From NCBI RefSeq assembly GCF_019063845.1, contig NZ_CP077683.1, positions 4,812,501-4,876,500 of the forward strand: a stretch of 64,000 nucleotides of DNA. The letters run 5' to 3'. Numbering within the stretch: position 1 is the stretch's first letter; each line of letters opens with the position of its first letter. Both the position numbers and the translations under genes were made by a program. The stretch comes from Geomonas subterranea (GTDB lineage Bacteria; Desulfobacterota; Desulfuromonadia; Geobacterales; Geobacteraceae). Below, piece by piece: positions 1 through 64,000 of the stretch. A model generated the notes under the pieces. It was given only the letters and a program-made list of their open reading frames with translations. It was not told where the DNA came from and ran no database searches.

Positions 1-48
1 CGTTTCGGGAAGTATGCATGGCAGTGAGATCATTTACAGTTTTTTTAT

Positions 49-3004
<2,956 letters not shown>

Positions 3005-3142
3005 ATAAAAAATTCTTAGAGAGGGGGTGGTTCTCCACCCCCCGATCATAAACTGCCGGTGCTGCAACCTACATTCATGATGATGCAATTGAAGAGAAAT
3101 AGACTGTAGGGGCGAATAATCATTCGCCCTTACCACGAGTTT

Positions 3143-3258
<116 letters not shown>

Positions 3259-3270
3259 AATTTAATAGAG

Positions 3271-3306
3271 AAAGCCCCGCCAGGTTCGTCCAGGCGGGGC
3301 TTTTTC
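3271..3306 (+). terminator. rrn operon Rho-independent terminator
   Basis: A GC-rich stem (AAAGCCCCGCC ... GGCGGGGCTTT) is followed by a short T run. It sits 13 bases after the 5S gene and ends the rRNA operon. Confidence 0.9.
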
Positions 3307-3367
3307 GCGTCCTGAATCAAGGCTTGCCAGTTGGTCCTCGCAGTCTCATCCCTGCTGTGGCAACGCC

Positions 3368-3400
3368 CTCACCCCCGCCCCTCTCCCAGGGGGAGAGGGG
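3368..3400. repeat. Palindromic CCCCTCTCCC/GGGAGAGGGG intergenic element
   Basis: A near-perfect palindrome, CCCCTCTCCC-AG-GGGGAGAGGGG, preceded by a pyrimidine-rich CCCTCACCCCCGCC block, lies between the rrn terminator and the end of lon. Motifs of this form recur in intergenic regions of Geobacter-type genomes (general knowledge, not tested here). It could serve as the transcription end of lon, although no T run follows on the minus strand. Confidence 0.5.
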
Positions 3401-3425
3401 GGCTATAGGGTGCTCATAGGGGTGC

Positions 3426-5828
3426 CTATGGGCTGCCAAACGCTACCTTGGCGACGTCCTTGTATTCCTTTGCGAAATGCACTTCCAATCCTTCCTTCAG
3501 GTAGTCCGGCAGTTCCTGGAAATCTTTCCGGTTGGCTTCCGGAAACACCAATACCTTCAGGCCGGCCCGCCGTGCAGCGATGGTCTTCTCCTTCACGCCG
3601 CCTATGGGGAGTACCCGTCCCGTCAGGGTCAGCTCCCCGGTCATTCCCAATTTACTCCGTACCGGCTTTCCTTTTATCATCGAGATTAATGCCGTTGCCA
3701 TGGTTACGCCCGCGGACGGGCCGTCCTTCGGGGTGGCGCCGGCTGGAACATGAAGGTGCACGAAGTGTGTGTCGAAATAATCCTCCGGCGCTCCAAAGTC
3801 CTTCAGATGCGCCATCACGTACGAATACGCTATTTCCGAGCTCTCAATCATCACGTTGCCCAACTGGCCGGTCTGTCTGAACCCTTTACCCTTGCTTGCC
3901 ATGGCTGTCGCCTCGATGGGAAGCGTGGCGCCCCCCATGCAGGTCCACGCGAGTCCGGTCACCACACCTGGTACCCCTTCGAAAATCTCTTCCGTGGTGA
4001 AGACCGGCTGGCCCAGGTAATCCACCAGATCTTTGCGTGCGATCACAATCGGCTCTATCCTGCCACCTGCGAATTCCTTGGCCGCCTTTCTCATCACCTT
4101 TTTGATCCGGTTCTCCAGCGTCCGTACGCCTGCTTCCCGCGCCCAACCCTCGATGAGGGCGGCCAGCGCATCTTTCCGGATAGTGACCTTGCCCGGCTTA
4201 AGACCATGGTTCTTCAGTGCCTTCGGGATCAGGTAGCGCTTGGCTATTTCCATCTTCTCCTCTAGCACGTAACCGGAAAGCCGGATGATCTCCATCCGGT
4301 CCAGCAGTGGGGCGGGGATGGTGTCCAACTGGTTCGCCGTCGCGATGAACAGGACGTTGGAAAGGTCGAAGGGGACGTCAAGGTAATGGTCGCGAAAGGT
4401 GCCATTTTGCTCCGGGTCGAGTACTTCCAATAGGGCGGATGCCGGATCCCCTTGGAAGGAGGCACCAATCTTGTCGATTTCGTCCAGCATCAGCACCGGA
4501 TTGGCTGTCCCGGCACTTTTCATTGCCTGCACGAACTTACCGGGCATGGCGCCGATGTAGGTGCGGCGGTGTCCTTTGATCTCGGCCTCGTCCCGCATAC
4601 CGCCCAGGGAGAACCGGAAAAAGGAGCGCCCCAGTGCATCGGCGATGCTTTTGCCTATCGAGGTTTTCCCGACACCCGGAGGGCCGACCAGGCAAAGGAT
4701 GGACCCCGAGATATCGCCTTTCATCTTGCCAACCGCTACGAACTCAGTGATCCTATCCTTCACGTCGTTCAACCCGTGGTGGTCCCGGTCCAGAATTCGC
4801 CTCGCCTTGTCCACGTTGTAGGAGTCCTTACTGTACTTGCCCCAAGGGAGGATGGTGAGCCAGTCGAGGTAGTTGCGAGTGACATGGTACTCGGCCGACG
4901 CCGGTTCCAGGAGCTTGAATTTCTCGAGTTCCTCGGTCACTGTTCGCTGCGCCTCATCGTTCAGTTTGAGGTGCTTCAGGCGCTCCTCGAACTTCTCCGC
5001 CTCGGCTGCCTTCCCTTCCTTTTCCAGCCCCAGTTCTTTCTTGATGGCCTTCAGCTGCTCGCGCAGGAAGAATTCTCGCTGTTGCTGGCTGATCTTTTCC
5101 TCAATCTGCTTGGTGATCTTGGTCTGCAAGCGGGACACTTCCAGCTCTTTCTTGAGCAGGGTGAGCACGAGGTCGATCCTCTTGCGCACGTCGAACAGTT
5201 CCAGCACCCGCTGCAGGTCCTGTCCGTCCGCGGAGGTCAGGCTGGCGGCGAAATCCGCGAGCTTTCCCGGGTCGTCGATGCTGGACCTCCCGAGGAACAG
5301 CTTTATTTCCTCGGAGTAAAGCGGGTTGATCTGTACCAGTTCCTTCAACGTGCTGACGACAGCCATAGAGTATGCTTTCAATTCCGGATTGACGGAAAGC
5401 TCGGTGCCGTACTGGTAGTTCACTGTGGCGAACAGCGCCCCGTCATTCTCGTGCAGTTCCACCATCGTGAAACGCTCCAGGGTATTGAGCAGGAACTGGG
5501 CGTTTTCGTCATCAAGGTGCATCATCTTCACGATTTTTCCGGCGACGCCCACGCGATGCAGGTTGTCTGCGCCGTCCGGCTTCTCCGGATCCTTCACCAG
5601 CACGAGGCCGATCGCCTGCCCCGGTGTTTCCATTGCCCGCTTGATCGCCTGGACCTGGTGCGGATCGTTCAGTACCATCGGAACCAGCATGTTGGGGAAC
5701 GCGGGACGCGGTCGCAGAGGGATTACGGGAAGCCCCAGCGGCAGGACTTCCGAAGCCAATACCAGCCCCCCCTCCTGCTGTTTGCCGTTTACTTCAGCTT
5801 CGACTATCTCAATATCCTTTTCGCTCAT
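3426..5828 (-). CDS. lon: ATP-dependent endopeptidase La (Lon protease)
   Basis: This 800-residue cytosolic AAA+ serine protease degrades misfolded and regulatory proteins. An N-terminal LON substrate-binding domain (about residues 30-230) and a coiled coil (about 230-310) precede the AAA+ module with Walker A GPPGVGKT (382-389). The C-terminal protease domain carries the catalytic Ser705 in KDGPSAG and Lys748 in GGVKEK, the Ser-Lys dyad of the family. Length is typical for bacterial Lon. The ATG at 5828 has an AGGAG ribosome-binding site. The gene stands alone, convergent to the rRNA operon, with a sigma-70-like promoter just upstream. Nothing in it is missing. Confidence 0.96.
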   Translation of the reverse strand: MSEKDIEIVEAEVNGKQQEGGLVLASEVLPLGLPVIPLRPRPAFPNMLVPMVLNDPHQVQAIKRAMETPGQAIGLVLVKDPEKPDGADNLHRVGVAGKIVKMMHLDDENAQFLLNTLERFTMVELHENDGALFATVNYQYGTELSVNPELKAYSMAVVSTLKELVQINPLYSEEIKLFLGRSSIDDPGKLADFAASLTSADGQDLQRVLELFDVRKRIDLVLTLLKKELEVSRLQTKITKQIEEKISQQQREFFLREQLKAIKKELGLEKEGKAAEAEKFEERLKHLKLNDEAQRTVTEELEKFKLLEPASAEYHVTRNYLDWLTILPWGKYSKDSYNVDKARRILDRDHHGLNDVKDRITEFVAVGKMKGDISGSILCLVGPPGVGKTSIGKSIADALGRSFFRFSLGGMRDEAEIKGHRRTYIGAMPGKFVQAMKSAGTANPVLMLDEIDKIGASFQGDPASALLEVLDPEQNGTFRDHYLDVPFDLSNVLFIATANQLDTIPAPLLDRMEIIRLSGYVLEEKMEIAKRYLIPKALKNHGLKPGKVTIRKDALAALIEGWAREAGVRTLENRIKKVMRKAAKEFAGGRIEPIVIARKDLVDYLGQPVFTTEEIFEGVPGVVTGLAWTCMGGATLPIEATAMASKGKGFRQTGQLGNVMIESSEIAYSYVMAHLKDFGAPEDYFDTHFVHLHVPAGATPKDGPSAGVTMATALISMIKGKPVRSKLGMTGELTLTGRVLPIGGVKEKTIAARRAGLKVLVFPEANRKDFQELPDYLKEGLEVHFAKEYKDVAKVAFGSP

Positions 5829-5856
5829 GATGAGACTCCTGGCGTGGTTTTAATAA

Positions 5857-5885
5857 AACGTAAGCACGCTTGTCTGGACTGTCAA
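5857..5885 (-). promoter_or_regulatory. Candidate sigma-70 promoter of lon
   Basis: On the minus strand a perfect -35 box TTGACA is followed after 17 bases by TACGTT, a moderate -10 box, about 30 bases before the lon start codon. No CIRCE element or sigma-32 consensus was seen nearby. Confidence 0.5.
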
Positions 5886-6032
5886 CCTCGTGCGGCCTCG
5901 ACGCAGGCGAAATATCGCTGCGGCAGCAGTGCGCAGATAAGGTTGATAATCCCTCTGAATGTTGTACACAGATACAGGTGCGTGCCCAGGCATCGCAGAT
6001 CTGTTCGAATGTTTGAGTCAAAGGAGTCAGCC

Positions 6033-6716
6033 ATGAAAATTCTGATGGTGGTAACCTCCCATGACAGACTGGGGGACACCGGAGAGAAGACCGGTTTCTG
6101 GTTGGAAGAACTGGCCGCCCCGTATTATGTCTTTCGTGATGCGGGTGTCAAAGTCACCATAGCGTCGCCCAAGGGAGGTATGCCGCCGGTCGACCCGAAG
6201 AGCAACTTGCCGGAAAACGAGACGCAAGCCACCCGCCGCTTTAAAGAGGACCAGGCGGCACAGGATGACCTGGCGCATTCCATTCGTCTGCGCGAGGTGT
6301 CGGTGAATGACTACGATGCCGTCTTCTTTCCGGGAGGCCACGGTCCGCTGTGGGATCTCGCTGTCGACCCTGATGCCATAGTGCTGATCGGGGCTTTCGC
6401 GAGGGCCGATAAGCCGATAGCCGCTGTCTGCCACGCACCGGCGACGCTTGGAGACGTCAAGGGAAAGGACGGTGACTTTCTGGTTCGAGGCAAGCGGGTC
6501 ACCGGGTTCACCAACGCCGAGGAGGAGGCCGTGGGGCTTACCGACGTTGTCCCCTTCCTGCTGGAGGACCGGCTGAAGGAACGGGGAGCTGACTTTCGCA
6601 GCGGCGTGATATGGGGACCTTACGTCGAGGTGGATGGAAAGCTGGTAACGGGGCAAAACCCGGCATCCTCGGCGCCGGCCGCGGAGGCCCTGTTGAAAGT
6701 GCTGACATCCCGCTGA
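6033..6716 (+). CDS. Type 1 glutamine amidotransferase-like (DJ-1/PfpI) family protein
   Basis: This 227-residue protein belongs to the DJ-1/PfpI superfamily, Hsp31/HchA-like branch. These are glyoxalases, chaperones or deglycases with a nucleophilic cysteine at the elbow. The nucleophile is Cys133 in AAVCHAPA, and the VFFPGGHG loop at about 97-104 is diagnostic. The ATG at 6033 follows AAGGAGT at a good distance; a longer upstream reading runs antisense to lon and is rejected. Pirin follows 45 bases downstream on the same strand, suggesting a small stress-response unit. A precise substrate cannot be inferred; methylglyoxal is the usual one in this branch. Confidence 0.88.
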   Translation: MKILMVVTSHDRLGDTGEKTGFWLEELAAPYYVFRDAGVKVTIASPKGGMPPVDPKSNLPENETQATRRFKEDQAAQDDLAHSIRLREVSVNDYDAVFFPGGHGPLWDLAVDPDAIVLIGAFARADKPIAAVCHAPATLGDVKGKDGDFLVRGKRVTGFTNAEEEAVGLTDVVPFLLEDRLKERGADFRSGVIWGPYVEVDGKLVTGQNPASSAPAAEALLKVLTSR

Positions 6717-6761
6717 AACCGCGGGCGAGCCGGTCCTACAAAAGAAGGGAAAGGAGCCATT

Positions 6762-7661
6762 ATGGATGCACTACGGAAGATCAAGAAGGTCTGGAAGAGT
6801 AAGCCCACCATCGAGGGGGCCGGGGTGCACCTGAAGAGGGCCTTTGGAAATCACGAGGTCCCCATGTTCGATCCCTTCCTGCTCATGGATGACTTTCACT
6901 CCAACTACCCGCCCCACTACCTGAAGGGGTTCCCCTGGCATCCACACCGTGGCATAGAGACCATCACCTACGTGCTGCACGGCAGGGTGGAGCACGGCGA
7001 CAGCATGGGCAATAAGGGCGTCATCGGCCCGGGGGACCTGCAGTGGATGACCGCCGGCAGCGGGATCATTCACCAGGAGATGCCGCTGGGGGACGACGAG
7101 GGGCTCATGTGGGGGTTCCAGCTCTGGGCCAACCTTCCCGCTTCTCACAAGATGATGCCGCCACGCTACCGCGGCATCGTCGCCGAAGAGATCCCGGAAG
7201 TGACCATGAACGGTATCAAGGTCAGGGTCATCGCCGGCACGGCGGGCGGAGTCCAGGGACCGGTGCGGGACGTGGTTGCCGATCCCGAGTACCTCGACGT
7301 TACCATGCCGGAAGGAGCCACCTTCACCCATGCCATTAAAAGGGGGTACACCGTCCTTGCCTATGTCATCGACGGCGAAGGGTACTTCGACCACGAACGC
7401 AACGCCTACGGGCACGAGGTGGTGGGGACCAGCTACTTCGACCTCGAGCGGCAGTGCGAGTGCGGCCCGGAGAACCTGATTCTGTTTGAGGATGGGGACG
7501 TGGTCTCGGTGACCACACAGGGGAACCCGGTGCGGTTTCTCCTGATATCGGGGAAGCCAATCGGGGAACCGGTGGCGTGGTACGGGCCCATCGTCATGAA
7601 TACCCAGGAGGAGTTGCAGGTGGCGTTCGAGGAGTACCAGAAGGGGACGTTCGTGAAGTAG
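6762..7661 (+). CDS. Pirin family protein
   Basis: This 299-residue bicupin protein shows the pirin signature in the first cupin: FPWHPHRGIETITYVLHG at about residues 63-80, giving the metal-binding His-X-His and a downstream Glu and His. Residues 84-110 (HGDSMGN, IGPGDLQWMTAGSGIIHQE) are strongly conserved in bacterial pirins, some of which are quercetinases or redox-sensing regulators. Its function here is not determined. An AAAGGAGC ribosome-binding site precedes the ATG. It probably shares a transcript with the DJ-1-like gene 45 bases upstream, and a terminator follows. Confidence 0.92.
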   Translation: MDALRKIKKVWKSKPTIEGAGVHLKRAFGNHEVPMFDPFLLMDDFHSNYPPHYLKGFPWHPHRGIETITYVLHGRVEHGDSMGNKGVIGPGDLQWMTAGSGIIHQEMPLGDDEGLMWGFQLWANLPASHKMMPPRYRGIVAEEIPEVTMNGIKVRVIAGTAGGVQGPVRDVVADPEYLDVTMPEGATFTHAIKRGYTVLAYVIDGEGYFDHERNAYGHEVVGTSYFDLERQCECGPENLILFEDGDVVSVTTQGNPVRFLLISGKPIGEPVAWYGPIVMNTQEELQVAFEEYQKGTFVK

Positions 7662-7693
7662 CGCTCGCGGAGATGGTGGGATTGCCGGAATAA

Positions 7694-7724
7694 GAAACGG
7701 GACGCCTTGGCGGGCGTCCCGTTT
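7694..7724. terminator. Bidirectional Rho-independent terminator
   Basis: A 13-bp stem (GAAACGGGACGCC ... GGGCGTCCCGTTTC) with a five-base loop lies between the convergent pirin and OmpA-type genes. A/T-rich flanks let it act for both. Confidence 0.8.
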
Positions 7725-7733
7725 CTCGTCCAA

Positions 7734-8420
7734 TCAGTTGTTGCCGCTCCCCTCTGCTTTCAGCTTCTCGTTCGGGGAAAGCTCGATCTGCACGCGGCGG
7801 TTGAGGGCCCTGTTGGCCTCGGTGTCGTTGGCAACCGCGGGGCGGGAGGAACCGTAACCGACTGCGGCCATCTTGGTCCCCGGGACCCCCTGGGACATGA
7901 GGAAGTCGCGCACGCGGCCGGCGCGCCGCTCGCTCAGGGGCTGGTTGACCGCGTCGGAGCCGGAGGAATCGGTATGTCCCTCAATAACGATGGTGGTCTG
8001 CGAGTCCCTCAGGGTGGGGACGGCCTTGCTCAGGGCGTCCTTGGCCTCGGGCTTCAGGGTGTCCTTGCCCAGGTCGAACAGGATCCCTGACGGAAGTGCA
8101 ACGTAGACCTTGTCGCCGTCACGGACCACCTCTGCCTGCGGCATCTCCTTCTTGAGCGCGGCTGCCTGACGGTCCATGTAGTTGCCGACACCGCCGCCCA
8201 CGACTGCACCGGTGAGACCCCCGATCGCCGCATTGCGACCCCGATGGGATTTGCCGCCGATGAGCGCACCGGCGCCGGCACCAAGCACCGCGCCACCAAG
8301 AGCGCCCAGAGTCGTCCTCTTGTATTCGTAGCTGCCATCAGGATTGGTGGCGCAACCGGTTGCTAACAAGGCAACTGCAGTCATGCCGACGATAATTCTT
8401 GCAATCAGGCGTGCTGTCAT
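7734..8420 (-). CDS. OmpA family lipoprotein with glycine-zipper domain
   Basis: This 228-residue lipoprotein has a type II signal peptide with lipobox LLATGC (Cys23). It is followed by a glycine-zipper segment (GALGGAVLGAGAGALIGG and a second copy, residues about 38-80) and a C-terminal OmpA-like peptidoglycan-binding domain (about 105-220). The latter contains the family hallmarks FDLGKDTL, IEGHTDSSGSD, LSERRAGRVRDFL and NRRVQIEL. It is predicted to anchor the outer membrane to peptidoglycan, as YiaD/Pal-like proteins do. It is transcribed alone. Confidence 0.9.
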   Translation of the reverse strand: MTARLIARIIVGMTAVALLATGCATNPDGSYEYKRTTLGALGGAVLGAGAGALIGGKSHRGRNAAIGGLTGAVVGGGVGNYMDRQAAALKKEMPQAEVVRDGDKVYVALPSGILFDLGKDTLKPEAKDALSKAVPTLRDSQTTIVIEGHTDSSGSDAVNQPLSERRAGRVRDFLMSQGVPGTKMAAVGYGSSRPAVANDTEANRALNRRVQIELSPNEKLKAEGSGNN

Positions 8421-8506
8421 AGCTTCATCTCCTTAATGAATAAAATAGGCACTGTAACACACCAAAGATACCACCTCCCTCCCTCAAGATCAATGCCCTG
8501 TTACAC

Positions 8507-9379
8507 TCATTCAGTGAAGTTTGTGCTGCGCGAGATGAAACTGTTGAGGATTGCGAACGTTTCGGCGGGCTTTTCCTCCTGCGGATTGTGGCCGCATTGA
8601 TCCAGTACCTGGAGCTCGGCCCCCACGATGACCGACTGCAGGCGGGTTCCCTGTGAGAGAGGGACGATGCCGTCGTGACTTCCCCAGAGCAACAACACCG
8701 GCAGGCGCAGGTCCTGATAACGGGCGGCGATCTCTTCCTGGTCCAGCGGAACCAGGCTGCGGCACGTTTCCACCAACGCGCGCTTCGCTTCCCTGTTCCG
8801 GTAGCAGGGGGCATACCTGGCGATGTGCTCCCGGTCGACCAGTTTGTGATCGTAGTAGGCCATCTTCAATCCGACCCTGATCCAGAGGTCCGGTGCGTAA
8901 AGGGCAATGAACAGCGCCGCCGCCAGCCGGTTCGCGAAAATCTCGGCCATGAGCGGGAGCCGCTGAATATACCCGGGGCCGGCCATGATCACCATCGCCG
9001 CGAGCAGGCCCTCCGCCTTGCGCAGCATCGCCTCGACCGCGGCAAGCAACACCACGGCACCGCCGAGCGAGTGACCGACAAGGGTTACCTGGTTCAGTCC
9101 CTGCCGGTCGAGGAACGAGAGCAGCCGCAGGCTGTGCCCGCGAATGGAGTAGTCGGCCCGCCCCGGTTTGGACGATGCTCCGGAGCCGAGGAGGTCGAGG
9201 AGGTAGAGGGTATAGCGGTTGGTAGGGAATAGGGGGACCACGTCGCACCAGGTCTCGGACCTGGCGGCCAGGCCGTGCACGAGGACTACCTTTGCCGGGC
9301 CGTTTCCATAACGGCGGTAGGCCAGGGTCTCCCGGTCGGAGAGGCGGCACTGATTCAGGGGAAGGTCAGAGAGGTCCAT
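8507..9379 (-). CDS. Alpha/beta hydrolase fold protein
   Basis: This 290-residue single-domain hydrolase has an oxyanion-hole motif VHGLAA, nucleophile elbow GHSLGG, acid in WGSHDG and catalytic His in CGHNPQ near the C-terminus. The catalytic triad is therefore complete. Homologous families include carboxylesterases, lipases and C-C bond hydrolases; the substrate is unknown. The ATG at 9379 is preferred because an in-frame extension to 9538 encodes a non-conserved Ser/Arg-rich segment. No neighbouring gene is clearly linked to it. Confidence 0.85.
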   Translation of the reverse strand: MDLSDLPLNQCRLSDRETLAYRRYGNGPAKVVLVHGLAARSETWCDVVPLFPTNRYTLYLLDLLGSGASSKPGRADYSIRGHSLRLLSFLDRQGLNQVTLVGHSLGGAVVLLAAVEAMLRKAEGLLAAMVIMAGPGYIQRLPLMAEIFANRLAAALFIALYAPDLWIRVGLKMAYYDHKLVDREHIARYAPCYRNREAKRALVETCRSLVPLDQEEIAARYQDLRLPVLLLWGSHDGIVPLSQGTRLQSVIVGAELQVLDQCGHNPQEEKPAETFAILNSFISRSTNFTE

Positions 9380-9902
9380 GTCGGGTAGTTTAACAGAAAG
9401 TGCAGTGAACCGTGACACCAGGCAGCGAAATTTGCGGAGTCTGCTACTATTAAGACTCTGTAAAAAATTCATTCCCTTCTGGATCTGGTGAGAGTGCCAA
9501 GAGGTGATCAAAGAGCGGGAAGGGCAAACGGAGAGCATAAAAAAAGCCCGATGATTTTGCTCACCGAGCTTTTTCTGAAAAAATAACTGACGTCCACGTA
9601 GAACCTGCTCGATCCGTGCGGGATGGGTTTTTGCTGCATGAAGTTGATACCAGGGCCATCCTTTTCTGGTCTTTTTATGCCATAACGGAGGAGATCTAGA
9701 GCCTTATCGGCTTGGTCTACCGAACGCCAGTTACCAACCCCACATGCCGCTTCATGCATCTGGAGTTGTTTTGATTTGGTTGTCAAAGTCGCTGTTTTTG
9801 CTTCCCTCCATAAGAATCATTCTACTCCGGGCTCTTATGGCGTTCAATACCTTTTTTGTGTCTGCGCGCTCCGCAGAAAGTACAGTGCCGGGAGACTCCC
9901 TC
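9380..9902. other. Intergenic stretch with a terminator hairpin and no convincing gene
   Basis: This 523-base gap holds one minus-strand open frame (9508-9786, 92 codons from TTG). It is not recognised as any family and lacks a good start. A terminator-like hairpin (9540-9576) lies inside that frame. The stretch could be a decayed gene or a noncoding transcript. On the plus strand an in-frame 5' extension of the radical SAM gene is hydrophobic and unconserved-looking, so it is treated as noncoding. Confidence 0.4.
9540..9576 (-). terminator. Putative minus-strand terminator hairpin
   Basis: Read on the minus strand, AAAGCTCGGTGA pairs with TCATCGGGCTTT (two G-U pairs) around a six-base loop and is followed by a T run. 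It would end a transcript coming from about 9780, for which no firm gene is seen. Confidence 0.55.
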
Positions 9903-11345
9903 GTGTCGTCACGCATACTCATGATAAGCACGAACCGTGAGACGGCACCGCAGCCGGCGGTACCGCTCGGGGCCGCCTGGGTAGCCGAAGCACTGCGACA
10001 GGCGGGCTTCCACGTCCGCTTCCTGGACCTTTGCTTCGAGCGCGAACCGGTCGCCGCTGTCGTGGCGGCGCTCACCCGGTTCGCACCGGATGGCATTGCC
10101 CTTTCTGTCAGGAATCTCGACAACTGCAACTTCCTCGCGCCGAAGTCTTACCTTCCCGAAGTACGGGACGTCGTCCGCGCCATAAAGGGCCACTCCGGTG
10201 CCCGTGTCCTCATCGGAGGGGCCGGGGTGAGCATCCTGCCGCACCAGGTACTGGAATACCTGGAACTTGATCACGCCGTGGTGGGGGAGGGGGAGCGGGC
10301 GGCTGTGGAGTTTTTCAGCGCGGGTAATGCCGACGCAGCCGGGCGGGTGGCCGGAGTGGTCTGCAGGAATGGTGCGCCAGATCAGCAATCCGCTCCACTC
10401 CGGGGACACTGCGACCAATCGGTGATGCCGCGGCTGCATGAGTGGGTCGATGCCAGGAGGTACCTGGCACAGGAACCGGTGCTCCCGGTCCAGGGGAAAC
10501 GGGGCTGTGCCCATCGCTGCCTTTACTGCACGTACCGTCAGATAGAAGGGGAATCCTGGCGGGTGCGGGACCCTTCCGCGGTGGTGGACGAGATCATCGA
10601 GTCGATGCGGCAAACTTCAGCCCGGGAATTCGAGTTCGTGGACAGCATCTTCAACGAGCCTGAGGGGTACCTGGAACTGCTGCTGGAAGAGGTGCTGAGA
10701 CGCGACGTGAAGGCGCGGTTCTGCGCTTCCTCCCTCTCGCCGAAAGGGGTGACGGCGGAGCAGCTCCGGCTGATGGAACGGGCCGGCATGACGTCGCTGG
10801 TGATCACCCCCGAGAGCGCTGCGGGAGCCACGCTGGCCGCCTTGCAGAAGGGGTTCGACGAGGACGACGTTAACCGCACGGCCGAACTCCTTGGCCGCTC
10901 GCGCCTGAGGGCGCTCTGGTGCTTTCTCGTCGGCGGCCCCAAAGAGGACGAGGAGACCCTGGGGCAGACGGTGGCTTTTCTTAACCGCCATGTCGGCAGC
11001 AAGGATGGCGCCTTCATTACCACGGGATTGCGTATCTATCCCGGGACTGGGCTGCACCTGCTTGCCTTGCAGGAGGGGGCGGTCCACGCGGATGACGACC
11101 TGCTGATGCCGTCCTTCTATTTCTCCCCGCAGCTGACCCCGGAACGAGCCCGGGCGCTGCTGGACCGCGGGGTGCACCACGGCCGCTGCATCCACCTCAC
11201 CGAAACCCAAGCCCTCGGACTGGGGACTCTGCGCCGCATCGGTACTGCGATTGGGCTGCCGACACCTTTCTGGCGCTACGCAGGATATGCCAGGGGTGCA
11301 CTAAGGACATGGCGGGGGCAGGGGGGGGACCCGGCGCGGCGGTAA
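9903..11345 (+). CDS. B12-binding-type radical SAM protein
   Basis: This 480-residue enzyme has an N-terminal Rossmann-like cobalamin-binding-type domain (about 1-150, with the typical HAVVGEGE strand near 124-131). It is followed by a radical SAM core whose [4Fe-4S] cluster is bound by C202-A-H-R-C206-L-Y-C209. The classical DxHxxG cobalamin motif is not evident, so B12 dependence is uncertain. The GTG at 9903 is chosen because the protein then begins with the usual RILMISTN strand; the frame is open further upstream. It heads a plus-strand series ending in a type III polyketide synthase, which suggests a C-methylation or rearrangement on a lipid or polyketide. The exact reaction cannot be read from sequence. 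Confidence 0.85.
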   Translation: MSSRILMISTNRETAPQPAVPLGAAWVAEALRQAGFHVRFLDLCFEREPVAAVVAALTRFAPDGIALSVRNLDNCNFLAPKSYLPEVRDVVRAIKGHSGARVLIGGAGVSILPHQVLEYLELDHAVVGEGERAAVEFFSAGNADAAGRVAGVVCRNGAPDQQSAPLRGHCDQSVMPRLHEWVDARRYLAQEPVLPVQGKRGCAHRCLYCTYRQIEGESWRVRDPSAVVDEIIESMRQTSAREFEFVDSIFNEPEGYLELLLEEVLRRDVKARFCASSLSPKGVTAEQLRLMERAGMTSLVITPESAAGATLAALQKGFDEDDVNRTAELLGRSRLRALWCFLVGGPKEDEETLGQTVAFLNRHVGSKDGAFITTGLRIYPGTGLHLLALQEGAVHADDDLLMPSFYFSPQLTPERARALLDRGVHHGRCIHLTETQALGLGTLRRIGTAIGLPTPFWRYAGYARGALRTWRGQGGDPARR

Positions 11346-11464
11346 TGGTTATCTGCAATTCAGGTTTTATTTTAGGGGGCGTCAGAGTGATCTGCCGCAG
11401 AAACGGCCGTGACCGCAATCGATGCACCCTGGTGCCGAGGCCGGTCAGCCCCAAGGGAGAGTAT

Positions 11465-12268
11465 ATGCAGCCCGTTCACGACAAGTCTTCCTTCCCTTTG
11501 GTCCAGTGCTGCCTGCTGTTCATGTTGCTGCTGGTCCTCTCATGCGGCCCCGCGCACGGGGCTCCCGTCGCGGTTCATTTCACCGAGGGGATGGCGCGGG
11601 GCTTTCTGGAACTGAACGATTCTGCCGGCCGGCGCATAGCGTCAGGTGATTTCCTGCAGCTCCCGAGGGAAGGTGAGATAAAGACCCGGGTCGTTCTTTA
11701 TTTCAAGGACGGCTCGCTGCACGACGAGACGGTGGTCTTCTCGCAGCAGCACAAATTCCTGTTGAAGAGCTACCGGCTGATCCAGAAGGGGAAGGCGTTC
11801 GAGGACGACCTCGATGTCACCCTGGAGCGCGTCACCGGCAAGTACCGGGTAAAGGTGAAGGGCAAAGACGGGCGCGAGAAGGTGCTCGAAGGGGAGTTGG
11901 AGCTCCCCCAGGACGTCTATAACGGCATGGTTCCCACCGTCATGAAGAATCTCACCAAGGGGAGCAGGGAAACGATCCACATGGTCGTTTTCACCCCGAC
12001 CCCCAGGGTGATAGAGCTGGAGATGGCGCCGGCGGGCAGCACCAAGGCCCAGATCGGCGACGTGGAAAGGACCGCCGTCCACTATGTCCTGAAGCCGCAC
12101 CTCGGCCTGCTGAGGCTCCCTGCTGCGCTCCTGGGGAAGAGCCCGCCGGACAACCACATCTGGACCATCATGGACGAGGTGCCCGCCTTCGTGAAGTTCG
12201 AGGGGCCGCTCTCTACTGGCGGTCCCGTCTGGCGCATCGAGTTGACCAGCCCCACGTGGCCCAAATAA
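11465..12268 (+). CDS. Secreted protein of unknown function
   Basis: This 267-residue protein has an N-terminal signal peptide (hydrophobic CCLLFMLLLVLSCG, then AHGAPV). Cleavage is probably near residue 32; a lipobox reading at LVLSCG is also possible. The mature part is predicted beta-rich, with alternating charged strands and no cysteine clusters or catalytic motif. The family is not recognised. A GGGAGAG ribosome-binding site precedes the ATG. It lies 119 bases after the radical SAM gene and 22 bases before the methyltransferase, so it is probably part of the same operon. A periplasmic carrier or binding role for a lipid product is only a guess from position. Confidence 0.65.
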   Translation: MQPVHDKSSFPLVQCCLLFMLLLVLSCGPAHGAPVAVHFTEGMARGFLELNDSAGRRIASGDFLQLPREGEIKTRVVLYFKDGSLHDETVVFSQQHKFLLKSYRLIQKGKAFEDDLDVTLERVTGKYRVKVKGKDGREKVLEGELELPQDVYNGMVPTVMKNLTKGSRETIHMVVFTPTPRVIELEMAPAGSTKAQIGDVERTAVHYVLKPHLGLLRLPAALLGKSPPDNHIWTIMDEVPAFVKFEGPLSTGGPVWRIELTSPTWPK

Positions 12269-12290
12269 ACGAACGCAGCACGCGAGCCAT

Positions 12291-12998
12291 ATGCCATTGA
12301 TCCCCCGCAAAAGGACAACTCTCGAGTTCCTCGACCTCCCTCCGGAGGTCTGCACCCAGGAGGAACTTGAGGAGAGCCTCGCCGACCTCAGGACGGTGAA
12401 CCGCTACCTGGGCGACACCCGGGCTCTATTGAAGCACCTCTCCGGCAAGGTGCAGGGGCAGCGGCACATCTCCGTGCTCGATGTAGCGACCGGTTCAGCC
12501 GACCTTCCGGTTGCCATCGTCGAGTGGGCGAGGGGGCAGGGGCTCGGCGTCAGTGTTACCGGCGTCGACGTAAACAGCAGGACCATCGATATCGCGCGCC
12601 GGTATGCCAGTGGGTACCCCGAGATCAAGCTGATGGTTGCGGACGCCCTGCACCTGCCGTTTCGGGACCACAGCTTCGACGTCGTGCTCTGCAGCAAGAG
12701 CCTGCATCACATGAAGGAGCCGGAAGCGGTAACGGCGATGAAGGAGATGCTCCGGGTGGCACGGCGGGGCTTCATCGTCATGGACCTGCGCAGGAGCTGG
12801 ATCGCCTATTTTCTCATCTACCTGCTCACCAGGATCTTCACCCGTAACCGCATGACCCGCTACGATGGCCCTCTTTCGGTCCTCAAGGCGTTTACCGCCG
12901 GCGAGCTGCGGGAATGCGCGGCGAAGGCGGGAGCCACGTCCGTCCACGTCCGTCGCGAGCCTTTCTGGTTGCTGGTCGTTTCCGGGGAGAGCCCATGA
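12291..12998 (+). CDS. Class I SAM-dependent methyltransferase (UbiE-like)
   Basis: This 235-residue protein has methyltransferase motif I VLDVATGSADLP (about 64-75), the acidic residue after beta-2 in TGVDVNS, a motif II-like ADALHLPFRDHSFDVV and post-motif CSKSLHHMKEP, typical of the UbiE/COQ5 group. A hydrophobic stretch after RRSWIAYFLIYLL suggests membrane or lipid-substrate contact. Its stop codon overlaps the start of the U32 gene as ATGA, so the two are translationally coupled. A C- or O-methyltransferase acting on the aromatic product of the downstream polyketide synthase is the simplest contextual reading. Confidence 0.85.
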   Translation: MPLIPRKRTTLEFLDLPPEVCTQEELEESLADLRTVNRYLGDTRALLKHLSGKVQGQRHISVLDVATGSADLPVAIVEWARGQGLGVSVTGVDVNSRTIDIARRYASGYPEIKLMVADALHLPFRDHSFDVVLCSKSLHHMKEPEAVTAMKEMLRVARRGFIVMDLRRSWIAYFLIYLLTRIFTRNRMTRYDGPLSVLKAFTAGELRECAAKAGATSVHVRREPFWLLVVSGESP

Positions 12999-14230
12999 AA
13001 TTCTCCGTCGCTACCAATTTCGAAGCTGATCTCCTGCCGGCGCTGGAAGGGTACCCCGTCGCCGAGCTGTTCGGGAAGCTCCCTGCCGACAGTGTGGGGG
13101 GAGGCCGGGCCTCCTTCATGCTGGCCCCCTTGAGCAAGGCGCGGTTCAGGGCGCACGTGCAGGAAGCCGCGCGCCGCGGTATCGGCTTCAACTACCTCGT
13201 GAACCCCGCCTGCATGGACAACCGCGAGTTCATCCGGAAAGGGCAGGCGGAACTGGAGCGCCTGCTTGCTTTCGTGGAGGAATGCGGCGTTACCTCGGTC
13301 ACCGTTTCCCTTCCCTTTCTGCTCCCCATCATCAAGAAGCGTCATCCGCGTCTCAAGGTGCGGGTCGGCGTGTACGCGCGGGTCGACTGCGTGGCGAAGG
13401 CCCGGTTCTGGGAGGACCTCGGGGCGGACTGCATCACCCTCGAATCGATCGCGGTGAACCGCGACTTCCCCATGCTGGGGTCGATCCGGCAGGCGGTGGG
13501 CCTGGAACTGCAGCTGATCGCCAACTCCAACTGCCTCATCTTCTGTCCCCTCTCCGGTCAGCACATGGTGAACCTCTCCCACGCCTCGCAAAAGGGGCAC
13601 GCAAGCCGCGGTTTCATGATCGATTACTGCGCGCTCAAGTGTTCCGCGCTGAAACTGGCCGACCCGTCCCATTATCTGCGCTCGGAGTTCATAAGGCCTG
13701 AGGACATGAAGGTCTATACCGGCCTTGGTTTCAATTCGTTCAAGATACTGGAGCGCGGGGCGCCCACCGACGTGCTGGCCCGCCGGGTCCGGGCCTACGC
13801 CGAGGGGCGTTTCGACGGCAACCTGCTGGACCTGATCCAGCCCTACGGCTACAAGACCAGCTCGCCGAAGGGGGGGCGCCTGCTCGATTTCCAGAGGTTC
13901 GCCAGGTTTTTCTTCCGCCCGATGGCCGTCAGCCAGACGGGGCTGCTCCGCCTCAAGCGGCTGGCGGAGAAGCGCGGCCTGCTGGCCGGCCTTCCCTGGG
14001 ACCCGGTCTTTATCGACAACCGGCTTCTGGACGGCTTCCTGGACGGCATGAGAGAGATCGACTGCCGGAGCGGCGATTGCTCCCGGTGCGGCTACTGCGA
14101 ACGCTGGAGCAGGGAAGCAGTGCGGGTGGATGAACGGTACCGGCAGGAGATGCTGCGGCTATACGACGCCGCGTTCAATGACATGTACTCCGGTGCGCTC
14201 TGGGGCGTTGCCGAAAGGAGGGGAGAATGA
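12995..14230 (+). CDS. Peptidase U32 family protein (UbiU/UbiV-like Fe-S protein)
   Basis: This 411-residue protein has the U32 barrel. Cys180 and Cys184 in NSNCLIFCPLSGQH plus Cys212 and Cys216 in DYCALKC resemble the four-cysteine [4Fe-4S] site of the O2-independent hydroxylases UbiU, UbiV and RlhA. A C-terminal group C357-X4-C362-X2-C365-X2-C368 could bind a second cluster. Despite the name, most characterised U32 members hydroxylate rings or tRNA/rRNA bases rather than cleave peptides. It overlaps both neighbours by ATGA junctions, between a UbiE-like methyltransferase and a type III polyketide synthase. That placement argues for hydroxylation of an aromatic polyketide without oxygen; this is inference. 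Confidence 0.85.
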   Translation: MKFSVATNFEADLLPALEGYPVAELFGKLPADSVGGGRASFMLAPLSKARFRAHVQEAARRGIGFNYLVNPACMDNREFIRKGQAELERLLAFVEECGVTSVTVSLPFLLPIIKKRHPRLKVRVGVYARVDCVAKARFWEDLGADCITLESIAVNRDFPMLGSIRQAVGLELQLIANSNCLIFCPLSGQHMVNLSHASQKGHASRGFMIDYCALKCSALKLADPSHYLRSEFIRPEDMKVYTGLGFNSFKILERGAPTDVLARRVRAYAEGRFDGNLLDLIQPYGYKTSSPKGGRLLDFQRFARFFFRPMAVSQTGLLRLKRLAEKRGLLAGLPWDPVFIDNRLLDGFLDGMREIDCRSGDCSRCGYCERWSREAVRVDERYRQEMLRLYDAAFNDMYSGALWGVAERRGE

Positions 14231-15312
14231 GCGATGCAGCCATTACCGGGGGGGAGTCCCCGGGAGCGAGAGCGTACGTCGCATCGATAGCGTCCGCCGT
14301 GCCGCGCTTCAGTGTGTGCCAGAGGGTCACCGCCGACCTGGTTCGTGAGCATTTCAGGGAAACGCTCACGCCGAGAAGCATGGGGCTGATCCGAGCTACC
14401 TTCGAGCATCCGAGCATCGAGAAGCGGCACTTCGCCGTGGACGACCCCGCCCGCATCTTCAGCGAAACGCAAGACCAGCGGGTGGCGCGCTTCACGGAGC
14501 AGTCCATCAGCCTCGCGGCCGAGGCGGTAACCAAGGCGCTGGAAACGGCGGGGGTGACGGTTCAGCAGGTGAAGGGGCTCGTGGTCAATACCTGTACCGG
14601 ATACATCTGTCCCGGGATCTCGACCTATCTGGCGCAGCGGATGGGGCTCTCCCCACGCGCCAGGCTGTACGATCTCGTCGGCAGTGGGTGCGGCGGCGCC
14701 ATCCCCAACCTGCAGGTTGCCGAGTCCATGCTGAGGATGACGGGAGGGGTGGTGGTGAGCGTCGCGGTGGAGATCTGCAGCGCCGCCTTTCAGATGGGGA
14801 ACGACCTGAGCCTCATCCTCTCCAACGCGCTCTTTGGAGACGGGGCCGCGGCGGCGGTGCTGTGGGAAAAGCCGTCCGGGTTCGAGTTGTACGGATCCGC
14901 CGGACGTTACGTGCCGGAGCAGCGGGAGGCGATCCGGTTCGTGCACAAGGGGGGGGAGTTGCACAACCAGTTGTCGACCGACCTCCCCGGGTTGGTCGGC
15001 AAGGCGGCGGCCGAGGTGGTGGACGATCTGCTCGAAGCGTCCCCCGTCGCCAAGAGCGATATCGGCGGATGGGCGCTGCACACGGGCGGAGAGAAGGTGA
15101 TCAATGCGGTGCGGGACCAGGTGGGAATCCCGGAAGAGCGGCTCCGGGCGACACGGAAGGTACTCTCCCAGTACGGCAACATGTCCTCGCCGACCGTGTG
15201 GTTCGTGCTGGAAGAGATGCTGCAGGAGGGGATGCCCGCCGGCGAGTGGTGCGTCCTGCTCGCCTATGGTGCCGGTCTCTCCGCACATGCGTGCTTGCTG
15301 AGGAAGGTCTGA
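14227..15312 (+). CDS. Type III polyketide synthase (chalcone/stilbene synthase family)
   Basis: This 361-residue homodimeric thiolase-fold enzyme condenses an acyl-CoA or acyl-ACP starter with malonyl units to make pyrones, resorcinols or related phenolic lipids. The complete triad is visible: Cys155 in VGSGCGGAIP, His285 in WALHTGGEK and Asn318 in YGNMSSPT. It is full length. Its ATG overlaps the U32 stop as ATGA. Bacterial relatives such as ArsB/ArsC and SrsA make alkylresorcinols and alkylpyrones, and SrsA sits with a methyltransferase and a flavin hydroxylase. No flavin enzyme is seen here. The product cannot be predicted from motifs alone. Confidence 0.9.
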   Translation: MSDAAITGGESPGARAYVASIASAVPRFSVCQRVTADLVREHFRETLTPRSMGLIRATFEHPSIEKRHFAVDDPARIFSETQDQRVARFTEQSISLAAEAVTKALETAGVTVQQVKGLVVNTCTGYICPGISTYLAQRMGLSPRARLYDLVGSGCGGAIPNLQVAESMLRMTGGVVVSVAVEICSAAFQMGNDLSLILSNALFGDGAAAAVLWEKPSGFELYGSAGRYVPEQREAIRFVHKGGELHNQLSTDLPGLVGKAAAEVVDDLLEASPVAKSDIGGWALHTGGEKVINAVRDQVGIPEERLRATRKVLSQYGNMSSPTVWFVLEEMLQEGMPAGEWCVLLAYGAGLSAHACLLRKV

Positions 15313-15340
15313 AGGCAGCCGCTGGAGGGCTGGGAACTTT

Positions 15341-15396
15341 AACGTAGAACATAGAACCTAGAACGTCCGTTAAAGCCGTTAGAGCCGTTAGAGTCC
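15341..15396. repeat. Short degenerate tandem repeats
   Basis: TAGAAC-type units (GTAGAACATAGAACCTAGAAC) are followed by three near-identical CCGTTARAG units. They lie between the convergent polyketide synthase and radical SAM genes. No terminator hairpin is seen in this gap. Confidence 0.5.
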
Positions 15397-16809
15397 TTAA
15401 AACCTGTGCCGGGAGCGGAACTGGTCGCCGGTGAAGAATCCCCGGACCAGGTCGAGGTTGTTCAAGAGCACCTTCAGCGCACCTTTCTCACGCTTCCTGA
15501 CGAAGTAGTTGCCGATGAACATGGAGGGGCTGAAAAAAGCCTTCAGGTTTTCCCAGTTCATGATCCTGTTCAACTGCCCTACGCTGAGCCGCTTCGTCCT
15601 CACATTGCACATGAACCCGGTGTACCTGCTCAGGCGGTCGGGATTGGTCACCAGGCCCGCCTCCAGCAGTTCTTCCCTGATCCTGGTGCCGGGATACGGG
15701 GTCACGCACTGCACGTAGGGAAGGTCGATGCCGAGCCTGCGCGAGGCGCGGAACACCTCCCGGATCTCCTCCGGCCCGTCGTCCGGGTTGCCGATGATGA
15801 ACCCACCCATCACGCCGATGCCATGCTGCCGCAGCAGGCGTACCGCCCGCTCCGTCTTTTCCCTGATATCCCCCTTCTGAAAAAGAGCCAGGTTTTGAGG
15901 AAGCACCGACTCGATGCCGAGAAACACCATGGCGAAATTGGCCCGGGCCAGCGCCGGTATCAGTTCGGGATCTGCGACGATGCCGGCGACCGAAGCCTGC
16001 ACCAGGTACTCCATGCTGTTCAGTCCGTGCTCCACGATGGCACGGGCAAGGCTGGTAAAGCGTTGGCTGTCCAGGGTGATGTTGTCGTCGACCAGCAGCA
16101 CGGTCCGCGTGCCCCGCTTTTGCAGCTCCTTCAAGTCGGCGATGACACGCTCAATGCCGTAGCAGCGGAAACTGGTCCCGTACATCCCGGTAATGGAGCA
16201 GAAGGTGCAGGTCATGGTGCAGCCGCGGGAGGTCTCGACGCAGTCGAGTTTGCGGTCGAAATAGGTGAAGCCGTCGAGCACGCGGGCGTCGCGCTCGGGT
16301 AGTGGTAGCCGCGCGACATCGAGCAGCGGTCCGGCCGTGTTATGGATGAACGCGCCATTGTGGCGCCAGGATAGTCCGGGTACATCGAAGAGGGTACGCT
16401 GTCCGTCCAGCGCCTCCAAAAGCGCCGGGAAAGATTGCTCCCCCTCACCGCGCAGCAGGAAATCAAAAGGGGGAGAGTCGTGAGTGAGCTCCCGGTACGA
16501 GAGGGTGGCGTGATACCCTCCCAGCACCAGCGTGGTGTGGGGGAGAAAGGTGCGGCAAATCGACATCACCCTCAGCGCGCTTTCGTACTGGAAGCTCATG
16601 CTGCTGATGCCGATCACGTCAGGCCGGAAATCGTGCAGGAAGCGCTGCAGCCACGCCTGGATGTTCCGGTGCACCAGCACCAGGTCCACGACCTTCACCT
16701 CGTGCAGCTTGAGCTGGGCGGCGATGGAGCAGAGCCCCAGGTTGGGCACCTTGATGATGCGATGGAAGTTGTTGGCGGCGTCCGGCATCGCCAAAAGGAG
16801 TATCTTCAT
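15397..16809 (-). CDS. B12-binding domain radical SAM protein
   Basis: This 470-residue protein has an N-terminal cobalamin-binding-type Rossmann domain (1-140: MKILLLAMPD, GISSMSF, LVLGGYHAT, LLRGEGE). The radical SAM core follows, with Cys197-X3-Cys201-X2-Cys204 in SRGCTMTCTFC. The C-terminal part (about 380-470) is the accessory region common in BchE-like and hopanoid-modifying enzymes. It converges on the polyketide synthase gene and is the second such enzyme in the island, which suggests involvement in the same lipid or polyketide pathway. The specific chemistry is unknown. Confidence 0.88.
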   Translation of the reverse strand: MKILLLAMPDAANNFHRIIKVPNLGLCSIAAQLKLHEVKVVDLVLVHRNIQAWLQRFLHDFRPDVIGISSMSFQYESALRVMSICRTFLPHTTLVLGGYHATLSYRELTHDSPPFDFLLRGEGEQSFPALLEALDGQRTLFDVPGLSWRHNGAFIHNTAGPLLDVARLPLPERDARVLDGFTYFDRKLDCVETSRGCTMTCTFCSITGMYGTSFRCYGIERVIADLKELQKRGTRTVLLVDDNITLDSQRFTSLARAIVEHGLNSMEYLVQASVAGIVADPELIPALARANFAMVFLGIESVLPQNLALFQKGDIREKTERAVRLLRQHGIGVMGGFIIGNPDDGPEEIREVFRASRRLGIDLPYVQCVTPYPGTRIREELLEAGLVTNPDRLSRYTGFMCNVRTKRLSVGQLNRIMNWENLKAFFSPSMFIGNYFVRKREKGALKVLLNNLDLVRGFFTGDQFRSRHRF

Positions 16810-16972
16810 CGGCTTCCTTGGGAGGCTGCGTGGATTGCGACCCTAGCAGTATAGAGGGAGCCTCGGGATAAGCAAATTGGCGCGGAGGGTGGCGAGGAGA
16901 GGCAATGAAGATAAAATGATCATCATTAACCGGACGCTGCGACGCGGATGCCGCCGCAGCTGGAGGTGGACC

Positions 16973-17125
16973 ATGGGCGAGAAGGATGGCACGAAGGAGG
17001 AAGCACCCGTTGTGGTCATCGTGGAGCGGCGCCAACAGAAGGAGAGAGAGCTGAGTTCGACTGACGTTATGAAGATACTGAGAAAGAGGGCGGCCCGGGC
17101 GCGGAAGATCCCGCCTGTGGAATAA
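16973..17125 (+). CDS. Small charged hypothetical protein
   Basis: This 50-residue ORF (MGEKDGTKEE... ending KIPPVE) has a strong GGAGGTGG ribosome-binding site upstream and a strong terminator just after it. Together these make a real gene plausible. The protein is highly charged, with a VVVIVERRQQKER strand and a basic KILRKRAARAR segment. No family is recognised. A longer reading from TTG at 16877 is less likely because the site at 16961-16968 fits the ATG. Confidence 0.55.
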   Translation: MGEKDGTKEEAPVVVIVERRQQKERELSSTDVMKILRKRAARARKIPPVE

Positions 17126-17145
17126 AAAGCATCATCGGCGACAGG

Positions 17146-17193
17146 AAAAGGCCCCCGACCGGAAAGAGGCAACAGAACCGGCGGGGGCCTTTC
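17146..17193 (+). terminator. Rho-independent terminator
   Basis: AAAGGCCCCCGACCGG pairs with CCGGCGGGGGCCTTT (one mismatch region) around an A-rich loop, followed by TCTCTGTT. It ends the small ORF transcript. Confidence 0.75.
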
Positions 17194-17285
17194 TCTGTTC
17201 CGGGCACTCAAAAAGCGGCATCGGTTGCCTTACTCACATAATAGTGTAAGAATATTATCATCCTATAAGCCGGAGATCTAAGGTC

Positions 17286-19940
17286 ATGGAGACCAAGCTT
17301 GTCGTACCCCAAAACATCGAGCAAGAAGAGGATGTCTTCCAACTGGTAAATGAGCAGGAGTCTCCTCTTCAGAGTGTGCTCGATATCCAGCAAATGCTTC
17401 CGGTCCAGGACGTTGAGGCGCCGGATCATCCTTTAGAGAGTAATCCTCACTTCATCGATGCCAATGTGACTGTCATCTCCGCCCCGCACGACAAAGGGGT
17501 GAAGCAGAAGGCGCCGAAGCAGGACAAACGCGGCAAGACAGGCAAAGCCAAGAGCGATACGGCGTCAAAGGCGGTGAAAGCTCCCAAGGCTGTCAAAAGC
17601 GTCAAGGCAACCAAGGACCCCAAAGCCGCCAAGGCGACGAAAACTGCCAAGGCTGCGAAAACGGCCAAGGCTGCCAAGCCCAAGATTACCAATCCCGACG
17701 CGACCAAGCCGCAGGCGGTCAAGCCCAAGGCGGCCAAGACGGTCAGGCCGAAGTCGGTCAAGACGGTCAAGCCGAAGGCAGCCAAGGCGGGCGCGAAGCA
17801 GCCTCCCAAACCGAAAGGGCCGGCCGGCCCGGAGCAGCCGGAGTTCGATCTGGCCGAGAGCCGCTGGTACCTCAACCGCGAGCTGACTTGGCTCGAGTTC
17901 AACCGCCGGGTGCTGCACGAGGCGACGGACGAGCGTACCCCGCTGCTGGAGCGGCTGAAATTCATCGCCATCGTCAGCTCCAACCTCGATGAATTCGCCA
18001 TGAAGAGGATCGGCGGCCTGAAGCAGCAGATCGGCGCCGGATTGCACGAGCTGACGCTGGACGGCCGGACGCCGCGCCAGCAGGTAACCGAATGCAACGC
18101 CTCGGTCCGCGAGATCGAGGCGGCCAAGAGGGAAGCCTTCCGCGAGGTGAGGGAACTCCTGGAAGGGAAGGGGATCGTCATCGAGAGCTACGACACCCTG
18201 ACGCCCAAGGAGAAGAAGCTGCTGCGCGAGCACTACTACACCAATATCTACCCGCTCCTGACGCCGCAATCGATCGACCCGGCCCACCCCTTCCCGTTCA
18301 TTTCGAACCTTTCGCTCAACCTCCTGGTGACGCTGCGCTACCCGAAATCGCGGGAGCACTCCCTGGCGCGGGTCAAGGTGCCGATCGGCCTGGGTACGCC
18401 CCGCTTCATCCGGGTCGGCAAGGGAGATCACTTCATCCCCATCGAGCAGGTCATGATGAACAACCTGGACATGCTCTTCCCGGGGATGCTCATCGTCTCC
18501 TGCGAGATCTTCCGGGTCACCCGCAACGCCAACACCGAAAAGGACGAGGAGGAGGCGGACGATCTGATGTCGATGATCGAGTCGGAGTTGAAGGAGCGCA
18601 AGTTCGCGCCGATCGTGCGGCTCGAGGTGGGGGCGGGGATGGAGCCGCTGCACCGCGGCCGGCTGGCTGCCGAACTGGAACTGGACGAGGAAAACGACGT
18701 CCTGGAGGTTTCGGGTATGCTCGCCCTGCGCGACCTCTTCGAGATCTCCAAACTCGACTACCCGCGGTTGCACGACCCGCCGCACCACCCGATCGACCAC
18801 CCGCAACTTCCTGCCGAGAGGAACATCTTTCACACCATCCGCGACATGGGCTCGCTCCTGTTGCAGCACCCGTACGTCTCCTTTTCCACCTCCGTCGAGC
18901 GCTTCCTGCGCGAGGCGGCCAACGATCCCAAGGTGCGCGCCATCAAGATGACCCTGTACCGCACCTCGATCCAGGGGCGCATCATCGATGCGCTGGTGCA
19001 GGCGGCGCAAAACGGCAAGCAGGTGGCGGTGGTCGTGGAACTGAAGGCGCGCTTCGACGAGGCGACCAACATCCACCTGGCCGAGGTGATGGAGGAGGCG
19101 GGGATCCACGTCACCTACGGCGTGGTCGGGCTGAAGACCCACTGCAAGGTGATCCTCGTGGTGCGCCAGGACTTCCAGGGACTCAGGCGCTATGTCCACA
19201 TCGGCACCGGCAACTACCATACCGAAACCGCCCGTATCTACAGCGACGTCGGGATCATAACCTGTGACGACACCATCGCCCAGGATGTCACCGAACTCTT
19301 CAACTACCTGACCACGGGCTTCACCGCCAAACGCAACTACCGCGCGGTCATGCCCGCGCCCAAGCTGTTGAAGAAGGCCCTCCTGACCCGCATCGAGCGG
19401 GAGGTCGCGCTGCACCAGGAAAGCGGCGGCGGGCTGATCCGGTTCAAAATGAACGCGCTCGAGGATGGCGACATCGTCAAGGCGCTCTACCGCGCCTCGA
19501 TGGCGGGAGTGAAGATCGACCTGTATGTAAGGGACACCTGCCGGCTGCGACCGGGCATCCCGGGGCTCTCGGATAACATCCGGGTGGTGAGCATCGTCGG
19601 GCGTTTCCTGGAGCATTCCCGGATCTACTACTTCAGAAACGGCGGCGCGGAGGAATACTTCATATCTTCCGCCGACGCCATGAAGCGAAACCTCGAGGCG
19701 CGGGTAGAGGTTCTCTGTCCGGTCACGGCGCCGGAGCTGACCTCGGAGTTGAGGACCGTCCTCGACTGTCACGATGCGGACCACCGTTCAGCGTGGGACA
19801 TGCAGGGGGACGGGAGCTACCTGCAGCGCCAGCCGGCAGAGGGTGAGAGCGGCGAAGGAACGCAGCAGATGCTGATCGCCCAGGCGCAGCAGCGGCTCAA
19901 GGAAGCGCTCAAACAGAAGAAAAAGCCGATGCAGAAATGA
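17286..19940 (+). CDS. ppk1: Polyphosphate kinase 1 with a Lys/Ala-rich N-terminal extension
   Basis: PPK1 reversibly makes inorganic polyphosphate from ATP. The core begins near residue 192 (SRWYLNRELTWLEFNRRVL) and runs to about 865. It includes the autophosphorylated His in GLKTHCKVILV, the second conserved His region YVHIGTGNYH, and DPKVRAIKMTLYRTS. At 884 residues the protein is about 180 longer than usual PPK1. The extra part comprises an acidic start (1-65) and a low-complexity tract at 70-180 built of KAAK, KAVK and KPKAAK units, like eukaryotic histone H1 tails. The whole is one open frame from ATG 17286; an internal start near 190 has no ATG. The basic tail could bind DNA, RNA or the polyphosphate itself. 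Confidence 0.95.
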   Translation: METKLVVPQNIEQEEDVFQLVNEQESPLQSVLDIQQMLPVQDVEAPDHPLESNPHFIDANVTVISAPHDKGVKQKAPKQDKRGKTGKAKSDTASKAVKAPKAVKSVKATKDPKAAKATKTAKAAKTAKAAKPKITNPDATKPQAVKPKAAKTVRPKSVKTVKPKAAKAGAKQPPKPKGPAGPEQPEFDLAESRWYLNRELTWLEFNRRVLHEATDERTPLLERLKFIAIVSSNLDEFAMKRIGGLKQQIGAGLHELTLDGRTPRQQVTECNASVREIEAAKREAFREVRELLEGKGIVIESYDTLTPKEKKLLREHYYTNIYPLLTPQSIDPAHPFPFISNLSLNLLVTLRYPKSREHSLARVKVPIGLGTPRFIRVGKGDHFIPIEQVMMNNLDMLFPGMLIVSCEIFRVTRNANTEKDEEEADDLMSMIESELKERKFAPIVRLEVGAGMEPLHRGRLAAELELDEENDVLEVSGMLALRDLFEISKLDYPRLHDPPHHPIDHPQLPAERNIFHTIRDMGSLLLQHPYVSFSTSVERFLREAANDPKVRAIKMTLYRTSIQGRIIDALVQAAQNGKQVAVVVELKARFDEATNIHLAEVMEEAGIHVTYGVVGLKTHCKVILVVRQDFQGLRRYVHIGTGNYHTETARIYSDVGIITCDDTIAQDVTELFNYLTTGFTAKRNYRAVMPAPKLLKKALLTRIEREVALHQESGGGLIRFKMNALEDGDIVKALYRASMAGVKIDLYVRDTCRLRPGIPGLSDNIRVVSIVGRFLEHSRIYYFRNGGAEEYFISSADAMKRNLEARVEVLCPVTAPELTSELRTVLDCHDADHRSAWDMQGDGSYLQRQPAEGESGEGTQQMLIAQAQQRLKEALKQKKKPMQK

Positions 19941-20048
19941 TCCGCAGTCAGGGACCGCTGCCGGATGACATAGAGAGTGAAAAGGAATAGCATATTTGAT
20001 GTGCCGGTAGTTCAGCCGGACCAACCGGAGACAACCCAGGGGGAAGTG

Positions 20049-20324
20049 ATGGAAACAAAAGTGACTTGTGTCTGTGCAGGCGATCATGAGCAACACATCT
20101 GCTATCTGCACAGTAAAGGCCTGGTCGAGGAGGTGGAGAAACTCACCGATAATCCGACCGTGACCTGCGCGATCTGCCTCGTGAACGCCAATTCGCCTGA
20201 CAACGTCTGCTCGCCCACCACGCTCGGTGGCGGGTTCAAATACTCGGACATGCGGGACAGCAAGAAGATCATCTGCGAGAGCGTGACGGAAGCCATTCCG
20301 GAAGAGAGCAAAGAGGAGAAGTAG
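20049..20324 (+). CDS. Small Cys-containing hypothetical protein
   Basis: This 91-residue protein begins METKVTCVCAG and contains six cysteines (CVC, HICYL, CAIC, VCSP, IICES), arranged like a small metal-binding or structural domain. It has no signal peptide. The ATG at 20049 has GGGGGAAG upstream; an in-frame start at 19977 would add 24 residues. It follows ppk1 by about 110 bases and ends at a bidirectional terminator. No family is recognised. Confidence 0.65.
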   Translation: METKVTCVCAGDHEQHICYLHSKGLVEEVEKLTDNPTVTCAICLVNANSPDNVCSPTTLGGGFKYSDMRDSKKIICESVTEAIPEESKEEK

Positions 20325-20402
20325 AGCTCCCTCCCCGGAGGGGAAGGTTAGGGAGGGGGAGCAGGTGCGAAGATCCCCCCCTCCGTAGGGAAGAGCGAAT
20401 AG

Positions 20403-20442
20403 AAAAAGGCGGCCCCGGTACTGTTACCGGGGCCGCCTTTTT
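20403..20442. terminator. Bidirectional Rho-independent terminator
   Basis: AAAAAGGCGGCCCCGGTA pairs with TACCGGGGCCGCCTTTTT, a near-perfect stem with A and T tracts on both sides. It lies between the small Cys protein and hcp, which converge. Confidence 0.9.
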
Positions 20443-20464
20443 GTTCATGCTGCGATTTGCTCGA

Positions 20465-22099
20465 TTACCCGAGGATCTGCTTCAGGTCGCCTTCGGCGGT
20501 GCCGATCGGGCCGATGTTGAAGTTCTCGACCAGGAAGTTCAGCACGTTCGGGGTGATGAAGGCGGGGAGGCTCGGTCCCAGCTTGATGTTCTTCACGCCC
20601 AGGTGGAGCAGGGTGAGGAGGATAGCCACCGCCTTCTGCTCGTACCAGGAGAGGATGAAGGAGAGCGGCAGGTCGTTGACGCCGCAGTTGAAGGCGCCGG
20701 CCAAAGCCACGGCGATCTGGATCGCGGAGTAGGCGTCGTTGCACTGGCCGATGTCCAGAAGGCGCGGAATGCCGCCGATGTCGCCGAAGTCGAGCTTGTT
20801 GAAACGGTACTTGCCGCAGGCCAGGGTGAGAATGACGCAGTCGGACGGTACCTGCTCGGCGAACTCGGTGTAGTAGTTACGGCCGGTTTTGGCGCCGTCG
20901 CAGCCGCCGATCAGGAAGAAGTGACGGATCTGACCCGCTTTCACCGCGTCGATGACCTTGTCGGCCACGCCGAGGACCGCGTTGTGCCCGAAGCCGGTGA
21001 GGATCTCCTTGCCCGGGGCCTCTTCGAAGCCGGGGAGGGAGAGCGCCTTCTCGATAACCGGGGAGAAGTCCCAGCCGTTGATGTTCTTGACGTCCGGCCA
21101 CTGGACCAGTCCCCAGGTGAAGAGGCGGTCTTTGTAGCTCTCGGCCGGGCGCTGGATGCAGTTGGTGTTGAAGATGATGGCGCCGGGGAAGTCGACGAAT
21201 TCCTTGGCCTGATCCTGCCATGCGCCGCCGAAGTTGCCGGCCAGGTGGGCGTACTTCTTGAGACCCGGGTAGCCGTGGGCGGGGAGCATTTCGCCGTGGG
21301 TGTAGATGTTGATCCCTTTGCCTTCGGTCTGCTTCAGGAGCTCTTCGAGCATGCGCAGGTCGTGGCCGGAAACGAGGATTGCCTTGCCCGCCTTGGTGCC
21401 GAGCTGTACCGGAGTCGGTACCGGGTGGCCGAAGCTGTCGGTGTTGGCCTTGTCGAGCAGTTCCATGGTGACCAGGTTGATCCTGCCGCACTCCATGGAG
21501 AGGCCGACGTAGTCCATGAGGCCGAGGGTGAGGTCGAGGGTGGCTGCCAGCGCCTTGTGGGTGAAGGCGTAGATCTCGTCGTTCTCGAGACCGATCACCA
21601 ATGCGTGGTGGGCGTAAGCTGCGTACCCTTTCATGCCGTAGATGAGGATTTCTTTCACGGAGTGGACGTCGGCGTCGATCTCTTCGCTCTTGACGCCGTG
21701 CTTGGCGCCCAGTGCGACCAGCTCGGAGGTGGTGCCGGCGTGGAACGCCTGCGCAGCCTCGGGTACGGTGCCGGTGTAGGGGGCGCCGTTGGCCTTCTCG
21801 TACAGTGCCTGTGCCTGGTTGCGCAGGGTGGCTGCTTCACGTACCAGCTTGGCGATTTCCTCGGCGTCGAAGTCGACGTTGGTCACGGTGGTGAAGAGGC
21901 CGTCCAGCATGAAGCGGTCGATGGCTGCATCTTTGGCGCCTTTTTCGCGGGCGAGGTTGGCCCAGAAGGCGATCCCTTTCAGGCTGTAGATGAGCAGGTC
22001 CTGCAGAGCCGCTACTTCCGGCTTCTTGCCGCAGACACCGACTTTGGAGCAACCGCCGTTGGCGGCTTGTTCACACTGGTAGCAAAACATGTTGTCCAT
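20465..22099 (-). CDS. hcp: Hydroxylamine reductase (hybrid-cluster protein)
   Basis: This cytosolic iron-sulfur protein reduces hydroxylamine and/or nitric oxide in nitrosative stress. The N-terminal MFCYQCEQAA...GVCGK supplies the cubane cluster cysteines. The hybrid Fe-S-O cluster ligands lie in the HALVIG, GHDL, FNTNCIQRP, GGCDGAKTGRNYY and ACGKYRF motifs. From ATG 22099, which has TAAGGAGG eight bases upstream, the protein has 544 residues. A second in-frame ATG at 22168 also has an AGGAG site and would add a 23-residue leader (MKTFLKNLFG...), so the start is not certain. A possible HcpR operator lies upstream. The gene is transcribed alone. Confidence 0.95.
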   Translation of the reverse strand: MDNMFCYQCEQAANGGCSKVGVCGKKPEVAALQDLLIYSLKGIAFWANLAREKGAKDAAIDRFMLDGLFTTVTNVDFDAEEIAKLVREAATLRNQAQALYEKANGAPYTGTVPEAAQAFHAGTTSELVALGAKHGVKSEEIDADVHSVKEILIYGMKGYAAYAHHALVIGLENDEIYAFTHKALAATLDLTLGLMDYVGLSMECGRINLVTMELLDKANTDSFGHPVPTPVQLGTKAGKAILVSGHDLRMLEELLKQTEGKGINIYTHGEMLPAHGYPGLKKYAHLAGNFGGAWQDQAKEFVDFPGAIIFNTNCIQRPAESYKDRLFTWGLVQWPDVKNINGWDFSPVIEKALSLPGFEEAPGKEILTGFGHNAVLGVADKVIDAVKAGQIRHFFLIGGCDGAKTGRNYYTEFAEQVPSDCVILTLACGKYRFNKLDFGDIGGIPRLLDIGQCNDAYSAIQIAVALAGAFNCGVNDLPLSFILSWYEQKAVAILLTLLHLGVKNIKLGPSLPAFITPNVLNFLVENFNIGPIGTAEGDLKQILG

Positions 22100-22276
22100 C
22101 ACTTCCTCCTTAGCGTTTGTTTGAGTTGAGGTGGTCATACCGAAAAGGTTCTTCAAAAAGGTCTTCATCGTTTCTCCTGGCTAAGCTTAATCTGTTGAAG
22201 CGGGCCTTATGGCAGCCCCCGGCTCCTGTGTGCCGCTTCGATGATGTGACTCTAGCGGCTAATGCTGACAGCGACC

Positions 22277-22290
22277 TTGACCTAAGTCAT
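22277..22290. promoter_or_regulatory. Possible HcpR/FNR-family operator upstream of hcp
   Basis: TTGACCTAAGTCAT is an imperfect palindrome resembling the TTGACC-NN-GGTCAA motif described for HcpR, the CRP/FNR-type activator of hcp in Deltaproteobacteria, with two mismatches. It lies about 110 bases upstream of the outer hcp start. Confidence 0.4.
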
Positions 22291-22347
22291 AAAAACCGGG
22301 TTTGTGGGTTTGGGGATCTTTTTTGTCTTGTGGGGGGAGAGTCTTGA

Positions 22348-22420
22348 TGGAAGCTGCGGGAAGCATGGGAATGATGGGAGTTATGGGAAGGATGGGAAGG
22401 ATGGGACGGAGGGGAAGGAG
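22348..22420. repeat. Purine-rich tandem repeat (ATGGGAAGG units)
   Basis: Several copies of a degenerate ATGGGAAGG / ATGGGAGTT unit follow one another between hcp and the next gene. The short plus-strand frame through it (Met-Gly-Arg repeats) is a consequence of the repeat, not a gene. The rest of the 22169-22501 gap holds only the operator-like site; no promoter was resolved. Confidence 0.6.
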
Positions 22421-22501
22421 TGAACCGGGGGGCGAGCGGGGGCGGACGGTGCGGGAGGCAAGCGGGGAGTCGGGCGACGGCTCCCCCGCCTGGCGCGGAG
22501 T

Positions 22502-22774
22502 TCAGTGGACTACGCTCCCTACCATGGCTTTGTAGATGTCGGGACGGAGCACGAACTGCAGCCTCGACGAGGTGGCTGTGCCAAAGGCTATGGCCTGCTC
22601 GCCGCCGATGTAGTTGTTCAGATGGTAAATGGGGCGCAGGTTGAATCCGAGCCGCCCGAGGTCGGCCTCGAAGACGCGACCGTATTTCGAGGCCAACTCG
22701 GAAACCTTGTCCCAGGTTCCTAACATTTCCAGGGGAATGGCTACCCCGTCCGCTACACGAATGAGTTCCTGCAT
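22502..22774 (-). CDS. Hypothetical protein
   Basis: This 90-residue soluble protein starts MQELIRVADG at an ATG with a strong GGAGGAGC ribosome-binding site. It has no signal peptide, transmembrane helix or cysteine. It looks like a compact alpha/beta protein (GTWDKVSELASKYGRVFEADL, then LQFVLRPDIYKAM). No family is recognised. It lies 59 bases downstream of the MFS transporter stop on the same strand and may be co-transcribed with it. Confidence 0.6.
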   Translation of the reverse strand: MQELIRVADGVAIPLEMLGTWDKVSELASKYGRVFEADLGRLGFNLRPIYHLNNYIGGEQAIAFGTATSSRLQFVLRPDIYKAMVGSVVH

Positions 22775-22833
22775 GCTTTGCTCCTCCTGACTTCTGAGGC
22801 ATTTATCGGCATGCAGCAACGGAACTTGAGGGG

Positions 22834-24066
22834 TTAACTGCGAAGCACGTCGAGGGTGGCAACTGCGCCGCGGGCGGGGCAGTCGGCGTCGGCGCAGCTG
22901 GTGAGTACTTTCAATAGCACCAGCCCCGCCCCCAAAAGCCCCATTATCAGGAGCACCACGCCGTGCCAGCCGAAGGAGCTCAAGAACACGCCGCCGGCGG
23001 TGCCGGAGATGCTGGAGCCGAGGTAGTAGAAGAAGAGGTAGAGGGAGGCGGCCTGCGCACGGGCGGTCCTGGCGCGGCTACCCACCCAGCTGGAGGCGAT
23101 GGTGTGGGCGCCGAAAAAGCCACAGGTGAAGATGGCGATCCCGGTGACGATGGTGCCGAGGTCGCGGCTCAGGGTGAAAAGCGCCCCGGCGACCATGGTG
23201 CCTATGGTGAGAAAGAGCATCCGGCTGCGCCCGAAACGCTCCACCTGCACCCCGATCATGGAGGAGCTGAAGGATCCCAGCATGTAGACCAGGAAGATCA
23301 GGCTCACCAGCGAGGCCGGGAGGTGGTACGGCGCTCCCAGAAGCCGGAAGGTGATGTAGTTGTACAGCGTCACGAAGCTCCCCATGATCAGGAAGGAGAT
23401 CCCGTACAGGCAGAGCAGCCCCGGGTCCTGCAACTGCCGGTACAGGGAGCTGAACAGGTAACGCACCGCGAAAGGGCGCTTCTTGAAGTTTTCGGAGGAG
23501 GGGAGGCTCTTGGCGAAATACAGGCTGAGGGCGAAGCAGACCGCGCCGATGACGGCAAGGGCGGTGCGCCAGGACGTGGCCTCCGCCATGGTGGCGGTGA
23601 AGATCCTGCCGGTCATGCCGCCTATGGCGTTGCCGCTGATATAGAGCCCGATGGCGGAGGTGAGCGAGGCCGGAGCGATCTCTTCACTGAGATAGGCCAG
23701 CGCCACCGCCGGAAGCCCGGCCAGCGCGATTCCCTGCAGGAACCTCACGACGACCAGCTGTTCGAGGCTGTGGGTCTGGGAGGTCAGATAGGCCAGGACG
23801 GACGTGGTGAGCAGCGACGCCACCATCACCGTTTTTCTCCCGAGCGTCTCGGAGATGGTGCCGGCGAACAGCATGGAGATGGCGAGGGCGCAGGAGGAGA
23901 CGGAAAGCGGGAGGCTCGCGAACATGGCGCTGACGCCGTACTCGCGGGTGAAAACCGGCAACAGCGGCTGCACGTCGTAGAGTGTGATGAAGGTGACAAA
24001 CCCGGCGAAGAAGAATGCCCAGTTGATCTGCCGGTATCTTTTGGTGCCGCTCTTGATGGATCCCAT
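22834..24066 (-). CDS. MFS transporter (YnfM-like)
   Basis: This 410-residue inner-membrane protein has twelve predicted hydrophobic segments. The major-facilitator loop 2-3 motif is visible as GTISETLGRKTVMV (about 79-92). The overall form FITLYDVQPLLPVFTREYGV...SLPLSVSSCALAISML matches the YnfM/arabinose-efflux-like group of drug or small-solute exporters. It is divergent from a LysR regulator gene with a 113-base gap, the usual arrangement for a regulator controlling its neighbour. The substrate is unknown. Confidence 0.88.
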   Translation of the reverse strand: MGSIKSGTKRYRQINWAFFFAGFVTFITLYDVQPLLPVFTREYGVSAMFASLPLSVSSCALAISMLFAGTISETLGRKTVMVASLLTTSVLAYLTSQTHSLEQLVVVRFLQGIALAGLPAVALAYLSEEIAPASLTSAIGLYISGNAIGGMTGRIFTATMAEATSWRTALAVIGAVCFALSLYFAKSLPSSENFKKRPFAVRYLFSSLYRQLQDPGLLCLYGISFLIMGSFVTLYNYITFRLLGAPYHLPASLVSLIFLVYMLGSFSSSMIGVQVERFGRSRMLFLTIGTMVAGALFTLSRDLGTIVTGIAIFTCGFFGAHTIASSWVGSRARTARAQAASLYLFFYYLGSSISGTAGGVFLSSFGWHGVVLLIMGLLGAGLVLLKVLTSCADADCPARGAVATLDVLRS

Positions 24067-24179
24067 TGGTTCTCCCTGTTTCTGACCGCCCTTGGAAGCA
24101 ACTATAGCGATTGCCGTTCCATAAGAAAAATATATAATGCTTATCGCTTCGATAGCTATTTGTTATGAATGGAGGCGGC
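24067..24179. promoter_or_regulatory. Divergent MFS/LysR control region
   Basis: This AT-rich gap contains ATAGCGAT and ATCGCT...ATAGCTAT, forming interrupted inverted repeats of the T-N11-A type used by LysR-type regulators. The -10-like TATATAATG at about 24132 could serve the regulator. Confidence 0.4.
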
Positions 24180-25082
24180 ATGGACATCAGGCAGTTGAGG
24201 TATTTCGTGGAGGTGGCGCGGCTCGCCAACTTCACCAAGGCGGCCGAATCGCTGCGCATCGCCCAGCCCGCCGTCAGCATGGCGGTGAAGAAGCTCGAGG
24301 AGGAACTCGACCTGGTCCTTTTCAACCGCCAGGACAAGAAGGTGTCGCTGACGGCGGAGGGGGAGATCTTCCTTTCCCACGCCAGGCGGATTCTCGACGA
24401 CCTGCGCGGCGCGGAGCTGGAGATGGCCGAATTGAAGGGGCTCAGCAGGGGGGAGGTGAGGATCGGCATCACCCCGATGATAAGCGCCTACTTCTTTCCG
24501 GACATCTTCAGGGATTTCAAGAGGGCATACCCGCAGCTGAGCATCTCGGTGCTCGGGGAGGGGTCGGGACGGATACAGAAGATGATAGGGGAGGGGGAGC
24601 TGGACATGGGGGTGGTGGCGGGGGGTGGGAGCGCGGCCTTTCCCCCGACCTTGGAGGTGCGCCGTTTCCTGCGCGAGGAGATCGTGGTTTGCGTGCCGCT
24701 GGGGCATCCCTTCGCCGGCCGCTCCGCGGTTACCCTCGCCGAGTTCATCGGGGAACCGCTGGTCTTTTACAAGGAGGGGTACTACATCAGGGAGTTCTTC
24801 CTCGAGGCACTCAAGGGAATCGGCGGCGCGCCCAGGATCATCTTCGAGACCAACCTCTTCTCGCTGGTCAAGTCGCTGGTGCGAAACGGTACCGGGATTT
24901 CGATCTTCCTGAAGATGGTGGTGGCCGAGGATGCCGATCTCGCCGCGGTCTCCTTCGATCCCCCGCTGTCCCTCGACCTGCTCATAGCCTGGAAGAAGGA
25001 TACCTACCTCTCGCTCGCCAACCGCGCCTTCGTCGATTTCCTGCTGGAACATGCCCCGGGGGAGCGGCAGGGGGAGCGTTAG
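24180..25082 (+). CDS. LysR family transcriptional regulator
   Basis: This 300-residue protein has the LysR helix-turn-helix at 1-60 (MDIRQLRYFVEVARLANFTKAAESLRIAQPAVSMAVKKLEEELD), followed by a substrate-binding domain (90-295: GEVRIGITPM... and GELDMGVV). The ATG at 24180 has GGAGGCGGC upstream; a TTG/ATG start at 24165 would add five residues. It is probably the regulator of the divergent MFS exporter. The effector is unknown. It converges on the end of the chemosensory operon, with only six bases between the stops. Confidence 0.92.
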   Translation: MDIRQLRYFVEVARLANFTKAAESLRIAQPAVSMAVKKLEEELDLVLFNRQDKKVSLTAEGEIFLSHARRILDDLRGAELEMAELKGLSRGEVRIGITPMISAYFFPDIFRDFKRAYPQLSISVLGEGSGRIQKMIGEGELDMGVVAGGGSAAFPPTLEVRRFLREEIVVCVPLGHPFAGRSAVTLAEFIGEPLVFYKEGYYIREFFLEALKGIGGAPRIIFETNLFSLVKSLVRNGTGISIFLKMVVAEDADLAAVSFDPPLSLDLLIAWKKDTYLSLANRAFVDFLLEHAPGERQGER

Positions 25083-25088
25083 CCTGCC

Positions 25089-25658
25089 TCAGGCCGGTTT
25101 GAGGAGTTCCATCAGCTTGCCGGCGATCTTTTGGGGGGGAAGGACGTAGTCGACGGCACCGGTCTGGGCGGCCGCCTTGGGCATGCCGTAGATGGTGGAG
25201 GACTGCTGGTCCTGGGCCATGGTGATGCCGCCGATCTCGTGGATGTGCCGGATCCCGTCGGCGCCGTCACGCCCCATGCCGGTCAAAACGATGCCGATCA
25301 GCTTGCCTCGTAACGGCCTGGACAGGGAGAGCATGGTGACGTCCGCGGCCGGCTGCACGTAGTTTACCCTCGGCCCCTCGCAAAGAACCACCCGGTTGTT
25401 TCCCGTCAACTGGAGGTGGAGTCCTCCCGGCGCCATGTAGACGTGGCCGCTTTTGAGGTACTCGCCGTCCTCGGCCAGCTTCACCGGCATGGACGCGGCC
25501 GCATTCAGCCCCTGGGCGATGCGGTAGTCCATCTGCGGCGTGATGTGCAGCACGATGAGGAAGGCGGCGTCCAGCGGCGGCAGTTCCCTGAACAGCGCCT
25601 TGAGCGTCAGCGGCCCTCCGGTGGAGACGCCTATAACCACCAGGTTCTTGCTAGTCAT
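25089..25658 (-). CDS. Solo CheB-type protein-glutamate methylesterase domain
   Basis: This 189-residue protein consists only of the CheB catalytic domain: Ser in GVSTGGP, His in VLHITPQM and Asp in GMGRDGADG are all present. The receiver domain that normally precedes it is absent, but a separate receiver gene overlaps its start by eight bases. It is the last gene of the chemosensory operon, which also encodes a complete CheB. It probably demethylates or deamidates chemoreceptors, but without the built-in phosphorylation switch. Confidence 0.88.
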   Translation of the reverse strand: MTSKNLVVIGVSTGGPLTLKALFRELPPLDAAFLIVLHITPQMDYRIAQGLNAAASMPVKLAEDGEYLKSGHVYMAPGGLHLQLTGNNRVVLCEGPRVNYVQPAADVTMLSLSRPLRGKLIGIVLTGMGRDGADGIRHIHEIGGITMAQDQQSSTIYGMPKAAAQTGAVDYVLPPQKIAGKLMELLKPA

Positions 25659-26043
25659 GAGCCACCGGCGCGTTCAGCAGGGTGAGGTAGTACTCGATGG
25701 AATCCAGCAGCTCGTCCGGGCTGAACGGCTTTGTCATGTAGTCCGACACGTACTCCTGCAGCCCCTCCATCTTGGAGTCGGGCTCCCCCATGCCGGTCAG
25801 CATGACGATCACGTTGCCGGGATACATCCCCCGTTCCACGATCTCCCTGATGGTGTCCCAGCCATCCATGTCGGGCATCATGATGTCCATGAGGATGACC
25901 CCCCGGAATCCCGCCTCCAGTTGCTCCAGGCACTCGGGACCGCTGGCCGCGCTGGCCAGCTCGAGTTGCGCGGACTCGCAGATGATATCCACCGATGCCC
26001 TCACGTACTCGTTGTCGTCTACGATCATTACCCGTCTGTTCAT
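25651..26043 (-). CDS. Single-domain response regulator receiver protein
   Basis: This 130-residue CheY-like protein has the acidic pair in IVDDNEY, the phosphoacceptor Asp in VILMDIMMPDMDG, Thr in LTGMG and Lys in MTKPF, so the receiver is complete. There is no output domain. It overlaps the hybrid kinase stop upstream (ATGA-type) and the solo CheB start downstream. It may take phosphate from the hybrid kinase or from CheA and may act on the adjacent CheB domain in trans. Confidence 0.9.
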   Translation of the reverse strand: MNRRVMIVDDNEYVRASVDIICESAQLELASAASGPECLEQLEAGFRGVILMDIMMPDMDGWDTIREIVERGMYPGNVIVMLTGMGEPDSKMEGLQEYVSDYMTKPFSPDELLDSIEYYLTLLNAPVAHD

Positions 26044-28406
26044 GATTGCGGTTCCTTCTGTTGCGGCGCGGGCGCGCCTTGTGTTTCGATGAGCTGGGCC
26101 ATGGCCCGGTGGTCCAGCGGCGGGGGCTCCTCCCGGGGCGGCTTCACATGGTACAGCATTTCATTGATCCTGGCCATGAACTGCTCCAGGGTGAACGGCT
26201 TGGCGAGGAAGATCGCCTCCTGGCGCAGCTTTTCGTCCTGCGGGACCACCGTGTTGGTGTACCCCGAGATGTAGAGCACCGGCAGCGCGGGGTGGCGTTC
26301 CTGCAGCTTCTCGTACAGCTCGGGACCGGTCATCTCCGGCATGATCACGTCGGTCGCCAGAAGGTCGATTCCCTGCTCCTCCGTCGCAGCCAGCTCCAGC
26401 GCCCGGGATGGGGTCTCCGCCACCAGGACCCGGTAGCCGAACGAGGCGAGCAGGTCGGCGGCGACCTCGCGGATCATCTGGTTGTCCTCGACCAGCAGGA
26501 TCGTCCTTTCCGTGCTGTCATGCTCGGGGGGGGCGATCCCGGCGGAGGGACGCAGGATCGGCTCGGCCGTACTCGCGCTGGCGGGGAGGTAGATGGCGAA
26601 CCTGGTCCCTTCCCCCGGGCGGCTCCTGACGTCGATGCAGCCGCCGTGGTGCTTTATGACGCCGTAGACCGTGGCGAGGCCAAGACCGGTGCCACGGCCG
26701 CTCTCCTTGGTGGTGAAGAACGGCTCGTACATGTGCCTGAGCGTTTCCTCGGTCATGCCGCAGCCGTCGTCGCTGAAGGCGAGCAGGATGTAGTGGCCGG
26801 GCTTGGCGACCGGATGCTGCCGGTGGAACTCCTCGTCCAGTATCAGGTGGCCGGTCTCGATGCAGATGGAGCCGCTCCCCTCGATGGCGTCCTGGGCGTT
26901 CAGGATGAGGTTCAAGAGCACCTGTTCCAGCTGGCCGCGGTCCGCCTGCACCTTGGCGGCGCCGGGGGAGAGCAGAAGGTCGATCCGGACGTTGTCCCTC
27001 ACCGTCGCGCGCATGATCTCCCTGAACGACGTGATCACCTCGTTCAGGTCCAGAAGGCTCATGTGCAGCACCTGCTTGCGTCCGAAGGAGAGCAGCTTCT
27101 GGGTCAGGTCGCTCGCCTTGTGGGCCGCCGAGCTCATGGACTGGATCATGCGGGTCTGCGGGCTTCCCTCGGGGGAGATCCTGAGCAGCATGTCGGCGTA
27201 GACGATGATCGGTGTCAGCAGGTTGTTGAAGTCGTGGGCCACGCCCGCGGCCAGCTGCCCCACCGCCTCGATTTTCTGGGTGTGGCGCAGCTGCTCCTCC
27301 AGCAGGTGGCGTCCCTCGTCGGCGCGCACCCGGCTGATGGCGATGCCGGCCAGGTGGGCCGCCGACTCCAGCAGCTGGATGTCCTCGTCGCCCGGCGCGC
27401 GCGGTTCCCGGTGGTACACCGCGAGTGTTCCCAATAGGGTGCCGTTGCTGGCATACACCGGCTCGGACCAGCAGGACCTGAGCCCGGCGTCCCGCGCCGG
27501 CTGGAAGTTGTGCCAGTACGGATGCGGCTCCAGGTCCTCGACCACCACGCGCCTCCTCAAAAACGCCGCCGTCCCGCACGACCCCTTGCCGTTACCGATC
27601 CTCAATCCGTCCACCGCCTGGTTGTACCCGGCCGGGAGCGAGGGGGCGCAGCCGTGGCGCAGCCTGGTGCCCGACTCGTCGACGAGGAGGATGGAGCAGA
27701 GCGCGCCCGGCAGGCAGTCCTCGACGAACTGCACCACGTCCACCAGGAGCTCCTGCAGCTCCGCGTCGGTGGCGATCCGCTCCAGCGCCTTCAGCCGGCT
27801 GCGCTCACGCTGTTCGGCGTGCTTTCTCTGGGTGATGTCCCGCGCGATGCTGAGGATCAGCGTGCGCCCGTCGCTCTCCATGACGCGTGCCCGGACCTCG
27901 GTCGGGATCACCGTGCCGTCCTTGGCGAGGTAGGCGCTCTCGAAGCTGGCCTCTCCGCATTCCTTGAGCCTGGCTACGGTGAGCTCCTCGCTCTCCGCCA
28001 ACTCGGGCGGTTTCAGCTGTTGCAGGCGCCCCCCGGCCAGTTCCCCGGGTGCGTACCCCGTCAGCCGGCAGAGCGCCTGGTTGAAGTAGAGCAGCCGCCC
28101 GTCCTCGTCGGTCTGTATGATGCAGTCGTTTGCTGCGTCTATCTGCGCCGCCTTGAGTGCGAGTTCCGCCTGCTGCCCCTGGATGATCCGCTGCGTCTGC
28201 TCCAGGCGGGTCAGGTGGGCGAACAGGATGCGGGTCAGTATCACGATCACAACGCAGAGCACGAGGATCAGCGCGGACTGCTGCAGCGGCACCCCGGCCG
28301 GGGACCCGCTCCCTCCCAGGGCGAAGATGCCGATCACGGCGGTGATCGCGGTGCCGACGGCGACGCCGATGCGGGTTTTCAGTTGTGACATCGACAGTGG
28401 CTTCAT
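26040..28406 (-). CDS. Hybrid sensor histidine kinase/response regulator (PAS, GAF)
   Basis: This 788-residue membrane kinase has two N-terminal transmembrane helices (about 11-33 and 43-62), a PAS domain (about 85-200), a GAF domain (about 215-375), HisKA with phosphoacceptor in [11 protein letters not shown], HATPase with N box [10 protein letters not shown] and G box [13 protein letters not shown], and a C-terminal receiver (about 645-765, Asp in [13 protein letters not shown]). The kinase core is of the NtrB-like HDFNN type. Its ATG overlaps the stop of the preceding kinase gene. It is part of the chemosensory operon, where it probably feeds a second signal into the same output. Confidence 0.9.
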
Positions 28407-30190
28407 ATCTGGTAACTCGCCTCGACTGTTTCGTCCGCTGCGGCCGGCGGCTCCTGGTGCCCGGCTTGCTTCAGGGTGAAGAACATGGTGGTGCCGCTAT
28501 CGGCCCCGGCGCTCGTAGCCCAGAGCTTCCCGCCGTGGTTGGCCACGATCCTGCGGCAGATGGCCAGCCCGAGCCCCTGCGTGTTCAGGTCGTGCCGCGC
28601 GGCATCGGCCTTGTAGAACTCGTCGAACACCCGGGCGAGCTGCTCCTGGTTCAGCCCGATGCCGTCATCCTGGACCGATACCTCGACCTCTTCTCCCTTG
28701 CGGACGGCGGACACGACCACCTTGCCGTTTTGGGCGGCGTAGCGCGCGGCGTTACTGAGGAGGTTTCTGAACAGCAGCGTCAGCTGCTCCGCCGACCCCA
28801 GCACCTGCAACTCCGGGTCGATCGCGTTGCAGCAGATCACACTCCGCTGCGCCAGGGACGCCGACATGTCGGTCAGTGCGCTGTCGGCGGCGGCGTAGAG
28901 GCTCACCGGGATCAGCCGGGGCTGGCTCGCGGAGATCCGTACCAGATCGAGCGCCTTGCCTGCCAGCCCCTGGATCTGGTTGATGCATTGCTGGCAGATC
29001 TCCAGCATCCGTTCCACGCCCGGATCGGTCACCTTGCTCCGAATCAACGGCATCAGGGCGAAGAGCGGGGTGAGCGGCGTGTTCAGGTCGTGGTTCAACT
29101 GGATCATCAGGGACTCGATCATGCGCGAATGGTGCTTCTGGGCCTCGATCCGCCTGCTCTCCCGCTCCACCGTCTTGCGCTCGGTGATGTCCAGTATCAC
29201 CCCGACCAGTCCGCCGGGGACACCGTCTTCATCCCTGACCGCCGCCTTGTGGAAGATCACGTCGCGCACGCTGCCGTCCGCGTAGCGCACCTGGGACTCG
29301 TAGATCTGGGTCCCAGGCGTCTGCATGATTTCCTGGTCCATGTCGTGATATTTCTGGGCCAGTTCCCGGTCCCACAGATCGAACACCGAGCGCCCCAGAA
29401 GCTGTTCGCGGCTAAGCCCGACGTAGGTCTGAAAGGCCTTGTTGCACAGGTTGTAGCGTCCCCGGGCGTCCTTGGAGAAGATCGGACTCGGTATGGTGTC
29501 CAAGAGCAGCTGCTGGAAGTGAAGCTGCTTCTTGATCTCGCTCTCGGAGCGCTTGCGGTCCAGGCCAAGGATGACGGCGCAGAGCACGAATACCGCCGCC
29601 AGCGCCCAGTTGATGAGCCCGATCTTCAGGTTGATCCGGTCGTAACGCGCCAGGTATTCGCTCTGTTTCACCCCCACGAACAGGGCGCCGATGACCTTTC
29701 CGTTCATATCCCGTATCGGATCGTAGGCGGTGAAGTACGGGGCGCCGAGGATGTCGGCCTCGCCGCGGTACCGGATACCCTCCTTGAAGATGGCGTCGTA
29801 GGCCGGGCCCGTCAGCCTGGTCCCGATCGCCCTGCTGCCGTCCTTTCTGAGCACGTTGGTGGCGATCCGGGTGTCCCCCATGAAGATGGTGGCCCTGCTG
29901 CCGGTGATGCAGAAGATCTTGTCCGGTATCTCGTTGTCGTCGTTGAGGACGTAGTAGTCGCCGAGGATCATCTTGCCGTTTTCGATGTGGAAGTTCCGCC
30001 CGCGACGGTTCATCTGCTCCCAGAAGGCCATCATGCTGCTTTCCTGCTGCCTGTTGGCCTGGCGCACCGCCTCCTGGCTGATCTGGTCCAGCATGAGGTG
30101 GTTGGCGACCATCATCACCAGGGCCACGGTCACCGCGCTGACCAGGAGGAGGATCGATATCTTGTCGCGTGCTGCCTTCAGGACCTTCAC
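28403..30190 (-). CDS. Cache-domain sensor histidine kinase with PAS
   Basis: This 595-residue kinase has a TM helix at 10-32, an extracytoplasmic Cache-type sensor at about 35-190 (IFCITGSRATIFMGDTRIATNV, GEADILGAPYFTAYDPI), a second TM at about 196-217, a PAS domain at about 230-360, HisKA (LNHDLNTPLTPL) and HATPase with ALGLAICRRIV-type G box (GLGLAI). The GTG start at 30190 has GGAGAAG upstream. The Cache domain resembles those of chemoreceptors that sense small carboxylates, so it may share ligands with the operon's receptor. It follows cheB by 34 bases. Confidence 0.9.
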   Translation of the reverse strand: MKVLKAARDKISILLLVSAVTVALVMMVANHLMLDQISQEAVRQANRQQESSMMAFWEQMNRRGRNFHIENGKMILGDYYVLNDDNEIPDKIFCITGSRATIFMGDTRIATNVLRKDGSRAIGTRLTGPAYDAIFKEGIRYRGEADILGAPYFTAYDPIRDMNGKVIGALFVGVKQSEYLARYDRINLKIGLINWALAAVFVLCAVILGLDRKRSESEIKKQLHFQQLLLDTIPSPIFSKDARGRYNLCNKAFQTYVGLSREQLLGRSVFDLWDRELAQKYHDMDQEIMQTPGTQIYESQVRYADGSVRDVIFHKAAVRDEDGVPGGLVGVILDITERKTVERESRRIEAQKHHSRMIESLMIQLNHDLNTPLTPLFALMPLIRSKVTDPGVERMLEICQQCINQIQGLAGKALDLVRISASQPRLIPVSLYAAADSALTDMSASLAQRSVICCNAIDPELQVLGSAEQLTLLFRNLLSNAARYAAQNGKVVVSAVRKGEEVEVSVQDDGIGLNQEQLARVFDEFYKADAARHDLNTQGLGLAICRRIVANHGGKLWATSAGADSGTTMFFTLKQAGHQEPPAAADETVEASYQI

Positions 30191-30224
30191 GTTCTTCTCC
30201 CGGTTGCGGTCGTCATCCCCCGCG

Positions 30225-31310
30225 TCACACCCTGAAGCTGCGCTTGCCGTGCGAGGCGAGCCATCCCATCAGCCGTCCCGCCATGTCTGATAGCGGCACC
30301 ACCTCGTCCACCCCTCCCCGGGCGATCGCCTCGCGCGGCATCCCGAACACCACGCAGCTCTCCTCGTCCTGGGCGAAGGTCCTCGCACCCACGCTGTGCA
30401 TCTCCAGCATCCCCGCGGCGCCGTCGTCCCCCATCCCGGTCATGATGATGCCGAGGCTGTTGTCCGCGGCGCAGTTGGCGGCGGACCTAAACAGCACGTC
30501 GACCGAGGGGCGGTGCCTGGATACCGGCGGGCCGTCGTCCAGCGCGATGGTGTAGTTGGCGCCGCTTCTGGCGAGCAGCATGTGGCGGTTCCCCGGCGCG
30601 ATGTAGGCGTGGCCGGGGAGCACCCGCTCGCCGTGCTCCGCTTCCTTGACCGCGAGGGCGCACAGGCCGTCCAGCCGTGCCGCGAAGGTCCGGGTGAAGG
30701 TCTCGGGCATGTGCTGCGTGATCAGTATGGCCGGGCAGTCGGCGGGGAGAGCGGTGAGGAAGACCTTGAGCGCCTCGGTGCCGCCGGTCGAGGACCCGAC
30801 AGCCACGACCTTTTCCGAGGTCGAGAAGTGCTGGTGGCGGTTGGGGAGCACCGCGTCGGCGGAGAGCTTCCGTTCCACCTGCGGGGTGCCCTTGCCCCCC
30901 CCCTTCCTCCTGAAGGCCACGTGGGCGCAGCGGATCTTCTCGGTGAGCTCCTCGGCGTACTCCAAAAGCCCGCTGCGGATGTCGATCTTCGGCTTGGTGA
31001 CGAAGTCGAAAGCGCCCAGTTCCAGCGCCTTCAGGGTCACCGCCGAACTCTTCTCGGTCAGCGATGAGACCATCACCACCGGCATGGGGCGCAGCCTCAT
31101 CAGTTTTTCCAGGAACGCGAGCCCGTCCATCTTGGGCATCTCGACGTCCAGGGTGAGCACGTCCGGGCTCAGTTCCTTGATGCGCTGCCGGGCCGCCAGC
31201 GGGTCCGGTGCCGTCCCCACCACCTGGAGGTCGGGAGCCTGGTTGATGATCTCGGTCAACAGCGACCGGATCAGGGCGGAGTCGTCTATTACCAGCACCT
31301 TTATGGGCAT
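30225..31310 (-). CDS. cheB: Chemotaxis response regulator protein-glutamate methylesterase CheB
   Basis: This is a full-length 361-residue CheB. The N-terminal receiver has Asp in [13 protein letters not shown]; the C-terminal methylesterase has Ser in [10 protein letters not shown], His in TQHMPE and Asp in GMGDDGAAG. It removes methyl groups from, and deamidates, receptor glutamates/glutamines when phosphorylated by CheA, giving adaptation. Its start directly follows the cheD stop (TGA then ATG), so the two are translationally coupled. Confidence 0.95.
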
Positions 31311-31895
31311 TCAGTGTCTTCCTGCGTGCAGGGCGCGCATCCTTTTCACCAGGGCGCGGCCGGTTTTGGGAAAGAAAATCACCTTCCTGGGGCAGCACTC
31401 CCCGAGGTCCGAGGCGATGATCGGTATCCCCTGTTTCTTCAGGTAATCAACAGCGAAGGCGGCGTTGTTGCCGCCGATGTCGGTGCTGCTCTCCATCACC
31501 CGCCCGGCTCCGAAGATCTTCGCCGCGAGCCGCCTGCGGTTGGCGCCGAGAAGCTCGAGCTGCTCCAAAAGGCGACGCATTGCGCAGGCACCGTAACGGG
31601 CGCAGTTTCCGGAGCTGTCGTCGCAGGCACCCGAGCAGGGGGTGGCGCTCCCTCCCTGGACCAGTTCCGGCAGCATGAAATGGTTCATCCCCCCGACGCC
31701 GAGCTCCAGGTCGTACAGGCATACCGAGACGCAGGAGCCGAGCAGGGTGGTGATGGCCACGGCCTCGCCGGTGGCGTAGAATTCCCCCGCCACGATCTTC
31801 ACCGCCACCGTCTTGAATTCCGGGTCGAAGTAGCTGAGCCGTCCCTGGCCCGGGTGCCTCGGTCGCTTCCCCCCTGTTTTCCTCCTGTGCGGCAC
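31311..31895 (-). CDS. cheD: Chemoreceptor glutamine deamidase CheD
   Basis: This 194-residue protein matches CheD. The catalytic Cys lies in TTLLGSCVSVCLYD, His in GGMNHFMLPE, and the AAKIFGAGRVM segment is conserved. CheD deamidates receptor glutamines and in some species interacts with CheC. The GTG at 31895 lies two bases after the cheR stop and has GAGGAG upstream, which decides the start; the open frame extends further only as an antisense-quality reading over cheR. A Cys-rich insert (CSGACDDSSGNCARYGAC) between the catalytic residues is notable and could bind metal. Confidence 0.9.
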   Translation of the reverse strand: MPHRRKTGGKRPRHPGQGRLSYFDPEFKTVAVKIVAGEFYATGEAVAITTLLGSCVSVCLYDLELGVGGMNHFMLPELVQGGSATPCSGACDDSSGNCARYGACAMRRLLEQLELLGANRRRLAAKIFGAGRVMESSTDIGGNNAAFAVDYLKKQGIPIIASDLGECCPRKVIFFPKTGRALVKRMRALHAGRH

Positions 31896-31897
31896 CG

Positions 31898-32809
31898 TCA
31901 GCTCCTCAAGGCGTAGGTGGTGTTGCCGCAGACCCGGAACAGTTCCTGGGCGTGGTGCAGGCTCTCCGAGTGCCCCACGAACAAGAGCCCGTCCGGGTGC
32001 AGCACCCGGGAGATCCGCTCCAGGACGGCGAGCTGGGTCGGCCGGTCGAAATAGATCATCACGTTGCGACAGAAGATGAAGTCGAACTTCCCGCGCATGG
32101 GCCACTGCTCGTCCAGGAGGTTGAGCCTCTTGAAGGTCACCACCCGGCGCAGTTCCTCCTTCACCCTGATGAACCCGTCGTTGTTTCCCTCACCCTTCAG
32201 GAAGAAGCGTTTCCGGTACGGTTCCGGGATCTTGGGGAGCTGGTCCACCGGGTAGACCCCTTCGTCCCCCCTGCCGAGGACGTTGGTGTCGATGTCGGTG
32301 GCCAGGATGCTGACCCCCACCCCCGCCGGCAGCGCGTCCAGCGCCGTCATCGCAATGGAGTAGGGCTCCTCGCCGGTGGACGAGGCGCAGCTCCATATGG
32401 TCACCTGCTTCCGGTCCCGCTGCTGGCGCAGGCGCTCGGAAAGAAGCCGGAAATGGTGAGGCTCGCGGAAGAAGGAGGTCATGTTGGTGGTGAGGGCGTT
32501 GATGAACGCCTCCACTTCCTGGGGATCTCCGCTTTCCACCAGGTCGAGGTACTGCGCGAAGCTCTCCACCCCCCTGGCCCGCAGCCGGCGCGCCAGCCGG
32601 CTGTAGACCATGTCCATCTTGCCGGGCGCGAGTGAAATCCCGGCGTTACGGTAGATGAAGCCGCGCACCCGGGCGAAGTCGTCCGCGGTGAAGCGGTACT
32701 GGAAGTTATTCCACCCCTGCTCCGTGGCGCCGTTAGCCGTGGCGCTTCCCCCCCCCCTCAGGTGGCGCGCCACCTCCGTGCGTACTAGGGGGCTCAGAAT
32801 TCCTTCCAA
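31898..32809 (-). CDS. cheR: Chemotaxis protein methyltransferase CheR
   Basis: This 303-residue enzyme methylates receptor glutamates with SAM. An N-terminal helical domain (about 37-105) contains [13 protein letters not shown]. The methyltransferase domain shows [24 protein letters not shown] and [14 protein letters not shown]. The start overlaps the end of the receptor gene by 16 bases; a later start cannot be excluded because the first 35 residues ([14 protein letters not shown]) are unconserved. The upstream receptor ends in a CheR-docking pentapeptide. Confidence 0.93.
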
Positions 32810-34536
32810 TCATCGTCCGCCTCGGCGGACTCGGAGGCCCGGGACAGACGCTGGTCCTGCGTTTTCCCCCCTGCCGCCATCGCTACGGGTTTCACCTTTT
32901 TTTCCTGGGGCTTGGGCTTTGCCGCCGCGTGGGTCAACCTGCGCTTCTCCGAGGAGGGAGGGGGCGCCGCCTTGTTTCCCTGCTCCAGGGTGAAACGCGC
33001 CACTACGGCCACCAGCTGCTGGGCCTGGTCCTCGAGGGATTCGGCGGCGGCCGCCGCCTCCTCGACCAGCGCCGCGTTTTGCTGGGTGACGTCGTCCATC
33101 TGGGTGATGGCGGTGTTGACCTGCTCGATGCCGCTCGACTGTTCCAGCGAGGCGGCCGAGATCTCTGCCATGATGTCGGTCACCCTCTTGATGCTAGTGA
33201 CGATGTCCTGGGTGGTGCGCCCCGCCTCTTCGACCAGGCGGCTGCCGTCCTGCACCTTCGAGACGGAATCCTCGATGAGCGCCTTGATCTCCTTGGCCGC
33301 CGCGGCGCTTCGCTGGGCGAGGCTCCTCACCTCGGCCGCGACCACGGCGAAGCCTCTCCCCTGTTCGCCGGCGCGCGCCGCCTCGACCGCGGCGTTCAGG
33401 GCGAGGATGTTGGTCTGGAAGGCGATGCCGTCGATGACGCCTATGATGTCCGAGATCTTCTTGGAGCTGTCGGTGATGCTCTCCATGGTGCGCACCACAC
33501 GGTTGATCACCTCGCCCCCCTTGACCGCCACGCCGCTGGCATTGATGGCGAGCTGGTTCGCCGCCTGGGCGTTGTCGGCGTTCTGCTTCACGGTGGAGGT
33601 GAGCTCCTCCATGCTGGAGGCGGTTTCCTCGAGGGCGCTCGCCTGCTCCTCGGTGCGCTGGGAGAGGTCGGCGTTCCCCGCCGCGATCTCCTCGGTCGCC
33701 GTGGCGATCGATTCGGCGCCGTTTCTCACGTCGCCCACGATGTGCGCGAGCCCCTCGTTCATATCCTTGAGCGAGGAGAGGAGCTCCCCGGTCTCGTCCT
33801 CGCTGTTCACGGTGATGTGGGCGGTGAGATCGCCCGAGGCGATGCGCCGCGACGCCGCGATGGCCTGGTCGAGCGCCTCCTTGATCTTGCGCGCGACGAA
33901 CCAGGCGAAGAGGAAGATGACCACGGCAAGGAGCGCGGTGCCGCCGATGATCTGCCACTTCATCTTGTTCATCTCGGCCGTGACGGTGTCGACGTAGATG
34001 CCGCTGCCAACGATCCAGCCCCACTCCTTCATCAGCATGACGTAGGAGATCTTCGGGACCGGCACCGTGGAGCCGGGCTTGGCCCACATGTAGTCGACCA
34101 CCCCTTCGCCCTTTTCCTTGCAGACGTTGACGAACTCGACGTAGAGCCTTTTGCCGTTGGGGTCCTTGTTGTCGTACTGGGTCTTGCCCACCAGCTCCGG
34201 CTTGATCGGGTGCATGAGCACCTTGGTGTCCATGTCGTTGACCCAGAAGTACTCGTTCCCCTGGTACCTCATCTCGGAGATCTGCTTCAGGGCGTCGGCC
34301 TGCGCCTGCTGCAGGGTCTTTCTCCCCTCCTTCACCGCGTTCTGGTTCGCCGTCAGGACGTCGTAGGCCACGTCGACCACCGCCTTGGTGGCCTGGATCT
34401 TCTCGTCCATCAGCTTGTTCTGCATGAAGGGGAGCACGTAGAGCATGACGCCGAGCACCATCATGACGATGGTGGCCACCGAGATGCTCAGTATCTTGGT
34501 CAGGATCTTCCAGTCTTTGAATCGCACCGTTTTCAT
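32794..34536 (-). CDS. Methyl-accepting chemotaxis protein
   Basis: This 580-residue transmembrane receptor has TM1 (about 13-35), a single Cache-type periplasmic domain (about 40-190, with [17 protein letters not shown]), TM2 (about 193-214), a HAMP domain, and a signalling coiled coil with the hairpin tip [41 protein letters not shown]. After a basic, Pro-rich linker it ends DWKEF, matching the xWxxF pentapeptide that tethers CheR/CheB in some receptors. Ligands of this Cache type are often small organic acids, but none can be assigned here. Confidence 0.94.
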
Positions 34537-35057
34537 AGGTTCACCGCCTCTTTCTGAGTATTCTCCACGCTACTGTCAACGATTTGCAGCTCGTCGCTGC
34601 CGATCAGTTTTTCGATATCCACGAGGATCAGCATTTCGTCGTTCAGGGTCCCAAGCCCGGTGATGTAGCGGGTGTCGAGCGATGCCCCGAGCTCGGGAGC
34701 CGGCTTGATGCTTGCCGCCGGGAGCGCCACCACGTCCGAGACGCCGTCCACCACGATCCCCACCACCTTGTTCAGCACGTTTATGATGATGACCACGGTG
34801 AACTCGTGGTAGGTCGCCTCGCCGACGTTGAACTTGATGCGCAGGTCGACGATCGGGACGATCACCCCGCGCAGGTTGATGACCCCCTTGATGAAGGCGG
34901 GGGTGTTGGCGATGCGCGTGACGCAGTCGTACCCCCTTATTTCCTGGACCTTCAGTATGTCGATCCCGTAACTCTCGTTCCCCAGGGTGAAGGTGAGGTA
35001 TTCCGAACCCCCCTCCGTCGCCTGTTGTTCCACCGCGTTGCCCTGTGCCGTCTGCAT
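34533..35057 (-). CDS. cheW: Chemotaxis coupling protein CheW
   Basis: This 174-residue adaptor links CheA to receptors. CheW hallmarks include [49 protein letters not shown] and [11 protein letters not shown]. The ATG at 35057 lies inside a longer open frame antisense to nothing useful; the homology begins right after it. It overlaps the receptor start by four bases (ATGA) and follows cheA by 26 bases. Confidence 0.95.
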
Positions 35058-35083
35058 GATGTGTTGCCTCCTTTGCGCTACTT

Positions 35084-37132
35084 CTAGAGCCTCTTGTGCA
35101 TCGCGAACAGTTCGGGGAGGTCCAGGATGAGCGCCACGCGGCCGTCCCCGAGGATGGTGGCCCCCGCGCTCCCTTCGACCCGGCGGTAGTTGGTCTCGAT
35201 GCTCTTCACCACGACCTGCTGCTCGTCCAGGAGCGCGTCGACCAGGATACCCCCTCTTTCCCCGTCCGCCTCCACCAGCACCACGATGCCGCGCTGCGGC
35301 TCGCTCACCTCCGCCTCGAGGTTGAAGATGCGGTGCAGCTTGATGATGGGGAGGTACTCTCCCCGCACCTGGACCACTTCGCGGCCGTTCACGCTCTTCA
35401 ACTGCCCGGCCTTGGGTTGCAGCGACTCGATCACCATGTTGAGCGGTATGATGAACTTCTCCTCCCCGACCGCGACCGAGAGACCCTCCAGGATCGCCAG
35501 GGTGAGCGGCAGGCTGATGGTGAAGCGCGCCCCCCGCCCCGCCTCCGAGACGATCTGCACGCGCCCGCCGATGGCCTGGACGTTCTTGATGACCACGTCC
35601 ATCCCCACCCCCCGCCCGGAGAGGTCGGTCACCTCGCTGGCCGTGGAGAATCCGGGCGCGAAGATGAGCTGCCAGACCTCCTCGTCGCTCATGCTCTCGG
35701 AGCAGGGGATGCCGCACTCGAGCGCCTTCTCGAGGATCCTCTCCCGGTTCAGGCCGGCGCCGTCGTCGGTCACGTCGATGACGATCCTACCCCCCACCTG
35801 GGAGGCGGAAAGCAGCAGTGTCCCCACCGGGCTCTTGCCGCAGGCGGCCCGCCGTTCCGGCGTCTCCAGCCCGTGGTCCAGCGCGTTGCGCACCAGGTGT
35901 CCCAGCGGATCGGCGATCTTCTCGATGAGGCCGCGGTCCAGTTCCGTGCTGTCGCCTGTGGTCTTCAGCTCGACCTGCTTGCCGAGCTTGGCGGCGGTTT
36001 CACGCACCAGGCGCGGGAAACGGTTGAAGACGATGCTGATCGGCACGAGCCGGATGGACATCACAGTTCCCTGCAGGTCGCGGGTATTGCGCTCCAGTTG
36101 GGCGAGGCCGCGCTGCAGCGTCTGGTGCAGGATGGGGTCGAGTCCCACCGCGATCTGGCTCAGCATGGCCTGGGTGATCAGGAGCTCCCCGATCTGGTTC
36201 ACCAGCTGGTCCACCTTGGTCACGTTGACCCTGATGGAGGATTCCGTCTCGCTGCCGCGCCTGCCGAAGGCGCCGGGAGCGGTCTCGTTGCCGTCGTAGG
36301 CGCGCCTGCCGGGGGAGGGGAGAAGGGGCTGCTCGGGTGCAGGCTCTCCCGCCGGGGCGCGCCGGTCCACGAGCTCCTCCTCGATGTGAAGCTGCTCTTC
36401 GTCCGCCACGAACATGAACACGTCGAGCAGCTGGTCGCGGCTGGCGCGGGTCAGCAGCGAAAAGTCCCAGCGGGTGATGCAGCGCTCCGGGTCGAGCTCC
36501 GCCAGGTCGGGGGTGTCCATGAGCTGCGCGGCGCAGGTAAATTCCCCAGGCTCGGCGAGGTCCGTGAGCTCGGAGATGATGCTCTCCATCCGGATCCCCC
36601 TCGCGAAAATCTCGGGATCGGGGGTGAAGGCGAGGCGGCAGCGGCGCGGCAGGAACTCCTCTTCCTGCGTGGCAGATGCCTCCTGCCCCGTTCCCGGGGC
36701 GACCTCCTGATCATGGGCGCCCGTGTCGGTGACCTGCTGCAACCTGGCCCGCACCCGGTCGATGGCCTCCTGGTCCACTGCCTTTCCCTCGCGATGCCAG
36801 GCGAGTTGCATGGCGATGGCGTCTCCGGCCTCGAGGAAGAGGTCGATCATGCCGGGAGTGAAGGGGATCTCCTGGTTTCTCAGCCGGTCCAGAAGGGACT
36901 CCATGACGTGCGTCACCACGGTCATGTCCTGGAAGCCGAAAATCCCGGCTCCCCCCTTGATGGAGTGGGCGGCGCGGAAGATGGCGTTCATCTGCTCGTG
37001 GTCGGGTTCCCTGTCGCCAAGAGAGATGAGGATCTGCTCCATCTCGGCCAGGTTCTCCGCGCACTCCTCGAAGAAGACTTCGTTGAAGCGGTTCAGGTCG
37101 ACGCTGCTGTTTTCCCCTTTGGGAGTTGCCAT
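35084..37132 (-). CDS. cheA: Chemotaxis histidine kinase CheA
   Basis: This kinase has an HPt domain at the N-terminus (phosphoacceptor His56 in [12 protein letters not shown]). A second region at about 175-270 ([14 protein letters not shown]...) resembles a P2-like regulatory domain. They are followed by the dimerisation helices, HATPase ([27 protein letters not shown]) and a CheW-like P5 domain at about 545-680. From ATG 37132 it has 682 residues; a GTG at 37165, overlapping the STAS stop, would add eleven. The ATG is preferred because AAAGGA lies upstream at normal spacing. It is the central kinase of the operon. Confidence 0.95.
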
Positions 37133-37161
37133 GCCGGTTCCTTTGCTCTCTTCCACCTGTT

Positions 37162-37476
37162 TCACGGTTCGGGCTGCGCTGCCAGAAGGTCATGGAAGCC
37201 CAGGGCCTCGATCTGCTCGCTGAGGGCTGGGGGGGGCGCTGCCAGGAGGGGGGCGGTGCCGCGACGCTTCAGGTTTTCCAGAAAAAGCGCGAGCAACTGG
37301 CAACCGCAGGCGTCGATGTCGCTCACCCGTGACAGGTCGATGGTCGTCTGTGCCGGGGTGGGCGTCACCCCGTCAAGGCGCCCCACCAGGAACTGGTGTA
37401 ACTCCCGCGCGCGCTCCACCGTAAAGGGGCCTTCGGGGATGATGTTTGCATTATTAACAAAAACTTTTTTGCCCAA
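37162..37476 (-). CDS. STAS domain protein (anti-sigma factor antagonist-like)
   Basis: This 104-residue protein has a STAS fold similar to SpoIIAA: TTIDLSRVSDIDACGCQLLALFLENLKRRG, with Asp-Ala-Cys where SpoIIAA has its phosphorylated Ser. The phosphorylatable Ser is therefore replaced and the switch may be different or lost. It starts at TTG 37476 with AAAGG upstream and is the first gene of the chemosensory operon, about 75 bases after a sigma-28 promoter. Such STAS genes head several Geobacter-type and myxobacterial chemosensory operons. Confidence 0.8.
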   Translation of the reverse strand: MGKKVFVNNANIIPEGPFTVERARELHQFLVGRLDGVTPTPAQTTIDLSRVSDIDACGCQLLALFLENLKRRGTAPLLAAPPPALSEQIEALGFHDLLAAQPEP

Positions 37477-37559
37477 TTTTTATCGCCTTTACAATGGGTT
37501 CGCGTTCTGGCTGGACTTCACGTTGAAAAGAAACAACCAATGTTATATGTGTAAGGATA

Positions 37560-37586
37560 GTATCGGCAAGGGCGGCGCTTACTTTA
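37560..37586 (-). promoter_or_regulatory. Sigma-28 (FliA) promoter of the chemosensory operon
   Basis: On the minus strand TAAAGTAA is followed after exactly eleven bases by GCCGATAC. The FliA consensus is TAAAGTTT-N11-GCCGATAA, so the -10 matches 7 of 8 and the -35 matches 6 of 8 with ideal spacing. A weaker sigma-70-like pair (TTGCCG-N16-TATAAC, 37542-37569) overlaps it. Confidence 0.75.
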
Positions 37587-37721
37587 GTGGTTTTGTGGTA
37601 GGCAAGGGATTTCCCGATCCGCGGCATCTTTACTGACAGAGGGGGAAAATGGGGGGGCGATGTGCCGCTTGTGGGGGGGGGAGGCGAAAGCTCGGCGTGG
37701 AGCTCGCGGCGATGACGGCGG

Positions 37722-39224
37722 CTAGCGTGGGACGGCGGTTTTCTCGAAGACCTTGGCGACCTGATCCGAGTACACCAGTCTCCATTCGCTTCGTTGCTGC
37801 AGGAACCTGGCGAAGTCGGAATCGGCTTCGAACATGATCCAGGTGATGCCGTAGCGCTCCAGCACCTGGTCCCATCCCGGCCGGAAGGCGATGATCTCGT
37901 TGTATTCCCTGAGGCGCCGGGCTCCGTACATGTCCAGCCTGCCGTCGATGAAGACCCGGCAGTCGGGATAGCCGCGGTAGATGAGGTAGTCCCCGAACTC
38001 GTCGCTGTTGAAGACCCTTCCCTTGATTCCGGTGCGCAACACGAATTCGCAGGCGTCCACGGGCATCAGCCGGCGGTCGAAGGCATGGTGGAAGAGTCCG
38101 CCGGTTGCGGCCGCCGTCACGACCGCCAGGGCCACGGCTCCCCACAGGGGGGGGAGGGGGCGCCGCTCGAGGCGGCCGAGACGGACGGAAACCTCCCTCA
38201 GCGCGCGCCCGCACCTCCCGCCCCCTTCCCGCCCCAGTTCGCCGAGCCGGGCCGCCAGCACCGGTGCCGTCACCAGGCCGAAGAGGGGGATGTAGCGCAC
38301 GGAGGTGAGGGCCATGTAGCCAAAGCCCAACACCAGCAGCAGTTCCGTCGGCTCGGTTTTTTTCGGCGACAGCGCGAAGAGGGCGATCAGGAGGAGCAGC
38401 AGGCAGTTGAAGGGAAGCCAGCCGTGAATGGACGGGGGGAGAAACTCTGCCACGTGATCCATCAGGTAGCGGTCCGAGACGAGCCTGAGCGGGAACAGCA
38501 AGAGGCGCCACCCGTACGGGTTGACCAGCGCCGCGACCAGGCAGGCCAGCAGCACCGCGCCAAGCTCCCCCCCCTTTTTCCGTGCGGCGCGGCGATCGCC
38601 GGTGCCGCCGGCCATCCCCGCCGCCGTTCCCGCAAGGTAGGCGGCCAGGAGCAGAAAACCGGCGGCGAAGCCGCCGTGCAGGTTCACCCACAGCAGCATG
38701 AGCGGCGGCAGCAGCCATAGGGACCTCCCCCCCTCTCTGCGCCAGCTCTCCAACCGGTGGTGAAAAACGACCAGGAACAGGAAGGTGAAGAGGTGCGGCC
38801 GCGCCAGCCAGTGCATCTGCGAGCAGACGAGGGTGGCGAGCGTCACCGCCGTCGCCGTGAGGATGCCCGCCCGGTAGCTTACCAGGGCGCGAAACAGCAG
38901 CCGGAAGGTCACCGCCAGCAGCAGCGCGTACAGCGCCACGACGCCGCTCATCCCGGCGGCCTGGTGCGACAGCGCCATGACCGCCTCCGCGAGCCATTCG
39001 TGGGCGGTCCAGGGGAGCGCCGGGGCGTGCTGCGAGAATATGTCGAAGCGGGGGACCGCGCGGGTCCGGAGGATCTCCTCGCCGGCGCGGATGTGGAAGC
39101 CGGTGTCTCCATCGAGCAGCAGCGGGGAAGGGGAGGTGAAGAACAGCGCGCAGAGCAGCGTGACCAGGAGCAGGTCGGCGATCGGTGGGACCAGGTACCG
39201 TGTCAGGTGGCGCGGGCTCTTCAT
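37722..39224 (-). CDS. Multipass membrane protein (glycosyltransferase-like)
   Basis: This protein of about 500 residues has roughly ten to twelve hydrophobic segments and an extracytoplasmic loop with DGDTGFHIRAGEEILRT...FDIFSQHAPALPWTAHEWLAE near the start. It ends in a soluble domain (RVFNSDEFGDYLIYRGYPDCRVFIDGRLDMYG). That layout is typical of uncharacterised GT-C-like glycosyltransferases of bacterial envelopes. Starts at 39242 or 39224 are both possible; the latter begins at MKSPRHL just before the first membrane helix. It lies downstream of the Tad genes on the same strand and may glycosylate a surface product. The function is not proven. Confidence 0.75.
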   Translation of the reverse strand: MKSPRHLTRYLVPPIADLLLVTLLCALFFTSPSPLLLDGDTGFHIRAGEEILRTRAVPRFDIFSQHAPALPWTAHEWLAEAVMALSHQAAGMSGVVALYALLLAVTFRLLFRALVSYRAGILTATAVTLATLVCSQMHWLARPHLFTFLFLVVFHHRLESWRREGGRSLWLLPPLMLLWVNLHGGFAAGFLLLAAYLAGTAAGMAGGTGDRRAARKKGGELGAVLLACLVAALVNPYGWRLLLFPLRLVSDRYLMDHVAEFLPPSIHGWLPFNCLLLLLIALFALSPKKTEPTELLLVLGFGYMALTSVRYIPLFGLVTAPVLAARLGELGREGGGRCGRALREVSVRLGRLERRPLPPLWGAVALAVVTAAATGGLFHHAFDRRLMPVDACEFVLRTGIKGRVFNSDEFGDYLIYRGYPDCRVFIDGRLDMYGARRLREYNEIIAFRPGWDQVLERYGITWIMFEADSDFARFLQQRSEWRLVYSDQVAKVFEKTAVPR

Positions 39225-39302
39225 GCGGGTCCCAGGCGGCATATCTCGTTGAAAGGGGAGCCCGGAAGCCGTGTGGCTAGCGGGGGGGAGGGGGCGATGG
39301 AG

Positions 39303-39334
39303 CCCCTTGCCGGCGTCCTGCATGCCGGCAAGGG
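39303..39334 (-). terminator. Hairpin downstream of the 27-residue ORF
   Basis: CCCTTGCCGGC and GCCGGCAAGGG form an 11-bp stem with a nine-base loop ten bases after the small ORF stop. No T run follows on the minus strand, so it may be an attenuator or an mRNA-stabilising hairpin rather than a full terminator. Confidence 0.5.
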
Positions 39335-39343
39335 AGGTGGCGC

Positions 39344-39427
39344 TTACTTCTTGGCGAGTCTCGCGTAAGTCAGTGCCAGTTGGACGGAGATTATCAGCAG
39401 GATGAACGTGTTGAAGTCGACTTTCAT
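39344..39427 (-). CDS. 27-residue single-helix membrane peptide
   Basis: A very short ORF encodes a start Met, a charged N-terminus (MKVDF), a hydrophobic helix (NTFILLIISVQLALTYA) and a basic tail (RLAKK). It is preceded by an exceptionally good Shine-Dalgarno, AAGGAGGTGATCC, complementary to the whole 16S 3' tail, seven bases from the ATG. It lies about 50 bases after tadC on the same strand, followed by a hairpin. The strength of the translation signal is the main evidence that it is real. The function is unknown; it could be a small subunit or regulator of the Tad apparatus or of the following membrane protein. Confidence 0.6.
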   Translation of the reverse strand: MKVDFNTFILLIISVQLALTYARLAKK

Positions 39428-39428
39428 G

Positions 39429-39441
39429 GGATCACCTCCTT
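39429..39441 (-). promoter_or_regulatory. Extended Shine-Dalgarno of the 27-residue ORF
   Basis: AAGGAGGTGATCC on the minus strand matches the complement of the conserved 16S rRNA 3' end over 13 bases. This decides that the short ORF at 39344-39427 is translated. Confidence 0.6.
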
Positions 39442-39476
39442 GGATGAGAGTGTGCTTCGGGTGCTGCGTGGTGCGG

Positions 39477-40388
39477 TCACTTGAACGCCCTGGAGATCTG
39501 GACCACCGCCGGGCCCAGGACCACCACCAGCAGGGCGGGGAAGATGGCGAACACCAGCGGGAAGATGAGCTTTATGGTGGTCTTGGCGGCGGCTTCCTCG
39601 GCGGCCTGCCTCCTTTTGGTTCTCAAGTCGTCGGAGAAGGAGCGCAGGGCCTGGCTCAGGCTGGTCCCGAAGCGCTCGGTCTGGGCGAGCATGGTGGTGA
39701 AGGAGCGCATGTCGTCCACCATGGTCCGCTCCGCCATGTCCTTCAGCGCATTGACCCGCGGCTTGCCGGCCCTGATTTCCATGGTGGCCTGGCGTATCTC
39801 CTGGGCCAGCGGGTTCTGATCCAATTGCGGTACCTCGCAGGCGCGCAGCAGCGCGGCGTCCATGCTGACCCCCGCCTCCACGCAGAGCGTCACCAGGTCC
39901 AGCACGTCCGGAAGGGTATGGAAGATGATGAGCTGCCGGCTCTTGACCTTGACCGAGAGCCAGTAACTCGGCAGCAGGTACCCGACGATGGCGCACACCA
40001 GCAGGATGACGAGGTTCATGCTGTCGAAATAGGCGCGCCTGGGAGCGACGCTGATGAGCAGGTAGGGAAGCGGCAGCGTCACGGCTAAGAGGAGCTTGCT
40101 GCCGAGAAAGACGTGCACGCTGTCGCGGTGCAATCCCGCCGCGACCAGGGCTTTTCTGTAGCGGGACTGCTCCTGTTTCGGGAGATTCATCCGCTCGCCG
40201 ATGCGCTGCAGCTTGGCGGCCCAGGTGCCGGACTCGATTTCCGGCATGAGGCGCAAAGGTTTGGCAGTCGGAAAGAAGGCGGCCATACGCTGCGCCACCG
40301 GGCTCCTTCTCGACACAAGGACGCGCGACAGGGCCAGCGACAGCAGCAGCACCGAGCAGAACACCGTGAAAGCGATCAGGTAGAGCAT
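39477..40388 (-). CDS. tadC: Type II/Tad secretion system F family protein (TadC)
   Basis: This 303-residue inner-membrane protein has an N-terminal TM helix, a central T2SSF domain (about 165-290: LPDVLDLVTLCVEAGVSMDAALLRACE..., ERFGTSLSQALRSFSDDLRTKRRQAAEEAAAKTTIKLIFPLVFAIFPALLVVVLGPA) and TM helices at about 93-135 and 265-290. It is the second of the paired platform proteins of the Tad/Flp pilus machine. It follows tadB by eight bases. Other Tad genes (cpaB, rcpA, flp) are not in the window. Confidence 0.9.
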   Translation of the reverse strand: MLYLIAFTVFCSVLLLSLALSRVLVSRRSPVAQRMAAFFPTAKPLRLMPEIESGTWAAKLQRIGERMNLPKQEQSRYRKALVAAGLHRDSVHVFLGSKLLLAVTLPLPYLLISVAPRRAYFDSMNLVILLVCAIVGYLLPSYWLSVKVKSRQLIIFHTLPDVLDLVTLCVEAGVSMDAALLRACEVPQLDQNPLAQEIRQATMEIRAGKPRVNALKDMAERTMVDDMRSFTTMLAQTERFGTSLSQALRSFSDDLRTKRRQAAEEAAAKTTIKLIFPLVFAIFPALLVVVLGPAVVQISRAFK

Positions 40389-40396
40389 GGTGCACC

Positions 40397-41359
40397 TCAG
40401 ATCTGGATTCTGATGATCCTCCTGATGATGATCAGGCCGGCCAGTTGCATGAACGCTGCGAACGCGAGGATGTACAGCCCCAGAGGCTCCCTGGTCAACT
40501 CCTTCTCGTACTCGGGGCTGAGCAGGGTGAAGCAGCCAAAGGCGACCACGGGCAGCGCCCCCAGGACGTAGCCGGAGAGCCTTCCCTGGGCGGTGTAGAC
40601 GCGTACCTGCCTGCGGATCTTGAGCCTCTCCTTGATGGTGAGGGCGAGCTTGTCCAGGAGTTCGGAGAGGTTCCCGCCGATATCGGCGTTGATGGTGATG
40701 ACCGTGGTGAAGAACCTGAGGTCCATGCTCTCCATTCTCTGGTTCATGTCTGCCAGCGCGTCGACGAGCCTCAGGCCGAGTTGCTGCTGTTCGTAGGCGA
40801 TCCTGAACAGTGTTCCGGTCGGGGCCGGCACCTCCTCGCCCACCAGTTGAATGGCCGTGGGGAGGGACTGTCCGGCCCTGAGGGAGCGCGAGATGATGCT
40901 GAGGGCGTCGGGGAAAAGCTCGGTGAACCTGACGATTCTGCGCGAGGTCTTCACCCTGATCACTATCTCGGCAGTCACCACCGGCAAGGCCGCGGCGGGC
41001 AACGCCGCAGGGAGGTACCCTGTCTCCAGCGCGGTCAGCAGGGCAAGCGCGAAGGCGGCCAAAACGACCGCGGTCACCAGCAGCGCGGGAGGGATCTCTA
41101 TTCCTGCCTGCTCCAGCCTTTTCCCCATCTGGCGCGTTTGCGGCAGGCGGGTCAGCAACTCTCCCGCCTGGTGCGCCTTCCTGGTGAGGGCCTCTCGCAG
41201 TTCGGGCTGAACGTCACCCGCGGTGCCGCGCGCCATCTGCTGCAGGCGCCTTCTGAGCTCCGTCCTCGCGGAGGCGTTGCGCTTGAGGATGTAGAGGCAG
41301 AGGGCGCAGCTTGCGCAGAGGGTGGTGAGAAACACCAGTGCCACGATAGGAACAATCAT
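40397..41359 (-). CDS. tadB: Type II/Tad secretion system F family protein (TadB)
   Basis: This 320-residue inner-membrane platform protein has TM helices at about 2-22 and 95-130, a T2SSF domain (about 150-280: FPDALSIISRSLRAGQSLPTAIQLVGEE..., FTTVITINADIGGNLSELLDKLALTIKERLKIRRQVRVYTAQGRLSGYVLGALPVV) and a last TM pair at the C-terminus. It lies between the tadA ATPase gene (nine-base gap) and tadC. Confidence 0.9.
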   Translation of the reverse strand: MIVPIVALVFLTTLCASCALCLYILKRNASARTELRRRLQQMARGTAGDVQPELREALTRKAHQAGELLTRLPQTRQMGKRLEQAGIEIPPALLVTAVVLAAFALALLTALETGYLPAALPAAALPVVTAEIVIRVKTSRRIVRFTELFPDALSIISRSLRAGQSLPTAIQLVGEEVPAPTGTLFRIAYEQQQLGLRLVDALADMNQRMESMDLRFFTTVITINADIGGNLSELLDKLALTIKERLKIRRQVRVYTAQGRLSGYVLGALPVVAFGCFTLLSPEYEKELTREPLGLYILAFAAFMQLAGLIIIRRIIRIQI

Positions 41360-41368
41360 GCTCGGCTC

Positions 41369-42238
41369 CTAGTTGCGGAACATCCCTTCCGGAAGTTCGT
41401 GTCCGAAGAGTCGGAACCGCTCGGCGAACAGCGGTCTCACGCCGGTGGCGCGGAACTCCCCGATGACCCGCCCTTCCTGGTCGATGCCCCTTTGTTGGAA
41501 CACCATGACGTCGTGCATCACGATGGTGCCCCCCTCCATGCCGGTGATCTCCGATAGCTTGACGAGCTTGCGGGTGCCGTCGGAGAACCTGACCAGCTGG
41601 AGCACGATGTTGAGCGCGGACGCCATCTGCTCCTTTATGGCCCGTTCCGGAAGGTCCAGGCCGGCCATCAGCACCATGGTTTCCAGCCGCGAAAGGGCGT
41701 CGCGGGTGGTGTTGGCGTGAACCGTGGAGAGGGAGCCGTCATGGCCGGTGTTCATCGCCTGCAAAAGGTCCAGCGCCTCGGCGCCTCGCACCTCGCCTAT
41801 GATGATACGGTCCGGCCTCATCCGGAGCGCGTTGCGCAGCAGCTCGCGCGAGGTCACCTCGCCCCTTCCCTCGAGGTTCGGCGGCCTCGTCTCCAGGCGC
41901 ACCACGTGGTCCTGCTTCAGGTGCAGTTCCGCCGAGTCCTCGATGGTGACCAGCCGTTCGTCGGAGGGGATGAACGCGGAGAGGACGTTCAAGAGGGTGG
42001 TTTTTCCGGTGCCGGTCCCGCCGGAGACCAGGATGTTCAGCCTGGTCTGCACCGCCCCCTCCAGCAGCTCGGCCATCCGCTCGTCCAGTGTTTCCAGCTG
42101 GATCAGGTCTTTCATGGTCAACGGGTCACGGCCGAAACGCCGGATGGAGAGGACGGGGCCGTCCAGGGCGAGCGGGGGGATGATGGCGTTGACGCGGGAG
42201 CCGTCGGGAAGCCTCGCGTCGACGTACAAGGAGGCCAA
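41369..42238 (-). CDS. tadA: Tad pilus secretion ATPase TadA/CpaF, 5'-truncated
   Basis: The 289-codon frame contains the C-terminal two-thirds of the TadA/CpaF ATPase. It begins inside the conserved [23 protein letters not shown] and continues through Walker [11 protein letters not shown], Asp box IEDSAEL, Walker [13 protein letters not shown] and the His box. Normal CpaF proteins have about 150 more N-terminal residues and a real start. Here homology stops at position about 42226, only a TTG is available, and a stop codon lies just beyond. The sequence upstream instead encodes, on the other strand, an asparagine synthase. The gene is therefore broken or the assembly is chimeric at this point. 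It is listed as CDS because an artefact is not excluded. Confidence 0.85.
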
Positions 42239-42240
42239 GG
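42222..42240. other. Junction of two 5'-truncated divergent genes
   Basis: On the left tadA/cpaF homology (minus strand) ends at GTCGAC; on the right asparagine synthase homology (plus strand) begins at TACAAGGAGGCC. There is no intergenic DNA, terminal repeat or insertion-sequence end. Either a deletion fused two divergent genes or two contigs were joined wrongly. Confidence 0.7.
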
Positions 42241-43118
42241 TCAGGGATTACTGGGGACGGCGCCCCTCTTCCCTGCGGCGGCCGCGGCTTTTGGAGCGGC
42301 TCTACCCCTATGTATTCGACAACCCCGCGCGCGGTCGTTCCTTTTTGCAGGAGTTCTTCGCGGTCTCGCCGGAGCAGTTGCAGGATCCCTTCTTCTCCCA
42401 CTCCGTGCGGTGGGGGGGAGGGATCCGGAACCTCGCCTTTTTGTCACCGGAGTACCGCAGCTGCCTCTCCGGCTACGACCCTTGCGAGGAACTGGCCCGC
42501 TGGCTGCCGGAGAGCTTCGCAGGACGGGACCTCTTGTGCCGCGCGCAGGTGCTGGAGATAGAGCTCTTCCTTGCCGGCTTCCTCCTCTCTTCGCAGGGGG
42601 ACCGGGTAGCGATGGCGCACTCGGTTGAGATGCGGCACCCCTTCCTGGACTACCGGGTGATCGACTTCGCCTTCCGGCTTCCGGCCCACTGGAAGATGAG
42701 GGGGCTGCAGGAGAAATATTTCCTACGCCGGGCCTGCCGTGGGCTACTGCCGCGGCCGATCGTGAGCCGGGGAAAGCACCCGTATCGGGCGCCGGTGGAC
42801 GCGCTTTTCACCGCAGCCGCGCCTGCCGATTATGTTGACGAACTGTTGTCCGGGCAGAGTCTGAAGGCGAGCGGGTATTTTGACGCGGACAAGGTGGCAC
42901 GTCTCTACCGACGGGTCGCCGAGGCCCCGCGGGGAGCGGTCGGAGAATTCGCCAACATGGCCTTGATGGGGGTCCTCTCCACCGAAATCCTGCACCGGCA
43001 GTTCCTGGCATCCTCCTCCTACCGGGGGGGGAGAAAACTGAGGCCGGACCTGGTGCGGTATGGCGCGGCGAGGAAGCTAGATGGGCGGGATTCTGGGGGG
43101 GGCACCGCCCCTCCCTGA
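42224..43118 (+). CDS. Asparagine synthase-like amidotransferase, C-terminal part (5'-truncated)
   Basis: About 298 codons encode the C-terminal synthase region of an AsnB-type amidotransferase. It starts in a segment like (F)KEAKVRRFWARQP (here [15 protein letters not shown]) and continues to [31 protein letters not shown] and [18 protein letters not shown]. The N-terminal glutaminase domain and the PP-loop (SGGxDS) are missing, so this fragment cannot be an active synthetase. Usual length is about 630 residues. No start codon belongs to it; the open frame upstream is antisense to tadA. It leads into the ligase / NAD synthase-like / ACP cluster, where an intact copy would transfer amide nitrogen to an acid. 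Confidence 0.85.
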
Positions 43119-43129
43119 AGGGAGAGACC

Positions 43130-44674
43130 ATGGAACTGCAGATGGTGCATAGTTTCCTGGAATCCAACGCCCTTGTGCGGCCGGACAAGATAGCCCTGGT
43201 CCATGACGGCGAACGGATCAGCTACCGGCTTTTGAACCATTGCGCAAGCCGTGTGGCGGCCTTCCTGGTGCAGCGTGGCGTGCTTCCGGGAGACAGGGTC
43301 GTGATCCTGCTGAGCAACGGCGTGAAGTATGTGGCTAGCTACTACGGGGTCTTGAAGGCGGGAGCGGTCGCCGTACCCCTCAACGCGGAGACGGGGCAGG
43401 AGGCGCTGAGCCGTCTGCTTGATGAGCTGCAGCCGGCAGGGATCATCCTGGAGCAGGGCGCGGGGTACCAGCTGCAGCAACTCCCTATGGCGCCAGCCTC
43501 GGTACGGTTCCTGCTCGCTGCGGATTCCTCTCTCCCTGTCTCAGAGCCGCGCCGGCTCTGGGGGTGGGACGAGGCGCTCGAAGGGGAGGAGCTTTCCGAA
43601 GGGGCCCGCACCATCCCCGCAGATGCCCTCGCCAGCATCATCTACACCTCGGGTTCCACCGGTCAGCCCAAGGGGGTGATGCTTTCCCACCGCAACATCG
43701 TCAGTAACACCCGCTCCATCGTTGATTATCTGTGCCTTACCGAGAGCGACATCCAGATGGTGGTGCTCCCCTTTTTCTACGTCATGGGAAAATCGCTCCT
43801 GAACACTCACATTGCGGTGGGCGGCACCGTGGTGATCAACAACAACTTCGCCTACACCGCCTCGGTGATAAGGCAGATGGCAGAGGAGGGGGTGACGGGT
43901 TTTTCCGGCGTACCCTCGACCTACGCCTATTTGCTGCACCGCTCGCCGCTGGCGTCATTCCGTGACCGGCTCCCGTGCCTGCGCTACTGCACCCAGGCCG
44001 GCGGCCACATGCCGCGCGAGATCAAGGAACGGCTGCTGCAGGTCCTCCCACCGCACACGAAGCTTTTCATCATGTACGGCGCCACCGAGGCGGCGGCGCG
44101 ACTCACTTACGTGGAGCCGGAAAGGCTCGTGGAAAAGCTGGGTTCCATAGGAAAGGCCATCCCCGGCGTAACGGTACGGGTGCTGGGCCCCGGGGGGGAG
44201 GAGTTGGCCGAGGGGGAATGCGGCGAACTCGTGGCATCGGGTCCCAACATCATGCTCGGTTACTGGAACGACCCGGAGGCGACTGCCCGGGTGCTGGACC
44301 GGAACGGCTACCACACCGGCGACCTCGGTTACCGCGACGCCGACGGCTACCTCTACGTGACCGGAAGGAAAGACCACCTGCTCAAGGTGGGAGGGCACCG
44401 GATCGATCCTCAGGAGGTCGAAGAGGTGCTCATGTCCAGCGGTTTTCTTCTGGAGGTGGTAGTGCTCGGCCTGGATGACCCCCTGCTGGGCAAGAAGCTG
44501 GTGGCGCTCGCGGTTCCCCTGAGCGGCAACCCCAGTGACCGGACCCTGCTCTCTTTTTGCCATGCCAGGCTTCCCAGGCATAAGATCCCTGGGGAGATAC
44601 GGCTGGTAGCCGCACTTCCCAAGTACCCCAGTGGCAAGATCGACCGCGCCTCGTGCCTGGGCCTGTGCGCATGA
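43130..44674 (+). CDS. Acyl-CoA/acyl-ACP ligase (AMP-forming)
   Basis: This 514-residue adenylating enzyme has P-loop IIYTSGSTGQPKGVMLSH, A5 YGATEAAARLTYVEPE, A7 YHTGDLGYRDADGYLYVTGRKDHLLKVGG and A10 PSGKIDR with the catalytic Lys. It activates a carboxylic acid as acyl-AMP, probably for loading onto the acyl carrier protein three genes downstream. Similar ligases occur in exosortase-associated exopolysaccharide clusters next to AsnB-type amidotransferases. A GGGAGAG site precedes the ATG, eleven bases after the amidotransferase stop. Confidence 0.87.
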   Translation: MELQMVHSFLESNALVRPDKIALVHDGERISYRLLNHCASRVAAFLVQRGVLPGDRVVILLSNGVKYVASYYGVLKAGAVAVPLNAETGQEALSRLLDELQPAGIILEQGAGYQLQQLPMAPASVRFLLAADSSLPVSEPRRLWGWDEALEGEELSEGARTIPADALASIIYTSGSTGQPKGVMLSHRNIVSNTRSIVDYLCLTESDIQMVVLPFFYVMGKSLLNTHIAVGGTVVINNNFAYTASVIRQMAEEGVTGFSGVPSTYAYLLHRSPLASFRDRLPCLRYCTQAGGHMPREIKERLLQVLPPHTKLFIMYGATEAAARLTYVEPERLVEKLGSIGKAIPGVTVRVLGPGGEELAEGECGELVASGPNIMLGYWNDPEATARVLDRNGYHTGDLGYRDADGYLYVTGRKDHLLKVGGHRIDPQEVEEVLMSSGFLLEVVVLGLDDPLLGKKLVALAVPLSGNPSDRTLLSFCHARLPRHKIPGEIRLVAALPKYPSGKIDRASCLGLCA

Positions 44675-44747
44675 GGCACGAGGCGCACGGCTGCCAGAAC
44701 GTCAATCCATCCCCACGGCCCGTTCGGGGCGTGAAAGAAGGTGCCTT

Positions 44748-45737
44748 ATGACAATGACGACAGGATTTTTCCCCGATGTGCTCCGGCTTGACCCTCAACG
44801 GGAGGCCGACCGCATCTGCGCCAGGATCAAGGAGTTGATGCGCGATCAGGTGAAGAGGGGTGGGGTGGTGGTAGCCCTCTCCGGCGGGATCGACAGCAGC
44901 GTCACCGCGGCGCTTTCGGTCCGGGCGCTGGGGAGGGAGCGGGTGGTGGGGCTGGAGATGCCCGAGCGGCATTCGGCGCGGGAGACCCTGGCGCTGAGCG
45001 GCAAGGTCGCCGGCGCCCTCGGCATACGGACCCAGGTGGAGGACATCTCGGGGATCTTGCAGTCGGTCGGCTTCTACGAAAAATATGACAGCGCGGTAAG
45101 GATGGTGGTGCCTGAGTACGGCGACGGCTGGGCCTCGAAGATCGTCATCTCCGGCGTGAAGAACCAGCCCCGCTTCACATCCTTCTACCTGGTCACCGAG
45201 AATACCCAGCAGGTACAGTCGACGGTGCGCCTCCCCCTGCAGCCCTACCTGGAGATAGTCGCCGCTACCAACTTCAAGCAGCGCATCAGGAAGATGCTGG
45301 AATACTACCATGCCGACCGGCTCAACTACGCCGTCGCCGGCACGCCGAACCGGCTGGAGTACGATCAGGGGTTCTTCGTGAAGCTCGGAGACGGCGCCGC
45401 CGACATCAAGCCGATCGCCCACCTGTACAAGTCCCAGGTGTACCAGCTCGCGGAGTTCCTGGGCATCCCGGAGGAGATCCGCAGCAGAAAACCGACCACG
45501 GATACCTACTCCCTCGCCCAGGGGCAGGACGAATTCTACTTCTCGCTTCCCTACCAGATGATGGACCTTTGCCTCTACGCCCATAACCACGGCGTGCCGG
45601 CGGAAAACGTGGCTCCGATCCTGGGGCTTGAGCCGCAACAGGTGCGCATGGTGTACCGGGACATCGACGTGAAGCGAAAGACCACGCGCTACCTGCACCT
45701 CCCGCCGCTACTCGTGGAAGAGGTGGCATGGGAGTAA
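44748..45737 (+). CDS. NAD synthase-like ATP-dependent amide ligase
   Basis: This 329-residue protein is of the NAD+ synthase/GAT-like family with the PP-loop VVALSGGIDSSVTAAL and GTPNRLEYDQGFFVKLGDGAADIKPIAHLYKSQVYQLA. It lacks the nitrilase-type glutaminase domain, so it would use free ammonia or a partner amidotransferase. It is embedded between an acyl-ligase and an ACP instead of NAD genes, and contains an unusual insert (PEYGDGWASKIVISGVKNQPRFTSFYLVTEN). It may therefore amidate an activated acid rather than make NAD. The ATG at 44748 has AAGGTG upstream. It is called nadE-like rather than nadE for this reason. Confidence 0.8.
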   Translation: MTMTTGFFPDVLRLDPQREADRICARIKELMRDQVKRGGVVVALSGGIDSSVTAALSVRALGRERVVGLEMPERHSARETLALSGKVAGALGIRTQVEDISGILQSVGFYEKYDSAVRMVVPEYGDGWASKIVISGVKNQPRFTSFYLVTENTQQVQSTVRLPLQPYLEIVAATNFKQRIRKMLEYYHADRLNYAVAGTPNRLEYDQGFFVKLGDGAADIKPIAHLYKSQVYQLAEFLGIPEEIRSRKPTTDTYSLAQGQDEFYFSLPYQMMDLCLYAHNHGVPAENVAPILGLEPQQVRMVYRDIDVKRKTTRYLHLPPLLVEEVAWE

Positions 45738-45760
45738 CAACGCGAAAAGGAGATAACCAG

Positions 45761-46033
45761 ATGAACCTAAAGGATGAGATCAGACATTTCGTGGTGGAAA
45801 ATTTCCTCTTCGGCGATGCCGGGGGGCTCACCGATGACAGCTCCTTCATCCGGGAAGGGATCGTCGACTCGACGGGGATCCTGCAACTGGTAGCCTACCT
45901 CCAGGAGCGCTACCAGGTCCTGGTGACCGACGAGGAACTGATCCCGGAGAATCTCGACTCGGTGCGACGGGTGGCGGCGTTCGTGGAAGGAAAGCGGCAA
46001 GGCGATGCTGCCGGCGCTGGCAGCGAAGGGTAG
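45761..46033 (+). CDS. Acyl carrier protein
   Basis: This 90-residue acidic protein has the phosphopantetheine attachment Ser37 in IVDSTGILQLVAYL, a variant of the DSL motif (DST). It has the usual four-helix layout and ends in a Gly/Ala tail. An AAGGAGAT site precedes the ATG at 45761. It lies 23 bases after the NAD synthase-like gene and 9 before the acyltransferase, and is likely the carrier on which the cluster's acid is built. It is not a fatty-acid housekeeping ACP by context. Confidence 0.88.
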   Translation: MNLKDEIRHFVVENFLFGDAGGLTDDSSFIREGIVDSTGILQLVAYLQERYQVLVTDEELIPENLDSVRRVAAFVEGKRQGDAAGAGSEG

Positions 46034-46042
46034 GGGGAGACC

Positions 46043-46543
46043 ATGCGAGCGACGATGAGCGGCGGGATCCTGCAGAGGGTTCTGGGGAAGCTGGCGATGT
46101 TGGCTCCCGGCGGTTATTCGTTGCGTCCCTGGCTGCACAAGATCCGTGGCGTGCACATGGGGAAAAACGTCTGGATCAGTCAGTTGGTCTACCTGGATGA
46201 CCAGCATCCCGAAAAGATCGCCATCGGCGACAACGTCACCATCGGGCTGCGTTGCACTGTCTTTGCCCACTTCTACCTGGGCGACCGTTGTCCCGAGGAG
46301 GTGAAGGGGGGGGTGGTCATCGGTAACGACGTATTCATCGGCCCCAACTGCACTATCCTGCACGGCGTCACCATCGGGGCGGGGGCCGTGGTGGTGGCGG
46401 GAAGCGTGGTAACCAGAAACGTTCCCGCCGGCGTCCTTTACGGACCGCCGGCGGCCGAGCCTCTGGCCCGCATCACCCATCCGCTCACGGAAAACGGCCA
46501 GGTCCAGTACCAGAAGTTCCTCTTCGGTCTCAAGAAACTCTAG
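46043..46543 (+). CDS. Hexapeptide-repeat acyltransferase
   Basis: This 166-residue left-handed beta-helix protein of the maa/nodL/wbbJ type has IGDNVTIGLRCTVFAH, VVIGNDVFIGPNCTILHGVTIGAGAVVVAGSVVTRNVPAGVLYGPPAAEP. It transfers an acyl group (commonly acetyl) to a sugar or amine. It probably uses the acyl-ACP from the preceding gene. Its TAG stop overlaps the stop of the convergent cytochrome gene in CTAG, so no terminator separates them. Confidence 0.9.
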   Translation: MRATMSGGILQRVLGKLAMLAPGGYSLRPWLHKIRGVHMGKNVWISQLVYLDDQHPEKIAIGDNVTIGLRCTVFAHFYLGDRCPEEVKGGVVIGNDVFIGPNCTILHGVTIGAGAVVVAGSVVTRNVPAGVLYGPPAAEPLARITHPLTENGQVQYQKFLFGLKKL

Positions 46544-47340
46544 TCGTAACTCTTCTTCATCAGGTGGAACAGGAACGCGAGCAGGACCATGAAGCCGACC
46601 GCGATCCCTCCCGCCACCCGCCTTTTCTGGTGCGACTGTTCGATCTCCTTCAAGGCCGCATCCAGTTTTCCTAGCTCCTTGTTGATGGCTGCCGATTCCC
46701 CCTTCACCCGCGCCACGTCCACGTCATGGAACAGGGTGTGGAAGCGGTTCCTCACGGCGAAAAGCGACTTACCCATCTTCTCGGTGTCGACGCCGCTTGC
46801 CTGGAAGCCGGCGATCCGGCGCGAGATGTTGTCGATGTACTCCTCGGTCTGCTGCATGGCATCCCGGATCGCCTGCGCCCTTTCGAAGCTGTGGCAGCGG
46901 GTGCAGCTCTTTTCGTTGATGAGGGCAAGCGACGCCTTCACCACCTGGTGGTTGCCGTGACAGGTCACGCAGGTGGGGCCGCCGGCGCCGAGCGCGCGGC
47001 CGTGCGCGCTGGAGAGGTAATCCTTGTAAACGCCGGGATGGCAGCGCCCGCAAAAACCGGGAATGTCCTTCTCCTTCGGTGCACCCAGAAACCCGCGCTG
47101 CGGCGTCATGGCGTTGGCCGCGTCCTTGGGGTCGCCGCCGTGGCAGCCGTTGCAGGAGATCCCGTTCTCGGCGTGGATGCTGCCGCGCCAGAGGTTGACC
47201 GGTGCGCCGAGCCGGTCCGGCAGCGAGGAGTGGCATTGGATGCAGACCGTCTCCGGCTGCTCCACCGGCGCGGCCAGTGCCGGTTGCAGGAAGAGGAGCG
47301 GGGCGAGGAACAGGATGGCCAGGGTCATTTTCCTTGTCAT
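46540..47340 (-). CDS. Pentaheme c-type cytochrome with C-terminal membrane anchor
   Basis: This 266-residue periplasmic cytochrome has a signal peptide (LAILFLAPLLFLQPALA) and five CXXCH sites (CIQCH, CNGCH, CGRCH, CVTCH, CTRCH). These are followed by a helical coiled-coil-like region (about 150-230) and a C-terminal TM helix (about 236-258) with a basic tail. Its ATG overlaps the cytochrome b stop as ATGA. It replaces cytochrome c1 as the acceptor of the Rieske/cytochrome b complex encoded upstream, as in Geobacter Cbc-type complexes. Confidence 0.9.
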   Translation of the reverse strand: MTRKMTLAILFLAPLLFLQPALAAPVEQPETVCIQCHSSLPDRLGAPVNLWRGSIHAENGISCNGCHGGDPKDAANAMTPQRGFLGAPKEKDIPGFCGRCHPGVYKDYLSSAHGRALGAGGPTCVTCHGNHQVVKASLALINEKSCTRCHSFERAQAIRDAMQQTEEYIDNISRRIAGFQASGVDTEKMGKSLFAVRNRFHTLFHDVDVARVKGESAAINKELGKLDAALKEIEQSHQKRRVAGGIAVGFMVLLAFLFHLMKKSYD

Positions 47341-48434
47341 GACAGGTGCCCCCATACGCTAAGAGCGATCCAGAGCAGGATGCCCGCGATCACCAGGGTC
47401 AGGAATACCGGGCGCTTCAACGGATGCCGCTCCGGAGACCGGTCGATGAAGGGAAGCAGTGCCAGGAAGGTCATCGCCGCCGCCTGAACCGAGAGCCCCA
47501 AAAGCTCGCTCGGGAAGATCTTCAGGGTCTGGTAGTTGGCCAGAAAGTACCACTCCGGCTTGATGTGCGCCGGCGTCTTGAAGGGGTCGGCCGGCACGAA
47601 GGCGTCAGGTGTGAAGGGCATGCCGGGCCAGAAAAAGACGACGGCCAGGAAGACGGCGAAGTAGATGGAGATCGAACTCAGGTCCTGCAGCACGTAGTTG
47701 GGGAAGAAGGGGATTCCGCCGGGGTGCCCCTGGTAGTGGTACTGTTGCGCCTCGAAGGGAGTCGCGGTTCCCTCCCTGCCGAAGGGGGGAGCCGAGATTC
47801 CGGTGCGCTTCAAAAGGAACAGGTGCGCCCCGATGAAGGCCGCGATCACCACGGGAAGTACCGCCGCGTGCAGGGCGAAGAAGCGTCCCAGTGTGGGCGG
47901 GCCCACCAGTTTGCCGCCGCGCAGGAACTCCACCAGGTAGGGGCCCGCCACCGGAATCGCGCTGGCGCTGTTGGTGGCAACCGTGGTGGCCCAGAAGGAG
48001 AGCTGGCTCCAGGGGGCCAGGTAGCCGGTGAGGGAGATCCCCTGCACCAGTGCGAGCAGGGTGAAGCCGGTGACCCAGTTAAGCTCGCGCGGGGCCTTAT
48101 AGCTCCCCATGAGCAGGGTGGAGAGCATGTGCAGGATCAGCACCGCCACCATCATGTTGGAGCCCACCGCGTGACACAGGCGGATCAGCCAGCCGAAGGG
48201 GACCTCGTTCATGATGAAGGTGACGCTTTTGAAGGCCTTGTCCGCGTCGGGGACGTAATAGATCATGAGCAGCATGCCGGTGATCACCTGCAAGGCGAAG
48301 ATCACAAGGAGCACGCTCCCAAGTGAATACCACTCGTTGATGTTGCGCGGCAGCAGGTAGCCGGTCAGCTCCTTCTCCACGATCTCGCCGACCCCGATGC
48401 GCAGGTCGAGCCAGCGGTACAGCCTCTTTAGCAT
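47337..48434 (-). CDS. Cytochrome b of a Rieske-type quinol:cytochrome c complex
   Basis: This 365-residue membrane protein fuses the b6-like and subunit IV-like halves. Heme-ligand histidines lie in RLCHAVGSNMMVAVLILHM and ALHAAVLPVVIAAFIGAHLFLL, and the PEWY motif of the quinol site is present (HIKPEWYFLANYQ). The ATG at 48434 is right for MLKRLYRWLDLRIG. It lies 22 bases after the Rieske gene. It transfers electrons from menaquinol to the Rieske cluster and the pentaheme cytochrome. Confidence 0.95.
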   Translation of the reverse strand: MLKRLYRWLDLRIGVGEIVEKELTGYLLPRNINEWYSLGSVLLVIFALQVITGMLLMIYYVPDADKAFKSVTFIMNEVPFGWLIRLCHAVGSNMMVAVLILHMLSTLLMGSYKAPRELNWVTGFTLLALVQGISLTGYLAPWSQLSFWATTVATNSASAIPVAGPYLVEFLRGGKLVGPPTLGRFFALHAAVLPVVIAAFIGAHLFLLKRTGISAPPFGREGTATPFEAQQYHYQGHPGGIPFFPNYVLQDLSSISIYFAVFLAVVFFWPGMPFTPDAFVPADPFKTPAHIKPEWYFLANYQTLKIFPSELLGLSVQAAAMTFLALLPFIDRSPERHPLKRPVFLTLVIAGILLWIALSVWGHLS

Positions 48435-48456
48435 GGACGTTTGCCTCCGTGGGGGG

Positions 48457-48876
48457 TTAGCCGATGGTGATGTTGCCTTCGGTGACGGTGAGCGGGATCT
48501 TGGCGAGCGGGCGCGGCGGGGGGCCTCCCAGCACCGAGCCGTCGGTGGAGAACTGGCCGCCGTGGCAGGGGCAGAGAAACTGCTGCTTCTCCTTGACCCA
48601 CTGCACGATGCAGCCAAGATGGGTGCAGACAGCGGAAAGGGCGACCAGCTCGCCCGTCTTGGTCTTGATCAGCACGGCCGAGGAACCGGCGAACTCGAAG
48701 AACTTGGCGTCCCCCTCCTTGAGCTCTCCCGCCGGAATAACCAGCTTGGCGGCTCCCCCCTGGCCCGTTCTGGGAGCCAGATAACGGAAAACCGGATAGC
48801 CCGCGGCAACCGCTGCGGCGGCCGTGGCTCCGGCCACGCAGACCCCGAGAAACTTCCTCCTTCCCTCGTTCTCCAT
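48457..48876 (-). CDS. Rieske [2Fe-2S] iron-sulfur protein
   Basis: This 139-residue protein has an N-terminal twin-Arg-like membrane anchor (GRRKFLGVCVAGATAAAAVAAGYPVFRYLAP) and the Rieske cluster motifs CTHLGC and CPCHGG. Six cysteines or histidines in the two motifs bind the cluster and form the disulfide. GGGAGG precedes the ATG at 48876. It is the first gene of the three-gene quinol oxidase unit; its promoter lies in the 267-base gap before the divergent 49144 gene, where no clear box was resolved. Confidence 0.95.
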   Translation of the reverse strand: MENEGRRKFLGVCVAGATAAAAVAAGYPVFRYLAPRTGQGGAAKLVIPAGELKEGDAKFFEFAGSSAVLIKTKTGELVALSAVCTHLGCIVQWVKEKQQFLCPCHGGQFSTDGSVLGGPPPRPLAKIPLTVTEGNITIG

Positions 48877-49143
48877 GCAACCTCCCTGCTGTTGTCTGTC
48901 GATTCGGCACAAGTATAATGACAGCTTGCACCTTTTCAAGCGACTTTTTCATGAACCTGAGGCGAGGAGGACGTTCACGCTGAAAGCCGCGGCGCCACGG
49001 CCGGCGCGGCACGGGGGTGTGCCGCAGTGGGGCTCCATCTATCTAATGAGCCATTGGGCCGAGGCCGCTTTACCCTCTTTACCCCTGGCGGCGTTTCGGG
49101 TATGCTGGCGCCCTCGCCGCGAACCTCACCGTAAGGAGAACCG

Positions 49144-49476
49144 ATGGAAACGTATTACGACCCCAAGGATTTGGGGAGCTTCGCCGAGATCGGCAAAGAC
49201 GCGCCGGAACTGGCCGGGAAGTTCTTCGACTACTACAACGAGGTCTTTGCCGAGGGGGACCTCACCGAGCGGGAAAAGGCTCTCATCGCCCTTGCCGTCG
49301 CCCATACCGTGCAGTGTCCCTACTGCATCGACGCCTATACCCGGGCGTGCCTGGAGAAAGGGTCGCATCTGGGCGAGATGACCGAGGCGCTGCACGTGGT
49401 GACGGCCATTCGCGGCGGCGCATCCCTGGTGCATGGCGTGCAGATGCGCAAGATCGCCGAGAAACTCTCGCTTTAG
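49144..49476 (+). CDS. Carboxymuconolactone decarboxylase family protein (ArsS partner)
   Basis: This 110-residue AhpD-fold protein has the redox motif CPYC in HTVQCPYCIDAYTRACLEKG and the helix GEMTEALHVVTAIRGGASLVHG. A small AhpD-like protein is the usual neighbour of ArsS-type radical SAM enzymes and is named an arsenosugar-biosynthesis-associated peroxidase-like protein. It probably acts as a thiol reductant or peroxidase. An AAGGAGAA site precedes the ATG. ArsS follows after eight bases. Confidence 0.9.
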   Translation: METYYDPKDLGSFAEIGKDAPELAGKFFDYYNEVFAEGDLTEREKALIALAVAHTVQCPYCIDAYTRACLEKGSHLGEMTEALHVVTAIRGGASLVHGVQMRKIAEKLSL

Positions 49477-49484
49477 GAGACGGA

Positions 49485-50461
49485 ATGGACGGGGCGACGC
49501 ACAGACAGGGGGAGAGTTTCGGGGAGCGTCTCGCGCGCCATGGGCTCTCGCTCGCCCGCGAGCGGACCACGGCGCTGCAGGTGAACCTGGGGCTCGTCTG
49601 CGACCTCGCCTGCGCCCACTGCCACCTGGAGGCTGGGCCTGCGCGCAGCGAGATGATGCCGCTAACGGTGATGGACGAGGTGATCGCCTGTGCCCGCCGT
49701 TTCCGGTTCGACAGCATCGACCTGACCGGGGGCGCCCCGGAACTGGTCCCGGAGCTGCCGTACCTGGTGCGGGGGGTGGCGCCGGAGACCCCGAGGCTGA
49801 TCGTGCGCACCAACCTGGTCTCGCTGGAGGGGGAGCGGGGCGAGGAGCTGTTGCGGTTGTACCGCGAGCTGAAGGTGGTGCTGGTTGCCTCGCTGCCGGC
49901 GGTCAACCAGAGCCAGACCGAGGCCCAGCGCGGGGGGGGCGCCTGGGAGAGGAGCATCCGGGCGCTGAAGAGGCTGAACGAACTGGGATACGGCCTGCCG
50001 GGTGGCCCCCTCGAACTCGACCTGGTCAGCAACCCTTCCGGTGCCTTCCTGCCGCCTCCCCAGCTTCAGGCCCAGGAGAAGTTCCGGCGCGACCTCGCCC
50101 GCAGGCATGGCGTCAGTTTTCACAACCTCTACACCTTCGCCAACGTCCCGCTGGGGAGGTTTCGCCGCTTCCTGGAGCGCTCGGGTAACCTGGAGGGGTA
50201 CCTGGAGAAGCTCGGCGCCGGCTTCAACCCCTGCGCCGTGGCCGGGGTCATGTGCCGCAGCCAGCTTTCCGTTGACTGGCGCGGGCGTCTCTACGACTGC
50301 GATTTTCATCTGGCCCGGGGGGTGTTCCAGGGGGCGAGGAACGGCTCATCTCCGCCCTGGTCGAGCTTCCCCCCCCGGGAACCCCCATCGCCGTCGCCGA
50401 TCACTGCTATGCATGCACGGTCGGCTCCGGGTTCACCTGAGGGGGGAGCATCGTGGCCTAG
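49485..50461 (+). CDS. arsS: Radical SAM (seleno)protein ArsS, with a frameshift in this sequence
   Basis: The enzyme has the radical SAM cluster motif CDLACAHCHLEAGP (Cys-X3-Cys-X2-Cys) and a Cys-rich C-terminal SPASM-like region (FNPCAVAGVMCRSQLSVDWRGRLYDCDF). In the listed frame the protein then runs into nonsense after about 50330. A one-base gain in the G run at 50330-50334 moves it to EERLISALVELPPPGTPIAVADHCYACTVGSGFT. That reading meets UGA at 50438 and continues GGSIVA to TAG at 50459. Family members end ...CYxCTAGxGSxGG with Cys or selenocysteine at this place, so UGA is taken as Sec. It acts in arsenosugar-type synthesis with the upstream gene. Confidence 0.85.
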
Positions 50462-50479
50462 TTAGGCCGTTTTCCCCCC
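50438..50479 (+). promoter_or_regulatory. Candidate bacterial SECIS element after the arsS UGA
   Basis: Directly after the UGA, GGGGGGA (50441-50447) can pair with TCCCCCC (50473-50479), and GGCCTA (50455-50460) with TAGGCC (50463-50468). The short apical loop lies about 20 bases after the UGA and contains G and U. Position, two-part stem and loop size fit bacterial SECIS elements. Confidence 0.6.
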
Positions 50480-50961
50480 GGCTTTCCCGCCGGCGCCCCC
50501 GGGCGGAACACCCGTCCCCGGTAATTCCCCTTCTGCTCCCAAAAAAGACGAAACTCGCGGTCCCGCAGGGCGCGCATCTTCGCCAGCGTCTGCTTGCCCA
50601 GTTCCGGTGGGAGCTTGCCCCGCGGCACCCGCTTCCAGGGGCCCTGCCAGGATCCGGATCGATGCCAGCCACCGCCGCTGATCTTGAAGTAGGCCGGGGC
50701 GAGGTAGAAGAGGTCCTCCGCGGCGACCGCCACCCCGAAGCCGAGCTCGGGCGGAAAGAGGAACAGCGGCGCCCGCCGCGCCGCCGAAGGCACCGGCCGG
50801 GGGGGGGCACCTTCCTGCGGTGCGGCAGCGGGAGGGGGCTCCTGCTGCTGCCGGTAATACTCTTCGTAGAACTGGTACGGGTAGTAGGTCTCGTCGGCGC
50901 GCGCGCTCCCGGCTGCTGCGGCAAGCGCGATGATCGAGGTCAGTACAAGCACTGTTTTCAT
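50458..50961 (-). CDS. Hypothetical secreted protein, Pro-rich
   Basis: This 167-residue protein has a signal peptide (TVLVLTSIIALAAAAGSARA), a Tyr/Gln-rich start (YYPYQFYEEYYRQQQE), a Pro/Ala-rich linker and a C-terminal basic region (RDREFRLFWEQKGNYRGRVF...). No family is recognised. Its ATG overlaps the upstream SDR stop as ATGA. Its TAG stop shares the CTAG palindrome with the arsS stop on the other strand. Confidence 0.65.
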   Translation of the reverse strand: MKTVLVLTSIIALAAAAGSARADETYYPYQFYEEYYRQQQEPPPAAAPQEGAPPRPVPSAARRAPLFLFPPELGFGVAVAAEDLFYLAPAYFKISGGGWHRSGSWQGPWKRVPRGKLPPELGKQTLAKMRALRDREFRLFWEQKGNYRGRVFRPGAPAGKPGGKRPN

Positions 50962-51854
50962 GGCACCCTCCCTTTCCCAGCCTGGCTGGCAAGGCCCGTA
51001 AGTTCCAGGCTCGTCCTCCATAGACGCCCCGCCGCGGCCTGGTCGTAGGAGGCCGGTGAGGACGGGGCTTCCTGCTCCCCCGCGTAGTAGCCGCCACTTT
51101 TGCCGGCCAACTCGCCGGCGCGTGCGAGGTAGAGCACTGTGCGCGCCCCCCGCCCCGGCCCGACCAGCGTTCCGCTTCGCAAGGAGCCAACGACATGTGA
51201 GAGCCAGCTCACCACCCCGTTGTTGAGCGAAAAACGGGTGAGCACGTTGCCCGGCGCCGCCGCGTTCGCCGTGACCCCGGTTCCCTCCAGGCGGCGGGCC
51301 AGTTCGTAGGTGAAGAGCAGGTTTGCCAACTTGGACTGCGCATACGCCCTCCTCCCGTCGTACCCCCGCTCGAGGTTCAGGTCGTCGAAATCAATTCCGG
51401 GGCAGGCGCGGTGCGCACCCGAGGCCACATTCACCACCCTGGCCCGTCCCGCCTGGCGCAGCCGCTCCAGAAGGAGCAGGGTCAAAAGGAAGTACCCCAG
51501 GTGGTTCAGGGCGAAGGTCATTTCCACGCCGTCGGCGGTAGTGATGCGCCGGTCGAACCTCCCCCCGGCGTTGTTCACCAGCAGATCCAGGCGGGGGTGG
51601 ACCGCGTGAAACCGCCGGGCGAGGGCGCGGACCTCCTCCTGCCTCGAGAGATCCGCCTGCCAGAACTCCACCCGGTAGTTGCCGCTTTTCCGCTTGATTC
51701 CCTCGGCGCTTCTTTCGCAGCGCACGTGATCCCGTCCCACCCCGATGAGGGTAGCTCCGCCCCGGGCCAGGGCGAGGGCGGTCGCCCTGCCTATTCCCGA
51801 ACTCGCCTCGGTAACGAGGCAGATCTTGCCGGTCATGTCTGTCGACGCGGGCAT
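50958..51854 (-). CDS. Short-chain dehydrogenase/reductase
   Basis: This 298-residue Rossmann oxidoreductase resembles retinol dehydrogenase/protochlorophyllide reductase-like SDRs. It shows NNAG (LLVNNAGG), Ser of VNVASGAH and the catalytic Tyr-X3-Lys in YAQSKLA. The nucleotide motif reads TEASSGIGR, so the first Gly of the usual TGxxxGxG is Glu; cofactor binding may be altered. The substrate is unknown. It is co-transcribed with the small secreted protein gene downstream (four-base overlap). Confidence 0.88.
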   Translation of the reverse strand: MPASTDMTGKICLVTEASSGIGRATALALARGGATLIGVGRDHVRCERSAEGIKRKSGNYRVEFWQADLSRQEEVRALARRFHAVHPRLDLLVNNAGGRFDRRITTADGVEMTFALNHLGYFLLTLLLLERLRQAGRARVVNVASGAHRACPGIDFDDLNLERGYDGRRAYAQSKLANLLFTYELARRLEGTGVTANAAAPGNVLTRFSLNNGVVSWLSHVVGSLRSGTLVGPGRGARTVLYLARAGELAGKSGGYYAGEQEAPSSPASYDQAAAGRLWRTSLELTGLASQAGKGRVP

Positions 51855-52027
51855 GGCATCCTCTCTGGCCGATATTGGGATAATCTAACGATTCTCCGGT
51901 CGGCGGTACGATTGTCAAGTTTCACATCTGCCATTTTTTCATTGGGAAGTTGGCGAGCACCTGCGTTATAGTGGCGTGTGGTCCGGCACCCGTCCGGGCC
52001 GACGTCGAGGTGGAGAAGGGGGAGAAG

Positions 52028-52225
52028 GTGGCAAGAAGACCATGGGTGGACAAGGAACAATGCATCAGCTGCGGCATCTGCGTAGCGAACTGCCCGCAGG
52101 TGTTCCGCTTCGACGCGCACGGCAAGTCGGAGTGCTACGACCCCGCCGGCGCCGAGGAGGAAGTGATCCGGACGCAGGCGGTGGAGCTTTGCCCGGTGTC
52201 GTGCATCGGATGGGAGGAGCGCTAG
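52028..52225 (+). CDS. Single-cluster [4Fe-4S] ferredoxin
   Basis: This 65-residue protein has one [4Fe-4S] site: CISCGICVANCPQVF with the three close Cys plus CP, and a last Cys in ELCPVSCIGW. The fold is that of the small ferredoxin family used for radical SAM and other anaerobic enzymes. The GTG at 52028 follows GGGGGAG; an upstream TTG would add 26 residues that do not look like ferredoxin. The histidine kinase gene starts two bases later. Confidence 0.85.
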   Translation: MARRPWVDKEQCISCGICVANCPQVFRFDAHGKSECYDPAGAEEEVIRTQAVELCPVSCIGWEER

Positions 52226-52226
52226 C

Positions 52227-53336
52227 GTGCCCCTCGCCAATAGACCTGCCGGCCTGGTCAGAGGGGTCTCCCTGACCGCCTGTGTCGTGGCGATCAGCCT
52301 TTTGCACTACCTGACGCCGCTGAGGCTCGGGATGCTGCACGACATCTTCCAGCGCCTGTACTATATCCCGATCATCCTTGCGGCCTACTGGTTCGGGTTC
52401 CGCGGCGGCATCGGCTGCGCCCTCCTGGTTACCGTCGCCTACGCCCCGCATATCCTGTTCCAGTGGGGCGGGCACATCTCCATGGAGATGGAGAAGTACC
52501 TGGAGGTGATCCTGTACAACGTGGTGGGGGGGATCACCGGTTTTCTGTCGCAGCAGGAGCGCTGCCGGCGCGAGGAACTGGAACAGACCGCGCAGGGGCT
52601 CGAGGACTCCTACCGGCAGCTGAAGACCCAGTCCGAGCTGATCATCAGGATCGAGGAACAGCTGCGGCGCGCCGAGCGGCTGTCGGCCCTGGGGGAACTC
52701 TCCGCCATACTGGCCCACGAGATCCGGAACCCGCTGGCATCGATCCGGGGCACCGCGGAGATCCTGATGGAGCAGGGGACCCCGGCCGAGCGGCGGGGCG
52801 AGTTCCTCGAGATCCTGGTCAAGGAGTCGGACCGGCTGAACCGGGTGGTGGAGGACTTTTTGCGCATGGCCCGTCCCGAGCCGGCGGACCGGAGGGAATG
52901 CGACATCAACGAGGAACTCGCCAACATGGTGACCCTGCTGTCGGCCCAGGCGCGCGGCTGCGGGGTGAGCCTCGAGCTTTCCCGCGGGACGGTGCCGCGG
53001 CTGGTGGCGGACCCGGAGAAGCTGCGCCAGGCTTTCCTGAACCTCATGCTTAACGCGATCCAGGCCTCGGCGGAGGGAGGGAGCGTGCAGGTGGCAACCT
53101 CTTTTGACCGGGAGGCCGGTCTTGTGGAGATCCGCATCTCCGACCAGGGTGCCGGGATCGCCCCCGACGCCATCGCCCAGATCTTCGAGCCCTTCTTCAC
53201 CACCAAGGGGAGCGGCACGGGGCTGGGACTTCCGATCACCAAGAAGATCATTGAGGGGCATGGCGGCAGTGTCGAGGTGACCAGCGAGCCGGGGAAGGGA
53301 GCGACCTTCAAGGTGCGGATCCCCGCCGGGGAGTGA
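52227..53336 (+). CDS. Membrane sensor histidine kinase (NtrB/ZraS-like core)
   Basis: This 369-residue protein has three to four N-terminal hydrophobic helices (about 10-110), a short coiled coil, HisKA with phosphoacceptor in AILAHEIRNPLASIRG, and HATPase with NLMLNAIQA, DQGAGI, FEPFFTTKGSGTGLGLPI. There is no periplasmic sensor domain; sensing may be by the membrane helices. Such kinases usually pair with sigma-54 activators, but no partner regulator gene is seen in the window. It starts at GTG 52227, one base after the ferredoxin stop. Confidence 0.88.
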   Translation: MPLANRPAGLVRGVSLTACVVAISLLHYLTPLRLGMLHDIFQRLYYIPIILAAYWFGFRGGIGCALLVTVAYAPHILFQWGGHISMEMEKYLEVILYNVVGGITGFLSQQERCRREELEQTAQGLEDSYRQLKTQSELIIRIEEQLRRAERLSALGELSAILAHEIRNPLASIRGTAEILMEQGTPAERRGEFLEILVKESDRLNRVVEDFLRMARPEPADRRECDINEELANMVTLLSAQARGCGVSLELSRGTVPRLVADPEKLRQAFLNLMLNAIQASAEGGSVQVATSFDREAGLVEIRISDQGAGIAPDAIAQIFEPFFTTKGSGTGLGLPITKKIIEGHGGSVEVTSEPGKGATFKVRIPAGE

Positions 53337-53451
53337 TACTGTGGAAAATCCTACTGCGCGTGCGGGATATTCCACACCACCCCCTCTGCCCGGGCGTTGC
53401 CGGCGCCACGACCTGATATGATCCTCATGGGTTAGGTCATCTCCCGCTCCG

Positions 53452-53467
53452 TGGCACGCTCCTTGTA
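53452..53467 (+). promoter_or_regulatory. Candidate sigma-54 promoter
   Basis: TGGCACG-CTCC-TTGTA has the -24 GG and near -12 element with the correct spacing (consensus TGGCACG-N4-TTGCW), with T for C in the -12 box. It lies 66 bases before the HMA gene and just after a kinase of the type that controls sigma-54 activators. Confidence 0.35.
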
Positions 53468-53532
53468 TCCGGGTGCAACGTCCGGGAAAACGGGCGCATC
53501 CCGCGCCTGCCGCGCCCGGCCGGGAGCTGCCC

Positions 53533-53943
53533 ATGAGAAACAAGATCCTGAACACCGCGCTCGTCTTCTTCGTCGTCGCGGTCCTGGCAATTTTCGCATT
53601 TTACGTGCGGGTCGGCGCCACCGCCGATCAGGTGGTGGTGCTGCGCACCTCGGGGATGACCTGCGGCAGTTGCGTGAAGAAGATCACCGACGCACTGCAG
53701 TCCCAGCGGGGGGTCGCGGCCACGGAGGTGGATCTGGAGTCGGGGGTGGTCATCGCCGGGTACGACTCGAAGCAGACCGCGCCCGAGAAACTCGCCCAGG
53801 CGGTGCAAAAGATCGGTTTCTACTCTCAGGTGGCACAGGTGGTCACCCCGCAGCAGTTCCGCGGCATCGTCGGGCGGGACGTCGGCGGCAAGGCGGCGCC
53901 CGGTGGATGCTGTGGCTCGCGGGGGTGCGGCGCCGCCAAATAG
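53533..53943 (+). CDS. Heavy-metal-associated (HMA) domain membrane-anchored protein
   Basis: This 136-residue protein has an N-terminal TM helix (NTALVFFVVAVLAIFAFYVRVG), then an HMA metal-binding fold with the pair TCGSC (GMTCGSCVKKI) and typical beta-alpha-beta layout. It ends in GGCCGSRGCGAAK, a second Cys group that could also bind metal. The location is probably the periplasmic face. The ATG at 53533 has GGGAG upstream. The metal cannot be assigned; copper or mercury are usual. Confidence 0.85.
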   Translation: MRNKILNTALVFFVVAVLAIFAFYVRVGATADQVVVLRTSGMTCGSCVKKITDALQSQRGVAATEVDLESGVVIAGYDSKQTAPEKLAQAVQKIGFYSQVAQVVTPQQFRGIVGRDVGGKAAPGGCCGSRGCGAAK

Positions 53944-54013
53944 AGGTCATCCAACGCCCGTGCGGGCGGGATTCAGCAACAGCCTGCGCGTCAGGCCCCA
54001 AAAGGAGCAACAC

Positions 54014-54487
54014 ATGGTTCAGTCAAGCAAAAAAGGATTCACAACCCTCCTCCTGGTCGCCATCGCCCTCGTCGCCATGGCGACCGTCGCCTTCGCCTTC
54101 AGCCTTCCGGGTATGGGGAAATACGAGAAGGTGAAGCCGGCCGGCGGCAGCGTCACCATCCCGGTCGCCAAGGTGAGCGACGGCAAAACGCACTACTACA
54201 AGTTCGCCGACGCCGGCAGCGAGATCAACTTCTTCATCGTCAAGGGAAGCGACGGACAGCTTCACATCGCCTTCGACGCCTGCGACGTCTGCTACCGCGA
54301 GAAGAAGGGGTACGAGCAGCAGGGGGACAAGATGAACTGCCTGAACTGCAACCAGAAGTTCGCCATCAACCGGATCGGTGCGGCCTCGGCCGGCGGTTGC
54401 AACCCTTCCCACCTTCCCGCCAAGGTCGACGGCGGCAAGGTGACCATCTCGGTCGGAGATTTGAAGGCGGGGGCACGCTTCTTCTAG
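54014..54487 (+). CDS. DUF2318 domain protein
   Basis: This 157-residue secreted protein has a signal peptide (LLLVAIALVAMATVAFA) and the DUF2318 core with two pairs of cysteines, CDVC and CLNC, and a further Cys in GGCNPSHLP. Family members occur with metal transport and heavy-metal genes and are thought to bind metal or [Fe-S]. AAAAGGAGC precedes the ATG at 54014. It follows the HMA gene by 70 bases and is followed by a terminator, so the two form a small metal-handling unit. Confidence 0.85.
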   Translation: MVQSSKKGFTTLLLVAIALVAMATVAFAFSLPGMGKYEKVKPAGGSVTIPVAKVSDGKTHYYKFADAGSEINFFIVKGSDGQLHIAFDACDVCYREKKGYEQQGDKMNCLNCNQKFAINRIGAASAGGCNPSHLPAKVDGGKVTISVGDLKAGARFF

Positions 54488-54520
54488 GGAGGCGCCATCC
54501 GGGCGAAACAGAGAACCCGA

Positions 54521-54564
54521 AACGCCGGGAGTCGCGCAAAGCCGCGACCCCGGCGTTTTCTTTT
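54521..54564 (+). terminator. Rho-independent terminator
   Basis: AACGCCGGGAGTCGCG pairs with CGCGACCCCGGCGTT around a short loop, followed by TTCTTTT. It ends the HMA/DUF2318 unit. Confidence 0.85.
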
Positions 54565-54733
54565 GCCCCCGTTCGCGGGGCACGGGACCCCGGAGGAGGC
54601 CGGGGAGGTAGCCGTTTCGGGACGTCCGGCCGGCGGCCCCGTGAGGGGGGCGGTCTCCGCCGGGTTTTGCTGGTTGACACCCGTCTTGCTGGCGGTGTAT
54701 TACAGAAGGGCGGTCAGCATCAGGGGGTATCAC

Positions 54734-55360
54734 GTGAGCAAGGACAAGGACGAGCGCAAGGGGCACCTCAAGCTCGTGGTGAATAACGCGGAAATCAGAA
54801 GTGCCAGGCCTTCGGCGCCCGAGCAGGAGTTCGTCCCGCTCGAAGAACTGATCGCCAACCGGGACCTGTTCCGTCCCGCCTTCTACCGCGGCATGGGGCG
54901 GTTGCAGACCAAGGGATACCAGCAGTTGGAGCGCTATCTGGCCAACCGTGGCGCGCCGTACGGGATCGACCCCGTGCATGGCAAGGTGATGGTGCTCCCC
55001 GCCGGGAACGTCTCACCCGAGGCCTTGGAATTCGGCTCGCCTCAGGACGAACTCCTTTTGAGCATCTCCGAGGACGCCGGCGGTTCCGGGCTTTGCTTCT
55101 CGCTGGAGATGATCCTCCCTTACTTCAGCGAGGACGACGCGGTCATGGAGGAGGCACTCCTCTTCGCGCCCGTGCTGCAGTACGGCGCCCTGTTCCTGGA
55201 GGAGAACCCCCACGACGGCATGCTCGACCTGATCTACCGCCTGGCCGTGCCGCTGTTCCCGCCGGTACTCACCACCCGACTGGCAGAAAGGATGTTCTCC
55301 ATCTTCTCCTTCGAGCTGAAGGAGACCTTCCTCGCCCTCTCCGACTACCCCGAGGGGTGA
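54734..55360 (+). CDS. Hypothetical protein
   Basis: This 208-residue soluble protein starts at GTG 54734 (VSKDKDERKGHLKLVV). It is acidic and has no signal peptide or cysteine pair; a helix-rich C-terminus includes MILPYFSEDDAVMEEALLFAPVL. No family is recognised. A 57-residue in-frame extension upstream is Pro/Gly-rich and overlaps the preceding terminator, so it is rejected. Confidence 0.6.
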   Translation: MSKDKDERKGHLKLVVNNAEIRSARPSAPEQEFVPLEELIANRDLFRPAFYRGMGRLQTKGYQQLERYLANRGAPYGIDPVHGKVMVLPAGNVSPEALEFGSPQDELLLSISEDAGGSGLCFSLEMILPYFSEDDAVMEEALLFAPVLQYGALFLEENPHDGMLDLIYRLAVPLFPPVLTTRLAERMFSIFSFELKETFLALSDYPEG

Positions 55361-55464
55361 CCCCCGACCCGCCCGGCGCCTTTCCGGGCACCCCTTTCCT
55401 CCCGTCCCCGGCGGATCTACGGCCGGCGCGGCCAGATCTTTAATATTGAAATGTTCTTCCGATA

Positions 55465-55478
55465 GTGATATTTATCAT
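55465..55478. promoter_or_regulatory. Possible CRP/FNR-type box before the cytochrome operon
   Basis: GTGATATTTATCAT contains TGAT-N4-ATCA, the core of an FNR/CRP-family site, in an AT-rich block 150 bases before the first cytochrome gene. The rest of the 267-base gap contains no recognisable c-di-GMP riboswitch. Confidence 0.4.
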
Positions 55479-55627
55479 TGGCCTTTTCCCCTTTTAGGGT
55501 CGCTATTTATACTCCGGTAAACTGTTCGGTTATTTGTCCCGCGGTCTGGAGCGAAACACCTTTCCGCTGGCGCGTCGCGCAGTTGTGCAGATCTTACCCA
55601 TTAACCATCCGGATTAGGAAGTCTTCC

Positions 55628-56950
55628 ATGAAAGTGTTGTCTTTAGCGTCAACTGCTTTGGCCGCCCTCGCGCTCTTTTGCTGCAGTCCGGCCCTCGGTG
55701 CGTCCTGTACGACAACGGAATGCCACGCCCCCCTCTCCGCCTTCAAGTATCCCCACGCCCCGGTCAAGGAGGGAGACTGCTCCCCCTGTCACAGCCTGAA
55801 GGGAAAGGAGCACCCTGTGAAGGGGACGAAGACCTTCGAGCTGACAGCGAAGGGATCGGCCCTTTGCAAGGATTGCCATGACGTGCCTGGACAAAAGAAG
55901 GTGGTGCATGCGCCGGTGAGTGAAGGGGATTGCGTCAGTTGCCACAAGCCTCACGGCGCCAACAACCGCTTCCTTCTCGACGTGGGCGAAGATCGCTCCA
56001 AGCTCTGTTTCAACTGTCATGACGCCGCTCCCTTCAAGGCCAAGTTCATGCACGGGCCGGCCGCGGTCGGCTCCTGCAACGCCTGTCATGACCCTCACGC
56101 CTCCGCCGAAAACCGGCTCATGAAGGATAAGACACGCACCATCTGCCTGGGGTGCCACGCCGATTTCGCCTCACAGCTGAAGCAAGCCACCTACGTGCAC
56201 CCTCCCGTTTCCAAGGATCCCTGCACGGCCTGTCACGACCCCCATGGCTCCGCCGTCGAGATGTTCCTCAAGGTCAAGTCCCCCGACCTTTGCGTCGGGT
56301 GCCATGCGAAGATTGGCAAGCAGATCGGCCAGGTCAAAGTGCCGCACAAGCCGATGCTGGAAAAGGGTGGCTGCTCGAACTGCCATTCCGCTCATTTCTC
56401 CAAGGGGAAGAAGCTTCTCTCCGGCAGCGAGATGGAGGTCTGCCTCTCCTGCCATGTCAAGGGGAAGGCGGGTAACCTGCGAGACATCCAGGCCGAGATC
56501 AAGGACAAGAAGTACCTGCACGGTCCGCTTCAGAAAGGTTCCTGCAGTGCCTGCCACGACCCGCACGGCTCCGACAACGCGCGGCTTTTGCGCGGCAAGT
56601 ATCCCGAGGACCTTTACGCTCCGTACCAGGACGGTCTCTACGACGCCTGTCTGAAGTGCCACGACAGGAACCTGCTCAGGTTCCCAGAAACGACCATCTA
56701 CACCAAGTTCAGAAACGGCAACCGCAACCTGCACATAGTTCACGTCAAAATCCGCAAGGGTCGCACCTGTCGCATCTGCCATGAACCGCACGCAAGCGAC
56801 GGCGAGAAGTTGATCAGCAAGGCCGGCGCGCGGTTCGGAGACTGGAAAATACCGATCAACTTCGTCGTCAGCGGGACCGGCGGCAGCTGCGCGCCCGGTT
56901 GCCACAGACCGTTCAGTTACGACCGGCAGAGCCCGGTGAAGTACAACTAG
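55628..56950 (+). CDS. 15-heme c-type cytochrome
   Basis: This 440-residue secreted protein has a signal peptide (STALAALALFCCSPALGA). It contains thirteen CXXCH sites, one CX4CH site at the mature N-terminus (CTTTECH) and one CX3CH near the C-terminus (CAPGCH), fifteen possible hemes in all. Many sites occur as doubled CHDPHG/CxxCH units typical of Geobacter periplasmic and outer-surface cytochromes. It begins the porin-cytochrome operon. It is probably the periplasmic or surface electron carrier; it is not recognised as a named Omc protein. Confidence 0.93.
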   Translation: MKVLSLASTALAALALFCCSPALGASCTTTECHAPLSAFKYPHAPVKEGDCSPCHSLKGKEHPVKGTKTFELTAKGSALCKDCHDVPGQKKVVHAPVSEGDCVSCHKPHGANNRFLLDVGEDRSKLCFNCHDAAPFKAKFMHGPAAVGSCNACHDPHASAENRLMKDKTRTICLGCHADFASQLKQATYVHPPVSKDPCTACHDPHGSAVEMFLKVKSPDLCVGCHAKIGKQIGQVKVPHKPMLEKGGCSNCHSAHFSKGKKLLSGSEMEVCLSCHVKGKAGNLRDIQAEIKDKKYLHGPLQKGSCSACHDPHGSDNARLLRGKYPEDLYAPYQDGLYDACLKCHDRNLLRFPETTIYTKFRNGNRNLHIVHVKIRKGRTCRICHEPHASDGEKLISKAGARFGDWKIPINFVVSGTGGSCAPGCHRPFSYDRQSPVKYN

Positions 56951-57004
56951 CGACCATTAAACGTCCCCCCGCGACCCGGGGGCTTGTGCAAAAGGAGCAG
57001 TGAC

Positions 57005-58225
57005 ATGACCCGGACAGACACCTTGAGTAAAAACTTGAAGCGTCTCATTGCGTTCTTCTGCGTGGGTGCCGCGCTTTCCGGTTGCGCGGCCTCGAAGCCG
57101 AAACTGGCGCCGTCGTTTTTCCCGCCGCCGCCCGATGAACCGCACATCCAGTACCTCATGGGGATCAACAACTCGAGCGACCTGGGTAGTTCAAGCGGCG
57201 GAGTTGGGAAACTGCTTCTGGGTGGCTCCCAGGTCATCACCTCCATCGGCAAGCCGTACGGTATCACCTATAAGAAGGGAAAAATCTACGTCTGCGACGT
57301 CGAGTCGGGGCAGGTCATCGTCATCGACATCGTGCAGAACACGATGCGCAACCTGAGCGACGAGGCCGGCGCCGGGGAGCTGAGAAAGCCCATCGGCGTC
57401 GCGGTCGACGACGAAGGCAACGTCTACGTGGCCGATTCCGGCCGCAAGGATATCGCCGTCTACGATGAAAACGGGAAGTTCCTGAGATCCATGGGGAAGG
57501 GGCTTGCCAAGAGGACGCTCATAGGCGTCGCGGTCTACAAGGATTTCCTGATCACCGCGGACAACGCCACCGGGCTCATCTTCGTGCTTGACCGCAAATC
57601 CGGGGAAATTCTCAACACCCTGGGGAACAGCCCCGACTCCTCGAAGAACCCGTCCCTTCCCAACGGGTTGACTGTCGACAAGCAGGGTTTCATCCACGTG
57701 GTCAGTGTCGGCAACGGCACCGTCAAGGAGTACGACCTGGACGGCAACCTCCGCTCCAGCTTCGGCACCCTTGGTGACGTTCCCGGCCAGTTCACCCGTC
57801 CCAGGGGGGTCGACGTGGATGACGACGGCAACATTTTCGTCGTGGACGCGGGACACGGGGTGGTGCAGGTGTTCAACTCCGAACGCCGGATCCTGGGCGA
57901 TTTCGGCCGCCCCGGTCTCCTCCAGGGGTCCCTGAACCTCCCTGCCGGTGTGGTCACCACCAAGGATCATCTGGACCTGTTCCAGAAATACGCCGCCCCG
58001 GGATTCAAGCTGACAGAGCTGATATTCGTCACCAACCAGTTCAAAAGCAGTATCAACAAATACATTGCCGTGTATGGCATGGGCGAGATGACCGGGTGGA
58101 AGTCTCCCAAGGCTGAACCGAAGGCTGAGCCAAAAGCTGAACCGAAGGCTGGGCCGAAAGCTGAACCGAAGGCTGAGCCAAAAGCTGAACCGAAAGCCAA
58201 GGACGGAAAGGCTGGGGAGAAATAG
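57005..58225 (+). CDS. NHL-repeat beta-propeller lipoprotein with PKAE tail
   Basis: This 406-residue lipoprotein (lipobox ALSGC) has a six-bladed NHL propeller (about 75-330: repeats of IGVAVDDEGNVYVADSGRK, RGVDVDDDGNIFVVDAGHG). It ends in a tandem PKAE/PKAG tail (about 370-400). AAAGGAGC precedes the ATG at 57005. NHL propellers usually bind proteins or RNA; next to cytochromes and a barrel they are thought to organise the conduit. A related NHL gene lies downstream in the same operon. Confidence 0.9.
   Translation: MTRTDTLSKNLKRLIAFFCVGAALSGCAASKPKLAPSFFPPPPDEPHIQYLMGINNSSDLGSSSGGVGKLLLGGSQVITSIGKPYGITYKKGKIYVCDVESGQVIVIDIVQNTMRNLSDEAGAGELRKPIGVAVDDEGNVYVADSGRKDIAVYDENGKFLRSMGKGLAKRTLIGVAVYKDFLITADNATGLIFVLDRKSGEILNTLGNSPDSSKNPSLPNGLTVDKQGFIHVVSVGNGTVKEYDLDGNLRSSFGTLGDVPGQFTRPRGVDVDDDGNIFVVDAGHGVVQVFNSERRILGDFGRPGLLQGSLNLPAGVVTTKDHLDLFQKYAAPGFKLTELIFVTNQFKSSINKYIAVYGMGEMTGWKSPKAEPKAEPKAEPKAGPKAEPKAEPKAEPKAKDGKAGEK
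58111..58201 (+). repeat. In-frame tandem repeat encoding the PKAE tail
   Basis: Seven or so degenerate 12-base units (AAGGCTGAACCG / AAAGCTGAGCCA) encode PKAE. Slippage could vary the tail length between strains. Confidence 0.8.
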
Positions 58226-58259
58226 CAGCCTTGTAGACCACCAAGTACCTGGAGTGCTG

Positions 58260-58832
58260 ATGCTGAAAAAGCTAGGGTCCATACTTTTTATTGCTTATGC
58301 GTTGAGCGTGCTATGCGGTTGCGATCCGGTCACCCTGCACAAGGTCACGTCCACCATCTTCGATGGGGTGCCCAGCCTCCCACCTGCGGAACAGTTGTGT
58401 CAGGAGTACCAGGCGACCAAGGCGGAAGACGAGAAAAAGAAGGACAACGTCAAGTTGGCGTCGGATGCCGCTGCTTCAGGTTCCAGCCATCTTCCTTACC
58501 GTGAAAAACGCTGCAACGCCTGTCACGACAAGACCCAGGACTCCGGGTTGATAAAGCCCAAGGCGCAGCTGTGCTTCGTATGTCACCCGAAAATCATCAA
58601 GGGGAGCATGGCTCACGGCCCGGCCGCTGTCGGCAGCTGCCTCGAGTGCCACGAACCGCATTCCTCCAACTACCCCGCGCTCATGAAGGCTGAGAAGGGG
58701 AAGCTTTGCGCAGGGTGCCACCAGGAGAAACGGCTCGCACTGGCGATGCACCAGAAAGTCTCTTCCAACGGTATGTTTTGCATGGACTGTCATGATCCCC
58801 ATGGCGGCGCCTCTGCGTACTTCCTCCGCTAG
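58260..58832 (+). CDS. Pentaheme cytochrome lipoprotein
   Basis: This 190-residue lipoprotein (lipobox VLCGC) has five CXXCH sites: CNACH, CFVCH, CLECH, CAGCH and CMDCH. The Lys/Glu-rich stretch at about 50-75 precedes them. GGAG precedes the ATG at 58260; an in-frame GTG six bases earlier is also possible. It lies two bases before the barrel gene, so it is probably the periplasmic or outer-membrane cytochrome that enters the barrel, as OmaB does for OmbB. Confidence 0.9.
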   Translation: MLKKLGSILFIAYALSVLCGCDPVTLHKVTSTIFDGVPSLPPAEQLCQEYQATKAEDEKKKDNVKLASDAAASGSSHLPYREKRCNACHDKTQDSGLIKPKAQLCFVCHPKIIKGSMAHGPAAVGSCLECHEPHSSNYPALMKAEKGKLCAGCHQEKRLALAMHQKVSSNGMFCMDCHDPHGGASAYFLR

Positions 58833-58834
58833 CC

Positions 58835-60771
58835 ATGAATGTTCGCTTCCTGCTCCCCTGCTTTGTGATCTGCCTGGCGCTGCCGCGTCTTTGCAGCGCC
58901 GCGCGCAACGTCGCCGTCATCCAGCAACCGAGCCTGCTCATGTTCGGCGATGTGAAGCAGGCAGTCGGCGTGACCTACGTTGCCAACGAGCGCGTCACTG
59001 ATACCACCAAGACCTCCGGTCAGTCCCTCAGCGAGCGGTACTCGCTGGGCACGAGCCTCGCGATTTTCGACCCGAACTTGATGTTGTTCGACATAAGCGT
59101 CGGAGGGAGCTACCAGAATGAGCTTGGCGGCCGCGGGGCCTCCGCGCTCGATGCTCAGTACAACATCGTCGGCACGGGCCTTGCCGACAGCCGCACTCCC
59201 TTCGGCGTCACCGCCTCCCGTACCACCACCTTCATCGCCAACGGCTACACCCCTTCCCATACGGTCACCAGCACCAACACGTCGGTGTACGGGCGGCTGA
59301 TGCATGACATCATGCCGCTGCAAATAAGCTATGGGCATGGCACCACCAGCTCCAGCGGCCTCGATGTCGACTACAACTCGACTTCCGATTCCATGGCGCT
59401 TTCGGGGAAGTACGACGTGGACTGGAGCAGCACCACCTTTGGTCTCGGGTTTACCTCCGACCACTCAGGCAACCGGGACAGCAGGGCCTACCGTTTTACT
59501 TTGAACAACTCCAGTTCGCTGGACCCAAAGAAGACTTACCTGTTGAACTCGTTGCTTACCATCAACGATACCAGGCCCGTTGATATTCCGAACCGGACCA
59601 TCAACTGGTCGGAATCCCTGAGCGCGCACCTGGGGAAGGCGCTGACCGCCTCCCTTGCGTTGGAGCTCTCCGACAGTTCCACGGCTGACTTCGAAGGCAA
59701 CCGCCAGAGCCAGACCACGAGAAGCATCGCGGGTACACTCTCCCACCAGCTCTTCCAGAGCCTGTCCACCATAGTCTCCGGCGACGTGAGCGACAGCAGC
59801 GCCTACGGTGGCGAAACCTTCAGCTACGGCGGCGGAATCTCGCTGGCCTACAACAAGGTGCTTCCGGCCAACAGCAAGCTCGGACTCACTTTCGGCTACA
59901 ACACCAGAATCACCGACCAAAAGATCCTGCTATCGGAAGTCGCGGTGCCTGACGAGCCACACACGGTGGCGCAGTTGGGCGAACACATCCCGCTGAGCAC
60001 CATAGGGACCATCTCACGCGTCGTCAGTGTCCGTAGCCTGAACCCTGATACCACCTACATCGAAAACGTGGACTACCGGGTCAATTTAGCCGAGAGATCC
60101 ATCGAGATACTCAACATCGCGCCTCTCACCAATATCCTGGTGTCCTACGCGGTGGCTGTAAACCCTGATATCAACTACCAGTCCACAGGTTACACCAACG
60201 GCTTCATCATAAGCCTGCTCGGGAACCTGTACACCATCTCAGGCAACATGTCGGTGCATCGGGAGACCCAACTGGACGGGGCCGTCACCGTACCACTCAG
60301 CAAGAGCACCAACTACAACCTGCGCGGCGATGCCAACTTCGGCAAACTGAAATGCGGGGCGGAGTACTCCTACTCGGACAACGTCTCCCATAGCTACTCC
60401 AAGGTGCGCACCTATGCCAACTACAACACCTACCTCACCACGACCGACTCCTTCGGGGTAAGCATGTCGGACGACTATTTCATGTATCCGACGGGGGGAT
60501 ATCGGGGGGGGGGTATGACGAGAACACCATAGCCGCCACCGCCACCTACACCGGGTTGCTGCTGCAGTCCGTCAACACCACCGCCTCGGTGGCGGGGACC
60601 GACAGCCGCAATCCCTATGGCTCCACGAACACGTTCCTGACCAGGTTGGGAGTGGGCACCACCTTCCGCAAGCTGAGTTGCTCACTGGATTTCACCAATA
60701 TCTTCCGCTTCACAGATAAGACATCCACCCGGGACACCACCGTCATAGCACGCGTGGTAAGGAGTTTCTGA
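58835..60771 (+). CDS. Outer-membrane beta-barrel of a porin-cytochrome conduit, with a frameshift
   Basis: The protein has a signal peptide (LLPCFVICLALPRLCSA) and long runs of alternating polar/hydrophobic strands rich in Tyr, Ser and Thr, as in outer-membrane barrels; a POTRA or plug domain is not seen. The open frame stops at 60532 just after a run of ten G (60504-60513). A shift there opens the frame YDENTIAATATYTGLLLQSVNTTASVAGTD and continues to a strand ending VVARVVRSF (ends in Phe) at 60771, as expected for a barrel. About 645 residues result. The stop then overlaps the next ATG (TGATG). Homologues in Geobacter ext or omb clusters carry cytochromes across the membrane. Confidence 0.85.
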
Positions 60772-61877
60772 TGCGTATCCATGGTTGCGGCAGAGGGAGC
60801 ACGTGGCGGCAGCGGCTTCTCTGGGCGGGGGTGGGGGGCGCTATGATGCTGCTCTTGGCGGCATGCGCGACCCCGGTCGTCCCGCTTTTGCAGCGCGGTG
60901 ATGCGGCCGGGCCCCAGTGGCCAGAGCCCCCGATGCGCGCCAAGATCCGCTGGGTCAAGAGCATCGAGACTCCCCAGGACGCTGGGATAGCACGCAGCGC
61001 CTGGAGGCACGCCGTGGAATTCTTCACAGGGGCCGCGGCGGACAACATCGTCAAGCCGCACGGTGTTTATTTCGACGAAGCCGGCCGGCTGTTTGTCGCG
61101 GATGCCGGCGTCGGAGTGGTGCACCTGTTCGACACCAGGAACGGGGCCTACAAAAGGATAACCGGCCCCTCCGGGCTACCTTTCCGTTCACCGATCGGCC
61201 TCGCACAGGACGACGCGGGCGGCCTCTTCATCTCCGATTCCGCAGCGGACACCGTCTACCGTTACGATCTGGCCAGCGGTGACGTCACCCCGTTTTGTCG
61301 GGAGATGGCCCGGCCCACCGGCATTGCCTACAACAGGGTGAACAAGCTTCTCTACGTCGCCGAAACGGGATACGGGCGCGTGGTGGCCCTGGACCGCAAC
61401 GCCGGGCAGAAGCTCACCATCCATACCTCGAAGAGTGGGGAAGGTCTGTTCAACAAGCCCATCGACCTGGCCGTTGACCGGGCCGGACGCGTCTACGTCA
61501 ACGACCCGCTCAATTACAAGATCAACGTCTTCACCCCGGACGGCAGGCTGCAGCAGCGGTTCGGCGAAATGGGTGACGCCCCCGGGCAGATGGACAAGCC
61601 TAAGGGGATCGCGGTGGACGCCGAGGGGCGCATCTTCGTCTGCGATTCGCTGCTCGACACGGTGCAGCTCTTCGACGCCAGTGGCGTGTACATGTTCAGT
61701 TTCGGCGCCAACGGAACCGGCGCCGGCGACTTCTGGATGCCATCGGGGATCCACATCGCCAGTAACTGGGTCTTTGTTTCCGATACCTACAATAATCGCG
61801 TGCAGGTATTCCAGATCCTCTCCAACGAGGACTCCGTGGATGATGAACCGGCTTCGCAGCCAACCAGTAAGAGGTGA
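60771..61877 (+). CDS. NHL-repeat beta-propeller lipoprotein
   Basis: This 368-residue lipoprotein has lipobox LLAAC and a six-bladed propeller (about 85-345) with blades such as HGVYFDEAGRLFVADAGVG, IGLAQDDAGGLFISDSA and KGIAVDAEGRIFVCDS. It is similar in form to the NHL protein two genes upstream but has no PKAE tail. Its start overlaps the barrel stop (TGATG). It is probably a surface or periplasmic component of the same electron conduit. Confidence 0.9.
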   Translation: MRIHGCGRGSTWRQRLLWAGVGGAMMLLLAACATPVVPLLQRGDAAGPQWPEPPMRAKIRWVKSIETPQDAGIARSAWRHAVEFFTGAAADNIVKPHGVYFDEAGRLFVADAGVGVVHLFDTRNGAYKRITGPSGLPFRSPIGLAQDDAGGLFISDSAADTVYRYDLASGDVTPFCREMARPTGIAYNRVNKLLYVAETGYGRVVALDRNAGQKLTIHTSKSGEGLFNKPIDLAVDRAGRVYVNDPLNYKINVFTPDGRLQQRFGEMGDAPGQMDKPKGIAVDAEGRIFVCDSLLDTVQLFDASGVYMFSFGANGTGAGDFWMPSGIHIASNWVFVSDTYNNRVQVFQILSNEDSVDDEPASQPTSKR

Positions 61878-61878
61878 A

Positions 61879-63723
61879 ATGATGAACACACCAACATTGA
61901 TGTGGAGGATCGGACGTCATGTCATCGCCGCTGCGCTGGCAGCCGGCGTTGCCGGCACGCCTGCCCACGCCAAGCTGAGCGTGCTCAGTTCTCCTCACAA
62001 TCTCTCCGCCAGTGGCGGCAGGGGGGGGAGCCGCCCCGGTGTAAGCTTCAGCGAGGAAAGGCGGGTGTGCGTATTCTGCCACGTCCCGCACCAGGCCACT
62101 CCCGGCCTTCCGCTTTGGAGCCGGCCGCTTTCCCCTGAAGGGACCAATTACAGGCTGTACCAGTCTTCGACACTCAGCGCCACGGCGGTGACGGGAAAGC
62201 CGACCGGCGCCTCGCGGCTGTGTCTTAGCTGCCATGACGGCACCATCGCGCTCGGGCAGTTCGCCGGCAGCGGGATCACGACCGCGGTCACCATGCCTGG
62301 TGGAACCACCGACAACCCCAATCTCACCATTAACCTTACGGACGACCATCCCATATCCATCCAGTACACCGAGGCCGTGGCGCAGCAAAGTCAGCTCGTC
62401 TCACCATCCGCACTGCAGGGACGGGTGCGCCTTGAAGGCGGTTCCGTGCTGCAATGCACCTCGTGCCACGACCCTCACGACAACCAGTTCGGGGATTTTC
62501 TGGTCATCAACAACACCAACCCCTCGCTTCCCAACTACCAGCCCGGCGCACCGCTTTGCGTCGCGTGCCACCGCCCGGCAGGGTGGGACAGCGCGGCCCA
62601 CAACCCTGTCCGTACTCCAACTCTCCCCAATGGCTGCGTGACCTGCCACGTCGTTCACAACGCCCCCGGTCCCGTGCGTCTTCTGCGCGGCGCCAAGCAG
62701 GAGGATACCTGCTATCAAAGCTGCCACAATGGCACCGGGATGGGAGCCGACATCAAATCCCTCCTTGGCACCGGGATGCACCGCCATCCGGTGGGTGAGG
62801 ACGGCGGTGGTGTCGGGCATGACGAAAAGGAGTCGTTGCCGGCCGCCGAGCACCATGTCCAATGCGTGGACTGCCACAATCCCCATCAAGCCGCGGTCGA
62901 GGCGACACCACTTTCACTGCCGCCGTTTGTGAACGGCACTCTCAGAGGGGTCGTCAAGGACAACCTGGGGGGGAAGGCCGACTACGAGTACGAGATCTGC
63001 TTCAAGTGCCACTCCGGTGCCAATGCCGACAAGTTCGCCGGCGTCCTCGAGCCCAAGCCCAACCGCGTTATCGCGGAGCAGAACCAGGCATTCCGCTTCG
63101 ACATCCTGAACCCGTCCTTTCACCCGGTGATGGCCGACCGCAAGACCTCCGGGGCGAGCCTTCTGGTCGAGCTGCAGAGCTCCATGAAGCGGATCTACTG
63201 TTCCGACTGCCACAACAACAGCCTTGGCACCAGGGCCGGCGGCAGCGGCCCCAGCGGGCCTCACGGGTCGCAGTATCCGCACATACTGATCGGCCAGTAC
63301 GACATGCCGGTGGCCGGGTCGGCAACGACCTCATACAACAAGTCGCAGTATGCCCTTTGCTTCCGGTGCCACTCCGAGGATTACGTCATGGTAACCGGGA
63401 CGGCTTTCAACGACGCCGGAGTGAATGAGCACGCCACCCATGTTCGTGACCGCCTCATTCCCTGCTTCGCCTGTCACGACCCGCACGGCGTTCCATGGAG
63501 GCTTGGTGGGACCGCCGCCAACAACGCGCACCTGGTCAACTTCGACAAGGATTACACCGTGGGTGCCCAAGTTGCCACCCCCGTCTATGTGACCAGCGCT
63601 CCCGGTGTCGGCAGTTGCACCGTCAACTGCCATACCGTAGCCGGCAACACCCATGGCTACACCAAGTCCGCCGCCAAAGGCGTGCTGCGGTTCAAGCCAG
63701 CCGCCTTCCCGAAAAAGCGCTAG
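61879..63723 (+). CDS. 12-heme c-type cytochrome
   Basis: This 614-residue secreted protein has a signal peptide (VIAAALAAGVAGTPAHA). It has ten CXXCH sites plus two CX3CH sites (CYQSCH and CTVNCH), and long non-heme loops as in extracellular terminal cytochromes of the OmcB/ExtA type. The ATG at 61879 directly follows the NHL gene stop. It is the last gene of the operon, followed by a strong terminator. It is probably the outer-surface partner that delivers electrons to minerals, humics or electrodes. Confidence 0.92.
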   Translation: MMNTPTLMWRIGRHVIAAALAAGVAGTPAHAKLSVLSSPHNLSASGGRGGSRPGVSFSEERRVCVFCHVPHQATPGLPLWSRPLSPEGTNYRLYQSSTLSATAVTGKPTGASRLCLSCHDGTIALGQFAGSGITTAVTMPGGTTDNPNLTINLTDDHPISIQYTEAVAQQSQLVSPSALQGRVRLEGGSVLQCTSCHDPHDNQFGDFLVINNTNPSLPNYQPGAPLCVACHRPAGWDSAAHNPVRTPTLPNGCVTCHVVHNAPGPVRLLRGAKQEDTCYQSCHNGTGMGADIKSLLGTGMHRHPVGEDGGGVGHDEKESLPAAEHHVQCVDCHNPHQAAVEATPLSLPPFVNGTLRGVVKDNLGGKADYEYEICFKCHSGANADKFAGVLEPKPNRVIAEQNQAFRFDILNPSFHPVMADRKTSGASLLVELQSSMKRIYCSDCHNNSLGTRAGGSGPSGPHGSQYPHILIGQYDMPVAGSATTSYNKSQYALCFRCHSEDYVMVTGTAFNDAGVNEHATHVRDRLIPCFACHDPHGVPWRLGGTAANNAHLVNFDKDYTVGAQVATPVYVTSAPGVGSCTVNCHTVAGNTHGYTKSAAKGVLRFKPAAFPKKR

Positions 63724-63746
63724 GCTAGCCCTTTCACGCTGCACAG

Positions 63747-63784
63747 AAGCTCCCACCATTAACCTGGTGGGAGCTTTTTTTTCG
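63747..63784 (+). terminator. Rho-independent terminator of the cytochrome operon
   Basis: AAGCTCCCACCA pairs with TGGTGGGAGCTT around TTAACC and is followed by eight T. It ends the six-gene operon. Confidence 0.95.
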
Positions 63785-64000
63785 TCAGCTCCGCCCTCTC
63801 ACGTCATCTCACTTCACATGCGGTTAAAAGACCGCATCCGTCTCCGTTATTTGGCCAGCAAGCGTAGCGTGCAGGGGCCGTGTTTTCGCTACGAAGCGGT
63901 GTGCCGAGGCCTGGTGACAGTAAAAAATAAATAGCTAACCCACCGGAAAAACAGTATTTGGTGGATCTGGTGCAGGGTTCGCGAAAATTATTCGCGGTGT
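63785..64000. other. Intergenic sequence with no supported feature
   Basis: This is the last 216 bases, after the terminator. It contains inverted repeats (AGCGTAGCG/CGCTACGAAGC and TTCGCGAAAATTATTCGCG) but no convincing gene start, tRNA or riboswitch. Confidence 0.6.

Follow-up and report, generated by a model that had tools for sequence, protein, structure and literature searches.

The window, a stretch of 64,000 nucleotides from Geomonas subterranea (contig NZ_CP077683.1, positions 4,812,501 to 4,876,500), carries genes for a SAM-dependent methyltransferase (MT), a U32-family protein and a type III polyketide synthase (PKS) that overlap by ATGA at each of their two junctions (Table 1). An earlier reading of this DNA (the sequence-only reading) had reported these three genes and both overlaps. 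Coordinates and junctions were re-derived by a check of the open reading frames in the window and agree with it, and Pfam matches bear out its description of a UbiE-like MT and a complete type III PKS. For the probable secreted or lipoprotein-like protein encoded upstream, the ATG at 11465 was chosen by eye; the open reading frame list gives 11309-12268. A Pfam search of this protein matched no family, and tblastn matches to it were found in 8 of 11 loci with the order MT-U32-PKS. A terminator scan returned 4 against a shuffle mean of 5.9, i.e. not above shuffles, and a promoter scan returned 3 against 1.1.

Table 1. Features of the MT-U32-PKS operon and its flanks, with positions in the window.
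Feature	Position	Strand	Remarks
B12-binding radical SAM protein near TIGR04072	9744..11345	+	upstream of operon
Probable secreted or lipoprotein-like protein (read by eye)	11465..12268	+	
SAM-dependent methyltransferase (MT)	12291-12998	+	235 aa; Pfam Methyltransf_25/UbiE; PRK06202-like
U32-family protein, nine-cysteine subfamily; proposed O2-independent ring hydroxylase	12995-14230	+	411 aa
C73 codon of U32	13211..13213	+	Cys in 78/78 close relatives
U32 core Cys C180, C184, C212, C216 (CX3C-X27-CX3C)	13532..13642	+	candidate Fe-S ligands
U32 C-terminal C357-X4-C362-X2-C365-X2-C368	14063..14098	+	candidate second metal or Fe-S site
Type III PKS, Cys155-His285-Asn318 triad	14227-15312	+	361 aa; Chal_sti_synt N and C
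B12-binding radical SAM protein, BchE-like (score below cut-off)	15397..16809	-	convergent, downstream of operon

With its chalcone/stilbene synthase domains and Cys-His-Asn triad, the PKS is a type III enzyme, and the triad residues are present in 47, 47 and 46 of 47 U32-linked rows. Of the proteins with a solved structure, the nearest to it in sequence is Pks11, which is named an alpha-pyrone synthesis PKS. The MT scores 153.9 bits against PRK06202, below the model cut-off of 243, and is homologous to the MTs of flavoprotein-type PKS operons (31-40% identity among the 12 best matches). As in operons for alkylresorcinols and polyketide quinones, PKS and MT share one operon, judged from the overlapping genes, but the flavin-type hydroxylase or oxidoreductase gene of such operons is missing and the U32 gene is in its place. 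Within the operon, the earlier statement that no flavin monooxygenase is present is correct; genome-wide, there are two partial PF01494 matches (36 and 31 bits, cut-off 22), which cover about half of the profile and lie in frames of 605 and 624 aa.

The U32 protein scores 27.4 bits against Pfam Peptidase_U32 (PF01136, gathering cut-off 22.4), which makes it a member of the family. It had been described as a four-Cys protein; we instead find nine conserved Cys (C73, C180, C184, C212, C216, C357, C362, C365 and C368), each retained in 76-78 of 78 close relatives. Inspection of E. coli UbiU and UbiV by eye did not reveal the C-terminal set in either. Excerpts of two papers give the four-Cys consensus CX6CX15CX3/4C for O2-independent oxidases of the U32 family (PMC6747719, PMC11574389), from which UbiU and UbiV themselves deviate (PMC6747719, same excerpt). 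The window protein does not match this consensus, its pattern being CX3C-X27-CX3C together with C73 and CX4CX2CX2C. The relatives, 78 "close" and 29 "mid" rows divided by hand by locus id, mostly share a K-I-x-E-R motif (100 of 107) that resembles the KIEGR of UbiU, RlhA and TrhP. The structure model has a pLDDT of 92.9, and its best PDB match is a U32 protein, 5d88.

Membership of the UbiU/UbiV group, the kinship suggested in the sequence-only reading, is unsupported by profile comparison and tree, although a single clade with UbiU and UbiV was not rejected (p-AU 0.158). Profiles place the protein nearer TrhP (1e-10) and RlhA (8e-8) than UbiU (1.9e-5) or UbiV (0.04), and the UbiV profile itself gave no match to it. 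In the tree the window protein and its relatives form their own clade (support 100) on a long branch. This placement comes from 32 rows, obtained from rows of more than 330 residues that had been thinned at 75% to 56 with references; the reference alignment held 47 of 49 listed references plus P0002. Nor does the operon show the side-by-side pair of U32 genes that is a trait of UbiU/UbiV, since it has one U32 gene. By sequence, the protein appears to belong to a separate subfamily, not to UbiU/UbiV.

The pairing of U32 with a type III PKS recurs in other genomes. Among 80 U32-centred loci from about a dozen phyla (phylum names were assigned from named relatives), 48 have a same-strand type III PKS within 4 kb, in several gene orders, and 37 of these 48 also have an MT or ICMT. 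Of all 52 loci with a PKS match, 37 have a PKS, MT, ICMT or YceI gene on the strand of U32 and no more than 60 bp from it, and the orders are U32-MT-PKS (20), MT-U32-PKS (11), YceI-PKS-U32 (7, with other genes intervening in some), PKS-U32-MT (4) and others. All 11 Geomonas, Geobacter or Citrifermentans loci have the order MT-U32-PKS. The three sets of loci, one centred on U32 and two on the PKS, overlap, L082 being in two of them, and L037 and L111 appear to come from a single genome. In the sample from the window's phylum, a type III PKS is present in all seven genomes with a close U32 versus 24 of 297 overall (Fisher p 9e-9, which is optimistic because the genomes are related), and in 11 of the 31 genomes with any U32 match at E<=1e-20. 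The planctomycete sample shows no clear enrichment (3 of 7 versus 83 of 246). U32 is not always found with a type III PKS: this rule is excluded by 28 of the 80 loci that show no PKS, some of them cut by contig ends, and by Nitrospirae loci (L066-L068), where MT-U32 has a polyketide cyclase and a ketosynthase as partners. A PF02797 search of 49 U32 genomes left 18 without a match, one of which (G327) has a PKS by tblastn.

Seen from the PKS side, a flavoprotein is the commonest redox partner (50 of 112 loci). The 25 PKS loci of the window's phylum include five with U32, seven with the flavoprotein (FAD) and 13 with neither; the corresponding numbers are one, 43 and 43 for 87 planctomycete loci (87 of 88 matches were read, with G414 left out). 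None of the PKS loci examined has both. All eight flavoproteins checked by Pfam are PF01494, and the remaining ones were identified by a purpose-built HMM at a 40-bit threshold. In a tree of 149 of 166 PKS sequences (fragments below 250 residues were dropped earlier and same-label near-copies at 90% afterwards), there are at least seven switches between U32 and flavoprotein; the tree labels include partners up to 2.5 kb away regardless of strand, by which FAD reaches 58, above the same-strand count. The two replace each other outright in the YceI-PKS operon type: L134 reads YceI-PKS-FAD-RND and L135 YceI-PKS-FAD, whereas L077 and L080 read YceI-PKS-RND-lipoprotein-U32-MT with a PKS 56-58% identical to that of L134. 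In L082 (Pirellulales), U32 occurs within an otherwise mostly FAD-partnered PKS clade. The sequence-only reading had raised mutual exclusivity of U32 and flavin hydroxylases, and this is what we observe at PKS loci but not at the level of genomes: eight U32 genomes have a type III PKS elsewhere, and in six (G304, G320, G323, G324, G329, G339) a flavoprotein lies beside it. The exclusivity also partly follows phylogeny. In Geomonas and many other bacteria, a member of the iron-sulfur U32 family occupies the operon slot of a flavin enzyme from an O2-using family. Its presence there, beside a phenolic-lipid synthase, suggests an O2-free route to hydroxylate such lipids.

A strict link to anaerobes, also anticipated earlier, did not survive, and an enrichment remains. 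COX1 is absent from 8 of 30 U32-PKS genomes versus 0 of 45 flavoprotein-PKS genomes, but it is present in the other 22, and the window genome itself has COX1 and COX2 matches. These searches covered 80 genomes (30 with U32 near a PKS on either strand, 45 with the flavoprotein and five others); the groups were picked by hand from tables with G529, G572 and G339 left out, and G304 was counted in the flavoprotein group though it also has a close U32, which lies apart from the PKS.

Of the flanking radical SAM genes, previously named as possible contributors to the pathway, the upstream one belongs with the PKS clade of the window, where the neighbour kept most consistently is a B12-radical SAM gene (23 of the 24 loci listed). 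It adjoins this clade in Geomonas and, in planctomycete genomes, without U32. Its product scores 333.3 bits against TIGR04072 ("lipid biosynthesis" B12-radical SAM), under the curated cut-off of 360, and its true start, read by eye, may be about 50 codons further downstream. U32 also occurs beside PKS clades that have no B12-radical SAM gene (e.g. L034, L035, L037 and L038). The downstream gene is retained in 11 MT-U32-PKS loci and adjoins the PKS in L065; its role in the pathway is uncertain.

We consider it fairly probable that, for an alkylresorcinol-type lipid, the window U32 subfamily does without O2 what the flavin hydroxylase does in other operons. The operon product would be a phenolic lipid: the PKS would add malonyl units to a fatty acyl starter, an aromatic, resorcinol-type ring would close, the MT would methylate the ring product, and the U32 protein would add a ring hydroxyl without O2, the task of the PF01494 hydroxylase in sister operons. 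It would act like UbiU/UbiV, RlhA and TrhP, as a TIM barrel with Fe-S clusters that takes oxygen from prephenate and not from O2, but with two cysteine sets on one chain, unlike the UbiU-UbiV heterodimer. Hydroxylation, ring product, cluster content and oxygen donor are what we infer as the best explanation of what is observed, namely the order of the genes and their conservation, the mutual exclusion of U32 and flavoprotein at PKS loci and their repeated exchange, the U32 fold of the model and the conserved Cys. The original proposal that U32 replaces the hydroxylase is thus supported in part: the slot swap stands, the four-Cys description is wrong, the grouping with UbiU/UbiV is unsupported, and the anaerobe link is reduced to an enrichment.

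There are three other possibilities. The PKS might make alkylpyrones, with U32 and MT decorating a pyrone or another product. We know of no pyrone hydroxylation in such operons. The relationship to Pks11 speaks for pyrones, but planctomycete PKS enzymes from three-gene flavoprotein operons gave resorcinols on expression (PMC10896814, in excerpt), and we regard a pyrone product as unlikely. To a similar degree we doubt that U32 acts in the same pathway without hydroxylating, by reducing, dehydroxylating or rearranging the ring or by feeding electrons to the B12-radical SAM enzyme. Electron transfer would be in keeping with nine Cys and with a possible second cluster, the radical SAM gene is the constant neighbour described above and occurs in planctomycete loci without U32, and what the FAD oxidoreductase of planctomycetes itself does is still to be found according to the excerpt of PMC10896814. 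Against this, U32 accompanies PKS clades without that gene, the characterised Fe-S U32 proteins in the excerpts of PMC6747719 and PMC11574389 are hydroxylases, and U32 alternates with a hydroxylase-family flavoprotein, which indicates one net reaction.

It is very improbable that the protein is an RNA modifier like RlhA or TrhP, or a peptidase, in an incidental PKS neighbourhood. Its top profile similarity, the Pfam name and the many U32 genomes without a PF02797 match would fit, but the window genome has two further U32 genes (at 1.90 and 4.36 Mb), and we set this role aside because the PKS context recurs, with PKS and MT genes accompanying U32 in several orders.

If the hydroxylase reading is true, O2-independent U32 hydroxylation reaches beyond ubiquinone and RNA into polyketide chemistry, and does so in many phyla. 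To our knowledge, phenolic lipids and polyketide quinones are tailored solely by O2-using enzymes. The protein would offer a single-protein model for a poorly understood reaction, new redox or membrane lipids would be predicted in anoxic habitats, and "peptidase U32" genes adjoining PKS genes would gain an annotation rule. Much more tentatively, and with the balance against it, one may envisage a widespread O2-independent polyketide-quinone pathway in which a single-chain, two-cluster U32 protein uses prephenate oxygen to convert the alkylresorcinols of type III PKS to methylated hydroquinone or quinone lipids. These would serve Geomonas and others as redox carriers in the membrane in addition to menaquinone. 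Other lineages would have the flavin enzyme in the slot, and where a genome has both, the organism would alternate between the two, much like E. coli in making ubiquinone.

Among known systems, UbiU/UbiV (with UbiT), the O2-independent ubiquinone hydroxylases, share with the window protein the U32 domain, conserved Cys, a presumed ring-lipid substrate and the position of counterpart to O2-dependent hydroxylases. RlhA and TrhP share the U32 core, the KIEGR-like motif and the best profile matches, but differ in Cys spacing and in their RNA substrates (rRNA/tRNA hydroxylation). We know of no PKS context for either. UbiU and UbiV form a heterodimer in which each partner has one cluster (PMC6747719, in excerpt), whereas the window protein is one chain with nine Cys in another spacing. 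The planctomycete MT-FAD-PKS operons, whose PKS make alkylresorcinols (excerpt of PMC10896814), and the cyanobacterial hierridin operon hidA-hidB-hidC (PMC8086630) have, like Geomonas, MT, redox enzyme and PKS last, with homologous MT and PKS; Geomonas differs by U32 in place of the FAD enzyme and by the upstream B12-radical SAM gene. The module of PKS, MT and hydroxylase is also common to the Streptomyces and mycobacterial SrsABC and PkqABC operons, the Streptomyces one leading to alkylbenzoquinones (PMC9927152, in excerpt). In those operons an oxidoreductase takes the slot that U32 takes in Geomonas. This oxidoreductase is an O2-dependent flavin hydroxylase, and the SrsB class is an ICMT-type methyltransferase. 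An ICMT-type methyltransferase is also found near PKS-U32 in five of our loci (L035, L037, L079, L083 and L111).

No PKS locus carrying both a U32 gene and a flavoprotein gene was found in any of three locus sets, whether same-strand or either-strand neighbours were counted. This bears on the question, raised when the sequence alone was read, whether the two are mutually exclusive partners of the type III polyketide synthase (PKS). Neighbours were scored with HMMs built in this analysis and counted if on the same strand and within 4 kb. The type III PKS profile PF02797 matched 24 of 297 genomes in the window's phylum, from which 25 loci besides the window's own were fetched, and 83 of 246 in the planctomycete phylum, where the regions of 87 of 88 matches were fetched. 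The first set comprised 5 loci with U32, 7 with a flavoprotein and 13 with neither; the second comprised 1, 43 and 43. A third set, centred on U32 and taken from the best 80 of 115 relatives found by contig scan with a U32 alignment (A1), contained 52 PKS loci, 48 with U32 and 4 with neither. The absence of double loci from the window's-phylum sample alone is not surprising. The weight for exclusion lies with the U32-centred set, where a flavoprotein accompanies 0 of its 48 U32-PKS loci versus 50 of 106 other PKS-centred loci, in sets that overlap slightly and whose loci are related to one another. All eight flavoproteins run through Pfam belong to PF01494.

On the PKS tree (FastTree, 149 rows), U32 and flavoprotein labels require at least seven switches, and the nearest PKS pairs with opposite partners are 59% identical. 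The clearest swap lies between two loci from the window's class, L134 (YceI-PKS-flavoprotein-RND) and L135 (YceI-PKS-flavoprotein), and L034 (YceI-PKS-U32), L077 and L080 (both YceI-PKS-RND-lipoprotein-U32). G267, a genome of the same family as that of L135, has a YceI-PKS-RND operon (L147) without a flavoprotein and a close U32 on a different contig. In a Pirellulales MAG (L082), U32 occurs within a PKS clade otherwise mostly partnered by flavoproteins. According to PMC10896814, expressed PKSs from planctomycete flavoprotein-type operons yield alkylresorcinols, and the flavoprotein's role there is not established.

In the window, re-reading the sequence bore out the three ORFs, for a methyltransferase (MT), U32 and PKS, and both ATGA overlaps. 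The genome is a single 4.99-Mb contig, and the nearest named relatives among the best 80 of 115 in the profile scan are Geomonas species, with U32 identity of at most 91%. Within the same 80, all 11 loci whose record titles name Geomonas, Geobacter or Citrifermentans keep the order MT-U32-PKS, and the same parts occur in other orders elsewhere: among the 52 PKS-bearing loci, U32-MT-PKS in 20 (Lentisphaerae, Kiritimatiellae, Desulfobacteraceae, BRC1 and others), YceI-PKS-U32 in 7, PKS-U32-MT in 4 (Omnitrophota, Riflebacteria) and a few further orders. In 37 of these 52, U32 is at most 60 bp away from a partner gene on the same strand; 4 lack any same-strand partner. An MMPL-type exporter and a Pfam-less protein separate PKS from U32 in L077, L080 and L085; the first two of these loci continue past U32 with a UbiE-like methyltransferase (families checked in L080). 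An ICMT-type methyltransferase adjoins the YceI-PKS-U32 operon in L035, L037, L079, L083 and L111. We found no description of a U32-type III PKS pairing in the literature searched, outside which most subscription papers lie.

Coordinates and orientation of features in the window and in related loci
Feature	Position	Strand	Remark
Window	G000:C1:4812501-4876500
B12-binding radical SAM gene	upstream of operon	same as operon	333.3 bits against TIGR04072 cut-off of 360
Gene without Pfam family	upstream of operon	same as operon	Pfam search
Second B12-radical SAM gene	downstream of operon	convergent
ORF resembling hydroxylamine reductase/hybrid-cluster protein by eye	window 20465-22168	-
ORF similar to the preceding	L121 13293-14924		adjoins U32-MT-PKS operon
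PF01494 flavoprotein fused to UbiE-like methyltransferase	L140:5575-7578		adjoins type III PKS
Close U32 relative between anthranilate synthase component I and class I glutamine amidotransferase (TrpG-like) genes	L074:8514-11775
MT and U32 with polyketide cyclase (PF03364) and ketosynthase (PF00109) in place of type III PKS	L066:9185-12919; L067; L068		Nitrospirae MAGs; families checked in L066
Tandem pairs of more distant U32-family members, and four together in one Omnitrophica locus	L042:8075-10431; L041; L128:206-10007

The suggestion that flanking radical SAM genes take part probably holds for the upstream one. Of 24 listed loci of the window's PKS clade, the window excluded, 23 have it no more than 6 kb from the PKS, and this steady nearness, also where U32 is missing, is why it probably belongs to the lipid pathway. 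Eight of the 23 are planctomycete loci (L176, L182, L184, L186, L189, L194, L201 and L211) in which the HMMs scored neither U32 nor methyltransferase beside the PKS; here a window-clade PKS is paired with a TIGR04072-like B12-radical SAM gene.

The AlphaFold2 model of U32 is confident (mean pLDDT 92.9), and among PDB entries it matches the U32 protein 5d88 best (E = 2e-11). Each of nine cysteines is retained by 76-78 of 78 close relatives and by 28-29 of 29 more distant ones, except C212 (19/29). Compared with the U32 consensus CX6CX15CX3/4C of PMC6747719, the window's subfamily differs in its core cysteine pattern and has an additional C-terminal CX4CX2CX2C. A K-I-x-E-R motif, which is present in 100 of 107 U32 rows and aligns with KIEGR of RlhA, includes K250 and R254, two residues that do not vary across the 48 rows of alignment A2. 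Against single E. coli sequences, the family is nearest by profile to TrhP, then RlhA, then UbiU, with no match to UbiV. In the U32 tree it forms a separate clade; a joint clade with UbiU and UbiV was not found and not rejected.

Beyond the gene facts, we infer the pathway from the named families. PKS action and ring closure would come first, followed by methylation and U32-dependent hydroxylation, and possibly by radical SAM tailoring and then export. The U32 role is modelled on UbiU/UbiV, RlhA and TrhP, and the operon-level pathway on SrsABC/PkqABC as presented in PMC9927152. For the former proteins, prephenate is reported as the likely oxygen source (PMC11574389); the context of the U32 relative in L074, a link to chorismate metabolism, would fit a prephenate-type donor.

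Several facts complicate a simple picture. PKS is absent from 28 of the best 80 (of 115) U32 loci, some of which end at a contig edge. PF02797 has no match in 18 of 49 U32 genomes searched, one of which (G327) has a PKS by U32 according to tblastn. In the planctomycete sample, 3 of 7 close-U32 genomes versus 83 of 246 have a type III PKS, so that enrichment is not clear. Eight U32 genomes with a type III PKS elsewhere were fetched (G304, G308, G316, G320, G323, G324, G329 and G339), and in all except G308 and G316 a flavoprotein sits beside the distant PKS. Such coexistence may reflect alternative routes with and without oxygen, like those of E. coli to ubiquinone, or a separate role for U32 in these genomes. 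Of 30 U32-PKS genomes 8 lack COX1, versus 0 of 45 with a flavoprotein beside the PKS (p = 3.5e-4); COX2 was detected in 21 and 44 of them, respectively. Planctomycetes make up most of the flavoprotein group and many of the genomes are draft assemblies, so phylogeny and incompleteness confound the comparison. The window's own genome has five COX1 matches and one COX2 match.

Seven PKS-less MAG loci, by title from Verrucomicrobiota, Acidobacteria and Gemmatimonadetes (L097, L098, L103, L105, L110, L112 and L133), encode a U32 85-88% identical to that of L038; an alpha/beta-hydrolase-like gene lies near it in L097, L103, L105 and L133 (family checked in L103). Among more distant U32-family members, which occur as tandem pairs and, in one Omnitrophica locus, as a group of four, radical SAM genes are often nearby, and neighbours in L040 and L042 resemble acyl-activating and acyl-reductase genes by eye.
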